This document shows positions 1 to 64,000 of a DNA stretch of 64,000 nt, one piece after another. The stretch spans positions 39,011 through 103,010 of the forward strand of contig NZ_KE384367.1 of NCBI RefSeq assembly GCF_000425405.1, in the 5' to 3' direction. A program made the translations under genes and the position numbers. Source of the DNA: Ferrimonas kyonanensis DSM 18153 (GTDB taxonomy: Bacteria > Pseudomonadota > Gammaproteobacteria > Enterobacterales > Shewanellaceae). Every line of letters begins with the position of its first letter. The stretch's first letter is position 1. The notes beneath the pieces are model-generated. The model saw only the letters and a program-made list of their open reading frames with translations. It did not search any database and had not been told where the DNA came from.

Positions 1-123
1 CGCTCTGTCTGCCAACAGCGTTTTTTCCACTCTCACGGGTTGATGGCGCCCAAAACTTGCACAAACCCTGCTGGACAGGTACTCTGCGGCGTTTTTTCCA
101 TTTTCTAGTCCGGGACCACCACC

Positions 124-1716
124 TTGATCATCAGCTCAAACATTACCATGCAGTTCGGCGCCAAGCCGTTGTTCGAAAACATCAACGCCAAGTTTGGCGG
201 CGGCAACCGCTACGGCCTGATCGGCGCCAACGGCTGTGGCAAGTCGACCTTTATGAAGATCCTCTCCGGTGAGCTGGAGCCTTCTGCCGGTAATGTGAGC
301 CTGGAAGCCAACACCCGCATGGCCAAGCTGGGCCAGGATCAGTGGGCGTTCGAAGAGTACAGCGTCATCGACACCGTGATCATGGGCCACAAAGAGATGT
401 GGGAAGTGAAAGCGGAGCGGGATCGCATCTACAGCCTGCCAGAGATGTCGGAAGAGGAAGGCATGAAGGTGGCGGATCTGGAAGTGCAATTTGCCGAGAT
501 GGACGGCTACTCCGCCGAAGCCCGCGCCGGCGAACTGCTGATGGGGCTGGGCATTCCCGAGGAGCAGCACTTTGGCCTGATGAGTGCCGTGGCCCCGGGC
601 CTGAAAGTGCGAGTGCTGCTGGCACAGGTGCTGTTTGCTGATCCCGACATCATGCTGCTGGACGAACCCACCAACAACCTGGACATCCACACCATTCATT
701 GGCTGGAAGAGGTGCTGAACGAGCGCAACTGCACCATGATCATCATCTCGCACGATCGTCACTTCCTAAACGGTGTCTGCACTCACATGGCCGACATCGA
801 CTACGGTGAGCTGCGCCTGTACCACGGCAACTACGACGAATACATGACCGCCGCCGAACAGGCCCGCGAGCGTCTGCTGGCGGACAACGCCAAGAAGAAA
901 GCCCAGATTGCCGAACTGCAGAGCTTTGTCAGCCGCTTCTCTGCCAACGCCTCTAAGGCGCGCCAGGCCACCTCACGGGCCAAGCAGATCGATAAGATTC
1001 AGTTGGACGAAGTGAAAGCCTCCAGCCGCCAGTCGCCGTTTATCCGCTTTGAGCAAGAGAAGAAGCTGTTCCGGACCGCCCTGGAGGTGGAAGGCCTGTC
1101 TCAGGGCTACGACGAACTGCTGTTCAGTGGTCTGGATCTACGGGTGGAAGTGGGCGAGCGCATCGCCATCATCGGCCAGAACGGTGTCGGTAAATCCACC
1201 CTGCTCAACACCCTGGTGGGGCAGATGGCACCCAAAGCCGGTACCATTAAATGGTCTGAAAACCACAACATCGGCTACTACGCCCAGGATCACGCCGCCG
1301 ACTTCGAACAAGATATGAATCTGTTCGACTGGATGGCACAGTGGTCCACCGAAGGCGCCGACGAACAGACCATCCGCTCCTTCCTGGGACGGATGCTGTT
1401 CTCCCAGAACGAAATCAAGAAATCCACCAAGGTGATCTCTGGCGGAGAGCAGGGCCGAATGCTGTTTGGCAAGCTGATGATGCAAAAGCCCAACATCCTG
1501 GTGATGGACGAGCCCACCAACCACATGGACATGGAGTCCATTGAGGCGTTGAACCTGTCACTGGAAAACTATCCGGGCACCCTGCTGTTCGTTTCCCACG
1601 ACCGTCAGTTTGTGTCCTCGGTGGCCACCCGCATCATCGAGCTGAAGGCAGACGGCATCACCGACTTCCACGGCACCTACGATGAGTACCTGCGCAGTCA
1701 GGGCCTGGAAGGTTAA
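124..1716 (+). CDS. ybiT: ABC-F family ATPase YbiT
   Basis: Soluble ABC-F protein of 530 residues, the same length as E. coli YbiT and very similar along its length. ABC-F proteins have two ATPase domains and no membrane domain; most act on ribosomes, and the exact role of YbiT is uncertain. The first domain has the P-loop GANGCGKST and Walker [12 protein letters not shown]; the second has GQNGVGKST, signature SGGEQ and [10 protein letters not shown]. The first domain has the degenerate signature APGLKVR where a canonical one would have SGGQ, as I recall in YbiT relatives. The linker between domains is rich in Lys and Ala (around residues 255-300). The start is TTG at 124, chosen because it gives the N terminus [12 protein letters not shown] that matches the family. 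A terminator follows at once, so it appears to be a single-gene unit. Confidence 0.93.
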
Positions 1717-1734
1717 CCTCAACCACCAAGTAGA

Positions 1735-1760
1735 AAAGCCTGCAGACGCAGGCTTTTTTT
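1735..1760 (+). terminator. Rho-independent terminator of ybiT
   Basis: Nine-base stem AAAGCCTGC / GCAGGCTTT with loop AGAC and a run of seven T residues. It lies 18 bases after the ybiT stop. The convergent LysR gene ends at 1765, so the A-rich 5' side may also help terminate that transcript. Confidence 0.9.
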
Positions 1761-1764
1761 ATGG

Positions 1765-2664
1765 TCACCGCTCCGAGGCTCCTCCGGCGACCAGCAATCC
1801 TTTTAACGACAGGCTCAACCACTGCAACGCCGGGCCGAAGCCCGCTTCGGGACGGGTCACCAGATCCACCGGCACCTGCCATTGTTGAGAATCAGACGGC
1901 ATATTCAGCGCCACCAGTCGCTGCGAAAAAGCCGGATCTTGCACCAGGTGACTGGGCACATAACCCCAGCCAAAGCCGCGACAAGCTAACTCAGCGGTCA
2001 TGTAGAAATTGTTGGATCCCCAGCAATCCTGACTCACCACAGGAAAATCCACCAACGGCTTGCCCTGAGTGCCCCGAACCTGCAGTTGACGATGACCACT
2101 TAGGCAACTCAAGGTCAGGTTCGACTCCCCCACCAGAGGGTGGTCCGGGGACACCACCGCCTGAAACGGTAGACTGCCGATGTAGCTGGCATCCAACTCT
2201 GCCGGATAGGGGATCTGGGAAAACATCAGCCCCAGGTGAGCCCGCCCCTGGTCCACCAAAGACACCACATCCGGGCTGGCCACCGTCAGAAACTCCAGCG
2301 AGGTCGAGCCAAATTGCCGGGTAAACTCTGCCAGGATGGACTCCAGTCCCGGCATCATCAGCACTTCGTCCAGGGCCAGCACCAGATGACTCTCCTCACC
2401 GGCACTCAGACTCAAGGCGCTGCTTTGCAGCCGCTGATGATGCAGCATCAGCATTTGGGTTTGCTCAAACAGCACTCGTCCTTCTTTAGTCAGCACCGGT
2501 GATCGCCCCTGGCGATCGAACAGGGTCAGGTTCAGATCGATCTCCAGGTTGGCAATGCCCTGACTGACCACCGATTGCGCTTTTCCCAGTTTGCGGGCCG
2601 CCGCTGAAAACGACCCCTGCTCTGCCGCCGCCACGAACATGCGCAGCTGTTCCAGGGTATACAT
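1765..2664 (-). CDS. LysR-family transcriptional regulator
   Basis: Regulator of 299 residues with an N-terminal winged helix (YTLEQLRMFVAAAEQGSFSAAARKLG, residues 2-27 in family terms) and a C-terminal effector-binding domain. It is transcribed divergently from a PACE-family efflux gene with 82 bases between start codons. This is the arrangement of AceR and AceI in Acinetobacter, where the LysR protein activates the transporter gene in response to the biocide substrate. A local target and autoregulation are therefore likely; the ligand is not known. The start ATG at 2664 gives a standard MYTLEQLRMF terminus. Confidence 0.88.
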   Translation of the reverse strand: MYTLEQLRMFVAAAEQGSFSAAARKLGKAQSVVSQGIANLEIDLNLTLFDRQGRSPVLTKEGRVLFEQTQMLMLHHQRLQSSALSLSAGEESHLVLALDEVLMMPGLESILAEFTRQFGSTSLEFLTVASPDVVSLVDQGRAHLGLMFSQIPYPAELDASYIGSLPFQAVVSPDHPLVGESNLTLSCLSGHRQLQVRGTQGKPLVDFPVVSQDCWGSNNFYMTAELACRGFGWGYVPSHLVQDPAFSQRLVALNMPSDSQQWQVPVDLVTRPEAGFGPALQWLSLSLKGLLVAGGASER

Positions 2665-2680
2665 ATCTACAAAACCGATA
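2664..2680. promoter_or_regulatory. Candidate LysR-binding site
   Basis: Interrupted palindrome TATC-N9-GATA, which contains the T-N11-A / ATC-N9-GAT pattern typical of LysR sites. It abuts the LysR start codon and lies in the divergent promoter region of the efflux gene. The site is by eye only. Confidence 0.4.
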
Positions 2681-2746
2681 GCTACTAACTTTCATCCATC
2701 TTAAAAGAAAATAAAATGGCCGCATAGTGATTTTTAGGAGCCGATT

Positions 2747-3172
2747 ATGTCCACCAAAGAACGCATTTTTCATTCGCTGATGTTTGAGCTGATTGCTCTG
2801 GTTATCGTGATTAACCTTGGCAGCCTGGTTACCGGAGCCGGCCACAGCATGACCTGGGCCGCCATCGCCATGTCGCTGTTGGCCATGGCCTGGAACTATG
2901 TCTACAACCTGATGTTCGACCGCTGCTTCGGCAGCAATCGTGAGACCCGCACACCGATGATTCGTCTGGGTCATGGGCTGGGATTTGAAGTGGGCTTTAT
3001 GGCGGTGTCTCTACCAATGCTGATGTGGATTCTGCAGATGGGGTTCTGGCAGGTACTGATGCTGGATATCGGCTTTGTGCTGTTCTTCCTGGTGTACGCC
3101 ATCGCATTCAACTGGATCTATGACACACTGCGACTGCGAGTGCTGGGCCCCATCCAGGCTAAGACAGCATAA
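2747..3172 (+). CDS. PACE-family multidrug efflux protein (AceI-like)
   Basis: Inner-membrane protein of 141 residues with four hydrophobic segments arranged as a tandem pair of two-helix units. The family signatures are visible: RIFHSLMFE near residue 6 and AWNYVYNLMFDR near residue 46 in the first unit, then RLGHGLGFE near residue 73 and FNWIYDTLRLR near residue 121 in the second. PACE proteins export biocides such as chlorhexidine or short diamines using the proton gradient. An AGGAG ribosome site precedes the ATG. The divergent LysR gene is its probable regulator. Substrate is not predictable from sequence. Confidence 0.88.
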   Translation: MSTKERIFHSLMFELIALVIVINLGSLVTGAGHSMTWAAIAMSLLAMAWNYVYNLMFDRCFGSNRETRTPMIRLGHGLGFEVGFMAVSLPMLMWILQMGFWQVLMLDIGFVLFFLVYAIAFNWIYDTLRLRVLGPIQAKTA

Positions 3173-3611
3173 TTTTGTTATTGAAGTGACTCGCCATTCA
3201 CGCCCAGGGAGGGGAGTGAACCGACAACGGCGGCGGATTTACAGTAGACGCTTTCCATTTCAGCCCAGAATTCCACCAAACCCCACCCCAAACAGATCAC
3301 ACTTATGCACATATTTGTGACCGCCACAAGCCAGCCACTAACGCACCAACAACAAAGTTCACAGAGCCGCAAACTGGCGACTTTTCAGGCTTTTGTTTTG
3401 TTACTATCTCTACTTCGCCTTCCCTGTTTAGGCGAAAAGGAGCAATCGTTTCAGTCTCAGAGCCGTACCAAAGGCCCGATACTGGCACGAGGGTACCAGT
3501 CAACGGAATCCAGCAGTCAGTGAGCCGGACTCCGATTACTAAGACGCCATTGTACCGAATTATCGCTCGCCAACTTATCATCCAATTGGCCAGCCAACAT
3601 TATCCAGGCGC
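3173..3611 (+). other. Structured region without a gene; possible small RNA
   Basis: No convincing protein gene in about 440 bases. It holds several potential stems: TTCGCC/GGCGAA near 3414-3436, ACTGG/CCAGT near 3480-3500, and GGAATCC paired with GGACTCC with one mismatch near 3507-3532. It ends in a very strong terminator (next entry). Either the PACE transcript has a long structured 3' tail or an independent small RNA is made here. A possible -10 TACTAT lies at 3402-3407 without a good -35. I do not recognise any known RNA family in it. Confidence 0.3.
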
Positions 3612-3645
3612 TCCCCCGCACAACCCGGTTGTGCGGGGGATTTTT
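3612..3645 (+). terminator. Very strong Rho-independent terminator
   Basis: Twelve-base stem TCCCCCGCACAA / TTGTGCGGGGGA with loop CCCGG, followed by TTTTT. It lies 440 bases beyond the nearest upstream plus-strand gene, which is why an RNA gene is suspected before it. Confidence 0.9.
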
Positions 3646-3776
3646 CTTTCTGCTCCGACGCCCTCTCCCGTGTGCGCTTTACCGCATAACGCGAAATTTT
3701 TGCCCTCGCTCAGCCCGCAAGCTTGCCACAATGTGTAACAATCCCATTTCAACTTTGATGCATGGAATTGGCCTTG

Positions 3777-4388
3777 ATGAAGCTCCTGGTCAGCTTACTG
3801 TTGATGCTGCCACTGACCGCGAACGCCCAAACAGCGGGGGATTTGGCGACCCTAAGCCAATGGTTACAGGGCAACTTCAGCAGCGAACAGCAATCACAGC
3901 AACTGGAAAACTACTTCCACCTGCAACTGCATACCGTGTCTGTCTGGCCAAGCAGCGAGGCCCCCTGGCTGTACATGGAACAAGCGTCGGTCAAACGGCC
4001 GGAACGCCCCTATCGTCAAAGAGTGCTGCGGCTGCAGCAAACCGCCCCAGGCCAGTTCACCTACACGCCCTATACCCTAAACCAGCCGCAACGCTACATG
4101 CAGGCCTGGCGCTACCCCGCCCGTTTGGCGCCCCTGACCCCTGAGCAAATTACGCCTCGAAGCGGCTGTGAAGTCTACCTGCGCTGGCAGGCTGATAAGC
4201 AGCGTTACCATGGACAGACCCGAATTGGTACCTGCACCAGCAAAATGTACGGCGCCAGCTACACCACCATCGAGATCAGCGTCTACCGCGACAGGGTGGT
4301 GAAGTGGGCCCGGGGCTACGATGCCGACCACAACTTTATCTGGGGCGGCAACCAGGGGGGCTACCGATTTGATCGTTTAAACCCATAG
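3777..4388 (+). CDS. CpcT/CpeT-family secreted protein
   Basis: Protein of 203 residues with a clear Sec signal peptide (MKLLVSLLLMLPLTANA, cleavage after ANA), so probably periplasmic. The mature part matches the CpeT/CpcT pattern: WLQGNFSSEQQS, a Y/W-rich core, ITPRSGCEVYLRW and a final IWGGNQGGYRFDRL. In cyanobacteria this family attaches bilins to phycobiliproteins. No phycobiliprotein gene is present here, so the role is unknown and probably binds another small molecule. The ATG at 3777 is preferred over the in-frame ATG at 3762 because GGAA lies 9 bases before it and the signal peptide is then standard. Confidence 0.7.
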   Translation: MKLLVSLLLMLPLTANAQTAGDLATLSQWLQGNFSSEQQSQQLENYFHLQLHTVSVWPSSEAPWLYMEQASVKRPERPYRQRVLRLQQTAPGQFTYTPYTLNQPQRYMQAWRYPARLAPLTPEQITPRSGCEVYLRWQADKQRYHGQTRIGTCTSKMYGASYTTIEISVYRDRVVKWARGYDADHNFIWGGNQGGYRFDRLNP

Positions 4389-4415
4389 CCCTCCATTCGT
4401 GGGCTGAGGTTAGCC

Positions 4416-5027
4416 TCAGTGATGCTCTCCCTCAAGCAGCGAGGAGAACTTCAGCAACCCTGCCATATTGCTGGCATTGAGCTTTTTCATCACGTTAGAA
4501 CGATGCACCTCGATGGTGCGCACCGACACAAACAGGGTATCGGCCATCTGCTTGTTAGTATGGCCATTAATCACCAGCCGGAACACCTGCTGCTCACGCT
4601 CGGTCAACTCATTCAGCAGCGCCAGTTGCTGCAGGTCGTGATGCAGTTTCAGGCTGTGGCCCACACCCCGTTCGATGGCTTCATACAGCGCCTTGCCCTG
4701 CACCGGTTTCTGAAAGAAATCGAAAGCGCCGTTTTTCAACGCCTCCACCGCCATCGGCACATCACCGTGACCAGTCAGAAAAATCACCGCCAGTGGACTG
4801 TGGGCATCATTTAATTTCTGATGCAGCTCCTGCCCGCTCAGTTGAGGCATGCGGCTATCGAGAATGACGCAGCCAGGCTGAGACAAGTCCACCTGCCTCA
4901 GGAACTCGGCGCCCCGCTGAAAGCCGGTCAGTGTCACCCCGTAGCCCTCCATCAGGAAACTCAGCGAATCGAGAATGGCGGCATCATCATCCACCAGGTA
5001 CACCGGCGTGTCGGCACTCAAGGTCAT
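4416..5027 (-). CDS. Response regulator, FixJ/TtrR type
   Basis: Protein of 203 residues: receiver domain (acidic pocket VDDD at 12-15, phospho-acceptor Asp57 in ILDSRMP, Lys in FFQKPV) followed by a LuxR/FixJ helix-turn-helix (LTEREQQVFRLVINGHTNK). It is divergent from a TtrS-like sensor kinase at 5180, 152 bases away, which is its likely partner. In Salmonella and Shewanella TtrR activates tetrathionate reductase genes, and the close relative ThsR responds to thiosulfate. A Psr/Phs-type molybdoenzyme operon lies about 7 kb away and is a plausible target. The signal cannot be read from the sequence, so no symbol is given. Confidence 0.85.
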   Translation of the reverse strand: MTLSADTPVYLVDDDAAILDSLSFLMEGYGVTLTGFQRGAEFLRQVDLSQPGCVILDSRMPQLSGQELHQKLNDAHSPLAVIFLTGHGDVPMAVEALKNGAFDFFQKPVQGKALYEAIERGVGHSLKLHHDLQQLALLNELTEREQQVFRLVINGHTNKQMADTLFVSVRTIEVHRSNVMKKLNASNMAGLLKFSSLLEGEHH

Positions 5028-5142
5028 AGAAATTCCTAATACAGTTGTCTCTTATAGAGTGATATCTCAGTTCCCATCAATAAGCGAGATAAAAAGCAGT
5101 AACTTTGAATCGCTTCACATTGATTTAACCTCGACCTGCCTT

Positions 5143-5155
5143 ATGGTTAAACCAT
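5143..5155. promoter_or_regulatory. Palindrome upstream of the sensor kinase
   Basis: Perfect inverted repeat ATGGTT-A-AACCAT, 24 bases before the GTG start of the kinase gene and in the divergent promoter region. Candidate operator for the adjacent response regulator or for another factor. Confidence 0.35.
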
Positions 5156-5179
5156 TGTCCAGCCATTGCAAGGTCCCCT

Positions 5180-6988
5180 GTGAAACCGCTGCTGCCACTG
5201 TTGTTTGCCCTTACCCTCATCAGCCTGTGTCGTATAGAGTGTGCGCTGGCCCGCCAAAGTGGCGAGGCTGAGGAGCAGCACCTGCAGGTCGGAGTGCTGG
5301 CCAACTGGGGCTATCGCCAGGCCGAAGAGCGCTGGAAACCGATGATGGACTACCTGTCGGACCGGGTCGATGGGGCCCACTTCACCGTTCGCCCCGGCTC
5401 GTTCGAGGAACTCAACACCGCCCTTGGCGCCGGCGAGATTCAGTTCATCGTCACCAACCCGGGTCAGTACCTGTTTCTGTCCAATCAATTCCCGCTGTCG
5501 TGGCTGGCCACCATGCGTTCGCGCAAACACAACGGCACCACCTATGCGATTGGCTCCACCATCATTGTTCGCGCCGACAGTGACTACCGAACGTTGTACG
5601 ATCTCAAGGGCAAGGTCATTGCCGCCAGCGGCCGCCACGCACTGGGCGGCTACCAGGCCACCGTCGGCCTGATGCACAAGCTGGGGATGAATCCGGACGA
5701 TTTCTTCGACGAAGTGAAGTTTCTCGGCTTTCCTCTGGGGCCACTGATCTTTCAGGTCCGAGACAAAAACATTGATGCCGCCATCACTCCGTTCTGCACC
5801 CTGGAGGAGATGGTGGAAAAAGGGGTTATCCGCATGGAGGACTTTCGCGTTATCAACCCCAGCCGTCCTCCAGGCTACGACTGCCAGGTCAGCACCCAGC
5901 TGTACCCCAACTGGTCCTTCGCCGCCAGCGAGGAGGTCAGCAGTTCGGTGACCAAACAGATCACCGGCGCCCTGTACGCGCTCACACCGGACGATCCGGC
6001 CGCCATTCAAGCCGGCACCCTGGGCTGGACCGCCCCCATCAGCCAACTTAAAGTGATTCAGCTGTTTTCCGACCTGCATTATCAGGAGCAGGAAACCAGC
6101 AAGTGGGACCTGTTTCTGTCCTGGCTGGAGGCCAATCGTAAATGGGGCATTCTGGCAGGACTGCTGTTCCTGATTGCTACCTTCTACCACCTGTGGATCG
6201 AGTACAAGTTTCGCCAAAAGAGCGACACCCTGGTGGAAACCGAGCGCCAGTTAAAACGCAAAGCCGTGCAGCTTGAGCGGTTGCACAGTGCCGCGGTGGT
6301 GGGCGAGATTGGCGCCGGACTGGCCCATGAGATCAATCAGCCCATTGCTGCCATCACCAACTACAGCGAAGGGGGCATTGTTCGGCTGAAACGGCAAACT
6401 CAACCAGACACCGAGATGCTGGCACTGCTGGATAAGATCAATCAGCAGTCGGAGCGGGCAGGCGCCGTCGTACATCGCATTCGGGGGCTACTGAAGCGCA
6501 GGGAAACCGTACTGATGAACGTCAACCTGCTGAGTCTGGTGGATGAAAGCCTGTCGCTGTTGAAGCTGGAACTGGAGCGTCACCACATCGACGTTCGCAC
6601 TCAGGTCAAAGGTGAACCCTACTTCGTACAGGCCGATAAAGTCGGCATGCAACAGGTACTGATCAACCTGATAAAAAACAGCATCGATGCCCTGTCTGAA
6701 ATGGAAACCGATCATCACGGTCAGATTGAGGTCCGGCTGGAGTTCAGCGATGATGAGGCCTGGCTGCTGGTGATCGATAACGGCCCGGGCTTTGCTCAGG
6801 ATCCCGACTCGATGATCGCCTCATTCAGTACCACCAAATCCGATGGCCTGGGGCTGGGGCTGGCCATCTGCTCGGATCTGGTAAAGGAACAACACGGCCA
6901 ATTCCAGATTCGCAACAACGAGCAGGCTCAAGGGGGCTGTACCGCGAAGATCACTCTGCCCCGACGCCCGGCAGAGCCTAAACCGTAA
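5180..6988 (+). CDS. Sensor histidine kinase with PhnD-like periplasmic domain (TtrS-like)
   Basis: Inner-membrane sensor of 602 residues. Order of parts: signal sequence (1-25), PhnD-like solute-binding domain facing the periplasm (about 30-290), one membrane helix (about 318-340, GILAGLLFLIATFYHLW), HisKA domain with His383 in GLAHEINQP, and an ATPase domain with NLIKNSIDAL, VIDNGPGF and GLGLGLAIC. This architecture is that of TtrS and ThsS, which sense tetrathionate or thiosulfate. GTG start at 5180 with AAGG 6-7 bases before it. The partner regulator is divergent, whereas ttrS and ttrR are usually in line. Signal is probably an inorganic sulfur oxyanion, by family and context only. Confidence 0.87.
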   Translation: MKPLLPLLFALTLISLCRIECALARQSGEAEEQHLQVGVLANWGYRQAEERWKPMMDYLSDRVDGAHFTVRPGSFEELNTALGAGEIQFIVTNPGQYLFLSNQFPLSWLATMRSRKHNGTTYAIGSTIIVRADSDYRTLYDLKGKVIAASGRHALGGYQATVGLMHKLGMNPDDFFDEVKFLGFPLGPLIFQVRDKNIDAAITPFCTLEEMVEKGVIRMEDFRVINPSRPPGYDCQVSTQLYPNWSFAASEEVSSSVTKQITGALYALTPDDPAAIQAGTLGWTAPISQLKVIQLFSDLHYQEQETSKWDLFLSWLEANRKWGILAGLLFLIATFYHLWIEYKFRQKSDTLVETERQLKRKAVQLERLHSAAVVGEIGAGLAHEINQPIAAITNYSEGGIVRLKRQTQPDTEMLALLDKINQQSERAGAVVHRIRGLLKRRETVLMNVNLLSLVDESLSLLKLELERHHIDVRTQVKGEPYFVQADKVGMQQVLINLIKNSIDALSEMETDHHGQIEVRLEFSDDEAWLLVIDNGPGFAQDPDSMIASFSTTKSDGLGLGLAICSDLVKEQHGQFQIRNNEQAQGGCTAKITLPRRPAEPKP

Positions 6989-7025
6989 AGGAGAGTTCCC
7001 CATCGATAAACATCTCAAGGCACAG

Positions 7026-7289
7026 TTGGCACAGCGGATTCGAGAGCAGATCGCTGCCCTGGAGTACGATCTGCACCGTTGCAGCCCGGACGATGCAAGT
7101 GGCTGTCGCCTGCGCATCGAGCGACTGCAGACCGCTTTGATGCGCCTCCCCTGCCAACACTTTGGCCTGTGTTTCAAATGCGAACAACCGATCCCAATCG
7201 CTGTTCTCCTGGGCTCGCCAGAGCGCAGTATCTGCCCGGCCTGCCTAAAGGCCGCCCCATCGTCTGATACGGAAAAACCACCGGCTTAA
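7026..7289 (+). CDS. DksA/TraR-type C4 zinc-finger protein
   Basis: Small protein (87 residues from TTG 7026) with an N-terminal helix and a DksA-type finger: FGLCFKCEQPI then ICPACL, giving two CxxC pairs. Members of the family bind RNA polymerase through the secondary channel and alter initiation; the short forms are poorly known. It follows the kinase gene by 37 bases and may be cotranscribed. Start is uncertain: an excellent AAAGGAG (6987-6993) sits 8 bases before an in-frame ATC at 7002, whereas TTG 7026 has only AAGG in front. See findings. Confidence 0.72.
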   Translation: MAQRIREQIAALEYDLHRCSPDDASGCRLRIERLQTALMRLPCQHFGLCFKCEQPIPIAVLLGSPERSICPACLKAAPSSDTEKPPA

Positions 7290-7337
7290 GCAGGAATAGA
7301 CGAACGCCATCACATCCATTATTGTGAACGTCATTAC

Positions 7338-7373
7338 GGTTTCCTGCGGGCAAACGCCCTAGTGTTAGAAACC
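7338..7373 (+). other. Nested hairpin before the DUF3144 gene
   Basis: GGTTTC (7338-7343) pairs with GAAACC (7368-7373), enclosing an inner GGGC-AAAC-GCCC stem. It lies in the 127-base gap between the zinc-finger gene and the DUF3144 gene. There is no T run, so it may be a leader structure or a weak terminator. Confidence 0.3.
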
Positions 7374-7416
7374 TGATTGCGAACCCCGATCCGCACAACA
7401 ACAGCGAGAACGAACA

Positions 7417-7710
7417 ATGTCCGATTCCAACAACAGCTTCTACGACCGCGCCAACGCCCACATCCACCTGGCCAACGACCACAATAAAGACCCCAAGGTG
7501 GAAGCCGGCGAGGTCAGTGCCTCCTTTATGTGGGGCGTGGCCCGTTACAACGCCTGGTTTGGCGCTGCGGGCTTTAAAACCAAAGAGGAGATGGCGGTTC
7601 GTAAGGTCGAAATGATGGAATACTACATCGAAGAGTACCGCAAGATGCTGGAAGCCAACATGGACGACTACATCGAGAACTTCGACCGCTACATGAAGCC
7701 ACAAAACTGA
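7417..7710 (+). CDS. DUF3144 family protein
   Basis: Cytosolic protein of 97 residues, rich in aromatic and acidic residues, starting MSDSNNSFYDRANAHIHLAN and containing ASFMWGVARYNAW, which is the hallmark of DUF3144. The family is common in Shewanella and other marine gammaproteobacteria; no function is established. No good ribosome site is seen (GAGAACGA before the ATG). A hairpin follows the stop. It appears to be a single-gene unit. Confidence 0.8.
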   Translation: MSDSNNSFYDRANAHIHLANDHNKDPKVEAGEVSASFMWGVARYNAWFGAAGFKTKEEMAVRKVEMMEYYIEEYRKMLEANMDDYIENFDRYMKPQN

Positions 7711-7722
7711 TTGCGCACCAAG

Positions 7723-7745
7723 GCGGCTTTCTGCCGGAAAGCCGC
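7723..7745 (+). terminator. Hairpin after the DUF3144 gene
   Basis: Nine-base stem GCGGCTTTC / GAAAGCCGC with loop TGCCG. No T run follows, so termination strength is uncertain. Confidence 0.5.
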
Positions 7746-8183
7746 TCTGCCCCCCGTCTCACCACAGTTCGCCTACCCGCACGCCACCGCACTGTTGCTA
7801 TCACCGAGAGCGCCTAAGACCACGCCTGTCGATGGCAGGGTGCTGCGGATCACAACGGCTACTCGAGCCAAAAATCGAATATAAGACCCATATATTCAAT
7901 AGCTTATAATTTTAGGCGGCCTTGCTTCTGCTCAATACTGACACTTTCTCAAAAACCATCGAATGACCAAGCGCCGCCCTCAGACAGATTGAGACCCCGA
8001 TCCCGTGGCGGGCGCTGACAATCGAAAAAGTTTACCTCAAAATCACTCAGAACGTGCACCAGGCACCGAGCCGGCTTACCGCTCGATGTCGTAAGCGAAG
8101 GTGTTAGCTGCATTCACAAAGGCCAAGGCGCTTATCTGTATCATTTTCATCATCGAGGTTTAATAACGAAAACAGGTGAAAGT
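7746..8183. other. Intergenic region upstream of the LuxR-type gene
   Basis: No gene seen in 438 bases. Composition becomes AT-rich from about 7870. It contains the inverted repeat GAATATA-N7-TATATTC at 7877-7897, a candidate operator. The remainder shows no recognisable element. Confidence 0.4.
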
Positions 8184-8735
8184 GTGGACTGGATTATTTT
8201 CAAAAACGAAAACACCTGTTCTCATTCTGATTTTGAATTGAATAAACAATCCATTACTCAATTCAACATGGATTTTTTAAAAAGCAGCCATTACTGGGTC
8301 TCTCACAAAGATCTAAGAAAATACGCCATTAGGCTAATGACACTTTTCGGAGCGCAGGGACAATCGCGACACCTAGAACAAACCGTGCGTTCTCTCGGGG
8401 TTAATTGTCTTTATTTAATTACTAACGGTGTTAGCGATGAATCCTGCGGTCTGATGCTGTGTATCAACCACTCAAGCCAGCGACGGGCATGGCAAGTTGT
8501 GAATAGCTTATGGGCTGAAGCGCATCCAGTTCCTGAAAATAAAAGAAAGATAAGCACAAAGACAAAAATGGTAATCCAACTGACGGCACTGGGTCTTAAT
8601 ACCAGCGAAATATCGGACGTTCTTTACCTGACAACCCGAGGGGTTGATTACCACCTGGATATTGCCAAAAAGTATTTTGGTGCCATTAACAAACCAAATT
8701 TAATTTGGTCTGCGGCACAAGAAGGCTGGCTCTAA
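8184..8735 (+). CDS. LuxR-type helix-turn-helix protein
   Basis: Protein of 183 residues. The C-terminal part (about 125-183) has a LuxR/GerE-like helix-turn-helix: KTKMVIQLTALGLNTSEISDVL then TTRGVDYHLDIAKKYFG. The N-terminal 120 residues resemble a truncated LuxR ligand domain but lack motifs I can name. The start is GTG 8184 with AGGTGA before it. Base composition is clearly more AT-rich than its neighbours, which hints at transfer. It precedes the tetraheme lipoprotein gene in the same direction by 71 bases and may control it. Confidence 0.7.
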   Translation: MDWIIFKNENTCSHSDFELNKQSITQFNMDFLKSSHYWVSHKDLRKYAIRLMTLFGAQGQSRHLEQTVRSLGVNCLYLITNGVSDESCGLMLCINHSSQRRAWQVVNSLWAEAHPVPENKRKISTKTKMVIQLTALGLNTSEISDVLYLTTRGVDYHLDIAKKYFGAINKPNLIWSAAQEGWL

Positions 8736-8806
8736 TACCAACAACACTCACCACACTGTTATCTGTCATACCAATAATAGCAACCTAATATAGGTACCAT
8801 GTCATT

Positions 8807-11320
8807 ATGAAACGTAAACAATCAGCCCTGGCTCTCGCCGGGATACTGTCTTTGACCCTTAATGGTTGCGACAGCGATTCCGACTCGCAAGCTGTCGCAC
8901 CGGAACTTCCACCCGTGGCAATACCGCCCTCGAACGCCGCCGGTCCCGATAACCCGGCCTGGAAGCACGTCGATCAGGGCTATATCGATCTCAATGGCAA
9001 GAGCGAGTCTACCGGCATCGTCACCATCTCTCTGGGTCGAAGAATCAACAGCGTTCAGCAATGGATGTACGCCTGCGCCATCGACGCCAATGGCAACCCG
9101 GTGACCAAGGTGGCCGAAAACGGAGCCATCACCCAACTCTACCCCAAAGATCCCGATGGCACCTTTGCCATCAGGGCGGCAAAGCAGTTGGGCAAGTCGG
9201 TCAACGACCTGACCGAGCAGGATAAAGGGCGCTTCTTTGGCACCGATTGCGTCAGCAATAATACCCTCATCGACGTTGACGGCGTCCAGTATCCCAAGTT
9301 GCTGCAGATACGCGCCCGAGCCAGCGGCGCCGAGCCGGATTCCGATTTTGCCGATGTAAACAACGACGGCATTATCATCAATTATGATGCCGCGGCACAG
9401 GGCATCGCCACTCACGAACCCAGCATCAATTCAAAATACCCAACCACTTTTGAGGTTAATCTGGATGACGTAGAACTTTGGCTAAATAACGTTGGTGACG
9501 CACTGACCAAAGGCACTTCCAGGCCGGACCTGTTTCAACAAGGGCACTTCTCTGCCTTCGATGTGTTCCGCTACGTCGATTACCTTCGTTCCGATCTCGA
9601 GATCACCATTACCGCCGTACCTTATAACTTTGAGGGCAACGATTACCCCCTGTCTGAGCTCAACACCTATGAATTCACAGTGAACTGGGACGTCAATGGC
9701 GACGGCATCTTCGATGCGTCCGACAATCAATTCTCAACCTCTGAGATAGACGATGCCACTCCGGCATTGGAACAACGCTATGATCGCCAGTACCCGGCGT
9801 ATTACAACAGCAATCGCTGGCATTTCAAATTCAATAACAGTCGAGGTTACGGCAAGGGTGATCGCACCACTCTCAACGGCCAGAATTACATTCAAATTGA
9901 CCGTTTCCTGGCCCGGGAAGATCAGGAACTGCGATTCTTCCCTGAGCTTGCCGGCTACACCGAACGGCGCGAGTGGCTGATGAAACACGACATCAAACGC
10001 CACCTCGCCAATGGCGGAAAAATCAATGTACCGAATGATCAGGCCTACCCTATCGATGAACAAGGGCGTCCCTACACCTTTATGGAACTGCCCTATTTCC
10101 TCGATGGCGACGTATACGATCCCAACAACCTGCCAACCCCAATTCCCTATGCCGCTCACATGAAGGTGACGCCGCATAATTTGCGCAGCGACATGTATCA
10201 GCCCGGTGTCATCACCCTGATGGACATCTTTCTGTCGGCCAACGATCACATCGCCAACGACGACGGCACCGTTCTGGTTGACGACCCGGGCACTCCGACC
10301 TTTGCCTTCTCGTTCTGGCCGGTTCTCTCCTCCGGTGCCATCGTCAATCAATTTGGCCTGGATAAAGCCCCGCTGTTTGGCCAATCCGCCGGCGGCATTC
10401 CCGGTGGCGGCATCATGATCGGCTTTGGCAGCTTTTTCTCCTCCGGCGAGTTCGGTGCCAACGTACAGGATTGTCGCAAATTCAATATCGATGGCGAGCA
10501 GCGCCTGGCTGGCAATGGTACTCCCATTCCCGGGGTTGATCAGTCCATCCCCTATCAGGCCGACCGCCTGTGCCTGCTCAACTTTAAAAACAACGGCAGC
10601 GGCGGCTACTTTGTCCCTGATATGCTCAGCGCCTACCAGATGCCCTATGGCATGGAACGCTTCTCCATCATGCCCTATCCGATCGGCCGCGATCCTGATG
10701 TCAAAGACTTCCTGTTCTACCTCAACGAGTCCTACGATTTTAACTTCAACCGCTATGAGTCACGAATTGCCAATAACATTCCAGGCTCTGAAGGCAGCAT
10801 TGCCGCCGATACCGCCACGGTTCGTCGTCTGGAGATTCCACCTAAGAATCACTCGACCGGCAACGCCCCGCTGCTGAATCAAACCCACTTTGGCTGGAAG
10901 ATCGCCGACTGCACTCAGTGTCACAACGACCAGAAAGATCCTAAAGGTCATGGCGGCTCCTCCTGGCCGGTCAACTCTGCCGAGGGCTTTGACAACGTCC
11001 AGCCCTACTACTGTGCCTCCTGTCACGGCAACAACGGCGCCCCACAAGGGCATGGTGCTATTGCCACCTGCTATTGGTGCCATGCACCGGACTCCGGCTT
11101 GAAAAACCACGGTGCCGCCAGCAGCAACCGCTTGCTGCACGAGCAAGACTGGATTGCCAACATCATTGATGGTGGCACCCGCAACCCCAATGACTGGGGC
11201 AACTTCTCCCCTTACGGCGCCCGTCACGTGTCCACCAACAGCTACTACGACACCGACAAAACCTGGCCAGATCCCTGGGCCTGCGGCACTTGCCACCAAG
11301 ACCAGAGTCACACAGACTAA
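8807..11320 (+). CDS. Large tetraheme c-type cytochrome lipoprotein
   Basis: Protein of 837 residues with a lipoprotein signal (LTLNGC, lipidated Cys21). The last 140 residues hold four CxxCH heme-binding motifs (Cys702, 736, 755 and 826: CTQCH, CASCH, CYWCH, CGTCH). The other 680 residues have no heme motif and match no family I recognise; they include two EF-hand-like acidic loops (DVNNDG and DVNGDGIFDASD) that may bind calcium. It probably sits in the outer membrane and carries electrons to or from a partner. It lies between a LuxR-type gene and a TetR gene, just before the molybdoenzyme operon, and may serve that respiratory chain. The ribosome site is weak (AGGT 12 bases before ATG). Confidence 0.75.
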   Translation: MKRKQSALALAGILSLTLNGCDSDSDSQAVAPELPPVAIPPSNAAGPDNPAWKHVDQGYIDLNGKSESTGIVTISLGRRINSVQQWMYACAIDANGNPVTKVAENGAITQLYPKDPDGTFAIRAAKQLGKSVNDLTEQDKGRFFGTDCVSNNTLIDVDGVQYPKLLQIRARASGAEPDSDFADVNNDGIIINYDAAAQGIATHEPSINSKYPTTFEVNLDDVELWLNNVGDALTKGTSRPDLFQQGHFSAFDVFRYVDYLRSDLEITITAVPYNFEGNDYPLSELNTYEFTVNWDVNGDGIFDASDNQFSTSEIDDATPALEQRYDRQYPAYYNSNRWHFKFNNSRGYGKGDRTTLNGQNYIQIDRFLAREDQELRFFPELAGYTERREWLMKHDIKRHLANGGKINVPNDQAYPIDEQGRPYTFMELPYFLDGDVYDPNNLPTPIPYAAHMKVTPHNLRSDMYQPGVITLMDIFLSANDHIANDDGTVLVDDPGTPTFAFSFWPVLSSGAIVNQFGLDKAPLFGQSAGGIPGGGIMIGFGSFFSSGEFGANVQDCRKFNIDGEQRLAGNGTPIPGVDQSIPYQADRLCLLNFKNNGSGGYFVPDMLSAYQMPYGMERFSIMPYPIGRDPDVKDFLFYLNESYDFNFNRYESRIANNIPGSEGSIAADTATVRRLEIPPKNHSTGNAPLLNQTHFGWKIADCTQCHNDQKDPKGHGGSSWPVNSAEGFDNVQPYYCASCHGNNGAPQGHGAIATCYWCHAPDSGLKNHGAASSNRLLHEQDWIANIIDGGTRNPNDWGNFSPYGARHVSTNSYYDTDKTWPDPWACGTCHQDQSHTD

Positions 11321-11330
11321 CATTGACTGA

Positions 11331-11376
11331 CTCGCTGCCGGTGTTCCCCTGCCTAAAGGCCGACACCGGCAGTGAG
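11331..11376 (+). terminator. Long hairpin after the cytochrome gene
   Basis: Fourteen-base stem CTCGCTGCCGGTGT / ACACCGGCAGTGAG with one G-T pair and an 18-base loop. No T run. It separates the cytochrome gene from the TetR gene, as a terminator or mRNA-stabilising element. Confidence 0.5.
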
Positions 11377-11414
11377 CGTCCCCGCTCACCCGATTGACCA
11401 GAGGAAAACCAGGC

Positions 11415-12101
11415 ATGAGCAAAGTAGATAAAAAAGACCTGATTGCCCGTACCGCACTGACCGCGATTCGGGAAGAGGGCGTATTTCGTTTCTCTCTCGG
11501 TGGCGTCGCACAACGTGCCGGGGTGTCGGTCGGCACCATCTACAACAACTTCGGCTCAAAAGAGGAGCTGCTGGCCTACTTGCATAACCAGGCCATTAAC
11601 TCCGTGTTTGAACTGGTTCTGAAACTGGAGCATGAACCTCTGAATCTTCGTGAGGTGATCATCTGCACCACCTGTTTTCAGTTTTACATTCGTTCCCTGC
11701 ACAAGGACAACTCCGGCATCGACCTCGTCAGCACCAATAGACAGCTGTTTGGTGCCCCGGATTCAGAGTCCGCTCAAGCCATGAAAGCCTCCATGACCCG
11801 CATCATTGGCTACCGTCGGCAGCAGTTTTTGCAGGGGATCGCAGCCGGGAAGATCCTTTCCAGCCAAGAGCACGCCCTGAGTGTTTTTCGAAAAATGACC
11901 GTCATCTCCCGTGGCACCATGATCTTTTCCAACCACGTATTTGTCCCCTGGGGCGCCCTGCCGCTGACGGAAGCCTTTGAGTTGTGCGACCTGGTGTTGT
12001 CCACTCTGGATTGGAACGCCGACTGCCAGCAAGCCGACCACACCAAAATGAAAATCGCGCTGCGCTCTATTATCGACACCGGTGCCAGTTTTCCCTACTG
12101 A
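11415..12101 (+). CDS. TetR-family transcriptional regulator
   Basis: Protein of 228 residues. The N-terminal domain is a TetR helix-turn-helix (FSLGGVAQRAGVSVGTIYNNFGSKEELL, about residues 27-54). The C-terminal ligand domain has no recognisable relation to a known ligand. ATG 11415 is chosen because GAGGAA lies 9 bases before it. It stands between the tetraheme lipoprotein and the molybdoenzyme operon, in the same direction as both. The paired palindromes at 12193 and 12288, between it and the operon, are candidate binding sites. Confidence 0.88.
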   Translation: MSKVDKKDLIARTALTAIREEGVFRFSLGGVAQRAGVSVGTIYNNFGSKEELLAYLHNQAINSVFELVLKLEHEPLNLREVIICTTCFQFYIRSLHKDNSGIDLVSTNRQLFGAPDSESAQAMKASMTRIIGYRRQQFLQGIAAGKILSSQEHALSVFRKMTVISRGTMIFSNHVFVPWGALPLTEAFELCDLVLSTLDWNADCQQADHTKMKIALRSIIDTGASFPY

Positions 12102-12192
12102 TCCCCCACGCCATTGCCGGCGACGCACTCGCGAGTGACTCAAGCCGCAAATCCGCCGAAAACTGTTCCTGATACCACTAAATTGGCCACCA

Positions 12193-12206
12193 TGTGGTTT
12201 CCCACA
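12193..12206. promoter_or_regulatory. Operator candidate, copy 1
   Basis: TGTGGTTTCCCACA, an inverted repeat TGTGG-N4-CCACA. Shared context ATGTGGTTTNCCACAATA with copy 2, whose centre is 95 bp downstream. Confidence 0.5.
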
Positions 12207-12287
12207 ATAGACGCGTCAACGCCGATTAATTAGGCACTCGAAGCCGCTGTGGCCAAGCTCACACTCCCGTCACCCACGGCGGCGATA

Positions 12288-12301
12288 TGTGGTTTACCAC
12301 A
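12288..12301. promoter_or_regulatory. Operator candidate, copy 2
   Basis: TGTGGTTTACCACA, a perfect palindrome TGTGGT-TT-ACCACA. The 95-bp distance from copy 1 is close to nine helical turns, so both would lie on the same DNA face, which suits looping by a dimeric regulator. Confidence 0.55.
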
Positions 12302-12458
12302 ATACCCCCCTGGCCGTTCCCGGCTTAAAACTGATGCTGACAACGAATTGTGGCACCGACCTGAGACACACAGTAGCCACAGCACAATGACCTATCCATC
12401 CGGCTCAGCCGGACACGACTGACGCCCGTTGGGCTCAGCATCGAAAAGGGGAATGAAG

Positions 12459-14738
12459 ATGAAACTCGATCGGCGAACCTTTATCAAAGGTGCCGGTGCC
12501 AGCACCGCAGGCTGCGCCTTGGCCAGCATGCTGCCAGGTACTCTCGGCGCCTTTGAACAGCCCATGCTCAAAGGCTCCGACAAGGCCATTCACAGCATCT
12601 GTGAGATGTGCTCCACCCGCTGCCCGATTTCCGCCCGCATCGTCAACGGTAAGAACGTGTCGATTCTGGGCAACAGCAACGCCAAGTCCTTCGGTGGTGC
12701 CGTCTGCGCCCGTGGCGGCGCCGGACACAGCCTGCTGTACGATAAGCAGCGCCTGGTCAAACCCATTAAACGGGTGGGCGCCCGCGGCGAAGGCAAGTGG
12801 CAGGAGATCGAGTGGGATGAAGCCTATGCCATGATGGCGGACAAGCTGGGCCGCATCAAACAGCAGTATGGCCCAGAAGCCGTGGCCTTCTCCTCTAAGT
12901 CCGGCTCCAACCACAAGCACCTGTTCCACCTGGCCAAAGCCTTTGGCAGCCCCAATACCTTCACCCATGGCTCCACCTGTCCGTCCGGCTACAAGATTGC
13001 CGCCCTGGCCATGTTTGGCACCAAGATGAAGCGGGATCTGAGCAACTCCAAATACATCATCAACTTCGGCCATAACCTGTACGAAGGCATCAACATGTCC
13101 GAGACCCGCGGACTGATGAAGGCCCAGGCCGACCGCGGTGCCAAACTGGTGGTATTTGAACCGCGATTCTCCATCGTCGCCGATAAAGCCAGCGAATGGC
13201 ACGCCATTAAACCCGGCACCGACGTCACCGTAGCCCTGGCCCTGTGTCATGTGCTGATTTACGACAACCTGTACGACAAAGCCTTCATCGAACGCTACGT
13301 CAATGGCTTCGACGCGTTCGCCAAAGAGATGAAGGCCTACACCCCGGAATGGGCCGAATCCATCAGTGACGTGCCGGCCGAGGACATTCGCCGCATCGCC
13401 CATGAATACGCCGCAGCGGCCCCCCATGCCGTGGTCGATTTCGGCCACCGTGCCAGCTTCACCACCGAAGAGTTTGAACTGCGCCGGGCGCTGTTCGCCG
13501 CCAACGTGCTGATCGGCAACATCGAACGCAAAGGTGGCCTGTACGCCGGTAAGAAAGCCAAGACCTATAACAAGTTCGCCGGTGGCGACGTCACACCTGG
13601 CCTGGCCAAGCCCAAGGTCAACGGCATGCCTAAGCCCACCGCGGCCCGCATCGACTCGGTGGACAAGCAGTTCGCCATGCTGTGGTCCAACGGCGGCATC
13701 TATCAAAGCATCCTCGATGCCACGCTGGAAAACCAGCCCTATAAGATTCATGGCTGGGTGATGAGCCGCACCAACCCGATGCAGACCATGACCGACCGCG
13801 CCCGAGTGGTCAAAGCCATCGAAGCGATGGAGTTTGTGGTCTGCTGTGATGTCTACGTCAGCGAAACCGCCGCCTACGCCGATCTGGTGTTGCCCGAGTC
13901 CACCTATCTGGAGCGGGACGAAGAGATCTTCGACAAGTCCGGCAAAAACCCGGCCTACTACGTGCGTCAGCCCGTGGTTGAAACCATTGGTGACACTCGT
14001 CCCTCCTGGTTGATTTGGAAACAGGCCGCCGATGCACTGGGCCTGGGCCAGTTCTTCCCCTGGGAGAACATGGACACCCTGCAGTTGCTGCAGGTGAAAA
14101 AGGACGTGCCGCTGCTGCAAAAAATCAAGCAGGAAGGCTACGTCAGCTTCGGCACCCCGCTGATGCTGCGTGAACCGTCAATGGTGGCTAAATTCGCCGC
14201 CGCCTACCCCAACGCCCACGCCGTGGACGCCGACGGCACCTACGCCAGCGCCATGAAGTTCAAGACCCCCAGCGGCAAGATTGAACTCTCCTCCGACAAG
14301 GTGGAAACCATGGCACCAGGACGAGGAGTGATCAAATACCGCGAGGTTACCCTCAAGAAAGCCGACGAGCTGTTCTTCATTCAGGGAAAAACCGCCATCC
14401 ACACCAACGGCGCTACCCACAACGTGCCCTTCCTGTCCAACCTGATGTCCGACAACGCCGTGTGGCTGCATCCGCTGACTGCCGGTCTGCTGGGGATTCA
14501 GAGTGGCGATGCCATTCGACTGCACAACGACATCGGCAGTGAAGAGGGCACCGCGCTGGTGACCCCGGGCATTCGTCCGGACACCGTGTTTGCCTACATG
14601 GGCTTTGGCTCCAAGAACAAAGAGCTGGCCCGGGCCTACGGCAAAGGGGTGCATTGCGGCAACCTGCTGCCACACGTTACCGCTCCGGTTGTGGGAATGA
14701 ACCTGCACACCACCGGCGTGAAAGTGGAAAAGATCTAA
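12459..14738 (+). CDS. Psr/Phs-type molybdopterin oxidoreductase, catalytic subunit
   Basis: Periplasmic catalytic subunit of 759 residues in the DMSO-reductase superfamily, reducing polysulfide, thiosulfate or a related sulfur compound. A Tat signal starts the protein (DRRTFIKG at 4-11). The [4Fe-4S] motif is C48-x2-C51-x3-C55-x27-C83. Cys174 in THGSTCPSGYK is placed as the molybdenum ligand, as in PsrA and PhsA; arsenate and tetrathionate reductases are usually longer. The ATG at 12459 is chosen over 12453 because AAGGGGA lies 6 bases before it. It is followed by the iron-sulfur and membrane subunits. The substrate is not proven; sulfur compounds are favoured by family and by the nearby TtrS/TtrR-like pair. 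Confidence 0.85.
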   Translation: MKLDRRTFIKGAGASTAGCALASMLPGTLGAFEQPMLKGSDKAIHSICEMCSTRCPISARIVNGKNVSILGNSNAKSFGGAVCARGGAGHSLLYDKQRLVKPIKRVGARGEGKWQEIEWDEAYAMMADKLGRIKQQYGPEAVAFSSKSGSNHKHLFHLAKAFGSPNTFTHGSTCPSGYKIAALAMFGTKMKRDLSNSKYIINFGHNLYEGINMSETRGLMKAQADRGAKLVVFEPRFSIVADKASEWHAIKPGTDVTVALALCHVLIYDNLYDKAFIERYVNGFDAFAKEMKAYTPEWAESISDVPAEDIRRIAHEYAAAAPHAVVDFGHRASFTTEEFELRRALFAANVLIGNIERKGGLYAGKKAKTYNKFAGGDVTPGLAKPKVNGMPKPTAARIDSVDKQFAMLWSNGGIYQSILDATLENQPYKIHGWVMSRTNPMQTMTDRARVVKAIEAMEFVVCCDVYVSETAAYADLVLPESTYLERDEEIFDKSGKNPAYYVRQPVVETIGDTRPSWLIWKQAADALGLGQFFPWENMDTLQLLQVKKDVPLLQKIKQEGYVSFGTPLMLREPSMVAKFAAAYPNAHAVDADGTYASAMKFKTPSGKIELSSDKVETMAPGRGVIKYREVTLKKADELFFIQGKTAIHTNGATHNVPFLSNLMSDNAVWLHPLTAGLLGIQSGDAIRLHNDIGSEEGTALVTPGIRPDTVFAYMGFGSKNKELARAYGKGVHCGNLLPHVTAPVVGMNLHTTGVKVEKI

Positions 14739-14750
14739 TCGGAGTTGGTC

Positions 14751-15323
14751 ATGAAAAAACGTTACGTAATGGTGCACGACGAAAACAAGTGCATCGGTTG
14801 TCAGGCTTGCAACGTGGCCTGCCGCAGCGAAAACAGCATTCCGGATTCAGTCACCCGGCTGCAGGTACGCATTGAGGGGCCTATGGGCAACTTCCCCAAC
14901 CTGCATTACAACTACAGCCGCGTCTCCTGTCAGCAATGCGAAGACGCCCCGTGCGTCAAGGTATGCCCCACCGGAGCCGCCTACGTCGGCGACGATGGCA
15001 TCATCACCATCAACAAGGACAAGTGCGTCGGCTGCCAGTACTGCATCGCCGCCTGCCCCTATAAGGTGCGCTTCATCAACCCCGAAACGCGAGTGCCGGA
15101 CAAGTGCAACTTCTGTAAGGACACCCGGTTGGCCCGGGGCGAACAGCCGGCCTGTGTCAGTGTCTGTCCGACCCAGGCACTGGTGTTTGGCGATGCCGCC
15201 GATGCCAACAGTGAAGTCAGCCAGTTACTGGATACCCGTCCGAATTACCAAGAGAAGGCTCACCTGGGCACCAAGCCCCGGGTTTACCGCATTCCCGGCA
15301 CTAAGGGAGGAATCAAAGCATGA
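14751..15323 (+). CDS. Four-cluster ferredoxin subunit (PsrB/PhsB type)
   Basis: Electron-transfer subunit of 190 residues with four [4Fe-4S] sites: CIGCQACNVAC, CQQCEDAPCVKVCP, CVGCQYCIAACP and CNFCK...CVSVCP. It links the membrane quinol-oxidising subunit to the molybdenum subunit on the periplasmic side and has no signal of its own, as usual for partners carried by a Tat-exported subunit. ATG 14751 has GGAG 6 bases before it; an in-frame TTG at 14745 overlaps that site and is unlikely. It starts 12 bases after the catalytic gene and overlaps the next gene by four bases (ATGA). Confidence 0.9.
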   Translation: MKKRYVMVHDENKCIGCQACNVACRSENSIPDSVTRLQVRIEGPMGNFPNLHYNYSRVSCQQCEDAPCVKVCPTGAAYVGDDGIITINKDKCVGCQYCIAACPYKVRFINPETRVPDKCNFCKDTRLARGEQPACVSVCPTQALVFGDAADANSEVSQLLDTRPNYQEKAHLGTKPRVYRIPGTKGGIKA

Positions 15324-16267
15324 ACAACGTCTGGGGCTCTATGGAGCAATACGATCCAGTCGTCTGGAACTGGATCATCGCCGTCTATCTGTTTATGGCC
15401 GGCTTGTCCGCCGGCTCCATGCTGGTTGCCATCGGCCTGCGCTGGTACAAACAAAGCCGCGGCCTGCCGGTCGATGGCCTGCCGGTCATCAAGGCATCGG
15501 CCATCATCGGTCCCGCCGCCATCTGTGCTGGCATGGCCTTGTTAGTGCTGGACCTGACCAAGCCGTTTGAGTTCTACCTGATTCTGCTCAACTACAACCT
15601 CACCTCGGTGATGGCCTGGGGGGTGTTGGTGCTGCTGGTGTACATTCCACTGGTGTTCATCTACGCGGCGCTGGTGTTTGAAAAACCGTTGCTGTCGGTG
15701 ATGCCGTCCCTGAAAGGACTGTTGGGCTTCTGCCGCTCCATGGAAAATGGGCTCAATAAGTTGATTTTCGCCCTGGCCATCGGCGTCGGCGTCTACACCG
15801 GCTTCCTGCTGTCGGCAATGATCAGCTACCCGATCCTCAACACCGCGGTGTTGCCGGCGCTGTTCCTGGCTTCGGCACTGTCGGTGGGCTCGGCGGGCAA
15901 CATTCTGGTGGCCACCCTGTTCTTTAGCAAAAAACCGTCGGACTGCATCGAGCAGGTGCACCGCATCGAGTACCCGGTGGCGTTCAACGAAGCCCTGTGC
16001 CTGGTGCTGCTGTTTGTTGGCCTGAACTTCTCCGGCCCGGCGGCACAGGCGGCCACCGCCGCCATCAGTCACGGTGTCTGGGCTCAGGTGTTCTGGATTG
16101 GTGTCGTCGGTCTGGGACTGGCGGTGCCGGTAGTGGCCAACACCTTTGCCCCCAAATCCTGGAAACACACCAAGCCGTTTCTGATCACCGTTTCCTGCTG
16201 CACCATCATGGGCGTGCTGGCCCTGCGCCACTTCGTGGTGTACGCCGGCCAGACTTACATCAGCTAA
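15320..16267 (+). CDS. NrfD/PsrC-type membrane quinol-oxidising subunit
   Basis: Integral membrane protein of 315 residues with about eight helices and no heme motif, matching the NrfD/PsrC family. It oxidises menaquinol and passes electrons to the ferredoxin subunit. The N-terminal WNWIIAVYLFMAGLSAGS is typical. The start ATG overlaps the stop of the ferredoxin gene, so translation is coupled. A strong terminator follows, closing a three-gene operon. Specific quinone-site residues cannot be assigned with confidence by eye. Confidence 0.88.
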   Translation: MNNVWGSMEQYDPVVWNWIIAVYLFMAGLSAGSMLVAIGLRWYKQSRGLPVDGLPVIKASAIIGPAAICAGMALLVLDLTKPFEFYLILLNYNLTSVMAWGVLVLLVYIPLVFIYAALVFEKPLLSVMPSLKGLLGFCRSMENGLNKLIFALAIGVGVYTGFLLSAMISYPILNTAVLPALFLASALSVGSAGNILVATLFFSKKPSDCIEQVHRIEYPVAFNEALCLVLLFVGLNFSGPAAQAATAAISHGVWAQVFWIGVVGLGLAVPVVANTFAPKSWKHTKPFLITVSCCTIMGVLALRHFVVYAGQTYIS

Positions 16268-16288
16268 CCCAATCATCCTTGCAAACCC

Positions 16289-16317
16289 AAGGGAGGCCTC
16301 GGCCTCCCTTTTTTATT
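16289..16317 (+). terminator. Terminator of the molybdoenzyme operon
   Basis: Ten-base stem AAGGGAGGCC / GGCCTCCCTT with a two-base loop, followed by TTTTATT. Confidence 0.92.
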
Positions 16318-16405
16318 GCCAGTGGCAAAGACCCACTAAACCCGCATCGCCGCGATCGAAGAAGTGAGCTACAGTACACTCAGGTCACTGCAGGAGAGAG
16401 AGCCT

Positions 16406-16714
16406 ATGAAAAAGCTGGAGTTTTACGTACCTAAGCCCCATCTCAACCAGGTGCTGGAGGCGCTGTTTCATGCCGGTGCCGGCCGCATCGGCGACTACGA
16501 CAGCTGCTGCTGGTTTACCGAGGGCCAGGGACAATTTCGCCCCCTCGCCGGCAGCCAGCCCTTCCTCGGCCAACAGGATGCGGTGCACCGGGAGCCGGAA
16601 TACAAGGTGGAACTGGTGTTTCAGGCGGCCCTGCAACCGGACATCATCGCCGCCCTGAAGCAAGCCCACCCCTATGAAACTCCGGCCTATCAGGTACTCA
16701 GCATCGAGGTCTGA
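16406..16714 (+). CDS. YqfO/NIF3-like small domain protein
   Basis: Protein of 102 residues matching the small ferredoxin-like domain inserted in NIF3/YqfO proteins, here standing alone. Typical features are KLEFYVPKPHLNQVLEALFHAGAGRIGDY near the N terminus, a Phe-Leu-Gly loop, and the ending HPYETPAYQVLSI. Stand-alone copies are common in gammaproteobacteria; the function is unknown, and metal binding or a trimeric CutA-like fold have been suggested for related domains. AGGAGAGAG precedes ATG 16406. It is a single-gene unit between the molybdoenzyme operon and a flavin oxidase gene. Confidence 0.8.
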   Translation: MKKLEFYVPKPHLNQVLEALFHAGAGRIGDYDSCCWFTEGQGQFRPLAGSQPFLGQQDAVHREPEYKVELVFQAALQPDIIAALKQAHPYETPAYQVLSIEV

Positions 16715-16814
16715 ACTTTCATAGCCCGCGGCTCAATCCTTATATCGAACTAGACTAAGGGCTCCCCCTACGACTCCTAGACTTGGGAAAGGCTCGCTTC
16801 CCGAGGAACACCCC

Positions 16815-18194
16815 ATGCCAACCGCCAGTGACATCACTGACTTCGAAGCCGGATTACGTGGCCGCCTGCTGCACCCTGGTCACCCGGAGTACCACGATGC
16901 CAGGACTCTGTATAACGCCATGATCGACAAGCATCCGGCGGTCATCGTTCAATGTCGCAACGCCGCCGACGTCATCTCCTCGGTGCAGTTTGCCCGCAAT
17001 CACGATCTGCTTATCGCCATTCGCGGTGGCGGGCATAATGGCCCCGGGCTGGGCAGTTGCGACGGTGGATTGGTCATCGACCTGCGGCTGATGCAGTCGG
17101 TACAGGTGCACCCCGATGAAGCCACCGTCACCGTAGAGCCCGGTTGCAGTCAGGGCGACATGGACCATGCCAGCCACGCCTTTGGCCTGGCCGTTCCAGC
17201 AGGGATCGTGTCCACCACCGGCGTGGCAGGGCTCACCTTAGGGGGCGGTCACGGCTATCTGAGTCGCCAGTATGGGCTCACCGTCGATCACCTGCTGGAA
17301 GCCGATGTGGTGTTGGCCGACGGCAGTATGATTACCACCAGTGCCGATCGACATCCGGATCTGTTCTGGGCCCTGCGCGGGGGAGGAGGCAATTTCGGAG
17401 TGGTGGTTCGATTCAAGTTTCAGGCCAGGCCGGTGCAGATGATCTACGGCGGTCCGGTGTTCTGGGCCGTAGAGCACGCCCGAACCATTATGCAGTGGTA
17501 TCGCGACTTCCTGCCATCGGCACCACCGACGCTGTGTACTTTTCTGGGACTGAAAACGGTACCGCCGTCCCCGCCATTTCCAGAGGCAATCTGGAACCGA
17601 AAGATCTGCGCCCTGATCTCCTGTTTCAACGGCCCGGAAGCCGCGGCCAAAGCCGCTTTGGCCCCCATGCTCAACGATCTGCCCGAACCACTGTTCCAGC
17701 ACATGGGCAGCATGCCATTCCCGGCAATCCAAGCCCTGTTTGACCCCCTGCTGCCGCCGGGATTGCAGTGGTATTGGAAGGGCGACTTTTTCAATCAGCT
17801 CAGTGACGACGCCATCGACATCCACCTGCACCATGCCGCCAAAGCCCCGTCGGCGCTGTCTCTGATGCACCTGTACCCCATCGACGGTGCCGTCCACGAC
17901 GTCGCCCCCGAGGACACCGCCTGGGCCAACCGCAGTGCCACCTGGTCAATGGTGATCGCCGGCATCGATGCCGATCCGGCCAAAGCCGCCGAGCTCAAAC
18001 AGTGGGCCCGGGACTACTGGCAAGCCCTGCACCCTCACTCCAGTGGCGGCGCCTACATCAACTTTATGATGGAGGAGGGACAGGAGCGCATCGAGGCCAC
18101 CTACGGCCTCAATCACCCGCGACTGAGGCAGGTTAAGCGCCGCTACGACCCGGATAACGTTTTCCGGGTCAACCAGAACATTCGACCCGGTTGA
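16815..18194 (+). CDS. FAD-linked oxidase, PCMH/BBE type
   Basis: Flavoprotein of 459 residues. The N-terminal FAD-binding PCMH domain has RGGGHNGPG with His74 in the position that carries the 8-alpha covalent flavin link; GGGHGYLSRQYGLTVD follows. The C-terminal berberine-bridge-type element is YDPDNVFRVNQNI. The segment PAGIVSTTGVAGLTLGGG lacks the Cys that makes the second flavin bond in bicovalent members, so attachment is probably through His only. No signal peptide, so probably cytosolic. Substrate is unknown (sugars, alcohols or alkaloid-like compounds in relatives). It is convergent with the CBS gene, with six bases between stops. Confidence 0.82.
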   Translation: MPTASDITDFEAGLRGRLLHPGHPEYHDARTLYNAMIDKHPAVIVQCRNAADVISSVQFARNHDLLIAIRGGGHNGPGLGSCDGGLVIDLRLMQSVQVHPDEATVTVEPGCSQGDMDHASHAFGLAVPAGIVSTTGVAGLTLGGGHGYLSRQYGLTVDHLLEADVVLADGSMITTSADRHPDLFWALRGGGGNFGVVVRFKFQARPVQMIYGGPVFWAVEHARTIMQWYRDFLPSAPPTLCTFLGLKTVPPSPPFPEAIWNRKICALISCFNGPEAAAKAALAPMLNDLPEPLFQHMGSMPFPAIQALFDPLLPPGLQWYWKGDFFNQLSDDAIDIHLHHAAKAPSALSLMHLYPIDGAVHDVAPEDTAWANRSATWSMVIAGIDADPAKAAELKQWARDYWQALHPHSSGGAYINFMMEEGQERIEATYGLNHPRLRQVKRRYDPDNVFRVNQNIRPG

Positions 18195-18200
18195 CCCGAT

Positions 18201-18701
18201 TCAGGCACACCCGGCGTACAGCGGTCTCAGCGCCTGCATCAGATCCCGGCGGCTGACCATTCCCACCAGTTGGCCCTGGTCCACTACCGGGTAGTGGTGG
18301 GGCCGCCACTGGCGACTGCGCCGGGCCCGTTCACGCAGAGGCAAGGCGCACAGAGAGGTGGCGCTGCCGCCATCGGAGGTGGGGAACACCGAGCCCACAT
18401 CCACACAGATGGTCTCCGCCAGCTGCATCAAGTTGTCCCCGGGCGCCAGGGCATCCACCTCGGCCTGCATCAACTCGGCCACCGTCAGCGGCTGGTCCGG
18501 CTGGTAGTCACAACACCAGAGGTCGATCAGCAGATCATGCTCCGACAAAAAACCAAGCAGGCGACCATCGTTGCCCACCACCGGGGCAGCGGAGATACCG
18601 GCCGCCAGCAGGGCGTCCAGGGCCTCGGTGACCGATTGCTGCGGGGATAACACCAAATTCGGGGTGTGCATTACCTGGGATACGGTCATCTGTGCGTGCA
18701 T
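18201..18701 (-). CDS. Tandem CBS-domain protein
   Basis: Protein of 166 residues made of two CBS motifs (MTVSQVMHTPNLVLSPQQSV... and LTVAELMQAEVDALAPGD...), with endings LGFLSEHDLLIDL and LVGMVSRRDLMQAL. Such pairs bind adenosine nucleotides and sense energy state. No effector domain is attached. ATG 18701 is chosen since GAGGTGG lies 6 bases before it; an upstream in-frame extension to 18758 has no ribosome site. The product resembles stress-type CBS proteins of Shewanella and Vibrio. Partner unknown. Confidence 0.8.
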   Translation of the reverse strand: MHAQMTVSQVMHTPNLVLSPQQSVTEALDALLAAGISAAPVVGNDGRLLGFLSEHDLLIDLWCCDYQPDQPLTVAELMQAEVDALAPGDNLMQLAETICVDVGSVFPTSDGGSATSLCALPLRERARRSRQWRPHHYPVVDQGQLVGMVSRRDLMQALRPLYAGCA

Positions 18702-18934
18702 AGGCCACCTCATCAAGGTCGGGATGACGACGGATCTGCGTCCGCGTGCAAACGTCATCTCTGTGGGTACGTGGAAAAGGTTTTATTTTTTTCTACGGTT
18801 ACAGTTTATTAGGTCTCATCGTGGCGAGATAATTGATATTTCTTCCAGTTTTGTTCAGAAAAATTTATAACTCGACTCAGCTGTGCTTCAATGCAGAATG
18901 AACCTCATTAACTCTCAAATCTGGAGCAGCAACG

Positions 18935-19840
18935 GTGCGCTTTTCCCTTAAGCAACTGGCCGTTTTTAACGCCGTCGCCGATCATGGCAGCGTCAGCAAA
19001 GCCGCCAACACCCTGTCACTGACACAATCAGCGACCAGTATGTCTCTGTCTCAATTGGAGAAGTCTTTGGGCCGGCCGCTGTTTGAGCGCCAGGGCAAAC
19101 GCATGGTGCTGTCCCACTGGGGCTGCTGGCTGCGGCCAAAAGCGAAACAGCTACTGCATGACGCCCGCCAGATTGAGCTGGGCCTGTACGATCAACACCT
19201 GATCAGCGGTGAGATTCAACTGGCCGCCAGCCAAACCGCCGCCGAGCACCTGGTGCCAGAACTGATTAGCAAAATTGACAACGATTTTCCGGAAATACGC
19301 ATCGATCTTGCGGTTAAAAACACCGAAAAGGTGATCAATGGCGTTTTGGATTACCAGTTCGACCTGGGCATCATCGAAGGCCGCTGCGACGACAGTCGTA
19401 TCTGCCATGAGGTCTGGTGCGACGACCACCTGGTGATCGTCGCCGCCAAGCACCACCCCTTCGCCCGTCAGAAACAGATCAGTGCGGCGCAACTGGAACA
19501 GGCCAAGTGGATTCTGCGTGAACCCGGCGCCGGCACCCGGCGGATTTTCGACAGCGCCATCCACGGGCTGGTATCGGATCTGGACGTGTGGCGAGAGTAT
19601 GAGCACGTGGCAGTGCTGAGAACCATGGTCACCAAGGGCTATTACCTGAGTTGCCTGCCCTACCTGGATGTCGCGACTCAGATTGAAAGCGGTGAACTGG
19701 TGGCATTGGAAGTTCCCGGCTTGAACATGGCCCGAACCCTGTCGTTCGTCTGGCGCGCAGACTCCTCCGATAACCCGGTGCGTGAATGCATTCGACATGA
19801 AGCCAGGCAATTAATCGCCAAGAAGCCGGTCACTCGATAA
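18935..19840 (+). CDS. LysR-family regulator
   Basis: Regulator of 301 residues: winged helix (FSLKQLAVFNAVADHGSVSKAANTLSLTQSATSMSLSQLE) and an effector domain similar to CysB/YeiE-like proteins (FDLGIIEG, LREPGAGTRRIFD). The start is GTG 18935 with GGAG in front. It is divergent from the CBS gene but 233 bases away. No biosynthetic gene lies next to it, so its regulon is not evident. A yeiH-like gene, often linked to YeiE in enterobacteria, lies at 24474 but is not adjacent. Confidence 0.85.
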   Translation: MRFSLKQLAVFNAVADHGSVSKAANTLSLTQSATSMSLSQLEKSLGRPLFERQGKRMVLSHWGCWLRPKAKQLLHDARQIELGLYDQHLISGEIQLAASQTAAEHLVPELISKIDNDFPEIRIDLAVKNTEKVINGVLDYQFDLGIIEGRCDDSRICHEVWCDDHLVIVAAKHHPFARQKQISAAQLEQAKWILREPGAGTRRIFDSAIHGLVSDLDVWREYEHVAVLRTMVTKGYYLSCLPYLDVATQIESGELVALEVPGLNMARTLSFVWRADSSDNPVRECIRHEARQLIAKKPVTR

Positions 19841-19883
19841 TGCATCAGGGTTAATGATGACCCCCATCAACAACCCTGATGCA
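19841..19883. repeat. Long perfect inverted repeat after the LysR gene
   Basis: Twelve-base arms TGCATCAGGGTT and AACCCTGATGCA around a 19-base loop that itself can pair (GATG/CATC). It begins one base after the LysR stop. No T run, so it is a factor-assisted terminator or mRNA-end structure. Confidence 0.6.
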
Positions 19884-20152
19884 CCACCCCGACCAAATGA
19901 GAGCTTAATCACAAACCCGGCAACACCCAGAATTACACGAATCACACCTTTCCCAGAAGTGCGACACCCACCCACCCTGACAGGTTGGGCATGCAGTCGC
20001 CAGCGTCAGCGAATGAGCGGTATTTCAACGCTGGATCACGGCATCAGCAGCGTCAACTTCGGCGTCCACAGCCACCGCCGCGCTTTTCCCTTATCACGTC
20101 CGATGTTAGATTAACGACTTTGACATCGGCAGCGTCCAACGGGAGTAACACA

Positions 20153-20983
20153 GTGAAAGGACAGATCCTCAGAGAGATGAAAGTACTGACCGCCATCGAG
20201 CCAGAGTTTGAGGTTCAGCGCCGGGTTGCCTTCATTCAAACCAAACTCAAAGAAGCCAGGTGCCACACCCTGGTTCTGGGGATCAGCGGTGGTGTCGACT
20301 CCAGCGTCACCGGCCGCCTGTGTCAACTGGCCGTCGATGGCCTCAATCAGGACCGGGAACAGGCGGACTATCAATTTGTCGCGGTTCGTCTACCCTACGG
20401 CATCCAGCAGGATGAAGAGGAGGCACAGATGGCCTGCCGCTTCATTCAGCCCTCTAAGCAGATCAGCGTCAATGTGAAGTCCGGGGTGGATGGCATTCAC
20501 GCCGACACTCTGGCGGCCATGAGCGACGCCGGATTGCTGACCGACGACCAGAGCAAACTGGATTTCGTCAAGGGCAACGTCAAGGCCCGTATGCGGATGG
20601 TCGCCCAGTATGAAATTGCCGGTCTGCTGGGCGGCTTGGTCGCTGGCACAGACCACAGCGCCGAAAATGTCACTGGCTTCTACACCAAGCACGGCGATGG
20701 TGCCTGCGATCTGGCGCCGCTGTTTGGCCTGAACAAGCGCCAGGTACGGCAGCTGGCTGGCTACCTGGGAGCACCAGAGCGGCTGGTGGTCAAGGCGCCA
20801 ACGGCGGATCTCGAAGAGGACCGTCCCCAACTGGAAGACGAAGTGGCCTTGGGACTGAGTTACGATCAGATTGATGACTTCCTGGAAGGCAAAGCCATCG
20901 ACGCCAGCGCCGAGGCACGCATCATCAGCATCTACAAAGCGACTCAGCACAAACGCCAACCGATCCCCACCATCTACGACTGA
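20153..20983 (+). CDS. nadE: NH3-dependent NAD+ synthetase
   Basis: Cytosolic enzyme of 276 residues making NAD+ from nicotinate adenine dinucleotide, ATP and ammonia. The PP-loop motif SGGVDS lies at 45-50. Family blocks [26 protein letters not shown] and [12 protein letters not shown] are intact, as in E. coli NadE. There is no glutaminase domain. The start is GTG 20153, with GGGAG 7 bases before it; the frame is open further upstream but without homology. It stands alone and converges on lysA, with a shared hairpin between. Confidence 0.93.
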
Positions 20984-21005
20984 CTTTTGCCAGCGTAAAA
21001 CTGAA

Positions 21006-21027
21006 CACGCCCGCGAACGCGGGCGTG
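21006..21027. terminator. Shared hairpin between nadE and lysA
   Basis: Stem CACGCCCGCG / CGCGGGCGTG with a minimal loop. On the minus strand it is followed by GTTCAGTTTT, so it may serve lysA better than nadE. Confidence 0.6.
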
Positions 21028-21036
21028 CTGCTTGGC

Positions 21037-22287
21037 TCAGGCCTCGGGCAAGCAATGCTCTCCCCGCCACAGCTGCTCCGGCTTCTCCCGCTCTCGAATC
21101 AGGTGCATCCGGTCACCGTCCGCCATCACCTCTGCGGCTCGAGGACGGCCGTTGTAGTTGGACGACATGGTAAAGCCATAAGCCCCGGCGCCACGCACCG
21201 CCAGATAGTCTCCGGCGGCAATGGCCAACTTCCGGTTTTTACCCAGAAAATCGCCGGTCTCACACACCGGGCCAACCACGTCATAGGCACGCGGCGACGC
21301 CGGGCTGGCGGTCACCGGCACTATCTCCTGCCAGGCGTTGTACAGACTGGGGCGCAACAGATCGTTCATGGCCGCATCGACAATGGCGAAGTCCCGGTCT
21401 TCCCCCTGTTTCAGGTATTCCACCTTAGTCACCAGAATGCCGGCATTGGCCATGATCGCCCGTCCCGGCTCCAGAATCAGCTTCAGCTTTCGCTGTCCCA
21501 GAGTGGGCAACAACGCTTGCACGTATTCGGTGGGCAACGGCGGGGTCTCCTGACCGTAGCTGACACCCAAACCACCGCCCAGATCCAGGTGTGCCAGCTC
21601 AATCCCCTCCTCAGCCAGGGTGTCCATGAGCGCCAACAGCCGCTCCAACGCCTCCACAAACGGCCGCGACTCGGTTAACTGAGAGCCGATATGGCAATCC
21701 ATGCCCAGCACCTGAATGTGGTCCATGGCCGCCGCCCGCCGGTACACCGGCAACGCCTGGCTGGTAGGAATGCCAAACTTATTCTGCTTCAATCCAGTGG
21801 AGATGTAGGGGTGACTGTTGGCATCGATGTCCGGGTTGATGCGCAGCGACACCGGCGCCACCAGGCCGAGTCGAGCCGCCACCTGCTGCAGCCGCTCCAG
21901 TTCAGGTTCCGACTCCAGATTAAAGCAGTGAATGCCGGCCTTGAGGGCATACTCCATCTCCGCCTCGGTCTTGCCGACACCGGAAAACACCACCTTGGTG
22001 GCATCGCCACCGGCGGCGATGACCCGCGCCAGCTCGCCACCAGAGACGATGTCAAAACCGCTGCCCAGCCTCGCCATCAGGTTTAAAATGGCCAGGTTGC
22101 TGTTGGCCTTGACCGCATAGCAGATCAAATGGTCCCGTCCGGCCATGGCATCGGTAAAAGCCTGCCAGTGGCGCTCAATGGTGGCTCGGGAATACAGGTA
22201 CAGCGGCGTACCATAAGCTTCGGCAGCCTCAGTGACCGAAACCCGCTCTGCCATCAATTGGCCATTGTCGACGTTAAAATAATCCAT
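21037..22287 (-). CDS. lysA: Diaminopimelate decarboxylase
   Basis: PLP enzyme of 416 residues catalysing the last step of lysine synthesis. The PLP lysine is Lys60 in CYAVKANSN. Other family motifs are HCFNLESEPEL, LDLGGGLG, EPGRAIMANAG and the CETGDF loop. GAGAGGG precedes the ATG. It lies 60 bases downstream of the NhaC-family transporter gene on the same strand, with no terminator seen between, so it is probably cotranscribed from the lysine-riboswitch promoter. That would put both import and synthesis of lysine under one switch. Confidence 0.94.
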   Translation of the reverse strand: MDYFNVDNGQLMAERVSVTEAAEAYGTPLYLYSRATIERHWQAFTDAMAGRDHLICYAVKANSNLAILNLMARLGSGFDIVSGGELARVIAAGGDATKVVFSGVGKTEAEMEYALKAGIHCFNLESEPELERLQQVAARLGLVAPVSLRINPDIDANSHPYISTGLKQNKFGIPTSQALPVYRRAAAMDHIQVLGMDCHIGSQLTESRPFVEALERLLALMDTLAEEGIELAHLDLGGGLGVSYGQETPPLPTEYVQALLPTLGQRKLKLILEPGRAIMANAGILVTKVEYLKQGEDRDFAIVDAAMNDLLRPSLYNAWQEIVPVTASPASPRAYDVVGPVCETGDFLGKNRKLAIAAGDYLAVRGAGAYGFTMSSNYNGRPRAAEVMADGDRMHLIREREKPEQLWRGEHCLPEA

Positions 22288-22347
22288 AACCCTCTCTCTG
22301 CGTTATTCGGCCAGACTGCGTAGCCCGGCCCCTCTCCATGGGTGGTT

Positions 22348-23928
22348 TCAGGCCAGCGCCACCTGGCCTCGATCAGCGGCCCGCCGCTTAAGCAGCGCCA
22401 CCGTCACCACCAGCAAGGTGGCAGACACCAACAAACCGGCCAGGACTGACCCGGTGACTCCCAGAGTCAGATACCCCAGTACCGAAATGATCGCCGCCAT
22501 CACCGCGTACGGCAACTGGGTGGCCACGTGGTCGATGTGGTGGCAGCCGGATCCGGTGGATGACAGGATGGTGGTATCTGAAATCGGGGAACAGTGATCG
22601 CCAAACACGCCACCAGCCAGCACCGAGGCCATCGCCGGCAGCATCAACGACGGTTCCAGCACCGCCGCCAGGTTGGCGGCGATGGGCAACATGATGGCAA
22701 AGGTGCCATAGCTGGTGCCGGTGGAAAACGCCGCCAGCGCCGACAGAATGAAAATCAGTGCCGGCACCATGGCCACGGGCAATGCCCCATCCGCCAGGCT
22801 GGCCAGGTAGTGGCCGGTCTGCAAGTCCGAGATCACCCCGGCGATGGTCCAGGCCATCAGCAGGATGTACACCGCCGGCGCCATGGAGCGAACCCCTTTC
22901 GCCATCGCCTGCAGCAACACCGACACAGGCACGCCCTGGGCGATCATCGCCAGGCTGGTGATCACCACGGTAATGGTGCCGGCGGTGAACATCGACCAGG
23001 AGCCGGCGGCATTTTCCAACGCTCCGATCAGGGTAAAGTCCAGCCCCTGGGCCGCCAGCGCCATGTCACCGGACAACAACATCAGGCACACCACCAATGA
23101 GATCAACAGTGCCAATGGCCCCATCAGGTTCATCACCCGGCCACGGCGAGCATCCGGTAGCCCCAGGTCTTCCCCCGCCGGCATGCCCTTGGCCGGATCC
23201 CACAATTGCCCCTGGGCCGCGCGCCGTTCCGCAACTGCCATGGCCCCGAGATCCAGATTAAACCAGAGCACGCACAGTAATAGCAGCAGCGAAAATAGGG
23301 CATAGAAATTCATTGGAATCATCTGCACAAACACCGACAGGGCGCTGACGTCCCCCATGCCATGGGTCACCAGCAGTCCCGCCAGCAGCGACATGATGTA
23401 GGCGCCCCAGGTGGAGATGGGCGACACCACGCACACCGGGGCCGATGTAGAATCGATGCAGTAGGCCAACTTTTCCCTGGAGATGCCGTACTGATCGGTC
23501 ACCGGGCGGGCCACGTTGCCGACCAGCAGGGCATTGAAGTAGTCATCGATAAAGATAATGGCACCGAGAAACACCGTCATCAGTTTGGCATCCCGGCCGT
23601 GGCGAATGCGCCCCCGGGCCCATTTGGCAAAGGCACGGGTGCCGCCGGAAACCGAGATCAAGGCCATCAGTATGCCCATGGTCAGCAGGAAGCCGATGGT
23701 GTACAGGTTCCAACTGCTGAAACTGCCGTCCTCCCATACCAGAGCCGTTGCCCGCCGGGCCACCTCTGACACCATGGTGGTTACCGAGAAGTCCGCCAGC
23801 ATCAGGATGCCGGTGAGAATGCCCAGCCCCAGTGACAACAGCACGCGTCGACTGATGATCGCCAGGCCAATGGCCACCACAGGAGGAACAATTGATAATG
23901 CCGATTCGGCGTAACTTACTAAAGCCAT
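22348..23928 (-). CDS. lysW: NhaC-family transporter, probable lysine transporter (LysW)
   Basis: Integral membrane protein of 526 residues with about 12-13 helices and the NhaC-type blocks FIDDYFNALLVG, DSTSAPVCVVSPISTWGAY and GGVFGDHCSPISDTTILSSTGSGC. By sequence alone it would be called a Na+/H+ antiporter. The lysine riboswitch directly upstream makes it a member of the LysW group, predicted from comparative genomics to carry lysine. lysA follows on the same strand. The ATG has only a weak A-rich leader and no clear Shine-Dalgarno. Transport of lysine is inferred from regulation, not shown. Confidence 0.82.
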   Translation of the reverse strand: MALVSYAESALSIVPPVVAIGLAIISRRVLLSLGLGILTGILMLADFSVTTMVSEVARRATALVWEDGSFSSWNLYTIGFLLTMGILMALISVSGGTRAFAKWARGRIRHGRDAKLMTVFLGAIIFIDDYFNALLVGNVARPVTDQYGISREKLAYCIDSTSAPVCVVSPISTWGAYIMSLLAGLLVTHGMGDVSALSVFVQMIPMNFYALFSLLLLLCVLWFNLDLGAMAVAERRAAQGQLWDPAKGMPAGEDLGLPDARRGRVMNLMGPLALLISLVVCLMLLSGDMALAAQGLDFTLIGALENAAGSWSMFTAGTITVVITSLAMIAQGVPVSVLLQAMAKGVRSMAPAVYILLMAWTIAGVISDLQTGHYLASLADGALPVAMVPALIFILSALAAFSTGTSYGTFAIMLPIAANLAAVLEPSLMLPAMASVLAGGVFGDHCSPISDTTILSSTGSGCHHIDHVATQLPYAVMAAIISVLGYLTLGVTGSVLAGLLVSATLLVVTVALLKRRAADRGQVALA

Positions 23929-24011
23929 CGTTTTTTAATCTTATAGGTACGATGGAGGCTGCTGACGCGACGACAGGTCGCGGACGGGCCACAGGACGTG
24001 ACTCGTCTTCC

Positions 24012-24206
24012 TTCAGTAGCGCTCCACAGTAAATTTAATCCCCAAACTCCTTTTGGGATTTACTATGGCAGTGCCGCACCTGTTGAATGCGGCCCCAGCA
24101 AAGCGGGATGACGCCCGTTTCACTTCGGCATCGACTCCTTTCAACCAGGGTCATCGGGGGTCACCCTCGACTGGTTTACTGATAGGCGATGCGCCTCTAC
24201 GTGTTG
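24012..24206 (-). promoter_or_regulatory. Lysine riboswitch (L-box)
   Basis: On the minus strand, conserved segments appear in order: GTAGAGGCGC (complement of 24191-24200), CTATCAGTA, GATGCCGAAG (24123-24132), CTGGGGCCGCA (24088-24098) and TGGAGCGCTACT (24015-24026), with GTAG and CTAC closing P1. This matches the L-box core. The 3' end is about 84 bases before the transporter start. A short stem GCGAC/GTCGC downstream may be part of the expression platform. A hairpin GTTGTCC/GGACAAC (24203-24220) lies at the 5' edge. Confidence 0.9.
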
Positions 24207-24473
24207 TCCGGGAGGACAACCTGTTTATCTAAGCATGCAGAGTAACCAAGGCGACCGCGGGAATCCAGACAATTGTGATAAAAATCTCAACTTGGATTCA
24301 AAAGTCAGTCCAAAAGGCCAAAAAAACATCGTTGCTCGGATTGGCGCACCGCGTCGATGCCAACAACGGTTAAAATGCGCCCATAATCTGCCAAAACTGT
24401 GATCCCGCGCTTATCTCTTGGTGGCGACGGCTCTATACTGTGCCCCCTCCAAAGATTGCTCGAGTGTCGTTTC

Positions 24474-25418
24474 ATGCCAATCCGCTTTGCTTCGCTGTTC
24501 TCTCGTCCCACCGACTGGCTGTTCTGGCTGGTGGCAGCCTTGTGCCTGCTGCCTGCCATCAGTTCACCGCTGGCACTGATCTTTGGCGTGGTCATGGCCA
24601 GCCTGGGCTGGATTCCAGAAGGCCTGAAGACCGGCCCGGTGGCCAAGAAACTGCTGGCGGGGTCCATTGTGGCGCTGGGATTCGGTATCCACCTGGAGCA
24701 AGCCATCGCCGCCAGCAAGGCCGGACTGGGGATCATCGTGATCTCAATATTTGGCACCCTGATTCTGGGCTGGCTGCTGACCCGAGCCCTGAAGCTGGAG
24801 CACAAAACCGGTTACCTGATCTCTGCCGGCACCGCCATCTGTGGCGGCAGCGCCATCGCAGCCGTCGCCCCGGCCATCAACGCCAAAGATCACCACACCT
24901 CCATCGCTCTGGGCACGGTGTTTGTCCTGAATTCGGTGGCCCTGTTCCTGTTTCCCGCCATTGGCCACCTGCTGAACATGAGCCAGGAACAGTTTGGAAT
25001 CTGGAGTGCCATCGCCATTCATGACACCTCATCGGTGGTCGGCGCCGCCCAGGCGTACGGCGATCAGGCGTTAATGACCGCCACCACCCTGAAACTGGCC
25101 CGGGCGCTGTGGATCATTCCGGTGGCCTTTATCAGCGCCCTGTTGTTTCGCAGCAGCGAGCGACGCATTGCGGTGCCGGGATTCATTGTGCTGTATTGCG
25201 TGGCCATCGCCATCGCCTACCTGCTGCCTCAGGGCGCGCCGCTGTATGAACTGACGTTTCAAACCGGCAAGCGGGTGCTGGTGTTGTGTCTGTTCCTGAT
25301 CGGCTGCGGCATCTCTGCCAAACGGCTGAAAGAGGCCGGGCCCAAGCCTCTGCTGTTGGGGGTTGGCCTGTGGCTGACCATCAGCTCACTGTCCCTCATC
25401 TACCTGTTGAATCGCTGA
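24474..25418 (+). CDS. yeiH: YeiH-family membrane protein (putative sulfate exporter family)
   Basis: Integral membrane protein of 314 residues with about nine to ten helices. Typical blocks are [29 protein letters not shown] and [14 protein letters not shown], which match the YeiH/UPF0324 family. The family is annotated as putative sulfate exporter on thin evidence. ATG 24474 has a poor ribosome site. Its 3' end overlaps by 33 bases a small gene on the other strand. Confidence 0.85.
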
Positions 25419-25559
25419 GGTTGCGGGGCGGCACAACAGCAGCCCCAGCACCAGCACAAAAGCCACCAGCTCCAGGGTGGCCCTGACGCCACCTTCGGTG
25501 GTCAGCGCCACCAGCACCATCAGCGGCAGCAAAGCCAGCAGCAGTCCATTCCTCATCAT
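25386..25559 (-). CDS. Small two-helix membrane protein
   Basis: A 57-residue frame starting ATG at 25559 (a second ATG follows directly) with AGGAAG about 6 bases before it. The product has two hydrophobic stretches, [14 protein letters not shown] and [14 protein letters not shown], separated by TTEGGVRAT, and a short polar tail. It fits a small inner-membrane protein. It overlaps the convergent yeiH 3' end by 33 bases. No homologue recognised. Coding status rests on the good ribosome site and the helix pattern only. Confidence 0.5.
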
Positions 25560-25743
25560 CCGCACTTCCTCTTAGTTCGAAGGCTAATCATCGGAATAAA
25601 AAGCACTTTCATCAAAAGCGTTTTCAACTAACCCATGCTCAATCAGACTAAGAGGCTCGTGTTCCGTCAGCGCCGAACGGCGGTCACCGTTGTCGAACAG
25701 GTACCGGAAGCGACCAAATTGAGGGGAAATCCACCGCCAAGGC

Positions 25744-25772
25744 TTTACACAGACCGTCGGGATTTTTATAGT
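25744..25772 (+). promoter_or_regulatory. Sigma-70 promoter of ppaC
   Basis: -35 TTTACA (25744-25749) and -10 TATAGT (25767-25772) with a 17-base spacer, 61 bases before the ppaC start. No operator is apparent. Confidence 0.7.
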
Positions 25773-25833
25773 AGCCGCCTTCTGTCCGAAACTGGGCCAC
25801 AGCTGCGCCCGCGGTAGTTTTAAGGAATCCCCA

Positions 25834-26739
25834 ATGATCAACGTATTTGGCCACAAGAGCCCTGATAGCGATTGCGTTTGCTCCGCAGTCATCGCCACCC
25901 ACTGGTTGGGCGCCCGCGGCAAGCAAGCCACCCCTTTCCGCCTGGGTGAAATCAGCCGCGAAACCCAGTTCATCTTCGATTTTGCCGGTGTCGAAGTGCC
26001 ACCGCTGCTGGAGAAGCCGCTGAAGGGCGAGCAGGTGTATCTGGTCGACTACAGTGAAGCGGAGCAAGCCCCGGACGACATCAACGACGCCGATCTGGTG
26101 GGCATTGTCGACCATCACCGTCTGGGTACCCTCACCAGCGCCGCACCGCTGGAAGCCTGGCTGATGCCTCTGGGCTCCTCCGCCTCGGTGCTGTTTGAAC
26201 TTTGTGGCATTCACAACGTCGAGATTCCTCAGCCGATGGCCCGCCTGATGATTGGCGCCCTGCTGTCCGACACCGTTGGCCTGAAGTCGCCCACCACCAC
26301 CGAGCGCGACGCCGAGATCGTTGAACTGCTGGCACCGCTGGCCGGTGTCGAAGTCGAGCCCTTCCTGGCGGATCTGCTGGCGGCCAAAACCAACGTCGAA
26401 GGCCTGAGCACCGAAGCGCTGCTGGACAAAGACGTCAAAGGCTACGAGATTGCCGGCAAGTCCACCAACCTCGGTCAGCTGGAGCTGGCGGATTACGGCC
26501 AGGTTGAGCACGAACTGGCTAACCTGCAAGCATTGATGGAACAGCGCGTAACCGACAAAGGCCTGGACCTGATCGCCCTGATGCTGACCAACATCCGCAC
26601 CGAAGAGACCACCCTGATGGTGGCCGGTCCATTGTCCGACACCATCAAGAACGCCAACAATGGCAGCCTGGTGTTCGAAGGCTTCCTGAGCCGCAAGAAA
26701 CAGATGCTGCCCTGGGTTACTCAGGTTCTGGCTGGTTGA
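25834..26739 (+). CDS. ppaC: Manganese-dependent inorganic pyrophosphatase (family II)
   Basis: Cytosolic DHH-superfamily enzyme of 301 residues that hydrolyses pyrophosphate. Metal-binding motifs are GHKSPDSD at 6-13, a central DYSE, DHHRLG near 90, and LLSDTVGLKSPT; the C-terminal domain carries the SRKKQ substrate motif. Family II enzymes are typical of Firmicutes and also of Vibrio and Shewanella relatives. No CBS insertion is present, so regulation by adenine nucleotides is not expected. It has its own promoter and terminator. Confidence 0.94.
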   Translation: MINVFGHKSPDSDCVCSAVIATHWLGARGKQATPFRLGEISRETQFIFDFAGVEVPPLLEKPLKGEQVYLVDYSEAEQAPDDINDADLVGIVDHHRLGTLTSAAPLEAWLMPLGSSASVLFELCGIHNVEIPQPMARLMIGALLSDTVGLKSPTTTERDAEIVELLAPLAGVEVEPFLADLLAAKTNVEGLSTEALLDKDVKGYEIAGKSTNLGQLELADYGQVEHELANLQALMEQRVTDKGLDLIALMLTNIRTEETTLMVAGPLSDTIKNANNGSLVFEGFLSRKKQMLPWVTQVLAG

Positions 26740-26760
26740 GACACCGTGCCAACCCCATAA

Positions 26761-26790
26761 AAAAAACCGGCCATGGCCGGTTTTTTTTTG
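26761..26790. terminator. Two-way terminator after ppaC
   Basis: Stem AAAAAACCGGCC / GGCCGGTTTTTT with loop AT and flanking A and T runs. It can stop both ppaC and the convergent lipoprotein gene ending at 26797. Confidence 0.93.
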
Positions 26791-26796
26791 TCCCTG

Positions 26797-27657
26797 TCAG
26801 TCACCGCTGATGGTAAAAGTCTGGTAATCGTAGTGCCCATCCGGTAACACCGTTGCCAGCCCGTACTCACCATTGGTCAGCAGGGTATACACCGCCGAAT
26901 CCCCCAGCTTGACCTTGTCCGGGGTATTGAGTTTCCACTCGTGCTCAATCTCTTGCAGACGCCCCGGGTGGCTCTGGCCACCCAACAATGAGGTCAGCGC
27001 CCAGTAGGTGTACTCGGTCACCATGCAGCTGTAATCGCAGCTTTCATCGTCGTAGGTGTACCAGGCGCCATCGGGGTAGCTGGCCGGGATCGACTCAAAA
27101 CGGCCACCGCGGGCCTGATCCATGGCATCGGCGATCTGCGATTCCGCCACTTCGCCGAAGATTTTCGGATACACCGAGGCATAGCCCTCATGGGTGATCA
27201 GGTGCAGCACCTCCTCCAGGGTGGCGTCAAACTGGCCCGGCGTCGATCCTTGCGGATGCACCTCTGAACCATACAGATCCTGAAACGCTCCCCCTTGCGG
27301 TAGCCCTTCCCCGACCGTTTCCAGGTCCGCTTCATCTGGCACCATGATCAGGGTGGCCCGCTTGTTGACCAGAGCCTCTACCACCGCCTGATTGTCTGCC
27401 AGACCATTTTCATCATTATCCAGGTACTGGGCCATCACATTGGCCGCATGCAGCATCTTGGCTTTATCGATGTTGCTGGTGGCCCGAATGCTCACCCCAA
27501 ACACACTGGTATGCAACGGAAACGCTTTTTCCAGCGCGGCGTTCCCCTTATCCGGAGTCGGGGTGGGGGCGGGGCTGCTCGAGTTACTGCTGCTGTTGCA
27601 GCCGCCCAGAGTCAGTACTGCCAGGGCGGTCAACACAGCCCAAGGTTGTGCGCTCAT
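26797..27657 (-). CDS. Lipoprotein with HxxxHE motif, function unknown
   Basis: Lipoprotein of 286 residues: signal ending LTLGGC with lipidated Cys20, then a Ser/Pro-rich linker. The mature part has EEVLHLITHEGYASVYP, where HLITHE could be a zinc-type site, and two cysteines in DDESCDYSCMV. I do not recognise the family. ATG 27657 is chosen because GGAGG lies just before it and the lipobox is then at the right distance; a longer frame upstream is not supported. It is divergent from the nuclease-like gene at 27824. Confidence 0.6.
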   Translation of the reverse strand: MSAQPWAVLTALAVLTLGGCNSSSNSSSPAPTPTPDKGNAALEKAFPLHTSVFGVSIRATSNIDKAKMLHAANVMAQYLDNDENGLADNQAVVEALVNKRATLIMVPDEADLETVGEGLPQGGAFQDLYGSEVHPQGSTPGQFDATLEEVLHLITHEGYASVYPKIFGEVAESQIADAMDQARGGRFESIPASYPDGAWYTYDDESCDYSCMVTEYTYWALTSLLGGQSHPGRLQEIEHEWKLNTPDKVKLGDSAVYTLLTNGEYGLATVLPDGHYDYQTFTISGD

Positions 27658-27823
27658 AGCGCCTCCTGTTGTGCCTTTAGGTAAACAAAGTGTTATCGGC
27701 AGTATCTCAACCTGCGGAGACTGCCGGGGTAAGGCCCAGCAAGCGCAAGTAAGCCTTTGTAAGCTCTTTGTTTGGCCATTGGCTATGCTAACTGCAGCGA
27801 TTGTCACCGTCACAGGAGTCGGC

Positions 27824-28219
27824 ATGCCCATTCGAACTACCGCCACCAAGGCCGGTACCCACCAGGCCCTGATCAACACCTCGTTTGAAAGCCGGGTAAT
27901 TTCATGGCTGATGCAGGATGGCTGGCAGGTGTTTACTCCGGTGCTGGACAACGGTCACGCCACCGACATCCTGATCTCGGACGGCCCCCATTTTCATCGG
28001 ATTCAGGTGAAAACTGCCGAGGCCAAAGGGGATGATCACGTGATAGAAAATCGTTGGCGGGACAGCCACGTCAATGTGGTGGTGTACTTTGCCCGCAACT
28101 CAAACTGGGGCTACGTGATGCCGGCGTTTGACGACCCCAGGCGGCCAATGAATCATCCCCAGCATCAGAAATTTGAGCAGGGTAAGAACGCCTTCCTAAA
28201 GGCATTTCACAAGCTGTGA
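27824..28219 (+). CDS. Stand-alone PD-(D/E)xK nuclease-like protein
   Basis: Protein of 131 residues. The region NTSFESRVISWLMQDGWQVFTPV then ATDILISDGPHFHRIQVKTAE gives the order Glu...Asp...QVK seen in PD-(D/E)xK folds of resolvases, restriction enzymes and homing nucleases. No DNA-recognition domain or methylase is nearby. CAGGAG precedes ATG 27824 by 5 bases. The target is unknown; it could be a housekeeping or defence nuclease. It is a single gene between a lipoprotein gene and metY. Confidence 0.6.
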   Translation: MPIRTTATKAGTHQALINTSFESRVISWLMQDGWQVFTPVLDNGHATDILISDGPHFHRIQVKTAEAKGDDHVIENRWRDSHVNVVVYFARNSNWGYVMPAFDDPRRPMNHPQHQKFEQGKNAFLKAFHKL

Positions 28220-28387
28220 CCCCCTTGAACGGCGGCGCCCCAGCAAAACCGACCGCCCCCTGCCACTGCAGCAGGGCGATGACTTCATAACCAATTCCGG
28301 GTAGTTATTTACCATTTTTGACTATTTATTAGCCTCCATTGGGTGGTATGTTTAAAGGTTCCACTAGTAGAAACAGGAAGTAAGAGC

Positions 28388-29665
28388 ATGAAGCTGGAGT
28401 CCCTTGCCCTGCACCACGGCTATGAATCTGAAGCCACCACCAAGGCGGCGGCGGTGCCGATCTATCAAACCACCTCCTACACCTTTGACGACACTCAGCA
28501 CGGGGCCGACCTGTTTGACCTGAAGGTCGCAGGCAATATCTACACCCGCATCATGAACCCGACCACCGCGGTGCTGGAACAGCGTGTGGCAGCCATGGAA
28601 GGCGGCATTGGCGCCCTGGCACTGGCGTCAGGCATGGCGGCCATTACTTATGCGATTCAGTGCTTGTGCGAAGTGGGCTCCAACATCGTCAGCACCAGCC
28701 AACTTTATGGTGGCACTTACAACCTGTTTGCCCACACCCTGCCAAAACAGGGGATTGAAACCCGAATGGTGTCGGCGGACGATTTCGATGGCTTTGAGGC
28801 CGCCATCGATGCCAATACCAAGGCGATTTTCTGCGAGTCCATCGGCAACCCTGCCGGTAATGTGGTTGATCTGAAAAAGCTGGCGGACATTGCCAATCGC
28901 CACGGCGTGCCACTGATCGTCGACAACACCGTCGCCACGCCCTTCCTGTGCCGCCCCTTTGAACTGGGTGCCCACATCGTGATTCACTCACTGACCAAAT
29001 ACATCGGCGGTCACGGCACCGCAGTGGGGGGCATCATTGTCGATTCCGGTAAATTTGACTGGGTGGCCAACAAGGCCCGCTTCCCGATTCTCAATGAACC
29101 GGATCCCTCCTACCATGGCGTGGTGTACACCGAAGCCTTAGGGGAAGCCGCCTTTATCGGGCGTTGCCGAGTGGTGCCGCTGCGCAATACCGGCGCCGCT
29201 ATCTCGCCCCATAATGCCTTTTTGATCCTGCAAGGACTGGAGACCCTGGGGCTAAGAATGGAGCGCCACTGCAAAAATGCCGAAAAACTGGCGGCCTACC
29301 TGACCGATCATTTCAAGGTCAAATGGGTCAACTACGCCGCCCTGCCCAACAGCCCCTATTTCGAGACCTGTAACAGCATCTGTGGCGGCAAGGCCTCAGG
29401 CATTCTGAGTTTTGGCATCAAGGGCGGACGTCAGGCCGGTGCCCAATTCATCGATGCCCTGAAGATGATCCTGAGATTGGTCAACATCGGCGACGCCAAA
29501 TCCCTGGCTTGCCACCCGGCCACCACCACTCACCGACAACTCAATCCGCAGGAACTGGCGGCCGCCGGAGTCAGTGAAGATCTGGTGCGCATCTCTGTGG
29601 GCATTGAGAACATCGACGACATCATCGCCGACGTCAGCCAGGCCCTGGACGCCGTGGAGTCATAA
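28388..29665 (+). CDS. metY: O-acetylhomoserine sulfhydrylase
   Basis: Cytosolic PLP enzyme of 425 residues in the Cys/Met metabolism family. It makes homocysteine from O-acetylhomoserine and sulfide. PLP lysine is Lys204 in HSLTKYIGGHG; SGMAAITYAI and YGGTYNLF are family blocks, and the long insertion after residue 220 separates it from cystathionine synthase. AGGAAG lies before ATG 28388. Use of free sulfide fits a bacterium with sulfur-compound respiration. No MetJ box was recognised upstream. Confidence 0.9.
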   Translation: MKLESLALHHGYESEATTKAAAVPIYQTTSYTFDDTQHGADLFDLKVAGNIYTRIMNPTTAVLEQRVAAMEGGIGALALASGMAAITYAIQCLCEVGSNIVSTSQLYGGTYNLFAHTLPKQGIETRMVSADDFDGFEAAIDANTKAIFCESIGNPAGNVVDLKKLADIANRHGVPLIVDNTVATPFLCRPFELGAHIVIHSLTKYIGGHGTAVGGIIVDSGKFDWVANKARFPILNEPDPSYHGVVYTEALGEAAFIGRCRVVPLRNTGAAISPHNAFLILQGLETLGLRMERHCKNAEKLAAYLTDHFKVKWVNYAALPNSPYFETCNSICGGKASGILSFGIKGGRQAGAQFIDALKMILRLVNIGDAKSLACHPATTTHRQLNPQELAAAGVSEDLVRISVGIENIDDIIADVSQALDAVES

Positions 29666-29674
29666 CCTGTCTCG

Positions 29675-29698
29675 GCCCGCTCCGGCAACGGGGCGGGC
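29675..29698 (+). terminator. Hairpin after metY
   Basis: Ten-base stem GCCCGCTCCG / CGGGGCGGGC with one G-T pair and a GCAA tetraloop. No T run. It touches the end of the convergent DUF7661 gene. Confidence 0.5.
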
Positions 29699-29910
29699 TA
29701 GAGGCGGCGTACCGACGGATGGCGAGGACTGGCTCGCTCATGAAACACGTCATCCAGATACCGTCCCAGCTCCGCCTCGGTCAACTGCGGTGGAATCACC
29801 ACCTCGTACACCCGCGCCCGAGCGCCGGTGTCGGAGTCGCGAAACAGCCACCACTCGCCCTCTTTCCTGAGCACCGACATAGGCGTTCCAAACACATCAA
29901 ACCTGAGCAC
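29698..29910 (-). CDS. DUF7661 family small protein
   Basis: Protein of 70 residues, start GTG 29910 with GGAGGAG 6-7 bases before it. The sequence runs LRFDVFGTPMSVLRKEGEWWLF then YEVVIPPQLTEAELGRYLDDVFHE and ends RHPSVRRL, the pattern of a small conserved family in marine gammaproteobacteria. No signal peptide. Function unknown. It is downstream of, and on the same strand as, the Tsx-type gene, but a terminator lies between. Confidence 0.68.
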   Translation of the reverse strand: MLRFDVFGTPMSVLRKEGEWWLFRDSDTGARARVYEVVIPPQLTEAELGRYLDDVFHERASPRHPSVRRL

Positions 29911-29970
29911 GGCAGTCTCCTCCTGTGGACGCAACACCAGTATCGAGCAGTGACCACCACACAGGCAACA

Positions 29971-29996
29971 AAAAGGGGCCCTGTGGCCCCTTTTGT
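29971..29996. terminator. Two-way terminator after the Tsx-type gene
   Basis: Stem AAAAGGGGCC / GGCCCCTTTT with loop CTGT and a further A run on the 5' side, giving a T run on the minus strand. It lies 13 bases past the stop of the Tsx-type gene. Confidence 0.88.
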
Positions 29997-30008
29997 CATC
30001 GCTACCGG

Positions 30009-30752
30009 TTACAGGTGATACTTCACAATGAACGAGTAGGTGTTTTGATCGATGCCGTCGACACCGTATTTGTTCTGCCAGTAATCGTACTCAATACCCA
30101 CAAACAGGGTATTGGATTTGGCTTCTCCAAACAGCGAACGGCCCAGGTCGTACTTGATCTGTGGGTTAAAATGCAGGTTCTCTTGGTAACCGTCATTATC
30201 GGCGGCCACCACCCAATCGATGAAACCGTCGACCACCAGGTTGGCATCGCCAACCGGAATGTCGACCCGGAATACCGGCGTCAACTGCCAACCGTCACTG
30301 ATATTGTCGTCATTGATGGCATCACGCTTATAGGCATTAAGCTGAAAGTAGGTGAAACCAGGCAGGGTCAAATCGGCACCGACACCATAGAGGAAGCTCT
30401 CCACCGGGCCCTTTCCGGTTTCATAGGTCAACGCCAATGACAGATCGGTCACCGGCCCCATGCTCAGATCCTTCCCCAGCATCTTTCCAAAGCTGAAGCG
30501 AGGCGAGATTTCGCCGTAAGAGGCCGACTCACTGGTGCCGTTAAAGTCGATGAAATCGTAGAAGGCAAACCAGTCGCCATAGCTCCACGCTCCAGCCGTC
30601 TCCAGAGTCAACGTGGTCTGACGATGTGATGGAGCCAGATCATAGTCTTCACCGTGCAACACGGTGGCACTGGCGTCCCACCATTGGATTGGGCTTTCGG
30701 CGTACGCAGACGTGGACGCCAGCAAAGCCAGCGCCAGGGTGATTTTCTTCAT
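30009..30752 (-). CDS. Tsx/OmpK-type nucleoside-specific outer-membrane channel
   Basis: Outer-membrane beta-barrel of 247 residues with signal MKKITLALALLASTSAYA. After cleavage the protein has the Tsx features: aromatic pairs (IQWWDASATVLHG), alternating strands with SYGDWFAFYDFIDF and GDANLVVDGFIDWV, and an ending FIVKYHL. Tsx proteins admit nucleosides and deoxynucleosides. ATG 30752 is chosen from the signal peptide; longer forms lack one. Nucleoside uptake or catabolism genes are not adjacent. Confidence 0.82.
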   Translation of the reverse strand: MKKITLALALLASTSAYAESPIQWWDASATVLHGEDYDLAPSHRQTTLTLETAGAWSYGDWFAFYDFIDFNGTSESASYGEISPRFSFGKMLGKDLSMGPVTDLSLALTYETGKGPVESFLYGVGADLTLPGFTYFQLNAYKRDAINDDNISDGWQLTPVFRVDIPVGDANLVVDGFIDWVVAADNDGYQENLHFNPQIKYDLGRSLFGEAKSNTLFVGIEYDYWQNKYGVDGIDQNTYSFIVKYHL

Positions 30753-31685
30753 TGTAGGGTCTACCTTGTTATTGCCGCCGGCCTGCATGGGCACCGCGGT
30801 CTCATTTTTGTTGGGTGTACAGAGTCGCCGACGGTGGCTGCATAGACGCACCGGAACGGCAGTAAAACCCGCGCAATATAGAGAAGAATCCCCTCAGACA
30901 CAAAAATTTTCACACAATCGCAGTAAAGAGTGTCCGCCAGCGCCAACTCTGGCCATTTCTGAGACCGGGATCCTATTGCACGTTTACCTCTTTGTAACAT
31001 TGCGCTTTCGGGGACAGCGATAGCACCTGCCTTAAGGCCGCCAGGCCACCCCTATGACCAAGGGACAACAACGGCCCTGGGCCATCAAAGACACAGCCAC
31101 GACCACTTTGAGGATTGAAAGCGCCCGGAGACCTCGAACGGTCGGTCCTGATCAAGGAAGCAACAGTGGAATGAAAACGGATAAAGAGTGATGAAATCCC
31201 CATAGACAGATTGGCAGGAAAAAACTAATGCCAAATATGTCGAGTCTAAATAATACTGAATGAAGCCTGAATATATTGGCAATTCCACACCGATGTTATT
31301 CCCACTAAAGTTACCATTTAGCAAAGCTTTTTGTTGACAATATAAAGTTTCTATGAGCACTCAAATCGGCTATCGATCATCGCCGAGAAAAGATAAACCA
31401 CTGAAAATAAACAATATTTATTTACTGAAATATCAAGATGCAGAATATGAACGAGATTTCCCGAGCCGAAGAAAACCAAATTTTCTGACTATTCAACAAA
31501 ACCGCAACAGTGATGAATTTACCCTGTGTGGCTATTTTATCTGTTTACACTTTTCCTGTTCTCTTCAGCTTGTTTCATCCCCAGCAAATATGAGATAAAT
31601 GCACCATCATCAAAAATACTTTCAAATTTTTGCGCCCTCGGCTGTGCCTTGGGCGCAGAGTGCACCATTCTGTTTAGGAGTCCTG
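30753..31685. other. Long intergenic region, AT-rich in its right half
   Basis: 933 bases between the divergent Tsx-type gene and the efflux operon. No convincing gene. From about 31170 to 31640 it is clearly AT-rich compared with the rest. The two frames of 80-90 codons here lack ribosome sites and known folds. A TTGACA at 31334 lacks a fitting -10. It may hold a long regulatory leader for the efflux operon or a decayed insertion. Confidence 0.5.
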
Positions 31686-32831
31686 ATGCGGCAAACGCTG
31701 AAAATGGCTGCAGTTATCTCTGCAGCATTATGGGTAACGGCTTGTAACTCAGAGGGCAAGGGCCCTCAAGGCCCAGCTGGCCCACACACTACCGAAGTTA
31801 ATGTCATTACCGTCGAGCCGCAGTCGCAGGAGATCACCGTTGAACTGCCCGGACGTACCCGTGCCTTTATGAAAGCTGAGGTCCGTCCCCAGGTCAGTGG
31901 CGTCATTGAAGCCCGCAGCTTTACCGAAGGCGGCAATGTCACTGCCGGCCAGTCTCTGTACCAGATCGATGCCGCCCCTTATCAAGCCGCACTGATCAGC
32001 GCCAAGGCCGACCTGGAACGAGCCAAGGCCAATGAAATCTCCACTCGGGCAACCGCCGAGCGCTACCGCGAGTTGATTGGCTCCAACTCCATCAGCAAGC
32101 AGGACTTCGATCTCGCCGAAGCCGCCTACCTGGAAGCCAAGGCCAGCGTCGAGATGGCCAAAGCGGCCATCAACCAGGCAGAAATCAACCTGGCTTACAC
32201 CAAGGTGGAAGCTCCCATCTCCGGTCATATCAGCCGCTCCGGCGTAACACCGGGTGCTCTGGTCACTGCCAACCAGTCTCAGGCCCTGGCCCAGATCTCT
32301 CAGCTGGACCCCATCAACGTCGACATCGTTCAGTCCAGTACTGAAATGCTCAAGTTGAAAACCCAACTGGCCTCCGGCGCCCTGCAGCAATCTGCAACCA
32401 CTGAAGTAACCTTGATCCTCGAGGATGGCAGTGAATACCGCCACCCTGGCAGCCTCAAGTTTGCCGAAGTCACCGTCGATGAAGGTACCGGCTCCGTTAC
32501 CATGCGGGCCGAGTTCCCGAACCCTGACGGCGTTCTGCTGCCAGGCATGTTCGTTCGGACTCGCATGACCGTCGGCACCGATCCCAGTGCCATCCTGGTT
32601 CCACAGAAAGCCATCAGCCGTACCCCTCGAGGAGAAGGCCGAGCCATGGTGGTCACCGCCGACAACAAAGTCGAAGCCCGCAACGTGACCACCGCTCAGG
32701 CGATTGATCACCAATGGCGTATCCTCGACGGCCTGCAGGCCGGTGACAAGGTGATCACCGAAGGGTTGCAACGTGTACGTCCCGGAGCCTCGGTGACGAT
32801 TCAGGAAATCACTGCTCACGCAGCTAACTAA
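31686..32831 (+). CDS. RND efflux periplasmic adaptor lipoprotein (AcrA/MexA type)
   Basis: Membrane-fusion protein of 381 residues with a lipoprotein signal (LWVTAC, Cys20). It has a barrel-sandwich half (GRTRAFMKAEVRPQVSGVI), an alpha-helical hairpin (about 85-160), the second lipoyl half (INLAYTKVEAPISGHISRSGV) and a beta-barrel. It joins the inner-membrane pump to an outer-membrane TolC-type channel, which is not encoded here. AGGAG precedes ATG 31686 by 6 bases. The pump gene follows by 12 bases, forming an operon. Confidence 0.92.
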   Translation: MRQTLKMAAVISAALWVTACNSEGKGPQGPAGPHTTEVNVITVEPQSQEITVELPGRTRAFMKAEVRPQVSGVIEARSFTEGGNVTAGQSLYQIDAAPYQAALISAKADLERAKANEISTRATAERYRELIGSNSISKQDFDLAEAAYLEAKASVEMAKAAINQAEINLAYTKVEAPISGHISRSGVTPGALVTANQSQALAQISQLDPINVDIVQSSTEMLKLKTQLASGALQQSATTEVTLILEDGSEYRHPGSLKFAEVTVDEGTGSVTMRAEFPNPDGVLLPGMFVRTRMTVGTDPSAILVPQKAISRTPRGEGRAMVVTADNKVEARNVTTAQAIDHQWRILDGLQAGDKVITEGLQRVRPGASVTIQEITAHAAN

Positions 32832-32843
32832 CGGGAACGATAC

Positions 32844-35800
32844 ATGGCTCGTTTTTTCATCGATCGCCCCATCTTTGCCTGGGTGATCGCCATCATCGTG
32901 ATGCTGGCGGGTGCGCTGGCCATCACCACTTTGCCGGTGTCTCAGTACCCCAGCATTGCGCCGCCGACCATTGAGATCAATGCCACCTACCCGGGTGCCT
33001 CGGCCAAGACAGTGGAAGATACGGTTACCCAGGTGATCGAGCAGCGGATGACCGGTCTCGACCATCTGCGCTACATCGCCTCTCAAAGTGACAGCTTTGG
33101 TAACGCCACCATTACCCTGACCTTTAACGCCGAAGCCGATGCCGACATCGCTCAGGTTCAGGTTCAGAATAAGTTGCAACTGGCGATGCCGTTGCTGCCC
33201 CAGGAGGTTCAGGCCCAGGGCATCAGCGTCAACAAAACCAGCAGTGGCTTCCTGATGGTTCTGGGCTTCGTGTCCCAGGATGGCTCCATGGATAAGGCGG
33301 ACATCGCCGACTACGTGGCCGCCAACATTCAGGATCCCATGAGCCGGGTCGCCGGTGTGGGTGACATCACCCTGTTTGGCTCTCAGTACGCCATGCGCAT
33401 CTGGTTGGATCCGCTGAAACTGAACCAGTTCAGCCTCTCCACCAATGACGTGGTCGCCGCCATCCGGGAGCAGAATGCTCAGGTTTCCGCCGGCCAGCTG
33501 GGCGGTACCCCCTCGGTACAGGGCCAGGAGCTCAATGCCACGGTGTCGGCGCAATCTCGCCTGCAGACGCCACAAGAGTTCCGCGACATCGTGCTGAAGT
33601 CCGACTCCAGCGGTGCCAAGGTGTTCCTGGGTGACGTTGCCCGGGTGGAAGTGGGCGCCGAAAGCTACTCGGTGACCTCGTTCTACAACGGCCAGCCGGC
33701 CTCCGGCCTGGCGATTCAATTGGCCACCGGCGCCAACGCCCTGGATACCGCCGAACGAGTCATGAGCCAGATCGAGGAGATGAAGCCATTCTTCCCTCAG
33801 GGGCTGGATGTGGTACTGCCGTTTGATACCACTCCGTTCGTCGGCAAATCCATCGAAGGCGTGGTCCACACCCTGCTGGAAGCCATCGTCCTGGTCTTTT
33901 TGATCATGTACCTGTTCCTGCAGAACTTCCGTGCCACCCTGATCCCGATGATTGCGGTACCGGTAGTACTGCTGGGTACCTTCGGCATTCTGGCCGTCAC
34001 CGGTTTTTCCATCAACACCCTGACCATGTTCGCCATGGTGTTGGCCATCGGCCTGTTGGTGGACGACGCCATCGTGGTGGTAGAAAACGTCGAACGGGTG
34101 ATGTCCGAGGAGGGCTGCAGCCCGCTGGAAGCCACCCGTAAATCCATGGACCAGATCACCGGCGCCCTGGTAGGCATCGGCCTGACCCTGTCGGCGGTGT
34201 TTGTGCCCATGGCCTTCATGTCCGGCTCCACCGGCGTGATCTACCGTCAGTTCTCCATCACCATCGTCTCCGCCATGGCGTTGTCGGTGCTGGTCGCGAT
34301 CATCCTGACACCGGCCCTGTGTGCCACCATGCTCAAGCCGATCAAAAAAGGCCATGCGCATACCGATAAAGGCTTCTTTGGTTGGTTTAACCGCACCTTC
34401 GATCGCTGGACCAATCGTTACGAAGGCACCGTGGGTGGCATTCTGAAACGCACCGGCCGAGTGTTCTTCATCTATCTGGCCCTGGTGGTTGCCACCGCCT
34501 GGATCTTCATGCGGATGCCGACCGCCTTCCTGCCTGATGAAGATCAGGGGGTGATGTTTGTGCAGGCGATTCTGCCACCAAACTCCACCCAGGAAAGCAC
34601 CCTGCACGTGCTGGACAAGGTCGAAGAGTACCTGCTGGAGCAGGAAGGTGACTCGGTGGAATCAGTATTCACCGTCTCCGGCTTCTCGTTTGCCGGTATG
34701 GGTCAGAACATGGGCCTGGCGTTCGTCAACATGAAGCCATGGGAAGAGCGCACAACCGCTGGCAGCGATGTCCAGTCGGTCGCCAACCGGGCCATGGGCG
34801 CATTCTCGCAGATCAAAGAGGCGATGGTGTTTGCCTTCGTGCCTCCGGCGGTACTGGAACTGGGCACCGCCAACGGTTTTGACCTCTACCTACAGGACAA
34901 GAACGGTCAAGGTCACGATGCCCTGATGGCCGCCCGTAACCAGCTACTGGGTCTGGCGGCGCAAAATCCCAACCTGGTGGGCGTTCGCCCCAATGGTCAG
35001 GAAGACGCGCCCCAATACCAGCTGCACATTGACCACGCCAAACTGCGGGCACTGAGCCTGAACATCAACGACGTCAATGCCTCCCTCGCCACCGCCTGGG
35101 GTAGCTCCTACGTCAACGACTTCATCGACCGCGGTCGAGTGAAGAAGGTGTTTGTTCAAGGCGAACCGGAATACCGGATGCAGCCGGACGATCTCAACGC
35201 CTGGTACGTGCGCAACAGCCTGGGTGAGATGGTGCCCTTCTCCGCCTTTGCCACCGGCAGCTGGGAGTACGGCTCGCCACGCCTGGAACGCTTTGGCGGC
35301 CTGCCGGCACTGAACATTCAGGGGGCCACCGCGCCCGGCTTCAGTACCGGTGCCGCCATGGACATTATGGAAGACCTGGCCAAACAGTTGCCTCCGGGCT
35401 TTGGCATCGAGTGGAACGGCCTCTCCTATGAAGAGCGCTTGTCCGGCAATCAGGCGCCAGCCTTGTATGCCCTGTCCATTCTGGTGGTGTTCCTGGTTCT
35501 GGCGGCGCTGTATGAAAGCTGGTCGGTGCCTTTTGCGGTGATACTGGTGGTGCCATTGGGCGTTATCGGCGCACTGCTGGCAACCTATGGCCGCGGATTG
35601 TCCAACGACGTATTCTTCCAGGTGGGGCTGCTGACCACCGTCGGTCTGGCCACCAAGAACGCCATTCTGATTGTGGAGTTTGCCAAGGAGTACTACGAAA
35701 AAGGTGCCGGCCTGATCGAAGCAACCCTGCACGCGGTCAGAGTCCGTCTGCGGCCGATTCTGATGACCTCTCTGGCCTTTGGCCTGGGGGTAGTACCGCT

Positions 35801-35996
35801 GGCCATCAGTACCGGTGTTGGCTCCGGGGCTCAGAACGCCATTGGTACCGGCGTACTGGGCGGCATGATGAGCTCCACCTTCCTGGGGATCTTCTTTATT
35901 CCGTTGTTCTTCGTCATTATTGAGCGCCTGTTCAGTAAGCGAGAGCGCCAGGCCAAACACGCCATTGGTGAAGCAAAAACCGAGTCTGAAATCTGA
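32844..35996 (+). CDS. RND efflux pump, HAE1 type (AcrB/MexB)
   Basis: Inner-membrane proton/drug antiporter of 1050 residues, the usual length. N terminus [23 protein letters not shown] is typical. The proton-relay Asp pair lies in [21 protein letters not shown], and 12 membrane helices with two large periplasmic loops are visible. It exports drugs, detergents and similar compounds with the adaptor upstream. No local regulator gene lies beside the operon. The 44-bp terminator repeat lies just past the stop. Substrate range is unknown. Confidence 0.93.
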
Positions 35997-36005
35997 CACT
36001 GACTG

Positions 36006-36049
36006 CAGACAACAAAAAGCCCGGCAGATGCCGGGCTTTTTTATGGATG
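36006..36049. repeat. 44-bp direct repeat, copy 1 (two-way terminator)
   Basis: The 44 bases are identical to 39757-39800, in the same orientation. The core is a hairpin AAAAGCCCGGC-AGAT-GCCGGGCTTTT with A and T runs. It terminates the RND pump gene and, on the minus strand, the flotillin operon. Confidence 0.95.
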
Positions 36050-36083
36050 TCGCTACCATGGCGACGACATCCCTTGCGAGGCG

Positions 36084-37763
36084 TTAGCTTTCTTTGGTCA
36101 ACGCTTCAAGGCCCTGATCCAACCCGCACTCTTTGAGCAAACTGTCCACCAAAGGCGCCTGGGCACGATGCTTCAATGCACTGTTGACCAAGGCTTCCGG
36201 CAGGCTGCCCCCTTGATCAGACACACCACCACCGCCAACGCTTTGTTGACCATTGAGGCCATCGACACTGATGATCTTCATACCATCGATCTGCTCAAGC
36301 GGCTTGACACTTTCACGAATGATGGCCGGCAAGGCATCGTGCAGACTCAGGATGCGTTTCAGCGCAATCTGATTCTCGTTGAGCGCGTTCAGAGCCTCGT
36401 TCATCAGTCGAGTACCTTCGGCATCAATGCGATACTGCTCCTGACTGGCTTCGGCGCGAATCTTAGTGGAGGCTGCATCCGCTTCCGCTTCAATTTTTAG
36501 CGCTTCGGCCCGATCTTCCGCCGCAAATTTTTCCGCCTCGGCTGAGACTTTAACGCCGGTCGCCTGCTTCTCCGCTTCCTTCTGAGCCTCAATGATCTCA
36601 ATCTGTTTATCCCGCTGAGCCACCTCGACCTGACGGGCGGTCATCACCTCTTCTTCCGCTTTCACCGCCTGAGCACGCGCCTGGTTCGCCTCTTTGTCGG
36701 CCAACGATTGCTGCTGAGACTTTTCAGCCACCGCGATGGCTCGATCCTGCTCAGCCAGCTCAACGGACTTCTGGCGGGTAATGTCCTGCTCAGACAACAG
36801 TCGATCCCGTTCAATCTCTTGAGTCTTCAGCTCCTGATCTTTGGAGATTTCCGCGGTTCGAGTCTGTTTCTCTGCCGCAATTTTGGCCTGTTCCACCTGG
36901 CGGGCAGCAGTAATCTCAGCTTCTTGAGCCTCACGTTGACGATCGTGTTGCTGCTTGGCAATTTCCGCTTTTTGCTGAGCTTCACGGATGGAAATCTCCC
37001 GTTGCTGCTCCAGCTGGGCATAGCGTTTCTGCTTGTTGATCTCCAACTTATCCTGCTCGGCACCGAGGTTCTTGCGCTCGATCTCGACCATGGTCTCCTG
37101 CTCAATGTCGTTGATCTCTTTGCGGCGCGCTTCCGTTGAGCGAGTCATCTTGGCCAGACCTTCGGCATCGAACACGTTGTCCTGAGTAAAGAACTCTTTC
37201 TTGGTCTGATCCAGTCCGGTCAGGGACACCGATTCCAGCTCCAGACCGTTTTTCAGCAGATCCTCACTTACTACCTGTTGCACCTTCTGAACAAACTGCG
37301 CTCGCTGCTCATGCAGTTCATCCATGTTCATTTCCGCCGCCACAGATCGCAGCGCATCGACAAACTTACCCTCTATCATGTCCTTTAGGGCGTCCGGGTG
37401 CATGGTACGACGGCCAAGAGTCTGAGCCGAGTTGGCGATGGCATCCAGGTCCGGCTTGACTCGCAGATAGAACTCGGCCAACACATCGACCCGCATGCGG
37501 TCTTTGGTGATCAGCGCTTGCATCTCTTTACGGCTGACCTCCAGTCTCAGGGTATTCATATTGACCGGAATCACTTCATGCAGCACCGGCAACACCATGG
37601 CACCGCTGTTCATGATCACCTTCTGGCCACCAAAGCCCGTTCGAACAAAGGACTGCTCCTTGGAAGAGCGCACGTACAAGCGGGAAAACACCACCCCGAG
37701 TAGCAGCAAGCACACGAAGGCGCTGCCGGCGACGGTGAGAATAAAAGAAAAATTTGTGGTCAT
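36084..37763 (-). CDS. yqiK: Flotillin/SPFH protein, YqiK type
   Basis: Membrane-anchored protein of 559 residues: one N-terminal helix (about 5-27), an SPFH/band-7 domain, then a long coiled coil very rich in Glu, Gln, Lys and Ala (about 200-430), then a C-terminal tail with a helix near LNENQIALKRILSLHDALPAI. Length and order match YqiK. Flotillins organise membrane microdomains. It is last in a four-gene operon with NfeD-like YqiJ directly before it; the stop of that gene and this ATG share one base (TAATG). Partner in membrane stress control is inferred. Confidence 0.9.
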   Translation of the reverse strand: MTTNFSFILTVAGSAFVCLLLLGVVFSRLYVRSSKEQSFVRTGFGGQKVIMNSGAMVLPVLHEVIPVNMNTLRLEVSRKEMQALITKDRMRVDVLAEFYLRVKPDLDAIANSAQTLGRRTMHPDALKDMIEGKFVDALRSVAAEMNMDELHEQRAQFVQKVQQVVSEDLLKNGLELESVSLTGLDQTKKEFFTQDNVFDAEGLAKMTRSTEARRKEINDIEQETMVEIERKNLGAEQDKLEINKQKRYAQLEQQREISIREAQQKAEIAKQQHDRQREAQEAEITAARQVEQAKIAAEKQTRTAEISKDQELKTQEIERDRLLSEQDITRQKSVELAEQDRAIAVAEKSQQQSLADKEANQARAQAVKAEEEVMTARQVEVAQRDKQIEIIEAQKEAEKQATGVKVSAEAEKFAAEDRAEALKIEAEADAASTKIRAEASQEQYRIDAEGTRLMNEALNALNENQIALKRILSLHDALPAIIRESVKPLEQIDGMKIISVDGLNGQQSVGGGGVSDQGGSLPEALVNSALKHRAQAPLVDSLLKECGLDQGLEALTKES

Positions 37764-38437
37764 TACTGAGACTCCATCTCATTCAAAAGAGAACTGCTTG
37801 GGGTTATTACTGAAAAATGTTGCCCGTGGTACTGCACCAACAATACCGACTCACCCTGGCGATAGCGGCTGTTCGGTTCGTCGGGCACCACCATGACGTA
37901 ATGTTGGGTGCCGAAACGGTCTTTTACTCTGGCCTGAGCCGGAAAGTCAGCCTTGGCCTCACCGACGGTGATGACGCCGACGCAGCCGACAAGATCCCCT
38001 ACCTCTACCACCTGAGAGGTGTCTGCCCCCACGTAGCGAGCCAACCTCGCGGCAAAAAAGCGGACAACCGGCAGGCTGGCAAACAACACCAGCGGGGAAA
38101 GCAGCCAACCGGATATCGACAGGCCCGCCAGTCCCAGAATCAGGTATTGAACGGTCAGCCCCAGAATGCCGAAGGTCGTCAGCAGCAAAATCAATAACAT
38201 GATCGCCGGCACCTTGCCCACCAGTAGCCAACCAAGCAAGCGGGATACCGTCCCCTGCGGCATCTCGGCGCCATCGATGGACAGATCCAGGTCCGGCAAC
38301 AGACTGTCGAGGAAAGCCGACACGCCAACACCAAGAACGGTTGCCACCCCTTCAAACAGAGCGATAAACAGCATCAACATCAGCGCAATGCTAAAAGGGG
38401 TGTTTTCCACGGCAAACAAAAAGGCCATTAGGATCAA
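37763..38437 (-). CDS. yqiJ: NfeD/OB-fold membrane protein, YqiJ type
   Basis: Membrane protein of 224 residues: hydrophobic N-terminal segments (SIALMLMLFIALFEGVATVLG), two or three further helices (IMLLILLLTTFGILGL and LILGLAGLSISGWLL), then a soluble OB-fold (VGCVGVITVGEAKADFPAQARVKDRFG). YqiJ and YqiK are paired in E. coli. The start overlaps the end of the PspA-type gene by four bases (ATGA). Confidence 0.87.
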   Translation of the reverse strand: MILMAFLFAVENTPFSIALMLMLFIALFEGVATVLGVGVSAFLDSLLPDLDLSIDGAEMPQGTVSRLLGWLLVGKVPAIMLLILLLTTFGILGLTVQYLILGLAGLSISGWLLSPLVLFASLPVVRFFAARLARYVGADTSQVVEVGDLVGCVGVITVGEAKADFPAQARVKDRFGTQHYVMVVPDEPNSRYRQGESVLLVQYHGQHFSVITPSSSLLNEMESQ

Positions 38438-39099
38438 TCCTCGGCTGCAAGCTTGGCCTTGGCCAAGCGCTGGGCGATGGCACTCTTACGGGCCAGAGAC
38501 TCCAGCTCCGCCAATTTCTGGTGGTCCTTACCTGCCCCTTGCTGACGGACACCGGTTTGCCGAGACAGGATCTTGTTGAAGGCACGCTCAGATTGCTCGG
38601 CACTCTGGGTGGGCGTGGTCGCTTGCGGCTGTCCGGATACCGACTGACTGCTCTGCTTCTGGGCTTCACGGAAGTCATTCAGTGCATTGAGCATCTCGCG
38701 TCGTTTTGCCAACAGCGCATCGATGTAGCCCTGAGTCTCGGTTAATTGATCACTCTTTTCGGACAGCAGGCGCTGCAACACCGGCAATTGAGCTTCGATG
38801 TCCATCTGCCTGGCGATGGCCACTTCCGCCAGATCATCCCGACCCGCGTCCAGTGCGGCGGTCAGACTCTCTGCCAGTTGATCATGCTCGGCAGATGCCT
38901 GTTGATACTGCTTGGCGGTCAGGTGCTTGGCGGCTTCCAACTTGCCGAGTTCCAGGCGTAATTCATCCACCGCCTGCTCCATCTCTGCAATGGCGCCTTC
39001 CATCGCCATTTCAGGCGCGGCGTCTTCCATGCTGTCGACCAGACTGTTAGCAGACGCCGTCACCAAACGGCCAATGCGACTAAAAATGCCTTCATTCAT
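38434..39099 (-). CDS. PspA/IM30-family protein
   Basis: Protein of 221 residues, nearly all alpha-helical coiled coil, beginning GIFSRIGRLVTASANSLVDSMEDAAPEMAMEGAI and ending in a basic helix. PspA proteins bind inner-membrane surfaces and repair or sense membrane damage. ATG 39099 has AAGG 9 bases before it; the in-frame ATG at 39108 has the site directly against it and is less likely. A C-terminal linker rich in Ser, Gln and Pro separates the last helix. It overlaps its neighbours on both sides, so it is cotranscribed with the flotillin genes. Confidence 0.85.
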   Translation of the reverse strand: MNEGIFSRIGRLVTASANSLVDSMEDAAPEMAMEGAIAEMEQAVDELRLELGKLEAAKHLTAKQYQQASAEHDQLAESLTAALDAGRDDLAEVAIARQMDIEAQLPVLQRLLSEKSDQLTETQGYIDALLAKRREMLNALNDFREAQKQSSQSVSGQPQATTPTQSAEQSERAFNKILSRQTGVRQQGAGKDHQKLAELESLARKSAIAQRLAKAKLAAED

Positions 39100-39586
39100 C
39101 TCGTTCATCCTTTTTATTCAGTTCCAGAAACAATGTCGCCAGGGCAGTCAGACTCTCAGTCTGTCCCTTGCTGGCGTCCTCATTCAGATAAGACGGAACC
39201 AGGTTCATTCGCAGCGTATGCTGCAACAGTTCCAGAGTTCGTTGCAGCGCCTGAGCCTCCATGGCCGACACTGGCATTGCCGGGTTGGTGCTGGCCAAGG
39301 GGGCGAGACTGGTGGGCAACCAACCGAGCAGGTGCGCCAGCAGCGGCGAGCCTTGGTCGGTCATGGCGTGGCTGAATACCCGCTCCCGGGCTGGTGCCAA
39401 TAGATCTTCCACCACTTTGTAGGCCTGGTTTGGTGTCCGCTCGGTGCCATGGAAAATCCGGTACACCCGAATTAACTCACGCAGTTTGTCACTTTGGGTG
39501 TGAATCCCCTCTCCCTCTACCGACATCAACAGATCGAAGTCGGCATCGCTGAGCCGGGCACTGACTGGATGCTTGCGAGTCGTCAT
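39092..39586 (-). CDS. Probable ribbon-helix-helix regulator of the flotillin operon
   Basis: Protein of 164 residues, first gene of the four-gene operon. Residues 5-40 read as strand-helix-helix (HPVSARLSDADFDLLMS, then TQSDKLRELIRVY), the pattern of RHH/CopG DNA-binding proteins. The remainder is helical and of unknown role. ATG 39586 is preferred since GAGG lies 8 bases before it; an ATG six bases upstream is too close to that site. The promoter in front carries a palindrome over its -10, which suits autoregulation. The RHH call is by eye. Confidence 0.55.
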   Translation of the reverse strand: MTTRKHPVSARLSDADFDLLMSVEGEGIHTQSDKLRELIRVYRIFHGTERTPNQAYKVVEDLLAPARERVFSHAMTDQGSPLLAHLLGWLPTSLAPLASTNPAMPVSAMEAQALQRTLELLQHTLRMNLVPSYLNEDASKGQTESLTALATLFLELNKKDERDE

Positions 39587-39608
39587 CGCCATTGCCTCAA
39601 AAATACGG

Positions 39609-39626
39609 TGTATTCATTTGTATACA
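39609..39626. promoter_or_regulatory. Operator candidate over the cassette promoter
   Basis: Inverted repeat TGTAT-N8-ATACA, 23 bases before the first gene of the operon and covering the -10 of its promoter. Confidence 0.5.
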
Positions 39627-39645
39627 TCCCGCCCTCCACTGTCAA
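39617..39645 (-). promoter_or_regulatory. Sigma-70 promoter of the flotillin/PspA operon
   Basis: On the minus strand: -35 TTGACA (complement of 39640-39645) and -10 TACAAA (complement of 39617-39622), spacer 17 bases. The palindrome at 39609-39626 overlaps the -10. Confidence 0.65.
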
Positions 39646-39756
39646 CCAATGAGTCTAATTCACAATGAAATTTATTGATTTTTAGAACTAATCCCGTCAA
39701 TTTTCGGCATAATTAACGGCAGGCACATCGACATTCAGCGATCTCAGCGCGTCAAC

Positions 39757-39800
39757 CAGACAACAAAAAGCCCGGCAGATGCCGGGCTTTTTTATGGATG
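39757..39800. repeat. 44-bp direct repeat, copy 2 (two-way terminator)
   Basis: Identical over 44 bases to 36006-36049; starts are 3751 bp apart. On the minus strand it terminates the DUF533 gene that ends at 39816. Confidence 0.95.
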
Positions 39801-39815
39801 GGTACCGCTGTCGAG

Positions 39816-40511
39816 TTACGCTACCTGGGCCTCCAATTGAGCCACCAACTCCGGTGGCAACTGCAGCTGTTTCGCCAGTTCCTTCAGATAGGCCTGCTCC
39901 ATGAAGTTCTGTTCATCCACCATCAACACCGAGGCCAGGTACACTTCCGACGCCTCCTGGGGAGAGCCAACAGCAGCGGCAATCTCGACCGGATCCAGCG
40001 GCTTATCCAGCTCTTGCTGCACAAAGGCGCTGACGTCAGCACTGGCTCCTATGGCCTGTACCGCCTGAAAAATGCGACTCTTTTCATCGTCATCCACATG
40101 ACCATCGGACTTGGCCGCAGCGATCATCGCCTTAAGCACCACCATCGAATGCTGCTCCGTTTGTGGCGGTAATGCAGCCGTGGGCTGAGACGGCACCGCT
40201 TCAGGAGTCGAGGCAGACTGGGACTGTGGCTGCTGATTGGATTGCCAGTCGTTGAACACCTTAAAGGCCAACGCCCCCAGCGCCGCCGCCCCGCCCAGTT
40301 TGGCGGCCTTTTTCCCCATCTTGCGGCCCTTTTTCGACCCCACCAACATGGTCAACAGGCTGCCTCCCACGGCTCCACCGATGGCTCCCTTGGTCATGTC
40401 CGACATGCCGCTACCCCCACTGGAGCTGCTCTGCCCCATGCTGGTTTTCGCCTGTTGAGCCAGATCGCCGCCAGACGCCATCACCTGATTGAGTAGGCCT
40501 TTGAAATCCAT
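39816..40511 (-). CDS. DUF533/TerB-like protein (YebE type)
   Basis: Protein of 231 residues. An N-terminal part rich in Gly and Ser (MSDMTKGAIGGAVGGSLLTMLVG) with one hydrophobic segment is followed by a Gln/Pro/Ser linker and a TerB-like helical domain (VLKAMIAAAKSDGHVDDDEKSRI). The Asp-rich loop may bind metal. The family is linked to envelope stress in E. coli (YebE is in the Cpx regulon). If the 44-bp repeats mark an insertion, this gene was once directly convergent with the RND pump. Confidence 0.82.
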   Translation of the reverse strand: MDFKGLLNQVMASGGDLAQQAKTSMGQSSSSGGSGMSDMTKGAIGGAVGGSLLTMLVGSKKGRKMGKKAAKLGGAAALGALAFKVFNDWQSNQQPQSQSASTPEAVPSQPTAALPPQTEQHSMVVLKAMIAAAKSDGHVDDDEKSRIFQAVQAIGASADVSAFVQQELDKPLDPVEIAAAVGSPQEASEVYLASVLMVDEQNFMEQAYLKELAKQLQLPPELVAQLEAQVA

Positions 40512-40915
40512 TCTATTCCCCTTGTTTTTGTCACCTGTGCCATTAGAACCTGCCGGGCAGGCAAAGGTTCACCCATTCCACCTGCTCACCATCGAGACAT
40601 TGAGCTTAAACGAGACCGAATGGGACTGTTAAGCAGACAGTTGTAACCGAACATTGACACCGACGCAGCTCGCCGGGTATCGACAGGCTCGAAGCTGAAG
40701 CTGGAGGCAGTTCACAATTTCCCATCACAACCACAACAAAACAATCATCAAAAATGCCACATTTGTGATCCTCGTGGGCTTTTGTCCATACCCAAGCGCC
40801 CAGGAATGGGTCACTATGTCGACCAGACTGCGGCAACGACTGCAACGCCAGTGCCGATTTCAGCCCAGGGCACCCATCGTGCTTTAGCACCACCTGTAAC
40901 AACCAATGAGACAGC
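40512..40915. other. Divergent intergenic region before hypX
   Basis: 404 bases without a gene. It has a small perfect palindrome CCTGCC-G-GGCAGG near 40550 and a TTTGTGA half-site near 40762 that could be part of a CRP or FNR site. No clear promoter can be named. Confidence 0.4.
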
Positions 40916-42649
40916 ATGCGAATTTTACTGTTGGTCACCGCCTTTAATGGCCTCTCACAACGAATTCATCAGCAGCTTAGCCTGGAAGGGCACTGCGTCA
41001 GCGTGGTGTTTGCGACCCACGAACGGGAGCTTAGAAAAACCCTGAATCAGTTCCAACCCGAACTGATCCTGTGCCCATTCCTGAAACACCGGATTGCCGA
41101 TGACATCTGGCAAAACTACCTGTGCATCATTATTCATCCCGGCATCACCGGCGATCGGGGCCCCTCGTCCCTGGACTGGTCAATTCTCGAGCAACAACCG
41201 AGTTGGGGCGTTACCGCCTTGCAGGCGGACCAGGAGATGGACGCCGGTGACATCTGGGGCAGCCAGCCGTTTCCCATGCGCTCGGCCCCCAAGGCCAGTC
41301 TCTACCGCCAGGAGGTCAGCACCGCCGCCGCCCTGTTGGTCACCGAATTAATGCAGCATCTGCGCCAGGGAGGGTTTGCTCCTCGCCCTTTGAACTACGC
41401 CGATCCCAGCGTCAAAGGCGAGCTGAAACCGCTGATTAAACAAGCACAGCGCCGCATCGACTGGCTCAAAGACGACACCGACACCGTCCTTCGCAAAATC
41501 CACGCCGCCGACAGCGTACCCGGTGTGCTGGATGAGCTCTGCGGCCTGGCGGTGCACCTGTATGGCGCCCACCGGGAGACGCAACTCACCGGGCCAAAGC
41601 CGAAATCGATCCTCGCCACCCGTCACGGTGCCATCTGCGTGGCCACCAAGGACGGTGCGGTCTGGATCTCTCACCTTAAACGGCAAAAGACCGACGACAC
41701 CCTGTTCATCAAACTGCCCGCCACCTGGGTGCTGCAATCGCGCCTGCCCGATGTACCCGAAGCCGAACTGCCGCTGCTGCCAGACTATGATCCGAATCGT
41801 TTCAGCGAGATCAGCTACCTTCAGCAGGATGAGGTCGGCTATCTGTGGTTCAATTTTCACAACGGCGCCATGGGCACCGAGCAATGCCAGCGTTTACTGA
41901 GCGCCTATCGGCAAGCCTGTCAGCGGAACATTCGAGTGTTGGTGCTGATGGGGGGGGATGACTTCTGGAGCAATGGCATTCACCTCAATCACATTGAAGC
42001 CGCCGCCGATCCGGCGGCCGAGTCGTGGCAGAACATCAACGCCATCAACGATGTCGTCGAAGCCATTCTGCTCACCGACGACAAGCTGACGGTGGCTGCG
42101 GTCGGCAACAACGCCGGTGCCGGTGGGGTGATGATGGCGCTGGCCTGCGACACCGTGGTGGCCCGGGACGGCGTGGTGCTCAACCCTCACTATCAGTCGA
42201 TGGGGCTGTATGGCTCAGAATACTGGACCTACACCCTGCCCAAGCGGGTTGGCGAAGCGATGGCACAGCAGTTGACCCAGGCTTGCTTGCCGGTGGGCAG
42301 CGCGCAGGCCCGGCAGCTGGGATTGGTGGATGAGGTGTTGCCTGGCACGATGGCTGAATTTCAGCGGCAACTGGCTGACTACGCAGTCACGATGGCAACG
42401 TCCGAGCTGTATCACAGCCGACTGCAGGCCAAGCGCCAGACTCGCCACCTGGATGAACAGCAGCGCCCCCTGGCCGATTTCCGGCGCCAGGAACTGGAGC
42501 AGATGCACCAGTGCTTCCATGGTTTTTTAAGCGACTATCACCGCCTGCGCTATGGTTTTGTCTATAAGATGTGCCCTCGGGTCACGCCGCCGAGGTTAGT
42601 CCATCCGCTCGCTCGCAAACGGCCGACCTCAGCGGTCCGCAGTCGCTGA
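40916..42649 (+). CDS. hypX: Hydrogenase maturation protein HypX (CO-ligand synthesis)
   Basis: Cytosolic protein of 577 residues with two domains. The N-terminal formyltransferase domain has HPGITGDRGPSSLDW (His74, Asp87); the C-terminal enoyl-CoA hydratase/crotonase domain has NNAGAGGVMMALACD and the loop NPHYQSMGLYGSEYW. HypX makes the CO ligand of [NiFe]-hydrogenases from formyl-tetrahydrofolate, mainly for use with oxygen present. No hydrogenase or hyp gene lies in the window. ATG 40916 is chosen by alignment; the ribosome site is weak. Confidence 0.88.
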   Translation: MRILLLVTAFNGLSQRIHQQLSLEGHCVSVVFATHERELRKTLNQFQPELILCPFLKHRIADDIWQNYLCIIIHPGITGDRGPSSLDWSILEQQPSWGVTALQADQEMDAGDIWGSQPFPMRSAPKASLYRQEVSTAAALLVTELMQHLRQGGFAPRPLNYADPSVKGELKPLIKQAQRRIDWLKDDTDTVLRKIHAADSVPGVLDELCGLAVHLYGAHRETQLTGPKPKSILATRHGAICVATKDGAVWISHLKRQKTDDTLFIKLPATWVLQSRLPDVPEAELPLLPDYDPNRFSEISYLQQDEVGYLWFNFHNGAMGTEQCQRLLSAYRQACQRNIRVLVLMGGDDFWSNGIHLNHIEAAADPAAESWQNINAINDVVEAILLTDDKLTVAAVGNNAGAGGVMMALACDTVVARDGVVLNPHYQSMGLYGSEYWTYTLPKRVGEAMAQQLTQACLPVGSAQARQLGLVDEVLPGTMAEFQRQLADYAVTMATSELYHSRLQAKRQTRHLDEQQRPLADFRRQELEQMHQCFHGFLSDYHRLRYGFVYKMCPRVTPPRLVHPLARKRPTSAVRSR

Positions 42650-42733
42650 CGGCTCTCGACTTCGACAGCCGCATACCGATCCACACGCGCAACATGCTAG
42701 GGTAACAGGCTGGTTAGCTTAAGGAGTTCACCC

Positions 42734-43114
42734 TTGCTTCTGCCCCGTTTTTTGGCCCTGTGCACCGGCCTTTATGCCGGTATCGGCCTGGCGATAACAG
42801 TGGCCGGTACCGCCAGCCTGGCACCGGCTCTGGTCTATGCCACCCTGTATGGAGGACTGCCGCTGCTGGCCGCCATCGGCCTCTGGCGACAGCAACGCTG
42901 GGCGATGATCATGGCGCTGCTGCTGTTTGCCAGCCAGATCATCCGCCCGCTTGGGGCCGGGCTGGGACTGGCTTACTCCCCTCCGATCTCATTGGGCATT
43001 CCCATCTGGAGCACCACTCTGGCGCGAGGTTGGCTGCTGGATCTGTTAGCGCTGTTACTGACGCTGGCCCTTGGCTGGCTGCTGCGCCGCAGCGCACCGC
43101 AACCAGCGCCTTAA
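42734..43114 (+). CDS. Small four-helix membrane protein
   Basis: Protein of 126 residues with four hydrophobic segments (FLALCTGLYAGIGLAITVA, ALVYATLYGGLPLLAAIGLW, WAMIMALLLFASQIIRP, LLDLLALLLTLALGWLL). The start is TTG 42734 with AAGGAG 7-8 bases in front. I recognise no family. It overlaps the convergent exonuclease gene by four bases. Confidence 0.6.
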   Translation: MLLPRFLALCTGLYAGIGLAITVAGTASLAPALVYATLYGGLPLLAAIGLWRQQRWAMIMALLLFASQIIRPLGAGLGLAYSPPISLGIPIWSTTLARGWLLDLLALLLTLALGWLLRRSAPQPAP

Positions 43115-43737
43115 CGCGCCAACGATGCCAGGTAGTGGTCGATTTTGGCCTTCGGGGTTTTAGCCAGCTTCTGCAACTGAGAGAATTGAAGTCCTGCCAG
43201 CCGGTGCCGCTGTTGCATCTCGTTGACCATCATCATCCACAAGCGGGCGGTCATTTCGGAATCGGCCAAGGCTCGGTGAAACACGCCATCGTTTTCGATC
43301 TGCCGGTAGGCCACCAGCGACCCCAGCTTATGGTTTGGCGCCTGCGGGTACCAGCGCCGGGCGATCAACATCGAGCAGGCAAACCCACCTTGGTAATTCC
43401 GACCGATGGCGGCCAGTTCGGCATCGAGAAAACGCTGGTCAAACGAGGCGTTGTGGGCCACCAGATTGGCTCCGGTAATAAAATCGGCAAACCGATCCAT
43501 CACTTCAGCGCAACCTGGAGCAGCGGAGAGCATGGCATTACTGATGCCGGTGTAACTCTCGATGAAGCCACTGACCCGAAAGCCCGGGTTCATCAACTGC
43601 TGAAATCGATCCACCACCTGGCCCTGATGCAACTTAACCGCACCAATCTCGATGGCACGATCTCCCTGGCCCGGTGACAACCCGGTGGTCTCGAAATCCA
43701 GAACCACCACGGAATCGGCAGATTCAGCCGTAACCAT
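43111..43737 (-). CDS. DnaQ-like 3'-5' exonuclease
   Basis: Protein of 208 residues of the DEDDh class: VLDFETTGL (ExoI), NLVAHNASFDQRFLD (ExoII) and HRALADSEMTARL (ExoIII with the His). It resembles stand-alone proofreading-type exonucleases seen across gammaproteobacteria and not the replicative epsilon subunit, which is longer. ATG 43737 has GGATGAG 5 bases before it. Probable role in DNA repair or RNA trimming. Confidence 0.85.
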   Translation of the reverse strand: MVTAESADSVVVLDFETTGLSPGQGDRAIEIGAVKLHQGQVVDRFQQLMNPGFRVSGFIESYTGISNAMLSAAPGCAEVMDRFADFITGANLVAHNASFDQRFLDAELAAIGRNYQGGFACSMLIARRWYPQAPNHKLGSLVAYRQIENDGVFHRALADSEMTARLWMMMVNEMQQRHRLAGLQFSQLQKLAKTPKAKIDHYLASLAR

Positions 43738-43788
43738 ACACACTCATCCAATCAACGTCGTTAAAGCCGGTCAGGATACCGGAGCCGG

Positions 43789-44709
43789 TCACTGGATCCC
43801 AGTTCTTCTGACCTCAATCCCCGCCTGAGTCAGTTGAGCGTCCAGCTGATCCAGCCGAGAAGCCAGGGTCGGTGGGTGGGTTTCAGCAAACTCCGGCCGC
43901 ACTCCATGATGCTGAAAGCCGTTGAGGCGGATCGGAACCGGACTCTGTAGCTGCCGATGCAGCCGAATCAGTGCGGCAACTTCGGCGTCAGTATCATTGC
44001 AGCCGGCGATCACCAGCCAGCGCAACTCCTCGAGTTTATTGGCCTCGGCCAGCAAGCGAGCGGACGCCAATACCTGGTGGTTACTGCGTCCGGTTAAGCG
44101 GCGGTGCAGGCCATTATCCAGCGCCTTGATGTCCAGCATGACCCCGTCCACCCGCTGCAGCAGCGCCGGCCAGTGTTCGGCGGCCAGCAAGCCATTGGAG
44201 TCCAGCAACCGGGTCAAGGGTCGACAGGAGGGCGTTAGCGCCATGGCGTCACACAACCCCTGAATCCAGCGTCGCTGCAACGTGGCCTCGCCACCGGAAA
44301 AGGTGACCCCATCGAGCAGAAGCGCATTGGCGCTGATGCGGGCCAGCATTTGCGAATGAGTGAATCGCAGCGCCGCCGGATTGCCGCCTCTGGGGCAATG
44401 CGGCAGGCAGTCGTCGCACTGTTGGCACAGCGCAGGGTCGCAGCGCAGCGCCTTCCTTTGCCCCGAGCCGCGTACCAGAGTCAGCGCATCCTGGGGGCAG
44501 TGTGACACACAGTCGCCACAGTGATTGCACAGGCCGATGGTCTGGGGATTGTGGCAGCTGCCACAATCCATGTTACAGCCCTGAAAAAACAACACCATGC
44601 GACTGCCGGGGCCATCGACACAACTGAAATCCAGCACCTTGCTCAGCAGCGCCGTCGCCGGCTTTTGCTTTGGGACCGGTGCCAGCGGTGCCAATGCGGT
44701 TATTTCCAC
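43789..44709 (-). CDS. yjjW: Radical-SAM activase of glycyl-radical enzyme (YjjW)
   Basis: Protein of 306 residues that would activate YjjI by hydrogen abstraction from glycine. The radical-SAM site is CNMDCGSC (Cys-x3-Cys-x2-Cys); two further four-Cys ferredoxin sites follow, CNHCGDCVSHCP and CQQCDDCLPHCP, as in YjjW and PflA-like activases with an insert. SGGEAT binds S-adenosylmethionine. The start overlaps the yjjI end by 10 bases, so the pair is cotranscribed. Confidence 0.9.
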   Translation of the reverse strand: MEITALAPLAPVPKQKPATALLSKVLDFSCVDGPGSRMVLFFQGCNMDCGSCHNPQTIGLCNHCGDCVSHCPQDALTLVRGSGQRKALRCDPALCQQCDDCLPHCPRGGNPAALRFTHSQMLARISANALLLDGVTFSGGEATLQRRWIQGLCDAMALTPSCRPLTRLLDSNGLLAAEHWPALLQRVDGVMLDIKALDNGLHRRLTGRSNHQVLASARLLAEANKLEELRWLVIAGCNDTDAEVAALIRLHRQLQSPVPIRLNGFQHHGVRPEFAETHPPTLASRLDQLDAQLTQAGIEVRRTGIQ

Positions 44710-46250
44710 AGTGCCGCCGGGTGCTGCTCGTGGCTGATCACCCGCGCCTGACGCTCGAGAATTCCCACCACATCCACGGCCTCCGCCCCCAAGCAGGTGG
44801 AGTGGTGCCGCTCCGCCTGCTGACGGAACTTGTCGATGTCGGATTTCTTCACCATAAAACCGGTGACCCGAACCAAATCGTTATCGCTGAGGTTGGCGGT
44901 AAACATTCTCAGCCCCAGCCCCAGCCCCCCTTGGACCAGCCGGGTCAACGCGGTCGGATTGTGGCGTATGGTGGGATCAATGGCGAAGATGTCACTGATG
45001 CCGCCATCGAAGTAACGATGCATGGGGGCGCACACCTTGATGTGATTAAGGGTATCGGGTTCACTGCCGACCGGAATCCGGGTGCCGGCGGTTTCATCGG
45101 CGTCGCAGGAGATCCCGGACTGAGAGTGGAACACCAGCTTGCCACCGGCGCAATAGATCATGTCGATGGCGTCCACCTGCAATTGATAGGCGGCCACGAT
45201 GCGCTGCCCAATCTCGGTGGCCTCGGCATCCAGCCCATAGCGCCCCGGCTTACCCTGATGATCCATCAATTGGTTCACCAGCTCCGCCAGGCCATAGATA
45301 CCAAACATGGCGGTAAAGCGATCCAGTCGCACCAGCCCCTCCCGACACAGGAAATGAGACTGGAAGAAGCTGGACTCCTCCACCAGGAAGCGGATTCTGT
45401 GGGCCATGGCTTCGGCCATCTGCTCGGCACACTCAGACACCACCCGGCCAAGATAATCCTCGACACTGCCGTCACAACGGGCAAAGGAGGCACGCAGATT
45501 CAACCGCATCAGGGTATGAGAGCCACCGCCGATGGGCAGGGAGTTATAGCAGCTCACCACGCCGTAGTCGCCGTCAAAGTCGGCACCGATAAGCGGATGA
45601 TTGGCGATATGAGGTTTATTGCAGGCGATGATGTTGTCCACCACCTGCTGCAGTAACTGCGGGGGCGTACACTGAGGGTCGTAGCGAAAGGTCAGGTTGG
45701 GCACCGACTGCTTGAGGCTGGCGTCCACCCTGAGGATCGCCCTGCCAACCCGGCTGTCTTCGGGGCCGATATTGGCATGCACAAAGGAGTCTGGCAGGGT
45801 GCGGTCGATCATTTGCCAGAACAGCCTCAGCTTCTTCTCCAGCTGGGCATCGGTCAGCGCTGAATCCACGAAAGGTTCCAACAACTGGTCCAACTGCCCC
45901 AGGAACACTGGGTAGCTGGTTACGGAAGGGACATGCTGATACAGGATAGTGAGAAAATTGATCGCTTCGTCCAGATCTTGCGGCGGCTCCAGCTCGAGAA
46001 ACTCGCAGCCCTGGCGCATCGCCATGGCGTAATCTGGCAGGACGTAGCGAGGCTTATAAGGGGCGCTACTTTCAAACATGTCGTGAAACACCCCCTGCTC
46101 CAGTCCTTGCTGAATCTCGGTCGAAAACGCCGGTTCCGGCAGCATCGACTCCGCCAGCTGAGACAGGGCCAATTGCTTCTGGCTCTGAGTCAGATTGGAT
46201 TGACGAATAAGGGAGAGGGCTTGCTGCTGAAACTGTTGGAGTTGCACCAT
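44700..46250 (-). CDS. yjjI: Glycyl-radical enzyme YjjI
   Basis: Protein of 516 residues from ATG 46250, the same length as E. coli YjjI, and similar throughout (CDMFEGSAPYKPRYVLPDYA-type block, HANIGP, FNLTF-like core, QSGISCDADETAG). The radical-glycine loop near the C terminus reads RVTGF, followed by ERQARVISHEQ. Reaction and substrate are unknown for the family; it is oxygen-sensitive, so active anaerobically. The N terminus is by comparison and the ribosome site is weak. A TTGAT half-site just upstream may be an FNR half-site. Confidence 0.9.
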   Translation of the reverse strand: MVQLQQFQQQALSLIRQSNLTQSQKQLALSQLAESMLPEPAFSTEIQQGLEQGVFHDMFESSAPYKPRYVLPDYAMAMRQGCEFLELEPPQDLDEAINFLTILYQHVPSVTSYPVFLGQLDQLLEPFVDSALTDAQLEKKLRLFWQMIDRTLPDSFVHANIGPEDSRVGRAILRVDASLKQSVPNLTFRYDPQCTPPQLLQQVVDNIIACNKPHIANHPLIGADFDGDYGVVSCYNSLPIGGGSHTLMRLNLRASFARCDGSVEDYLGRVVSECAEQMAEAMAHRIRFLVEESSFFQSHFLCREGLVRLDRFTAMFGIYGLAELVNQLMDHQGKPGRYGLDAEATEIGQRIVAAYQLQVDAIDMIYCAGGKLVFHSQSGISCDADETAGTRIPVGSEPDTLNHIKVCAPMHRYFDGGISDIFAIDPTIRHNPTALTRLVQGGLGLGLRMFTANLSDNDLVRVTGFMVKKSDIDKFRQQAERHHSTCLGAEAVDVVGILERQARVISHEQHPAALWK

Positions 46251-46388
46251 GATTGGACCACTGCTTGTTGATTGTGACAGGACGGAGCTTTCGGTAGCGC
46301 CCGGACGACGATACCGACGTTCTCTAGCAGCATTCTGACCCTTTTCCAATGCGATTAGGAGTGCTCAGCTCACAAAGCCGGCACCGGA

Positions 46389-48353
46389 CTAGGCCTTTCT
46401 TTTGCTGGCTGGCGAACGGCCCGAGGCCTTGCTTCGCCCACCCCGGCCCGCGGGAGATTTCCGCTTGCGTCGGGGTTTAGGCGCCTGCACGCCCCTTAAC
46501 GACTCCGGCACATGCTGGCGCGCCTGCTCGACCAGGCGCTGCAGCTGTTGCTGCAACGGGTTCATAAAGCCCTGATAGCTTTGCTGACGCTCCCGTATCG
46601 CTTCCAGAGCCGCTTCCCATTGCGCGGTCATGTCCGGCGTGGTTGCCAGTTCAGGTAAACTGTCGATCAGGGCGCGACCGGCATCGGAGGCCTGAATCTG
46701 CTTACCTTGACGGATCAGAAACCCGCGCCGGAACAACAGCTCAATAATGCCTGCCCGGGTGGCTTCGGTGCCCAGACCGTCGGTCTCCTTCAAGATGGCC
46801 TTGATGTTCGGGTCGGCCACATGGCGGGCGATGTTGGTCATGGCCGCCAGCAGGGTAGCATCGGTGAAGTGCTTGGGGGCTTGAGTATGCTTCTCCACCA
46901 CCTCCCCCTGCCGGCAGTGCAGCGACTGGCCCTGCTGCAGCACCGGCAACGATGCAGCCTGGTGTTCCTCTTCGGTCTCCGCCTTGCCTTCTTTGGCCGG
47001 AAACAGCGCCTTCCAGCCGGCCTCTACCGGCACCTTGGCGGCGGCCGTAAACACCCCGGTGCCGATGGTCACCGTTACCTTGGTCTCATCGAAGCGGTAA
47101 TCCGGGTAAAACTGCAGTAAGTACTGGCGAGCAATCTGCTGGTAGATCTTCGCTTCGTCGGCACTGATGCGGGCACTGCCCTGCTTGCCGGTGGGAATAA
47201 TGGCATGGTGGGCGTCGACCTTGGCATCGTTCCAGGCCCGGCTTTTGCGGTTCAAATCGGCGCCGGTCACCGCCTCCGCCAGTTCGTCACAGTGATGGGC
47301 CACCGCCTGACACACCTTGGGGGCATCCCGGTGTTGCTGTTTAGGCAGGTAGCGACTGTCGGACCTGGGGTAGGTAATGAGTTGATGGCGTTCATACAGG
47401 CTCTGACACAGATCCAGCACCTTTTGGGCGCTGAAGCCAAACCGTTTAGCGGCATCGATCTGCAGTGCCGACAGGTTATAGGGCAAAGGAGCCGACTGAG
47501 ATTTGCGCTTCTTCTCCGCCTTGGTTACCTCCGCTGGCTGATCGGTAATGCGTTCGGCCACATTCTCCGCCAGCCGCTTCGACAGCACCCGCCCCTCTTC
47601 ATCCTGGTAGGGCTGACAGGCCTCACTGGGTTGCCATTTGGCAGTGAACGGCTGTTGATCCTCGGTCACCAGCTGTGCCAACACGTCGTAAAAAGGGCGC
47701 GATACGAAATCGGCAATCGCCTTATCCCGGCGAACGACCAGCCCCAGCAGCGGCGTTTGCACCCGCCCCACCGACAACACGCCCTGATAGTGGACCTTTC
47801 GCCCCTGCAGGGTATAGGCCCGGGTCATGTTGATGCCGTACAGCCAATCGGCTCGCGACCTCGCCAGTGCCGATACCGACAGGGGCACAAACTCACGGTT
47901 TGGGCGCAGCTGCCCCAGCGCCCGGGTCACTGCCGCCGGCGTTAAATCGCTGACCAGCAGGCGCTGAACCTGCTGCTGCTTGGTGCGACTGACCTTGCAG
48001 TGATGAATCACCTCATCCACCAGCAACTGCCCTTCTCGGTCTGGATCACCGGCATGAATGAGCTGCTGCGCCTGCTTCATCAACTTACGCAACACCGTCA
48101 ATTGTTTTTGGCACCCCTTGCGGGTTTTCAGCTGCCACTCCTCCGGCACAATCGGCAGATGCTGCTCCTGCCAGGATTGCCAGTGAGCCTGGTAATCACC
48201 GGGCTCAGCTTGCTCAAGCAAGTGGCCAACGCACCAACTGACGCAATCGCCGTTACCCAGCTCGATGTAGCCTTCATGGTTTTTGTGCGGTTTGGGCAGC
48301 ACCGCCGCAATGGCGCGCCCCAGGCTGGGTTTTTCGGCAATGTAGAGTTTCAT
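46389..48353 (-). CDS. topB: DNA topoisomerase III
   Basis: Type IA topoisomerase of 654 residues. Toprim motifs MKLYIAEKPSLGRAIAAVLP and HAGDPDREGQLLVDE are intact, and the catalytic tyrosine lies in LITYPRSDSRYL. The C-terminal tail is rich in Lys, Arg and Ser (SPAGRGGRSKASGRS), suited to DNA binding; zinc fingers are absent. It resolves linked DNA during replication and repair. It is upstream of yjjI on the same strand with 138 bases between. Confidence 0.94.
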   Translation of the reverse strand: MKLYIAEKPSLGRAIAAVLPKPHKNHEGYIELGNGDCVSWCVGHLLEQAEPGDYQAHWQSWQEQHLPIVPEEWQLKTRKGCQKQLTVLRKLMKQAQQLIHAGDPDREGQLLVDEVIHHCKVSRTKQQQVQRLLVSDLTPAAVTRALGQLRPNREFVPLSVSALARSRADWLYGINMTRAYTLQGRKVHYQGVLSVGRVQTPLLGLVVRRDKAIADFVSRPFYDVLAQLVTEDQQPFTAKWQPSEACQPYQDEEGRVLSKRLAENVAERITDQPAEVTKAEKKRKSQSAPLPYNLSALQIDAAKRFGFSAQKVLDLCQSLYERHQLITYPRSDSRYLPKQQHRDAPKVCQAVAHHCDELAEAVTGADLNRKSRAWNDAKVDAHHAIIPTGKQGSARISADEAKIYQQIARQYLLQFYPDYRFDETKVTVTIGTGVFTAAAKVPVEAGWKALFPAKEGKAETEEEHQAASLPVLQQGQSLHCRQGEVVEKHTQAPKHFTDATLLAAMTNIARHVADPNIKAILKETDGLGTEATRAGIIELLFRRGFLIRQGKQIQASDAGRALIDSLPELATTPDMTAQWEAALEAIRERQQSYQGFMNPLQQQLQRLVEQARQHVPESLRGVQAPKPRRKRKSPAGRGGRSKASGRSPASKRKA

Positions 48354-48440
48354 GGCGACACAGTAACTGTATGAATGAACAGTAGTGTAGCGAAAAGCGT
48401 TAAAGAGTGCGACCTGGGGATTCTGTGGTCGTCACCGACA

Positions 48441-49211
48441 TTAAGAACGACGGCGAATTTTGAGGTTGGCGTCGAGGCACTTCTTACAGGACAACTTGGA
48501 TTTTATCCCCTTTTCAATAAAACGAGCCACCCGCTCTCTTAATTGACGATACTGGTTTACCGTCACTTTTTCATTCCAGTTAAAGGAGTTAACAATGGCC
48601 AAAATGCACTCCATCTCAACATTTTCTCGCTGGTGCTCGACCATTTTATCAATCAACTTACTTTCATAGGCGGTCGATTGACCATACAGCTGGAAATAGA
48701 TCATCTGCGCCAGTAACAGTGTCCGATCCGGCGTTTCATCCAGAGCCCCGTTGGCCTGAGCATCCAATGCCAACTCATGGATTAAATCAAAAAATCGATT
48801 GGCCCTGAGTTTAAAGCGATCCACTTTTTCGCAACTGGCGAGAGTCCAGACTTTGCTGTTTACCGACACCGATCTAAGTGACATGAAACTGCTGCTTTTA
48901 GCTACAGTTTCATAGGTGGTTAATATGGGGATAAGAAAGCGTTCCTGATAGCTAAGTGATTGTTCAGAATCTAAAATATCTGGGATATTATTGGACGTGG
49001 CGCTGCGAAGAAACAAACACAACAACACATCCTCCTTACTTTCAAAAAACTTGTATACCGAACCGGTAGAGCAGTTGGCCACCTTGGCAATATCTGAAAA
49101 TTTAAACGAAATAATTCCTTGCTCTTCAATTAGTTGCTCCGCAGCATCCAACAGAATCTGGCATTTAATTTCCGCTTGTTGCGTATTGGGACAGTGCATA
49201 GTCAATGGCAT
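48441..49211 (-). CDS. TetR-family regulator of the reductase module
   Basis: Protein of 256 residues: TetR helix-turn-helix (FKFSDIAKVANCSTGSVYKFFESKEDVL, about 35-62) and a ligand domain, with a basic tail containing CKKCLD. It is divergent from the flavoprotein reductase gene, 257 bases away. A perfect TGTTTTAAAACA palindrome (49292-49303) lies in that region. It is a likely local repressor or activator; ligand unknown. Start: ATG 49211 directly follows AGGA, ATG 49199 has poorer support; neither is firm. Confidence 0.83.
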   Translation of the reverse strand: MPLTMHCPNTQQAEIKCQILLDAAEQLIEEQGIISFKFSDIAKVANCSTGSVYKFFESKEDVLLCLFLRSATSNNIPDILDSEQSLSYQERFLIPILTTYETVAKSSSFMSLRSVSVNSKVWTLASCEKVDRFKLRANRFFDLIHELALDAQANGALDETPDRTLLLAQMIYFQLYGQSTAYESKLIDKMVEHQRENVEMECILAIVNSFNWNEKVTVNQYRQLRERVARFIEKGIKSKLSCKKCLDANLKIRRRS

Positions 49212-49291
49212 TCCTGATTCAGTAATTCAAAATTACCTTTTCTTCAGAAATTTTGTTGTGACTCCTATCAACAATCCCCGTGGCCCAATTT

Positions 49292-49303
49292 TGTTTTAAA
49301 ACA
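49292..49303. promoter_or_regulatory. Palindrome in the TetR/reductase divergent region
   Basis: Perfect 12-base palindrome TGTTTTAAAACA. A second inverted repeat, GTGAG-N6-CTCAC, lies at 49388-49403. Either may be the TetR site. Confidence 0.4.
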
Positions 49304-49468
49304 GACCTCCACAAAACCCACCATTACTCACAAAAGAGAAAAGTTCACGAGGGCAGTCATGAAACTCTTTTTCACCTCAGGCCTGGTGTGAGTCAGATCT
49401 CACTAACCCCATCACCGCATCGCCATAGTGACCGAAAAATTCGGATGACACACCGGGAGACCATCACA

Positions 49469-50992
49469 ATGACCACCGATACCACCAAGCGAACAACGCT
49501 GAAAGCCCTGGGGGCGTTGTCTCTGGGCGCCACTCTGCCTTTTACCAGCCAGGCAGCCAGCTGCAGCGCCACTGACTCCACTCGCTGGGATGCCAGCTAC
49601 GACATCATCTGCGTCGGCTCCGGCTTTACCGGACTGGCGGCCGCCATCGAAGCCAAGCGCCGCGGCGCCCAATCGGTATTGGTCATCGAGAAAATGCCAT
49701 ATTGCGGTGGCAACGGCGTGATCAATGCCGGCCAGGCCTGTTTCGCTAACACCCCGCTGCAAAACAAACTTGGCATCGAAGACTCCGCCGAGCTGATGGT
49801 CAGTGACCAGTTAAAAGCCGGCCGGGGCATCGCCGACCGGGCCCTGCTGGAGCACAATGCCAAGCTGGGTCCATATGCATTTCAGATGACTAAGGAATGC
49901 GGTGCCGTGTACCTGGACTTCTGCCAGCAACCAGGGGGCCACTCGGCACCACGAAGCCATCAGGTGGTTGAGCGTTCCGGAGCAGGCATTATTCGGCCCA
50001 TGCTGGCCGAATGTGAAAAACAGGGCATCATCGTTAAAACCCGAGTCAAATTTGACGACCTGGTTTTCAACGAGCAAGGCCGGGTCAGTGGCATTCGAGT
50101 GATGGAAGGCCACTATCATGACCGCCCAGGTCTTGGCAAACCCGCCACTCTGCAAGCCACCAAGGGGGTGGTCATGGCCACCGGCGGCTTCACTCAGAAC
50201 ATCCGTCTGCGCATGGCTCAGGATCCAACGCTCACCAAAGAGGTGGTCAGCACCAACGCTCCGGGTGCAACCGGTGATGGCCTGATCGCCATGATGAAAG
50301 GCGGCGCCAATCCGGTGCACCTGGCCCACATTCAATCCGGCCCCTGGGCATCACCGGATGAAGGCGGCTTCGGCTACGCCCCCAACTACGCCATTTTCAA
50401 CTTCCCCCACTCCATCGCCATCGATCTGATGACCGGTCGACGCTTCATGAGCGAACTGGCAGATCGGAAGACTCGCGCCGACGCCGAGTTGCAACGAAGG
50501 GATGCCGACGGCAATCCACTGCCGGCCATTTTGCTGACCGCCAAAGCCCACTCCAGCCAGAATCAACACAGCCTGGACAACGTACTGGAAGCCAAAGTGG
50601 GCTGGGAGTTTGACTCTTTGGAAGCCGTCGCCAGCCACTTCAACATTCCACTGGCACCTTTGAAAGCCCAGGTAAAGGAGTGGAACGACTACGTCACCCA
50701 AGGTAAGGATGCCCAGTTTGGCAAGCCGATGAACCTGACCCAGGGCAAGCAGATGTCCGCGCCCTACAGCGTCATCCGTCTGTGGCCCAAGGTGCATTAC
50801 TGCATGGGCGGTGTGCAGATCAACACCAAGGCCGAGGTGATTGCCGCGGCCACCGGCGCGCCGATCCCTGGCCTGTACGCCGGCGGCGAAGTGGCTGGTG
50901 GGGTTCACGGCGTCAGCCGCCTCGGCGGTTGCTCCATTCCCGATTGTCTGGCCATGGGCATCACCGCCGCCCGCTCCATTATGAAAGCATGA
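49469..50992 (+). CDS. Periplasmic flavoprotein enoate reductase (fumarate-reductase family)
   Basis: Protein of 507 residues with an export signal (KRTTLKALGALSLGATLPFTSQA). FAD-binding start GSGFTG at 50-55, then the capping domain. Active-site residues placed by alignment to Shewanella flavocytochrome c3: Arg333 in ELADRKTR (proton donor position), His443 in KVHYCMGG, Arg484 in HGVSRLGG. The Glu and Arg that complete the fumarate site in that enzyme are not visible in the corresponding GFGYAPNYAIF, so substrate is likely another unsaturated acid such as acrylate, methacrylate or urocanate. The heme domain is absent and is supplied by the next gene. GGGAGA 9 bases before ATG. Confidence 0.82.
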   Translation: MTTDTTKRTTLKALGALSLGATLPFTSQAASCSATDSTRWDASYDIICVGSGFTGLAAAIEAKRRGAQSVLVIEKMPYCGGNGVINAGQACFANTPLQNKLGIEDSAELMVSDQLKAGRGIADRALLEHNAKLGPYAFQMTKECGAVYLDFCQQPGGHSAPRSHQVVERSGAGIIRPMLAECEKQGIIVKTRVKFDDLVFNEQGRVSGIRVMEGHYHDRPGLGKPATLQATKGVVMATGGFTQNIRLRMAQDPTLTKEVVSTNAPGATGDGLIAMMKGGANPVHLAHIQSGPWASPDEGGFGYAPNYAIFNFPHSIAIDLMTGRRFMSELADRKTRADAELQRRDADGNPLPAILLTAKAHSSQNQHSLDNVLEAKVGWEFDSLEAVASHFNIPLAPLKAQVKEWNDYVTQGKDAQFGKPMNLTQGKQMSAPYSVIRLWPKVHYCMGGVQINTKAEVIAAATGAPIPGLYAGGEVAGGVHGVSRLGGCSIPDCLAMGITAARSIMKA

Positions 50993-51000
50993 GGTTATCC

Positions 51001-51375
51001 ATGAACCGTTCCATTGTTGTTACTGCCGCCCTGGCCCTATCGCTGGCCGCTGGCGTCCATGCCGGTACTCTGACCAAAGCCGGCGCCAAGCAGGGCCGAA
51101 GCTACCACTTGAGCAACTACGAGATGGGCTGCAAGACCTGCCATGACCGGGGAATGCGCAAGCCGCCCTCCGATAGCCTATGTCAGGACTGTCACGATCT
51201 GGAGGAGTTGATAAACCAAACTTCCAACCATGAAAAACCGTGGAAGAACCCGCACAACAATATGCATTACGGCAAAAAAGTCCCTTGCATCGAATGTCAC
51301 GGTGAACATCAACCTAAACAGCCGCTGTGCAGCAATTGTCACAACTTTGAGTTTAACAATTTCAAAGAAAATTAA
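51001..51375 (+). CDS. Small tetraheme cytochrome c (reductase partner)
   Basis: Periplasmic cytochrome of 124 residues with signal MNRSIVVTAALALSLAAGVHA and four CxxCH motifs (CKTCH, CQDCH, CIECH, CSNCH). It resembles the heme domain of flavocytochrome c3, here on a separate chain as in the methacrylate reductase of Geobacter. It follows the flavoprotein gene by eight bases with GAGG in between, so the two are one transcription unit. It should pass electrons from the quinol pool (through CymA-like proteins elsewhere) to the flavoprotein. Confidence 0.92.
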   Translation: MNRSIVVTAALALSLAAGVHAGTLTKAGAKQGRSYHLSNYEMGCKTCHDRGMRKPPSDSLCQDCHDLEELINQTSNHEKPWKNPHNNMHYGKKVPCIECHGEHQPKQPLCSNCHNFEFNNFKEN

Positions 51376-51396
51376 TCTCGATATATCTTTATTTAC

Positions 51397-51420
51397 GGCC
51401 CCATTAAGGGGCCTTTTTAT
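51397..51420 (+). terminator. Terminator after the tetraheme cytochrome gene
   Basis: Stem GGCCCC / GGGGCC with loop ATTAA and a T run. It sets the reductase pair apart from the cupin gene, so the cupin must have its own promoter or be read by read-through. Confidence 0.85.
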
Positions 51421-51423
51421 TTG

Positions 51424-51522
51424 TTGGCAAGAGGCATTTAATTTCGTTGCCAATTCTCATTTTTTCGTAGCATTTGAACTGGATCATGAAACTTTCTTCC
51501 TACAAAAACCACCCGTGATCCA
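51424..51522. repeat. Two inverted repeats before the cupin gene
   Basis: TTGGCAA-N16-TTGCCAA (51424-51453) and TGGATCA-N29-TGATCCA (51480-51522). They lie in an AT-rich intergenic stretch and may be regulatory. No promoter is clear. Confidence 0.35.
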
Positions 51523-51589
51523 TCCCGCATTTTAGCCGCCAGCAACATTGAATAATTAAATCGAACTAATTAATCAAACAAGGAAACAG

Positions 51590-52306
51590 ATGATGAAAAC
51601 AACACTCGCAATTGCAATCTCGACCCTGCTTATTGGCGCCCCGTTATCGGCGCTGGCCAAAGATCACAGTCCGGTTCCAACCCCACTGACCAGCTCCACC
51701 TATGCCCCTCAGTGGACCATTCCTGCCGAGTGTAAAGATCCTCTGGCCGAAAAATACATTGCCGGACTGCAGTCAGGCAAGTTCACCCTGGCCAACATTA
51801 AGGCCGACGACACCATCGCCAAAGATAAGCGTAACTGGCTAACCTTCGATGACAGCGGCAAAAACGTGGTTGAATGCAAAGACGGTGACATTAAAAACTC
51901 CCCCTCCAACTACTGCTGGAAAGAGCTGTCCGACTCGCCATCGGTAATGGGCATTGTCTCCATGGGTAAAACCGACCACGCGCCCCACTTCCATCCTCAA
52001 GGCGAATGTTACTACATTGCCGATGGCAAGACCGAAACGCTAGCTCAGAATCAGATGCAGACAATCGAAAAGGGACAGTACTTCTTCATTAATGATTACG
52101 CCATTCATAATATTCCAAATCTAAATGACGAAAAACTTACCATCTTTTATTGGTACCCCGGCGATGCCAACTGGGGTTCATTTAAATATTACTGGAAAAG
52201 TGACGTTGAGAATCATCAGCCGGCAGAGGCCGCTTTTGACAAAGTGGATGTGATTCGACAAGCCGCCTGGGGCTTTGGTCCATACGGTACTGAAAACCTC
52301 AAATAA
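51590..52306 (+). CDS. Periplasmic cupin, DMSP-lyase-like
   Basis: Protein of 238 residues with signal MMKTTLAIAISTLLIGAPLSALA. The cupin core has H133-x-H135-x3-E139-x-Y141 (in HFHPQGECYY) and, in motif 2, His173 in AIHNIPN; these fit a metal site. The same HxHxxxExY spacing is the signature of DMSP-lyase cupins (DddQ, DddL, DddY types), where the Tyr is catalytic. The Tyr expected three residues before the first His is His130 here. DddY is also periplasmic, though longer. Function is not proven; another metal-dependent lyase or isomerase is possible. AGGA precedes the ATG by 5-8 bases (two ATG in tandem). Confidence 0.6.
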   Translation: MMKTTLAIAISTLLIGAPLSALAKDHSPVPTPLTSSTYAPQWTIPAECKDPLAEKYIAGLQSGKFTLANIKADDTIAKDKRNWLTFDDSGKNVVECKDGDIKNSPSNYCWKELSDSPSVMGIVSMGKTDHAPHFHPQGECYYIADGKTETLAQNQMQTIEKGQYFFINDYAIHNIPNLNDEKLTIFYWYPGDANWGSFKYYWKSDVENHQPAEAAFDKVDVIRQAAWGFGPYGTENLK

Positions 52307-52328
52307 CTGAATTATTCTGGATAATAAA

Positions 52329-53462
52329 ATGACTGTATTTAAATTAACCCGGTCAGCCTTAATTATTTCCCTGGCTCTGGGCTCCCTGTCTGCCACCTCC
52401 GCTCAGGCCGAGGATGGCATCAGTGTCGGCGGCGCCGTTCGGGTCAACTATGGCCTCAAGATGTACAGCGACGCCTCCAAAGACAAAGGCGGCGACCTGA
52501 ACTTCGACATCCTGGCGCTGAAGTTTAATGGCCAGAAAGGCGACTGGGGCCTGGCGGCCGAATACCGCTTCAACGCCTCCACCAACTTCATCAAATACGG
52601 CTACGCCTACTACGACCTGGATCCGGAGTGGCAACTGCAATTTGGTGTGGCCAAGGTGCCGTTCGGCAACCCCGGCTTTATTTCAAACAGTTGGTGGTTT
52701 GGCCTGCCGTATTACCTGGGCTTCGAAGACGACTACGATGTGGGGGCCAAGGCGGTCTACCGCAGCGGTGACTGGCAGACCGACATCGCCTTCTTTAAGA
52801 ACGGCGAGTACAACTCCAGCAACAACAAGGCCTACACCCCAGATCTGTTCAGTGGCACGGTCAATGGCACCGATTACCATAACGAAGAGATCAACCAGAT
52901 CAACCTGCGTCAGGTGTACCACTACGCCCAGGGCGATCTACTCGTTAAGGCCGGTGGCTCGGCGGAGTTTGGCCAAATCTACAACAGCAAGACCACCGAT
53001 ACCGGTGATCGCTACGGCATCGCTCTGCACCTGGATGCCAGCTATCAGGGCTGGAACCTGCAGATGCAGGCGATGCAATATGAATTTGATGCCGAAAACC
53101 CTGCCGGTATGGATGGCAACAAAATCGGTGTCGCCGGTGCCGGCTGGCAGTGGGAAGTGGCCTCCAAGGGGCAGATCTACTCCTTCAATGTTGCCAAGAG
53201 CTTCACCACCAGCTTTGGCAGCATCAAAGTCTACAACGATTTTGGCCTGTTAACCCCGGATGTGGACGATGCCAGCTTCGATGACAGCTTCCAGAACGTC
53301 ACCGGCATGGCCATTGCTGCCGGTCCGCTCTACATCATGGCTGACTTTATTCAGGGTAAGAACATGACCTTCTCCACCGAGTTGGATGACCATGTCGGCC
53401 TGCCTGAAGCCGGTGACGGCTGGGATCAGCGAATCAACCTCAACTTTGGCTACTACTTCTAA
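52329..53462 (+). CDS. Outer-membrane porin
   Basis: Beta-barrel protein of 377 residues with signal ending TSAQA. Strands alternate with aromatic belts (WGLAAEYRFNAS, WQLQFGVAKVPFG) and the last residue is Phe in LNFGYYF, as expected for outer-membrane assembly. The family resembles OprO/OprP or carboxylate-type porins, but not closely enough to name a substrate. It starts 22 bases after the cupin stop, so it likely supplies the substrate for the cupin and reductase. No good ribosome site. Confidence 0.78.
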   Translation: MTVFKLTRSALIISLALGSLSATSAQAEDGISVGGAVRVNYGLKMYSDASKDKGGDLNFDILALKFNGQKGDWGLAAEYRFNASTNFIKYGYAYYDLDPEWQLQFGVAKVPFGNPGFISNSWWFGLPYYLGFEDDYDVGAKAVYRSGDWQTDIAFFKNGEYNSSNNKAYTPDLFSGTVNGTDYHNEEINQINLRQVYHYAQGDLLVKAGGSAEFGQIYNSKTTDTGDRYGIALHLDASYQGWNLQMQAMQYEFDAENPAGMDGNKIGVAGAGWQWEVASKGQIYSFNVAKSFTTSFGSIKVYNDFGLLTPDVDDASFDDSFQNVTGMAIAAGPLYIMADFIQGKNMTFSTELDDHVGLPEAGDGWDQRINLNFGYYF

Positions 53463-53536
53463 GCCAATCCGGGCCAGGGAAGCGGCGAACATCCATCACC
53501 GCCGCTGCGTATCAACCCACAGCCTTTCCTGACCTT

Positions 53537-53563
53537 GCCAGCTCCCCGTGAGCTGGCTTTTTT
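53537..53563 (+). terminator. Terminator of the cupin-porin unit
   Basis: Stem GCCAGCTC / GAGCTGGC with loop CCCGT, followed by TTTTTT. Confidence 0.9.
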
Positions 53564-53602
53564 CAGCCCTTACTCCGCCCCCTTCGCTGGCATTGCTTGC
53601 AC

Positions 53603-53633
53603 AAAAAAGCCAGCTGTCACTGACAACTGGCTT
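53603..53633 (-). terminator. Terminator of the chemotaxis receptor gene
   Basis: On the minus strand: AAGCCAGTTGTC / GACAGCTGGCTT with loop AGT and a run of T. One G-T pair in the stem. 46 bases past the stop. Confidence 0.85.
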
Positions 53634-53678
53634 AGTCAAAAACCGTCTAGCTATGTTTAAGACGGGTCCAACCTGCCG

Positions 53679-55316
53679 TCAGGACAGCCGGTACCGAGAC
53701 ACCAGTTGATGCAACTCATCGGCGTGGCTGAGGATCTGCTCTCCCACCGCCAGCGCCTGACTGGCGTTGGCTTCCACCGACTCTCCGACTTCCTTGACCC
53801 GCAACACGCTCTGGCTGATCTCCTCGCTGACCCGGCTCTGCTCCTCGGCCGCAGCCGCGATCTCCATATTCATCTGACTGATGTGACTCACTTCGCCGGT
53901 TACCTGGGTCAGCATGTCATCCACTTCCTGCGCCTGTCCGGCACAGACATCGGCATACTGCTGGCCATGACGGATAGAGGAAACCGCCTCTTCAGTCTCC
54001 TTCTGCAGACGCTCGATCATGGTCTGAATCTGCTGGGTCGACTCCTGGGTCCGGGATGCCAGAGACCGAACTTCATCGGCTACCACCGCAAATCCCCGTC
54101 CCTGCTCACCGGCCCGGGCGGCTTCGATGGCCGCGTTCAGAGCCAATAGGTTGGTCTGATCGGCGATGTTGCGAATCACATCGAGGATGGCGCCGATCTC
54201 CTGACTTTCGTGTTCCAACCGCTGCATCACCTCACCGGACTGGCTCACGGCCCCCTGCAGTTCGATGATGTTGCGTTTGGTCTCATCTAGGCCGGCCTTA
54301 CTTTGCCCCAGACGACCATTGGTCTCTGCCACATTGTCGGCTGCCACCTGAGCGCTGTTGCTGACCTGAGTCACCGACGCCACCATCTCGGTCATGGCAC
54401 TGGCCATCTGGTCGGTCTGGGTATTCTGCTCATGGATCTCCGCTCCGCTGGCGCTCATCTCCTGTTTCAGAGTCTCGGACTGAGCCCCCAGGGCATTGGA
54501 CACCTTGACCAGGTTCTGCACGATCACCACCAACTGTTGCTGCAGGTCACGGGCATCCTCGGCCAGTTGCCCCACCTCATCGCGTTGCTGCAGGGTCAGC
54601 GAAGCGGCAAAGTTGCCCGACGCCAGCTGCCGTAGAAACGCACCCAGCTCCCGGGTCGGCCTGACAACCGCCGCATTGCCCACTGCCATTCCCATTGGGA
54701 TGGCAATAATGATGGCCGCAATCAAGGCGATGATGCCCACCAATAGCTGCTCTTCGGCATGCTGTTGGTTCTCGTCAATTAACCGGGTCTGATTCGCCGT
54801 CATCTCGTTCACAATCTGTTCCAACAGCGTCGACGGGGTCCGATCGATGCCACGCAGTTGCTGATCCGTAGCCACCGCGTCAAACTGGTTGTCCTTCAGG
54901 AACTGGTGCCCCTGCCGGTATTGCCGGTTCAGGCTCTGCAGTTCGGTGAGAAACGCCTGCATTTTGGGTGCTTGAGCACTTTGAAGCTGCTGCAACAGCG
55001 CCAGAGTCTCCTGGGCATGCTCAAGCACCTTGGCTTCCGCCTTCTGATACTTGCCCCAGTACTTATCCTGGTCTGCCTGGGAACCGGTTCGAATCAGCAC
55101 GTTTTTCCACGCCTGTACCTGATTCTTAAACTCCACTTCAACCACCAGCACCTCTTCACGGGCACGGATGTCGTTGTGCAACATATCCTGGTAATAGCCC
55201 ACCACGGACAGCTGGCTGGACAGGGCAAAGCCGGCGCCCACCAGGATCAACACAATGCCGATGAGGTTGGCAGCCACTAATTTTGTTTTGATACTCAAGT
55301 TTTGCAGATAAGTCAT
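53679..55316 (-). CDS. Methyl-accepting chemotaxis protein
   Basis: Inner-membrane receptor of 545 residues: helix 1 (residues 9-33), a periplasmic four-helix ligand domain (about 34-190), helix 2 (about 192-215), HAMP, and a signalling domain with the hairpin tip [34 protein letters not shown]. No PAS or Cache motif is seen in the ligand domain, so the ligand is unknown. No CheW-binding pentapeptide for CheR is visible at the C terminus. It lies next to the respiratory block and could sense an electron acceptor; that is speculation. Confidence 0.9.
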
Positions 55317-55773
55317 TCAGACATCCCAAAGACGGTACCCGGACGCGGGCAAGAAGGGTCGTAGCGTACGCAGTCGCTGCTGGTGGCGACTTTCAACCCT
55401 CGAATAGTAACAAAGGGTAAATTAAGTATTTGTACTTTAATCCGTTAACCGAACTACATTTCTCTGTAGTAACAAAGAATAAGTACATTTTATAGTCGAC
55501 AAAGGCACCAGAAATCTGGCCAAAACCAGTGGAATCAGCTGATTTATTTGAGTTTTAGCCCGGCGGTCGCTTTTTGAGACCATCAACAGGTACGACCTTC
55601 ACAAAAAGTGATAAACATCAAATATCAGCCGTAATTAACTAAAACCGCATTTCAATGACTACTTAAACTAAGTCATTGACCCACAAGCGCTATGAGCTTA
55701 ATTTAAAGTTCCGGCCTGAAACGGATTGGTGCCGGTTACAATTTGCCCTACGAAGTAGATGGAGTTTGCTGAT
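55317..55773. other. Intergenic region between MCP and the acyltransferase
   Basis: 457 bases without a gene. It contains a direct repeat TAGTAACAAAG at 55405-55415 and 55467-55477 near the MCP promoter, and a perfect inverted repeat TCAATGACT-N10-AGTCATTGA at 55652-55679. Confidence 0.45.
55652..55679. promoter_or_regulatory. Operator candidate before the acyltransferase gene
   Basis: Nine-base perfect arms TCAATGACT and AGTCATTGA with a 10-base AT-rich spacer, 95 bases before ATG 55774. It matches no regulator I recognise. Confidence 0.4.
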
Positions 55774-57177
55774 ATGGCCCGCTTGTCATTGATCGATGCC
55801 TCGTTTGTCCTGTTCGAGTCTGCCCACACCCCGATGCACGTGGGGGGGCTGTTTATGCTCGAACCCGACGACCGCAATTTCGCGACCGAGCTGTTTCAGC
55901 ACTTGCTTCAATGCCATATCGCCAACCCGCCTTTTAACCGAATCCTGAAAGTCGGTGCCGGCGGCTGGCCTTACTGGAAAACCACCTCCAGCCTCAATAT
56001 TGAACAACACGTCTTTCTGCACCAGGCTCCACAGCAAGGAGACGAACTGGCACTGCAGCGCATGTTGGCTCAGCTGCACAGCCAGTTGATGGATCGGCGT
56101 AAACCGCTGTGGGAGTGCCACATTGTCGAGGGGATTAAAGGCGGCCAGGTGGCGCTTTACATCAAGATTCATCACGCCTGTGCCGATGGCATGAAGCTCA
56201 GTGCCATGGTAGACCAGTTGCTGTCCGAGGTGCCGGATACCAACATCAGCCCGGCCTTCTGGCAATTCAACAGCCCACGGCGAGCACGGCAGAACAACAC
56301 CCTGAAACAGGCCTACGACTTTGGCAGCGCCCTGTATCACCAAATTGTGGAACTGCCCAACCTGGCCAAGCTGACCGGCAAACTGTTTTCCCGGGCTTTC
56401 TACCCCACCATCAGTCGCATGCCAATCCCGTTCACCGCCGAAAAAACCTTTTTCAATCAGCGTCCGATCAACGACCGGGTCATCGCCCAAGGCAGCCTGC
56501 CCATCAGCTCCATCAAGCGGATCAGCAAATTCACCGGCGCCTCGGTCAATGAAGTGGTTCTGGCGGTGTGCGACGCGGCGCTGCATCAATATTTGATCGA
56601 CCACAAACGTCCCAGTGACAAGCCTCTGGTGGCCATTATGCCGGTCAATATGAAGGTGGATGCCAACGACAAGGACAACCACTTTTCTCCCGCCCTGATT
56701 GAGCTGGGTAAACGCCAGAATCAACCCACCGAACGACTGAAGGAGATCATGATCTCCAGCCGTCAGATCAAGCATGAGGCCAAAGCCTTTTCACCCACGG
56801 CATTCATGAACCTCTCGGTGGCCACCAATGCGCTGATGCTGCTGATTGGCAAGCTGAAGCTGGACAATCGACTGCCCACCATCAGCAACCTGGTGATCTC
56901 CAATGTGCCGGGCCCGCGGGAGACCCGTTACCTGTTCGGCGCGCCGATTCGCTCCATCACCCCCTACTCGGTGCTACTGCCGGATCAGAGCCTCAATATC
57001 ACCTTGTTCAGCTACGATCAGATGCTGCACGTGGGCATTACCGCCTGCGAGCGCGCTCTGGGCGACATTGAACTGCTGGTGCCCTACATCAGCAAAGCCC
57101 TGACGGCACTGGAACTGGATCTGCTGAGCGTGACTCTGGAGAAAGTGGAAGCCCAACTGGAGCAGCAGCGACACTGA
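55774..57177 (+). CDS. Wax-ester synthase/diacylglycerol acyltransferase
   Basis: Enzyme of 467 residues that joins fatty acyl-CoA to fatty alcohols or diacylglycerol, making storage wax esters or triacylglycerol. The catalytic HHxxxDG motif is HHACADG at 133-139; the second conserved block is NLVISNVPGPRE, near residue 380. ATG 55774 is chosen as GGAG lies 9 bases before it and the terminus MARLSLIDASF is standard; ATG 55759 has a weaker site. No lipid-storage partner gene is adjacent. Confidence 0.9.
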   Translation: MARLSLIDASFVLFESAHTPMHVGGLFMLEPDDRNFATELFQHLLQCHIANPPFNRILKVGAGGWPYWKTTSSLNIEQHVFLHQAPQQGDELALQRMLAQLHSQLMDRRKPLWECHIVEGIKGGQVALYIKIHHACADGMKLSAMVDQLLSEVPDTNISPAFWQFNSPRRARQNNTLKQAYDFGSALYHQIVELPNLAKLTGKLFSRAFYPTISRMPIPFTAEKTFFNQRPINDRVIAQGSLPISSIKRISKFTGASVNEVVLAVCDAALHQYLIDHKRPSDKPLVAIMPVNMKVDANDKDNHFSPALIELGKRQNQPTERLKEIMISSRQIKHEAKAFSPTAFMNLSVATNALMLLIGKLKLDNRLPTISNLVISNVPGPRETRYLFGAPIRSITPYSVLLPDQSLNITLFSYDQMLHVGITACERALGDIELLVPYISKALTALELDLLSVTLEKVEAQLEQQRH

Positions 57178-57205
57178 ACCGGCTTAGATACTCGTGCGGT
57201 TACGT

Positions 57206-57242
57206 TTTGATTTTGATAAATAAAATCAAATCTGGCTACAGT
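57206..57242 (+). promoter_or_regulatory. Promoter with overlapping inverted repeat before the peptidase gene
   Basis: Perfect repeat TTTGATTTT-N7-AAAATCAAA (57206-57230). A -35 TTGATA (57213-57218) and -10 TACAGT (57237-57242) with an 18-base spacer can be read, so the repeat covers the -35. Confidence 0.45.
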
Positions 57243-57276
57243 ACTTTTATGTCTTCAACAAGGAAGTGAGCCGCCC

Positions 57277-60105
57277 GTGTCTCTCAAACCCATGCTGTTG
57301 TTGCTGGTCCTGGCTTTGCTGGCGCTACCGGCGCTGGCCGAACGTCCCAGCGACGACTGGCACACCCTGGAAACCGATCTCTACCGCATCCATTTCACTC
57401 CGGAATACGAACTCTGGGCCAGGCAGTTGGCGGCGGACGCCGATACCATTCAGCGCCACGTCGGCGACCAGATAGGCCATCATCTGGATCAAAAGGTCGA
57501 CATCGTGGTGCGCGATCCCCTCAATGCGGCCAACGGCTTTGCATTGCCGTTGATCGGACGCAGCCGCACCGTGTTCTATACCACCGCGCCCCTGTCCGAT
57601 TCGGTGCTGTCCTACATGGACGACTGGCGAACTTTACTGCTGGTCCATGAACAGGCTCACCTGAATCACCTGTCCCGTCCCTCCCGCTCCTCCCTGACTC
57701 AACTGTGGCAAGCACTGTACGTCGACTTCCTGCAGATGCCGCGCTGGGCCTCAGAGGGCTACGCCACCGTTATTGAGCATCAGCACAACGGCAAGGGGCG
57801 GCCAGCCAACCACCTGGTCAACGCCATTCTGCAGCAGTGGGCTCGTGAAGGGGCCCTGCCGAGCTATCAGCAACTGTCCGGCGATAACGACGCCTACCTG
57901 GGCATGAGCATGGCCTACCTGATGGGCTCCAGCTACCTGCTGTGGCTAGAGTCCGAGTATGGAGCCGACAGCCTGCCCGCGGTCTGGACTCGCATGGCCG
58001 CCAAGCAAGGCCGCGATTTTGAGCAGGCCTTCCAAGGGGTCTTTGGCCAATCTCCCCAGCGCCTGTATCGCCGTTTTGTGGCCGAGACCACCTACCAGGC
58101 TCTGGCCGCGGAAACCCACATGAGTGACCCACAGGCCAGTCTGTGGCTTGAGCATCAATGGGGACTGTCGCGACCCGCCCTGTCCGCCGACGGCAGCAAG
58201 CTGGCACTGCTGTTGAAAGAGCAACACAGCGACGGCCAACGACTGGTGATCTACCCCACCGCCGATGACCCAAAGGCCAGACAACAGTGGCAACAGCGCC
58301 AACAGGCGCGGCTGAGGCAAGATCCCGAAGACATTGCCGACATCGAGCCCAGGGTGTTTAACCCTACCCCCCTGCACCAGTTGCCAACCCGAAGCTGGCG
58401 CATGACCGCACCGAGGTGGCTCGACGACCACACCCTGATTTTCAGCCAGGCCCAACAGGATGCCGCCAACAACTGGCATTTCGATCTGTTCACCTGGCAC
58501 CCCGACAGCAATAGAGTGCGGCGCCTGACCCACAACCAAAACCTGGTGCGCGTAGCTCCCCATCCTGACGGCACCCGGGCACTGGCGCTGCAGCGTCAAT
58601 ATGGCCACAACCGCATCGTCGAGATTGACCTGAGCAGCGGCACCCTGACGCCGGTCGTAGAAGCCCAGGGCAATGACCTGCTGGACTTCCCCGCCTATCG
58701 CCCCGACAGCGATCAAATCAGCTTCCTGAGGCACCGTCACGGCCAGTGGCAACTGATACTGGACCAGGGCGGTCAACAACAGCTGTTGGCGCTGAGCCAG
58801 GTTAATCAGGGCAACTTCGTCAGCTACCCTCTGTGGCTCGATAGCCAGACGCTGCTGCTGACCCTGGGCCAGGCGAATGGCGTTGCCAACTACCGCCTTG
58901 ATCTTCACCAGCACCAACTCGAGCGACTCACCAGCCACAAGCTGCTGGCTACCGCCGCCACTGCCGATGACCAGCGGCTCTACTTTGTGGTCACCGACAG
59001 CCAGGGACAGAGCCTGTACCGACAACCCCTGAATCAGCGGATTGGTAACACCATCGCCCTGGCCGCCCCGAGCCAACCTGCCGATGCAACACCACAGCCA
59101 CACCTGAGCCAGGATGCCCAACCCTACGGCACTGGTCCGCAATACCGCGCGCTGGCGTTTGGCGCCAACCTGTCGTCCTGGCAACAAGGGCTGGAGTTTG
59201 GCCTCAAAGGCGGCGACCCCATCAACCGCCTGCGTTGGCAACTGATGGCACACTGGGACCCCGATGGCCACCAGCAGGGGCTGATCGCCAGCCTGCGCTG
59301 GCAAGGCTGGCCCATACAGGTCCACGGCGATCTGTACTATCTGCAACAGGACTTTCAGGGTGTTGACGGCAGCCTGGCTCCCCAGCTGGATGAGCGGCGC
59401 AGCGGTGCCCACCTGGGCGTGGCGTGGCAACAACGCTGGAGCGATCTGATGTCGCTGCAGCTGAGTACCGGGGTCACCCTGAGCCAGATAGACGATCAGT
59501 CCCTGGGCCGCAATGGCATCGATCAGCGCAGCGTCTATGGCGATGTGGCGGTTAACGGCCGCTGGCAGCGCGGCCGCTGGAATAGCCACTATCAGCTCGC
59601 TGGCCGTGCCAGCAGTGGTGAAACCGACCAGCAACAATGGCACCGCTATGACACGGGAGTGGCAGCGGCGCTGGGCTATGGTGACTGGCAGCTGTCCGGA
59701 GGCTATCAGCGCCTCAGCCTGCTCGGGGCTCCCAGTCACTATGACCTGCTCCGCCTCGGTGGCAGCGACACCAGCCTGACCCCTTCCTGGCTGCCCTGGG
59801 GCCAGCACAGCAACCCCGCCCTGCCCCTGTCTGCCCTGGTGGGTCAGGAGCTGCAGCAGTGGCAAGCCGGATTGGGCTACCAGGCCATACGTGGCTTCTA
59901 TCAGCGCTATCAGATGGACGATGGCGACAGCCTGCCGGTATACGGCATCGAGTATCAACTGCAGGGGCTGGGGCCCTACCTGGACGATGCCCTGCCGGAG
60001 CTGGATGGGCTCAACCTGCGTTTAGGCACCGGCTGGGCCGGAGACAACGGCGTCGACGATCCCCTCGGCTGGAGCGCCTGGGTCAACCTGTTCTACCAAC
60101 TGTAG
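57277..60105 (+). CDS. Secreted metallopeptidase-propeller-barrel fusion
   Basis: Protein of 942 residues, start GTG 57277 with AAGGAAG before it, and a signal peptide ending ALA. The N-terminal domain has the zinc site HEQAH (His124, Glu125, His128) with a third-ligand Glu160 in WASEGYA, a gluzincin pattern. The middle (about 290-620) shows repeats of WD40/PD40 type (ALSADGSKLALL, PHPDGTRALAL, YRPDSDQISFL). The last part (about 640-942) has alternating strands and ends FYQL, an outer-membrane barrel. The order suggests a surface-anchored peptidase. Function unknown. Confidence 0.7.
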   Translation: MSLKPMLLLLVLALLALPALAERPSDDWHTLETDLYRIHFTPEYELWARQLAADADTIQRHVGDQIGHHLDQKVDIVVRDPLNAANGFALPLIGRSRTVFYTTAPLSDSVLSYMDDWRTLLLVHEQAHLNHLSRPSRSSLTQLWQALYVDFLQMPRWASEGYATVIEHQHNGKGRPANHLVNAILQQWAREGALPSYQQLSGDNDAYLGMSMAYLMGSSYLLWLESEYGADSLPAVWTRMAAKQGRDFEQAFQGVFGQSPQRLYRRFVAETTYQALAAETHMSDPQASLWLEHQWGLSRPALSADGSKLALLLKEQHSDGQRLVIYPTADDPKARQQWQQRQQARLRQDPEDIADIEPRVFNPTPLHQLPTRSWRMTAPRWLDDHTLIFSQAQQDAANNWHFDLFTWHPDSNRVRRLTHNQNLVRVAPHPDGTRALALQRQYGHNRIVEIDLSSGTLTPVVEAQGNDLLDFPAYRPDSDQISFLRHRHGQWQLILDQGGQQQLLALSQVNQGNFVSYPLWLDSQTLLLTLGQANGVANYRLDLHQHQLERLTSHKLLATAATADDQRLYFVVTDSQGQSLYRQPLNQRIGNTIALAAPSQPADATPQPHLSQDAQPYGTGPQYRALAFGANLSSWQQGLEFGLKGGDPINRLRWQLMAHWDPDGHQQGLIASLRWQGWPIQVHGDLYYLQQDFQGVDGSLAPQLDERRSGAHLGVAWQQRWSDLMSLQLSTGVTLSQIDDQSLGRNGIDQRSVYGDVAVNGRWQRGRWNSHYQLAGRASSGETDQQQWHRYDTGVAAALGYGDWQLSGGYQRLSLLGAPSHYDLLRLGGSDTSLTPSWLPWGQHSNPALPLSALVGQELQQWQAGLGYQAIRGFYQRYQMDDGDSLPVYGIEYQLQGLGPYLDDALPELDGLNLRLGTGWAGDNGVDDPLGWSAWVNLFYQL

Positions 60106-60114
60106 CCTTCACAG

Positions 60115-60142
60115 CCAAGCCCTGGGATTTCTCAGGGCTTGG
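60115..60142 (+). terminator. Hairpin after the peptidase-barrel gene
   Basis: Ten-base stem CCAAGCCCTG / CAGGGCTTGG with an eight-base loop. No T run. Confidence 0.5.
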
Positions 60143-60213
60143 TCATGAAAGAGGTTGGCGCACCGCCCCGGTCAGGCTACTCTGTGCAGGCGATGCAACC
60201 ACAGGTTCGAACC

Positions 60214-60594
60214 ATGACGCCTTTTTCCCCGGACGATCTGCTTAATCACTTGTTTGCCCTGCCGACTCAGACTCTTTCGTCCGAGCGGTTGAGTCAGGTG
60301 GTCGCCAGCCTGCTCGATCATCACAACCAGCCATGGCAACTGAAACTCGGTCATCAACGCCACCTTGGCGATACCCCGCACTACTGGGTCGAGTGGCAAC
60401 ACCTGGTGGTGGACTTTCGCTATCCTGGCCTCAGCCAGCCAGAGCAAGGGATTCGGCCTATCGCCGAGGTCGAAAGCGATTATCGACCGCTCCATACCGA
60501 ATCCTTTACGCCTGTGCCCCTGGTGCTGCTGGCCAGCTTCTGCCGCAACGATCACGCCCACTTCGATCACCTTGCCGCCAAACCGCAGCCATAA
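60214..60594 (+). CDS. Hypothetical protein
   Basis: Protein of 126 residues starting ATG 60214, with AGGT 8 bases before; upstream in-frame ATGs at 60139 and 60193 have no ribosome site. It is soluble, has no signal or motif I recognise, and contains HHNQPWQLKLGHQRH and a WVEWQHLVVDFRYP stretch. It may be cotranscribed with the preceding gene only if the hairpin is passed. Confidence 0.5.
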   Translation: MTPFSPDDLLNHLFALPTQTLSSERLSQVVASLLDHHNQPWQLKLGHQRHLGDTPHYWVEWQHLVVDFRYPGLSQPEQGIRPIAEVESDYRPLHTESFTPVPLVLLASFCRNDHAHFDHLAAKPQP

Positions 60595-60619
60595 AAAAAC
60601 CGCCTGGCGGCGGTTTTTT
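60594..60619. terminator. Two-way terminator between the hypothetical gene and fabV
   Basis: Stem AAAAAACCGCC / GGCGGTTTTTT with loop TGGC. The A and T runs allow termination in both directions. Confidence 0.92.
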
Positions 60620-60633
60620 CACTTGGATTCGAC

Positions 60634-61836
60634 TTAGATATCGATGACGTCGAACTCCACCAGCGGGTTGACGTCAGCCTCGTAGTCGACACCGTCAATG
60701 CCGAAGCCAAACAGGTTGAGGAACTCCTCCTTGTACTGAACGTAGTCCGTCAGTTCGGCCAGGTTCTCATCCGTCAGCTTGCTCCACAAATCACGGCAGT
60801 GGGCCTGAATGTCTTCACGCAGCTCCAGGTCATCCAGGCGCAGGCGATTGGACTCATCCACCTCGGCAGCGCAGCCATCCGCTTTATACAGGCGTTCACT
60901 GAACATGCGATAGATCTGCTCCATGCAGCCTTCATGGACCCCCTCTTCGCGCATCTTCTTAAACACCATGGCGATGTACAAAGGCATCACCGGAATGGCG
61001 GAGCTGGCCTGGGTCACCACCGACTTCAGTACCGCCACATTGGCGCTGCCGCCAATGCTGCTCAACTGGCTGTCCAGCGCGTGCGCGGCACGGTCGAGGT
61101 CTTTTTTGGCATCGCCCAAGGCACCATCCCAGTAGATGGGCCAGGTGATCTCGGTACCGATGTAACTGTAAGCAACGGTCTTACAACCCGGTGCCAGAAC
61201 GCCAGCGTCGGACAAGGCGTTGATCCACAACTCCCAGTCTTCACCGCCCATCACGGTTTTGGTGGCGGCAATCTCTTCGTCGGTCGCCGGCTCGATGGAC
61301 GCTTCAAACAGGGTATCTTTGTTGGTGTCTACGGCGGTGGCGGTGTAGGTCTCACCCTTTGGCTTGAGCACCGAACGAACCACTTCACCGGTATCGGGCA
61401 TCTTGCGCACCGGTGACGCCAGGGAGTAAACCACCATGTCGACTTGACCCAGGTCCGCCTTGATCAGGTCGATGGTCTTCTGCTTGGCCTCGTGGCTAAA
61501 GGCATCGCCGTTGAGGCTCTTGGCGTACAAGCCCGCCTCGTGGGCCAGCTTGTCGAAGGCAGCGGCATTGTGCCAGCCTGCGGTTCCTGGCTTTCTCTCG
61601 GTGGCCGGCTTTTCAAAGAACACCCCAATGGTAGCGGCATTGCTACCGAACGCCGCAGCGATTCGAGAAGAGAGGCCGTAGCCACTGGAGGAGCCGATGA
61701 CCAAAACCCGCTTCGGGCCGTTGGCGATGGCGCCCTTGGCCTGGGTGTAAGCGATCTGCTCTTGTACATTGCGCTCACAGCCAACCGGGTGAGTGGTGGT
61801 ACAGATAAAACCGCGAATTTTTGGCTTGATGATCAT
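60634..61836 (-). CDS. fabV: Enoyl-[acyl-carrier-protein] reductase FabV
   Basis: Enzyme of 400 residues completing each cycle of fatty-acid elongation with NADH. The cofactor loop is GSSSGYG (48-54), and the catalytic pair Tyr235 and Lys244 shows the FabV spacing Y-x8-K. FabV enzymes resist triclosan. Start ATG 61836 is chosen because the family begins [12 protein letters not shown] and AGGAA precedes it. Gene is single and ends in a shared terminator. Confidence 0.95.
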
Positions 61837-61989
61837 CCGATATTCCTTTGGTTTGTTCCTGCACATTGGCAGGCGATCGCGCCCCGTTCGGGCCACAGTA
61901 GAAAATTTTTCAGGCAAGCTTATCCAAAAGCGATGATAACGAAAAGGAAAAGCTGGCACATCCGACCATCCGCGCTGACCCGCAAACGA

Positions 61990-62013
61990 AAAGCGCAGCC
62001 GAGGCTGCGCTTT
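61990..62013 (-). terminator. Terminator of ppiD
   Basis: Stem AAAGCGCAGCC / GGCTGCGCTTT with a two-base loop; T residues TTTTCGTTT follow on the minus strand. Confidence 0.85.
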
Positions 62014-62051
62014 GTGGTTAACGGGTAACCGGCATCGCCGGGCCGCAAGGC

Positions 62052-63911
62052 TTACTCAGCTACAGGATAGCTGATATCGGCATTGGCACGCAGTGCCGCC
62101 ACCAGAGCCTGGTAGCTGCCCTGGCCCATCATGCTGGCCATACGCAGCTTCAGGTTTTCGGCCACCTGAGTGTCGGCATCGCCGGCACTGACCTTATCCA
62201 GGGCCACAACGGCGTAATCACCACTACTCATCTGTAGCGCAGCGTAGGAGCTGTCTCCGGCTGGCTTAGCCATGGCAAACACCTGCTGAACCAGCTGGCC
62301 ATCCACCTCGGCATTGCCCATGCGGCCCATGGCATCGACCGCCACCATGCCGTCCAGCTCGGTGCCAGACTTCAGCTCCGCCAACTTGGCTTCGGCGGCA
62401 ATCTTGGCCTGGGCTGAGGCTTGTTCCGCCACCAGCTGAGCCTGAATCTGGTCACGAACTTCGGCCAGAGGCTGGGTACCCGCCGGCTTGTAGTCCTTGG
62501 CACGCACCACCAGCACGTGGCCACTCTCCAGCTCGATGATGTCGCTGTTCATGTTGTCCAGCACCACCGCATCGGAAAACGCCGCGTTCAGCACTTTCGG
62601 GTCGTTAAACGGCGCCGGGGCGTTGAAACGATTGAACAGCTCGGTGCTCTTCACCTCACCACCCACTTCCATCGCGGCATCTTCCAGGTTTTCAGGAACC
62701 TGGAAGCTGACGTCGGCCAGCAGTTGTTGCAGCTCGTAGAAACGGTCCTGGGCTTGCTCGGACTTAACCGCGGTCTCGATGTCACCACGAACTTCGTCCA
62801 GAGGCGCCACCGCACCGGTTTCTACGTCTTTTGTCAGCACGATCTGATAACCATAGTCGGTCTTCAGAACCTCGGAAACCTGACCCTTATCCTGACCAAA
62901 CAGGGCCTGGTCAAATTCCGGATCCATCACACCTTGCTCAAACCAGTCCAGCTCACCGCCATTGTCGGCAGAGAAGTCGTCGGAGACGGCCTTCGCCACC
63001 TCGGCGAAACTCTCACCGCCGCGGATGCGAGCCAGGGCGTCATCCGCCTTCGCCTTAGCGGCGTCATCGTCACCTTCGATCAGGATGTGAGCCGCCAGGC
63101 GGCGCTCCGGCTTCTGATACAGGTTTTGATGACCGTCATAGTAGGCCTGAACCGCTGCGTCAGACGCTTGCACGTCTTTCATCAACTGTTCAACCGTCAA
63201 CTCAACGTACTCCAGGCTCACCTGCTCGGCAGTGGCAAAGCGGTCAAGGTTCTTGTCGTAGAACGCCTGAATCTGATCATCAGTGATGGCAACATCGGCT
63301 TCGAAGTCGGCCTTAGCAATGGTCAGATAACGGAAATCGCGCTGCTGCTGTTGCAGTGATACTAGGCTCAGTGCCTGCTCGGTGGTCACAATTTCACTGC
63401 CCAGCAGGGTGCGCAGCAGTTGGTTACGAACCATGTCGCGACCGATCATGGTGGCCAGCTGATCCGGCGTCATGTTGACCTGACGCAATACCGCCTGGTA
63501 ACGATCGTTGTTGAATACCCCGTCCTGCTGGAACTCTGGCATGGCAACAATGGCTTGCTTAATCTGCTCATCAGAAACGCGCAGACCCAGGTCTTTGGCT
63601 TTTTGATCAATCAGACGTTCGGCAATCATCCGCTCCAGCACCGACTGGCGCACACTGGCCATCCAGTTGGCGTCGGCAGACAAGGTATCAAACATCTCGC
63701 CCATCTGCTGGCGCAGACGGCCCTGCTCGTTCTGCAGCGCCTTATCCAAATCATAACGGGTAATATCTTCGCCGTTGACGGTCACAGCGTTGACCTGGCC
63801 ATTGGAGCCTAGGTAGCTGTAAATGCCTGACAACGCGAATGAGAGAATCACAGCGCCCAAAATAATCTTGGCGGCGCCACCCTGTGACCCTTCACGAATT
63901 TTCTCTAACAT
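62052..63911 (-). CDS. ppiD: Periplasmic folding chaperone PpiD
   Basis: Inner-membrane-anchored chaperone of 619 residues: helix near 14-33 ([20 protein letters not shown]), a SurA-like N-terminal domain, then a parvulin domain ([10 protein letters not shown]... [19 protein letters not shown]). PpiD works with the Sec translocon and outer-membrane protein folding. The length is close to the E. coli protein. In E. coli hupB lies directly upstream, and the terminator at the window edge fits that order. Confidence 0.93.
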
Positions 63912-63971
63912 CTGATGTCTCTTCTGGATCGAGCTAGAACGGGTAATACCAAATCGCAGCTTGGTACCTAT

Positions 63972-64000
63972 AAAAAAAGCGCATCGTTGATGCGCCTTTT
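63972..64000 (-). terminator. Terminator of a gene beyond the window
   Basis: On the minus strand: GGCGCATC-AAC-GATGCGC followed by TTTTTTT. It would end a minus-strand gene starting past 64000; hupB is expected from gene order in relatives. Confidence 0.75.

Follow-up and report, generated by a model that had tools for sequence, protein, structure and literature searches.

Here we describe a gene cluster of Ferrimonas kyonanensis that we read, with moderate confidence, as a lyase-fed anaerobic respiration module, in which a cupin would release acrylate from DMSP or a closely similar compound and the products of the neighbouring genes would respire it. The cluster lies at positions 48441-53462 of the window, by which we mean the whole 64,000-nucleotide stretch of DNA that was analysed. 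It consists of genes for a TetR regulator, a flavoprotein reductase, a four-heme cytochrome, a cupin and a porin-like protein. The initial annotation had grouped these five genes. All of them are confirmed, their linkage recurs in relatives, and the grouping is not due to chance. The best reading of the cupin, based on alignments and predicted fold, is a new kind of periplasmic, DddK-like candidate lyase.

Organization of the locus

The features of the cluster are listed in Table 1. The TetR and reductase genes are 257 bp apart, the reductase and cytochrome genes 8 bp, the cytochrome and cupin genes 214 bp, and the cupin and porin genes 22 bp. For the reductase the list of open reading frames offers an upstream GTG at 49280; the ATG at 49469 has GGGAG before it and KRTTLK after it. 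The export signal is twin-arginine-like in the reductase and Sec-type in the cupin. Judged by eye, the N-termini of the reductase, cytochrome, cupin and porin all read as export signals, in line with the earlier impression that every product except the regulator is exported. An Rfam scan of 46000-56000 at gathering thresholds gave no match.

Table 1. Features of the cupin module, in window coordinates
Feature	Position	Strand	Evidence and remarks
TetR-family regulator gene	48441..49211	-	PF00440 E 2.3e-10; divergent from reductase
Regulatory element 1, TCATGAAA-N23-GTGA	49357..49391	+	Upstream of reductase
Flavoprotein enoate reductase (predicted)	49469..50992	+	TIGR01813 496 bits vs cut-off 285
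Exported tetraheme cytochrome c	51001..51375	+	124 aa; four CXXCH; PF14537 E 5.2e-11
Rho-independent terminator (putative)	51397..51413	+	GGCCCC-loop-GGGGCC + TTTTT; after cytochrome gene
Regulatory element 2	51484..51518	+	Pattern and spacing as element 1; upstream of cupin
Exported cupin, candidate acrylate-releasing lyase	51590..52306	+	238 aa; PF07883 30 bits vs 27.2
Porin-like outer-membrane protein	52329..53462	+	Signal-like N-terminus; C-terminal Phe

The porin label is a putative one. Searches with the protein found nothing in Pfam at E 0.1 or in the PDB at E 10. Paralogs of it stand beside the other modules of the host described below, with identities of 73% (C1b), 69% (C3), 61% (DddY) and 46% (C1), and two further paralogs are encoded elsewhere in the genome. 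The TetR protein is not AcuR: with NF051457 it scores 13.7 bits, and the cut-off is 247.

The reductase and its cytochrome

The reductase scores over the curated cut-off of TIGR01813, the flavocytochrome c-type enoate reductase subfamily, and its best PDB matches are fumarate and urocanate reductases. Residues R333, H443 and R484 align with R411, H520 and R560 of UrdA, so that the carboxylate-binding Arg and His (R484, H443) and the proton-donor Arg (R333) are kept. The position of the His that binds the second carboxylate (C1) of fumarate is Gly291. Gly291, together with the kept Arg, His and Arg, suggests an enoate reductase that acts on a monocarboxylate, and residue comparison supports a pocket of the acrylate type rather than the fumarate type. 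UrdA shares the fold family and the three aligned residues, and differs in having an FMN domain and Tyr373 at the place of Gly291 (PMC7921117). A Pfam search reported no heme or FMN domain in the 507-aa chain.

That the locus simply encodes a common fumarate or urocanate reductase whose neighbours have nothing to do with it is very improbable, even though subfamily and best PDB matches would fit one. The His for the second carboxylate of fumarate has been replaced by Gly and no heme family is found in the chain, which speaks against a fumarate reductase of the Fcc3 type; a urocanate reductase is likewise rejected on pocket and domains. Two heme-fused FccA-like proteins and an ApbE-adjacent reductase elsewhere in the genome could serve those roles. 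The earlier proposal of a reductase of the acrylate-reducing type that works with a separate tetraheme cytochrome is supported: the pocket is acrylate-type as far as alignment can tell, and the gene with four CXXCH motifs adjoins.

The closest comparison comes from reductases encoded beside DddY. We aligned 85 sequences from the present study, 27 of them DddY-linked fragments; one of the 27 (L130) is the host's own, which is also present at full length, and seven begin inside the first block. The stretches HIQSGPWASPDEGGFGY, NFPHS, ADRKTR, VHYC and GVSRLG of the window reductase are identical in all 27 wherever they can be read. Neighbouring residues differ, with VHYCQ mostly in place of VHYCM and GVSRLGS in place of GVSRLGG. 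C1-type reductases have almost the same stretches, with the first H mostly F, and a close relative of that type in F. aestuarii (L073) reads GDRKER. The C3-type and remaining reductases are clearly unlike the window reductase in these stretches. In a tree of 30 C-terminal parts, the window-type and C1-type reductases group (98/89) and the DddY-linked ones (93/89) are their sister. The three together (98/96) stand apart from nine C3-type rows. The window reductase thus shares both pocket stretches and clade with the DddY-linked reductases, which are putative acrylate reductases.

In the Mrd/Mcc system of Geobacter sulfurreducens AM-1, too, the flavoprotein reductase is exported and the multiheme cytochrome is a protein of its own; the system reduces acrylate and methacrylate at comparable rates (PMC4427408). 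At the His position of fumarate reductase Mrd has Trp, whereas the window reductase has Gly. Such reductases have been suggested to handle lyase-derived acrylate (PMC4427408). The words cupin and porin are absent from that paper.

The cupin as a candidate lyase

The initial annotation had called the cupin DMSP-lyase-like. This is borne out in that its nearest solved relative, by sequence and by fold, is the DMSP lyase DddK of Pelagibacter. DddK is the best PDB match both by phmmer and by profile, and it takes Foldseek ranks 1-6 and VIA-align ranks 1-5 against the predicted model of the cupin. The DddK chains of 136-150 aa align to model residues 63-209. The cupin differs in its signal peptide, its extra N- and C-terminal parts and the respiratory reductase gene alongside.

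The metal ligands, the catalytic Tyr and the carboxylate-binding Tyr122 of DddK have been assigned (PMC10686828). Its ligands H56, H58, E62 and H96 align with H133, H135, E139 and H173 of the cupin, its catalytic Y64 with Y141 and its Y122 with Y200. Aromatic W110 corresponds to W188 and F117 to W195, which is W or F among the 22 aligned family members; F108 corresponds to F186, which is F, M, L or I. All four ligand positions, Y141, Y200 and W188 are invariant in the 22 members. By alignment, then, H133, H135, E139 and H173 would bind the metal, Y141 would be the base, Y200 would hold the carboxylate, and W188 and W195 would be the aromatic residues. The aromatic cage residues Y21 and W26 of DddK lie outside the sequence alignments. 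Of 12 Cupin_2 places in the host genome, only the three module cupins carry both motifs searched for.

Several established labels do not apply. The window cupin has no match to PF16867, the curated DMSP lyase cupin family. This family matches three of the 22 members (E down to 3e-4) and gives the host's C1 paralog 21.2 bits against a cut-off of 27, so the label is rejected. Nor is the cupin a DddY: it has 238 aa against about 400, the NCBIfam models of DddY do not match it, and a profile comparison aligns the signal peptides only. The tree of the cupins divides into three clades and lacks an outgroup, and incongruence with the reductase tree is accordingly not claimed.

The cupin might instead be a metal-binding isomerase, oxygenase or sensor, not a lyase, that travels with an enoate respiration operon. 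General Cupin_2 is the only curated family in Pfam and NCBIfam whose cut-off it reaches, and quercetinase ranks first in PDB for a C3-type relative, as this alternative would have it. We consider it improbable given the invariance of the DddK-type metal, base and carboxylate positions and the fact that DddY fills the equivalent slot in a sister module. An oxygenase would also make little sense within an anaerobic respiration operon.

Conservation of the module

The host has three cupin paralogs, each clustered with a reductase, a cytochrome, a porin and a TetR gene. The cupin was found in 60 of the 146 genomes of the family sample and, at E 1e-15, in 3 of the 398 genomes of the phylum sample, all three within the host's taxonomic family. 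A separate contig search also found it in Granulosicoccaceae and Falsirhodobacter. Among 57 contig loci with the cupin, three (L087, L098, L129) end too close to it to be judged. In 51 of the 54 evaluable loci the reductase and cytochrome genes are no more than 6.5 kb away from the cupin gene, and this is the co-occurrence in other genomes on which the initial annotation had let its case depend. The other three (L112, L114, L115) have no such pair within that distance. The neighbours of the orphan cupins L112 and L114, inspected by eye as a clue to the substrate, gave no consistent pathway. Of the 56 loci in which the cupin reading frame is complete, 47 also have a porin homolog and 51 have a TetR homolog.

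A DddY module in the same genome

On the contig that carries the cupin module, at a distance of some 65-70 kb (C11:16000-26000), the host encodes a porin, DddY, a cytochrome, a reductase, a LysR regulator and AcuI together. This DddY matches the PDB DddY at E 1.5e-74 and scores 708 bits with NF053571 (cut-off 650); with the other DddY model, NF043049, it stays below the cut-off (291 against 800). AcuI is barely above its cut-off (443 against 440). A region with fccA, fccB, dddY and acuI is known from Shewanella sp. MR4, and the dddY-fccA-fccB link was printed in 2012 (PMC3338564).

The family sample holds 62 DddY matches in 61 of the 146 genomes. Cytochrome and reductase adjoin DddY in 27 of the 30 loci surveyed; in L144, L145 and L158 an outer-membrane protein lies on that side, within fetched DNA that spans 1.5 kb. 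In Shewanella and Ferrimonas the DddY modules have the gene types, the order (in the loci surveyed), the reductase clade and the porin family of the cupin module. They differ in the lyase (423 aa in the host's copy against 238 aa for the cupin, a difference in length that the initial annotation had anticipated), in the regulator (LysR against TetR) and in AcuI, which is present in the host's DddY module and absent from the listed neighbourhood of the cupin. Since the layouts match, the cupin sits, by gene order, in the slot of DddY.

Both proteins occur in 43 of the 146 genomes, the cupin only in 17 and DddY only in 18 (Fisher p 1e-9). Outside the host's own genus the co-occurrence is 32/48 (p 3e-7); both tests ignore relatedness. 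From this co-occurrence we infer that the cupin adds to DddY rather than replaces it, and this favours a difference in substrate or condition. Because the host's DddY already covers DMSP, DMSP itself is uncertain as the cupin substrate, and the cupin module may serve another acrylate-yielding compound.

A stronger form of this idea, possible but unlikely in our judgement, is that the cupin, though a beta-eliminating lyase, has a substrate that is no close relative of DMSP, such as a betaine or another beta-substituted acid, and yields acrylate or a substituted acrylate. It would account for the coverage of DMSP by a co-occurring DddY and for the pairing of the host's three cupin clades with two reductase pocket types, and it gains from another module that joins a reductase to a PF00221 lyase-fold protein. 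It is at odds with the identity of the pocket stretches of the window reductase and the DddY-linked ones, and with the alignment of aromatic W110 and F117 of DddK with Trp residues of the cupin. A substrate close to DMSP remains the reading that we prefer. DddK, DddQ and DddU cleave DMSOP better, and DddY cleaves DMSP better (PMC10686828). It follows that a DddK-like cupin beside DddY could be the DMSOP member of the pair.

Reductases beside lyase-family proteins

Eight reductases of the TIGR01813 subfamily score over the cut-off in the host genome. L058 and L059 are four-heme fusions, one reductase stands beside ApbE and five have a separate cytochrome gene. Of these five, three are beside cupins, one is beside DddY and one is beside a PF00221 (aromatic amino acid lyase) protein; to call all five modules lyase-fed presupposes the activity of the cupins, and the independent part of the count is 2/2. 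A porin of one family is present in all five clusters.

The PF00221 protein, beside the C1b reductase, is an exported protein of 567 aa (E 2.8e-123) that stays under the hutH cut-off (276 against 539). It was found in 54 of the 146 genomes. In 29 of 30 fetched loci a reductase gene of the same orientation is found no more than 1.5 kb from its gene; L189 is the one exception, with another PF00221 gene in between. The clade reads GTVGEAD or similar wherever the pattern for the MIO region matched (it was not found in L211), at a place that we take to be that of the MIO-forming Ala-Ser-Gly of the family. Because the triad is replaced, ammonia-lyase activity is not to be assumed.

These modules suggest a broader reading, which we offer tentatively, in which Ferrimonas and Shewanella make their own electron acceptors. 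At least three kinds of exported eliminating enzyme, namely DddY, the DddK-like cupins in three clades and the exported PF00221 proteins with a replaced MIO triad, would each be coupled to a matched reductase, a tetraheme cytochrome and mostly a porin. Each kind would turn a saturated osmolyte or acid into a periplasmic enoate. The cupins would then form a new periplasmic family of acrylate-releasing lyases, possibly DMSOP-preferring like DddK, and the modules of the C3 type and with PF00221 would act on substrates still to be found.

Two transcripts with a shared element

The initial annotation had a terminator separate the reductase and cupin transcripts. That division is retained, with the addition that both transcripts carry a shared cis element. 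A scan of the window gave 13 terminator-like sites against 10.8 expected in shuffles, so the call at 51397-51413 is not proven by the scan alone; a hairpin followed by T also occurs at the start of the cytochrome-cupin gap in both orthologous modules (genomes G025 and G007).

The element is present in both intergenic regions, with 2 matches in the window against 0.01 expected. The 4.93-Mb genome contains exactly 2, both at this module, and a control pattern gave 0. With a looser gap of 14-34 bases, 4 of 77 sources match: the window, L062 (G025), L063 (G007) and L073 (F. aestuarii), the last being the same locus as L063. In each of the four the element precedes both transcripts and the 23-base gap (counted by hand) is kept, and no further modules of the window's own type were found. 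Because the element has a fixed spacing and is unique to these two places of the genome, the reductase/cytochrome and cupin/porin transcripts are probably one regulon. The right half of the element resembles a CRP site.

Proposed mechanism

Catalysis, substrate, electron flow, porin selectivity and the protein that binds the element all belong to a proposed scheme, which would run as follows. The porin would admit DMSP, or a closely similar small onium carboxylate such as DMSOP, to the periplasm. There the metal-dependent cupin would eliminate the leaving group from the beta-carbon and release acrylate. NapC/NirT-type cytochromes, for which the host encodes three PF03264 quinol-oxidising candidates, would supply quinol-derived electrons to the tetraheme cytochrome, which would pass them on to the FAD reductase for the reduction of acrylate to propionate. 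TetR, probably with a second factor, would switch both transcripts together through the shared element.

Acrylate reduced in the periplasm would have no need to pass into the cytoplasm, where, in the form of acrylyl-CoA, it is probably toxic (PMC4029986). Elsewhere the host genome encodes a protein that scores above the dmsA/ynfE cut-off. Our guess is that the DMSO and acrylate halves of DMSOP are both electron acceptors in this organism.

Novelty and implications

As far as the literature searched goes, the cupin family, its position in the slot of DddY, the shared element and the PF00221 parallel are new. The search, which lay outside most subscription journals, found nothing that joins DMSP lyase with acrylate reductase, or flavocytochrome, tetraheme cytochrome, cupin and porin; among the matches listed, no title or beginning of an abstract describes the cupin family.

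If the proposed reading is true, it adds a periplasmic lyase family of the DMSP/DMSOP type outside the known Ddd set and suggests a reason for the flavoprotein reductases in DddY modules. Marine organosulfur turnover would then be tied to anaerobic respiration, beyond carbon use alone. If DMSOP is preferred, one molecule would yield two acceptors, DMSO and acrylate. Paralogous modules with matched reductases in one genome allow the specificity of lyase and reductase to be tested one pair at a time, and for orphan reductases in Shewanella and Ferrimonas the adjoining lyase permits a guess at the substrate.

A lyase-fold homolog paired with the reductase

A putative exported homolog of the aromatic amino acid lyases (PF00221) adjoins a split enoate reductase in the genome of F. 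kyonanensis itself (Table). The pairing recurs in 29 of the 30 loci fetched, where the reductase lies within 1.5 kb of the PF00221 homolog gene. In this clade GTVGEAD stands at the position where the MIO-forming Ala-Ser-Gly is expected.

Some members of the window-cupin family have no reductase nearby (loci L112, L114 and L115). In the family sample, one genome (G114) carries two DddY matches in tandem (C10:144818-147340), which are 66% and 49% identical to the query.

Additional genes of the C1-type and C3-type modules

Most of the C1-type loci in Ferrimonas and Shewanella encode a homolog of the DUF3299 protein of the C1-type module. Many Shewanella C3-type modules contain an additional outer-membrane-like protein between the porin and the cupin; the single one tested (L065:12487-13560) gave a DcaP match of 25.6 bits, below the cut-off of 27. 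Gene order and identities are nearly equal in loci L103 and L108, on contigs labelled Marinobacter nauticus (NZ_JAHVJZ010000007.1) and Ferrimonas balearica. Either the label or the assembly could be in error.

Features of the modules and their surroundings
Feature	Location	Strand	Context
PF00221 homolog, putative exported	L057:6208-7911 (own genome C1:238210-239910)	-	adjoins split enoate reductase
DUF3299 protein, putative exported	L054:3158-3622		between cupin and porin, C1-type module
Second G025 module	L211		LysR-like, reductase, cytochrome, PF00221 homolog, porin
Type IA-family DNA topoisomerase	window 46389-48353	-	flanks window module
Methyl-accepting chemotaxis protein	window 53679-55316	-	flanks window module
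Cupin, no reductase nearby	L112		Granulosicoccaceae
Cupin, no reductase nearby	L114		Falsirhodobacter sp. alg1; adjoins alginate-lyase-like ORF (by eye)
Cupin, no reductase nearby	L115		F. senticii; TetR gene only

Surroundings of the window-type modules

In G025, which has a module of the window's type, a second module (L211, C1:3510000-3522000) lies in tandem beyond the porin of the cupin module and is followed by chemoreceptor-like and WS/DGAT-like genes, identified by eye. In the window such genes come directly after the module. In G007 (L063), look-alikes of the chemotaxis protein and the topoisomerase were recognized by eye on the two sides of the module, whose orientation, also judged by eye, is inverted relative to both when compared with the window. 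The chemotaxis protein beside the window module could be a sensor of the module's substrate.
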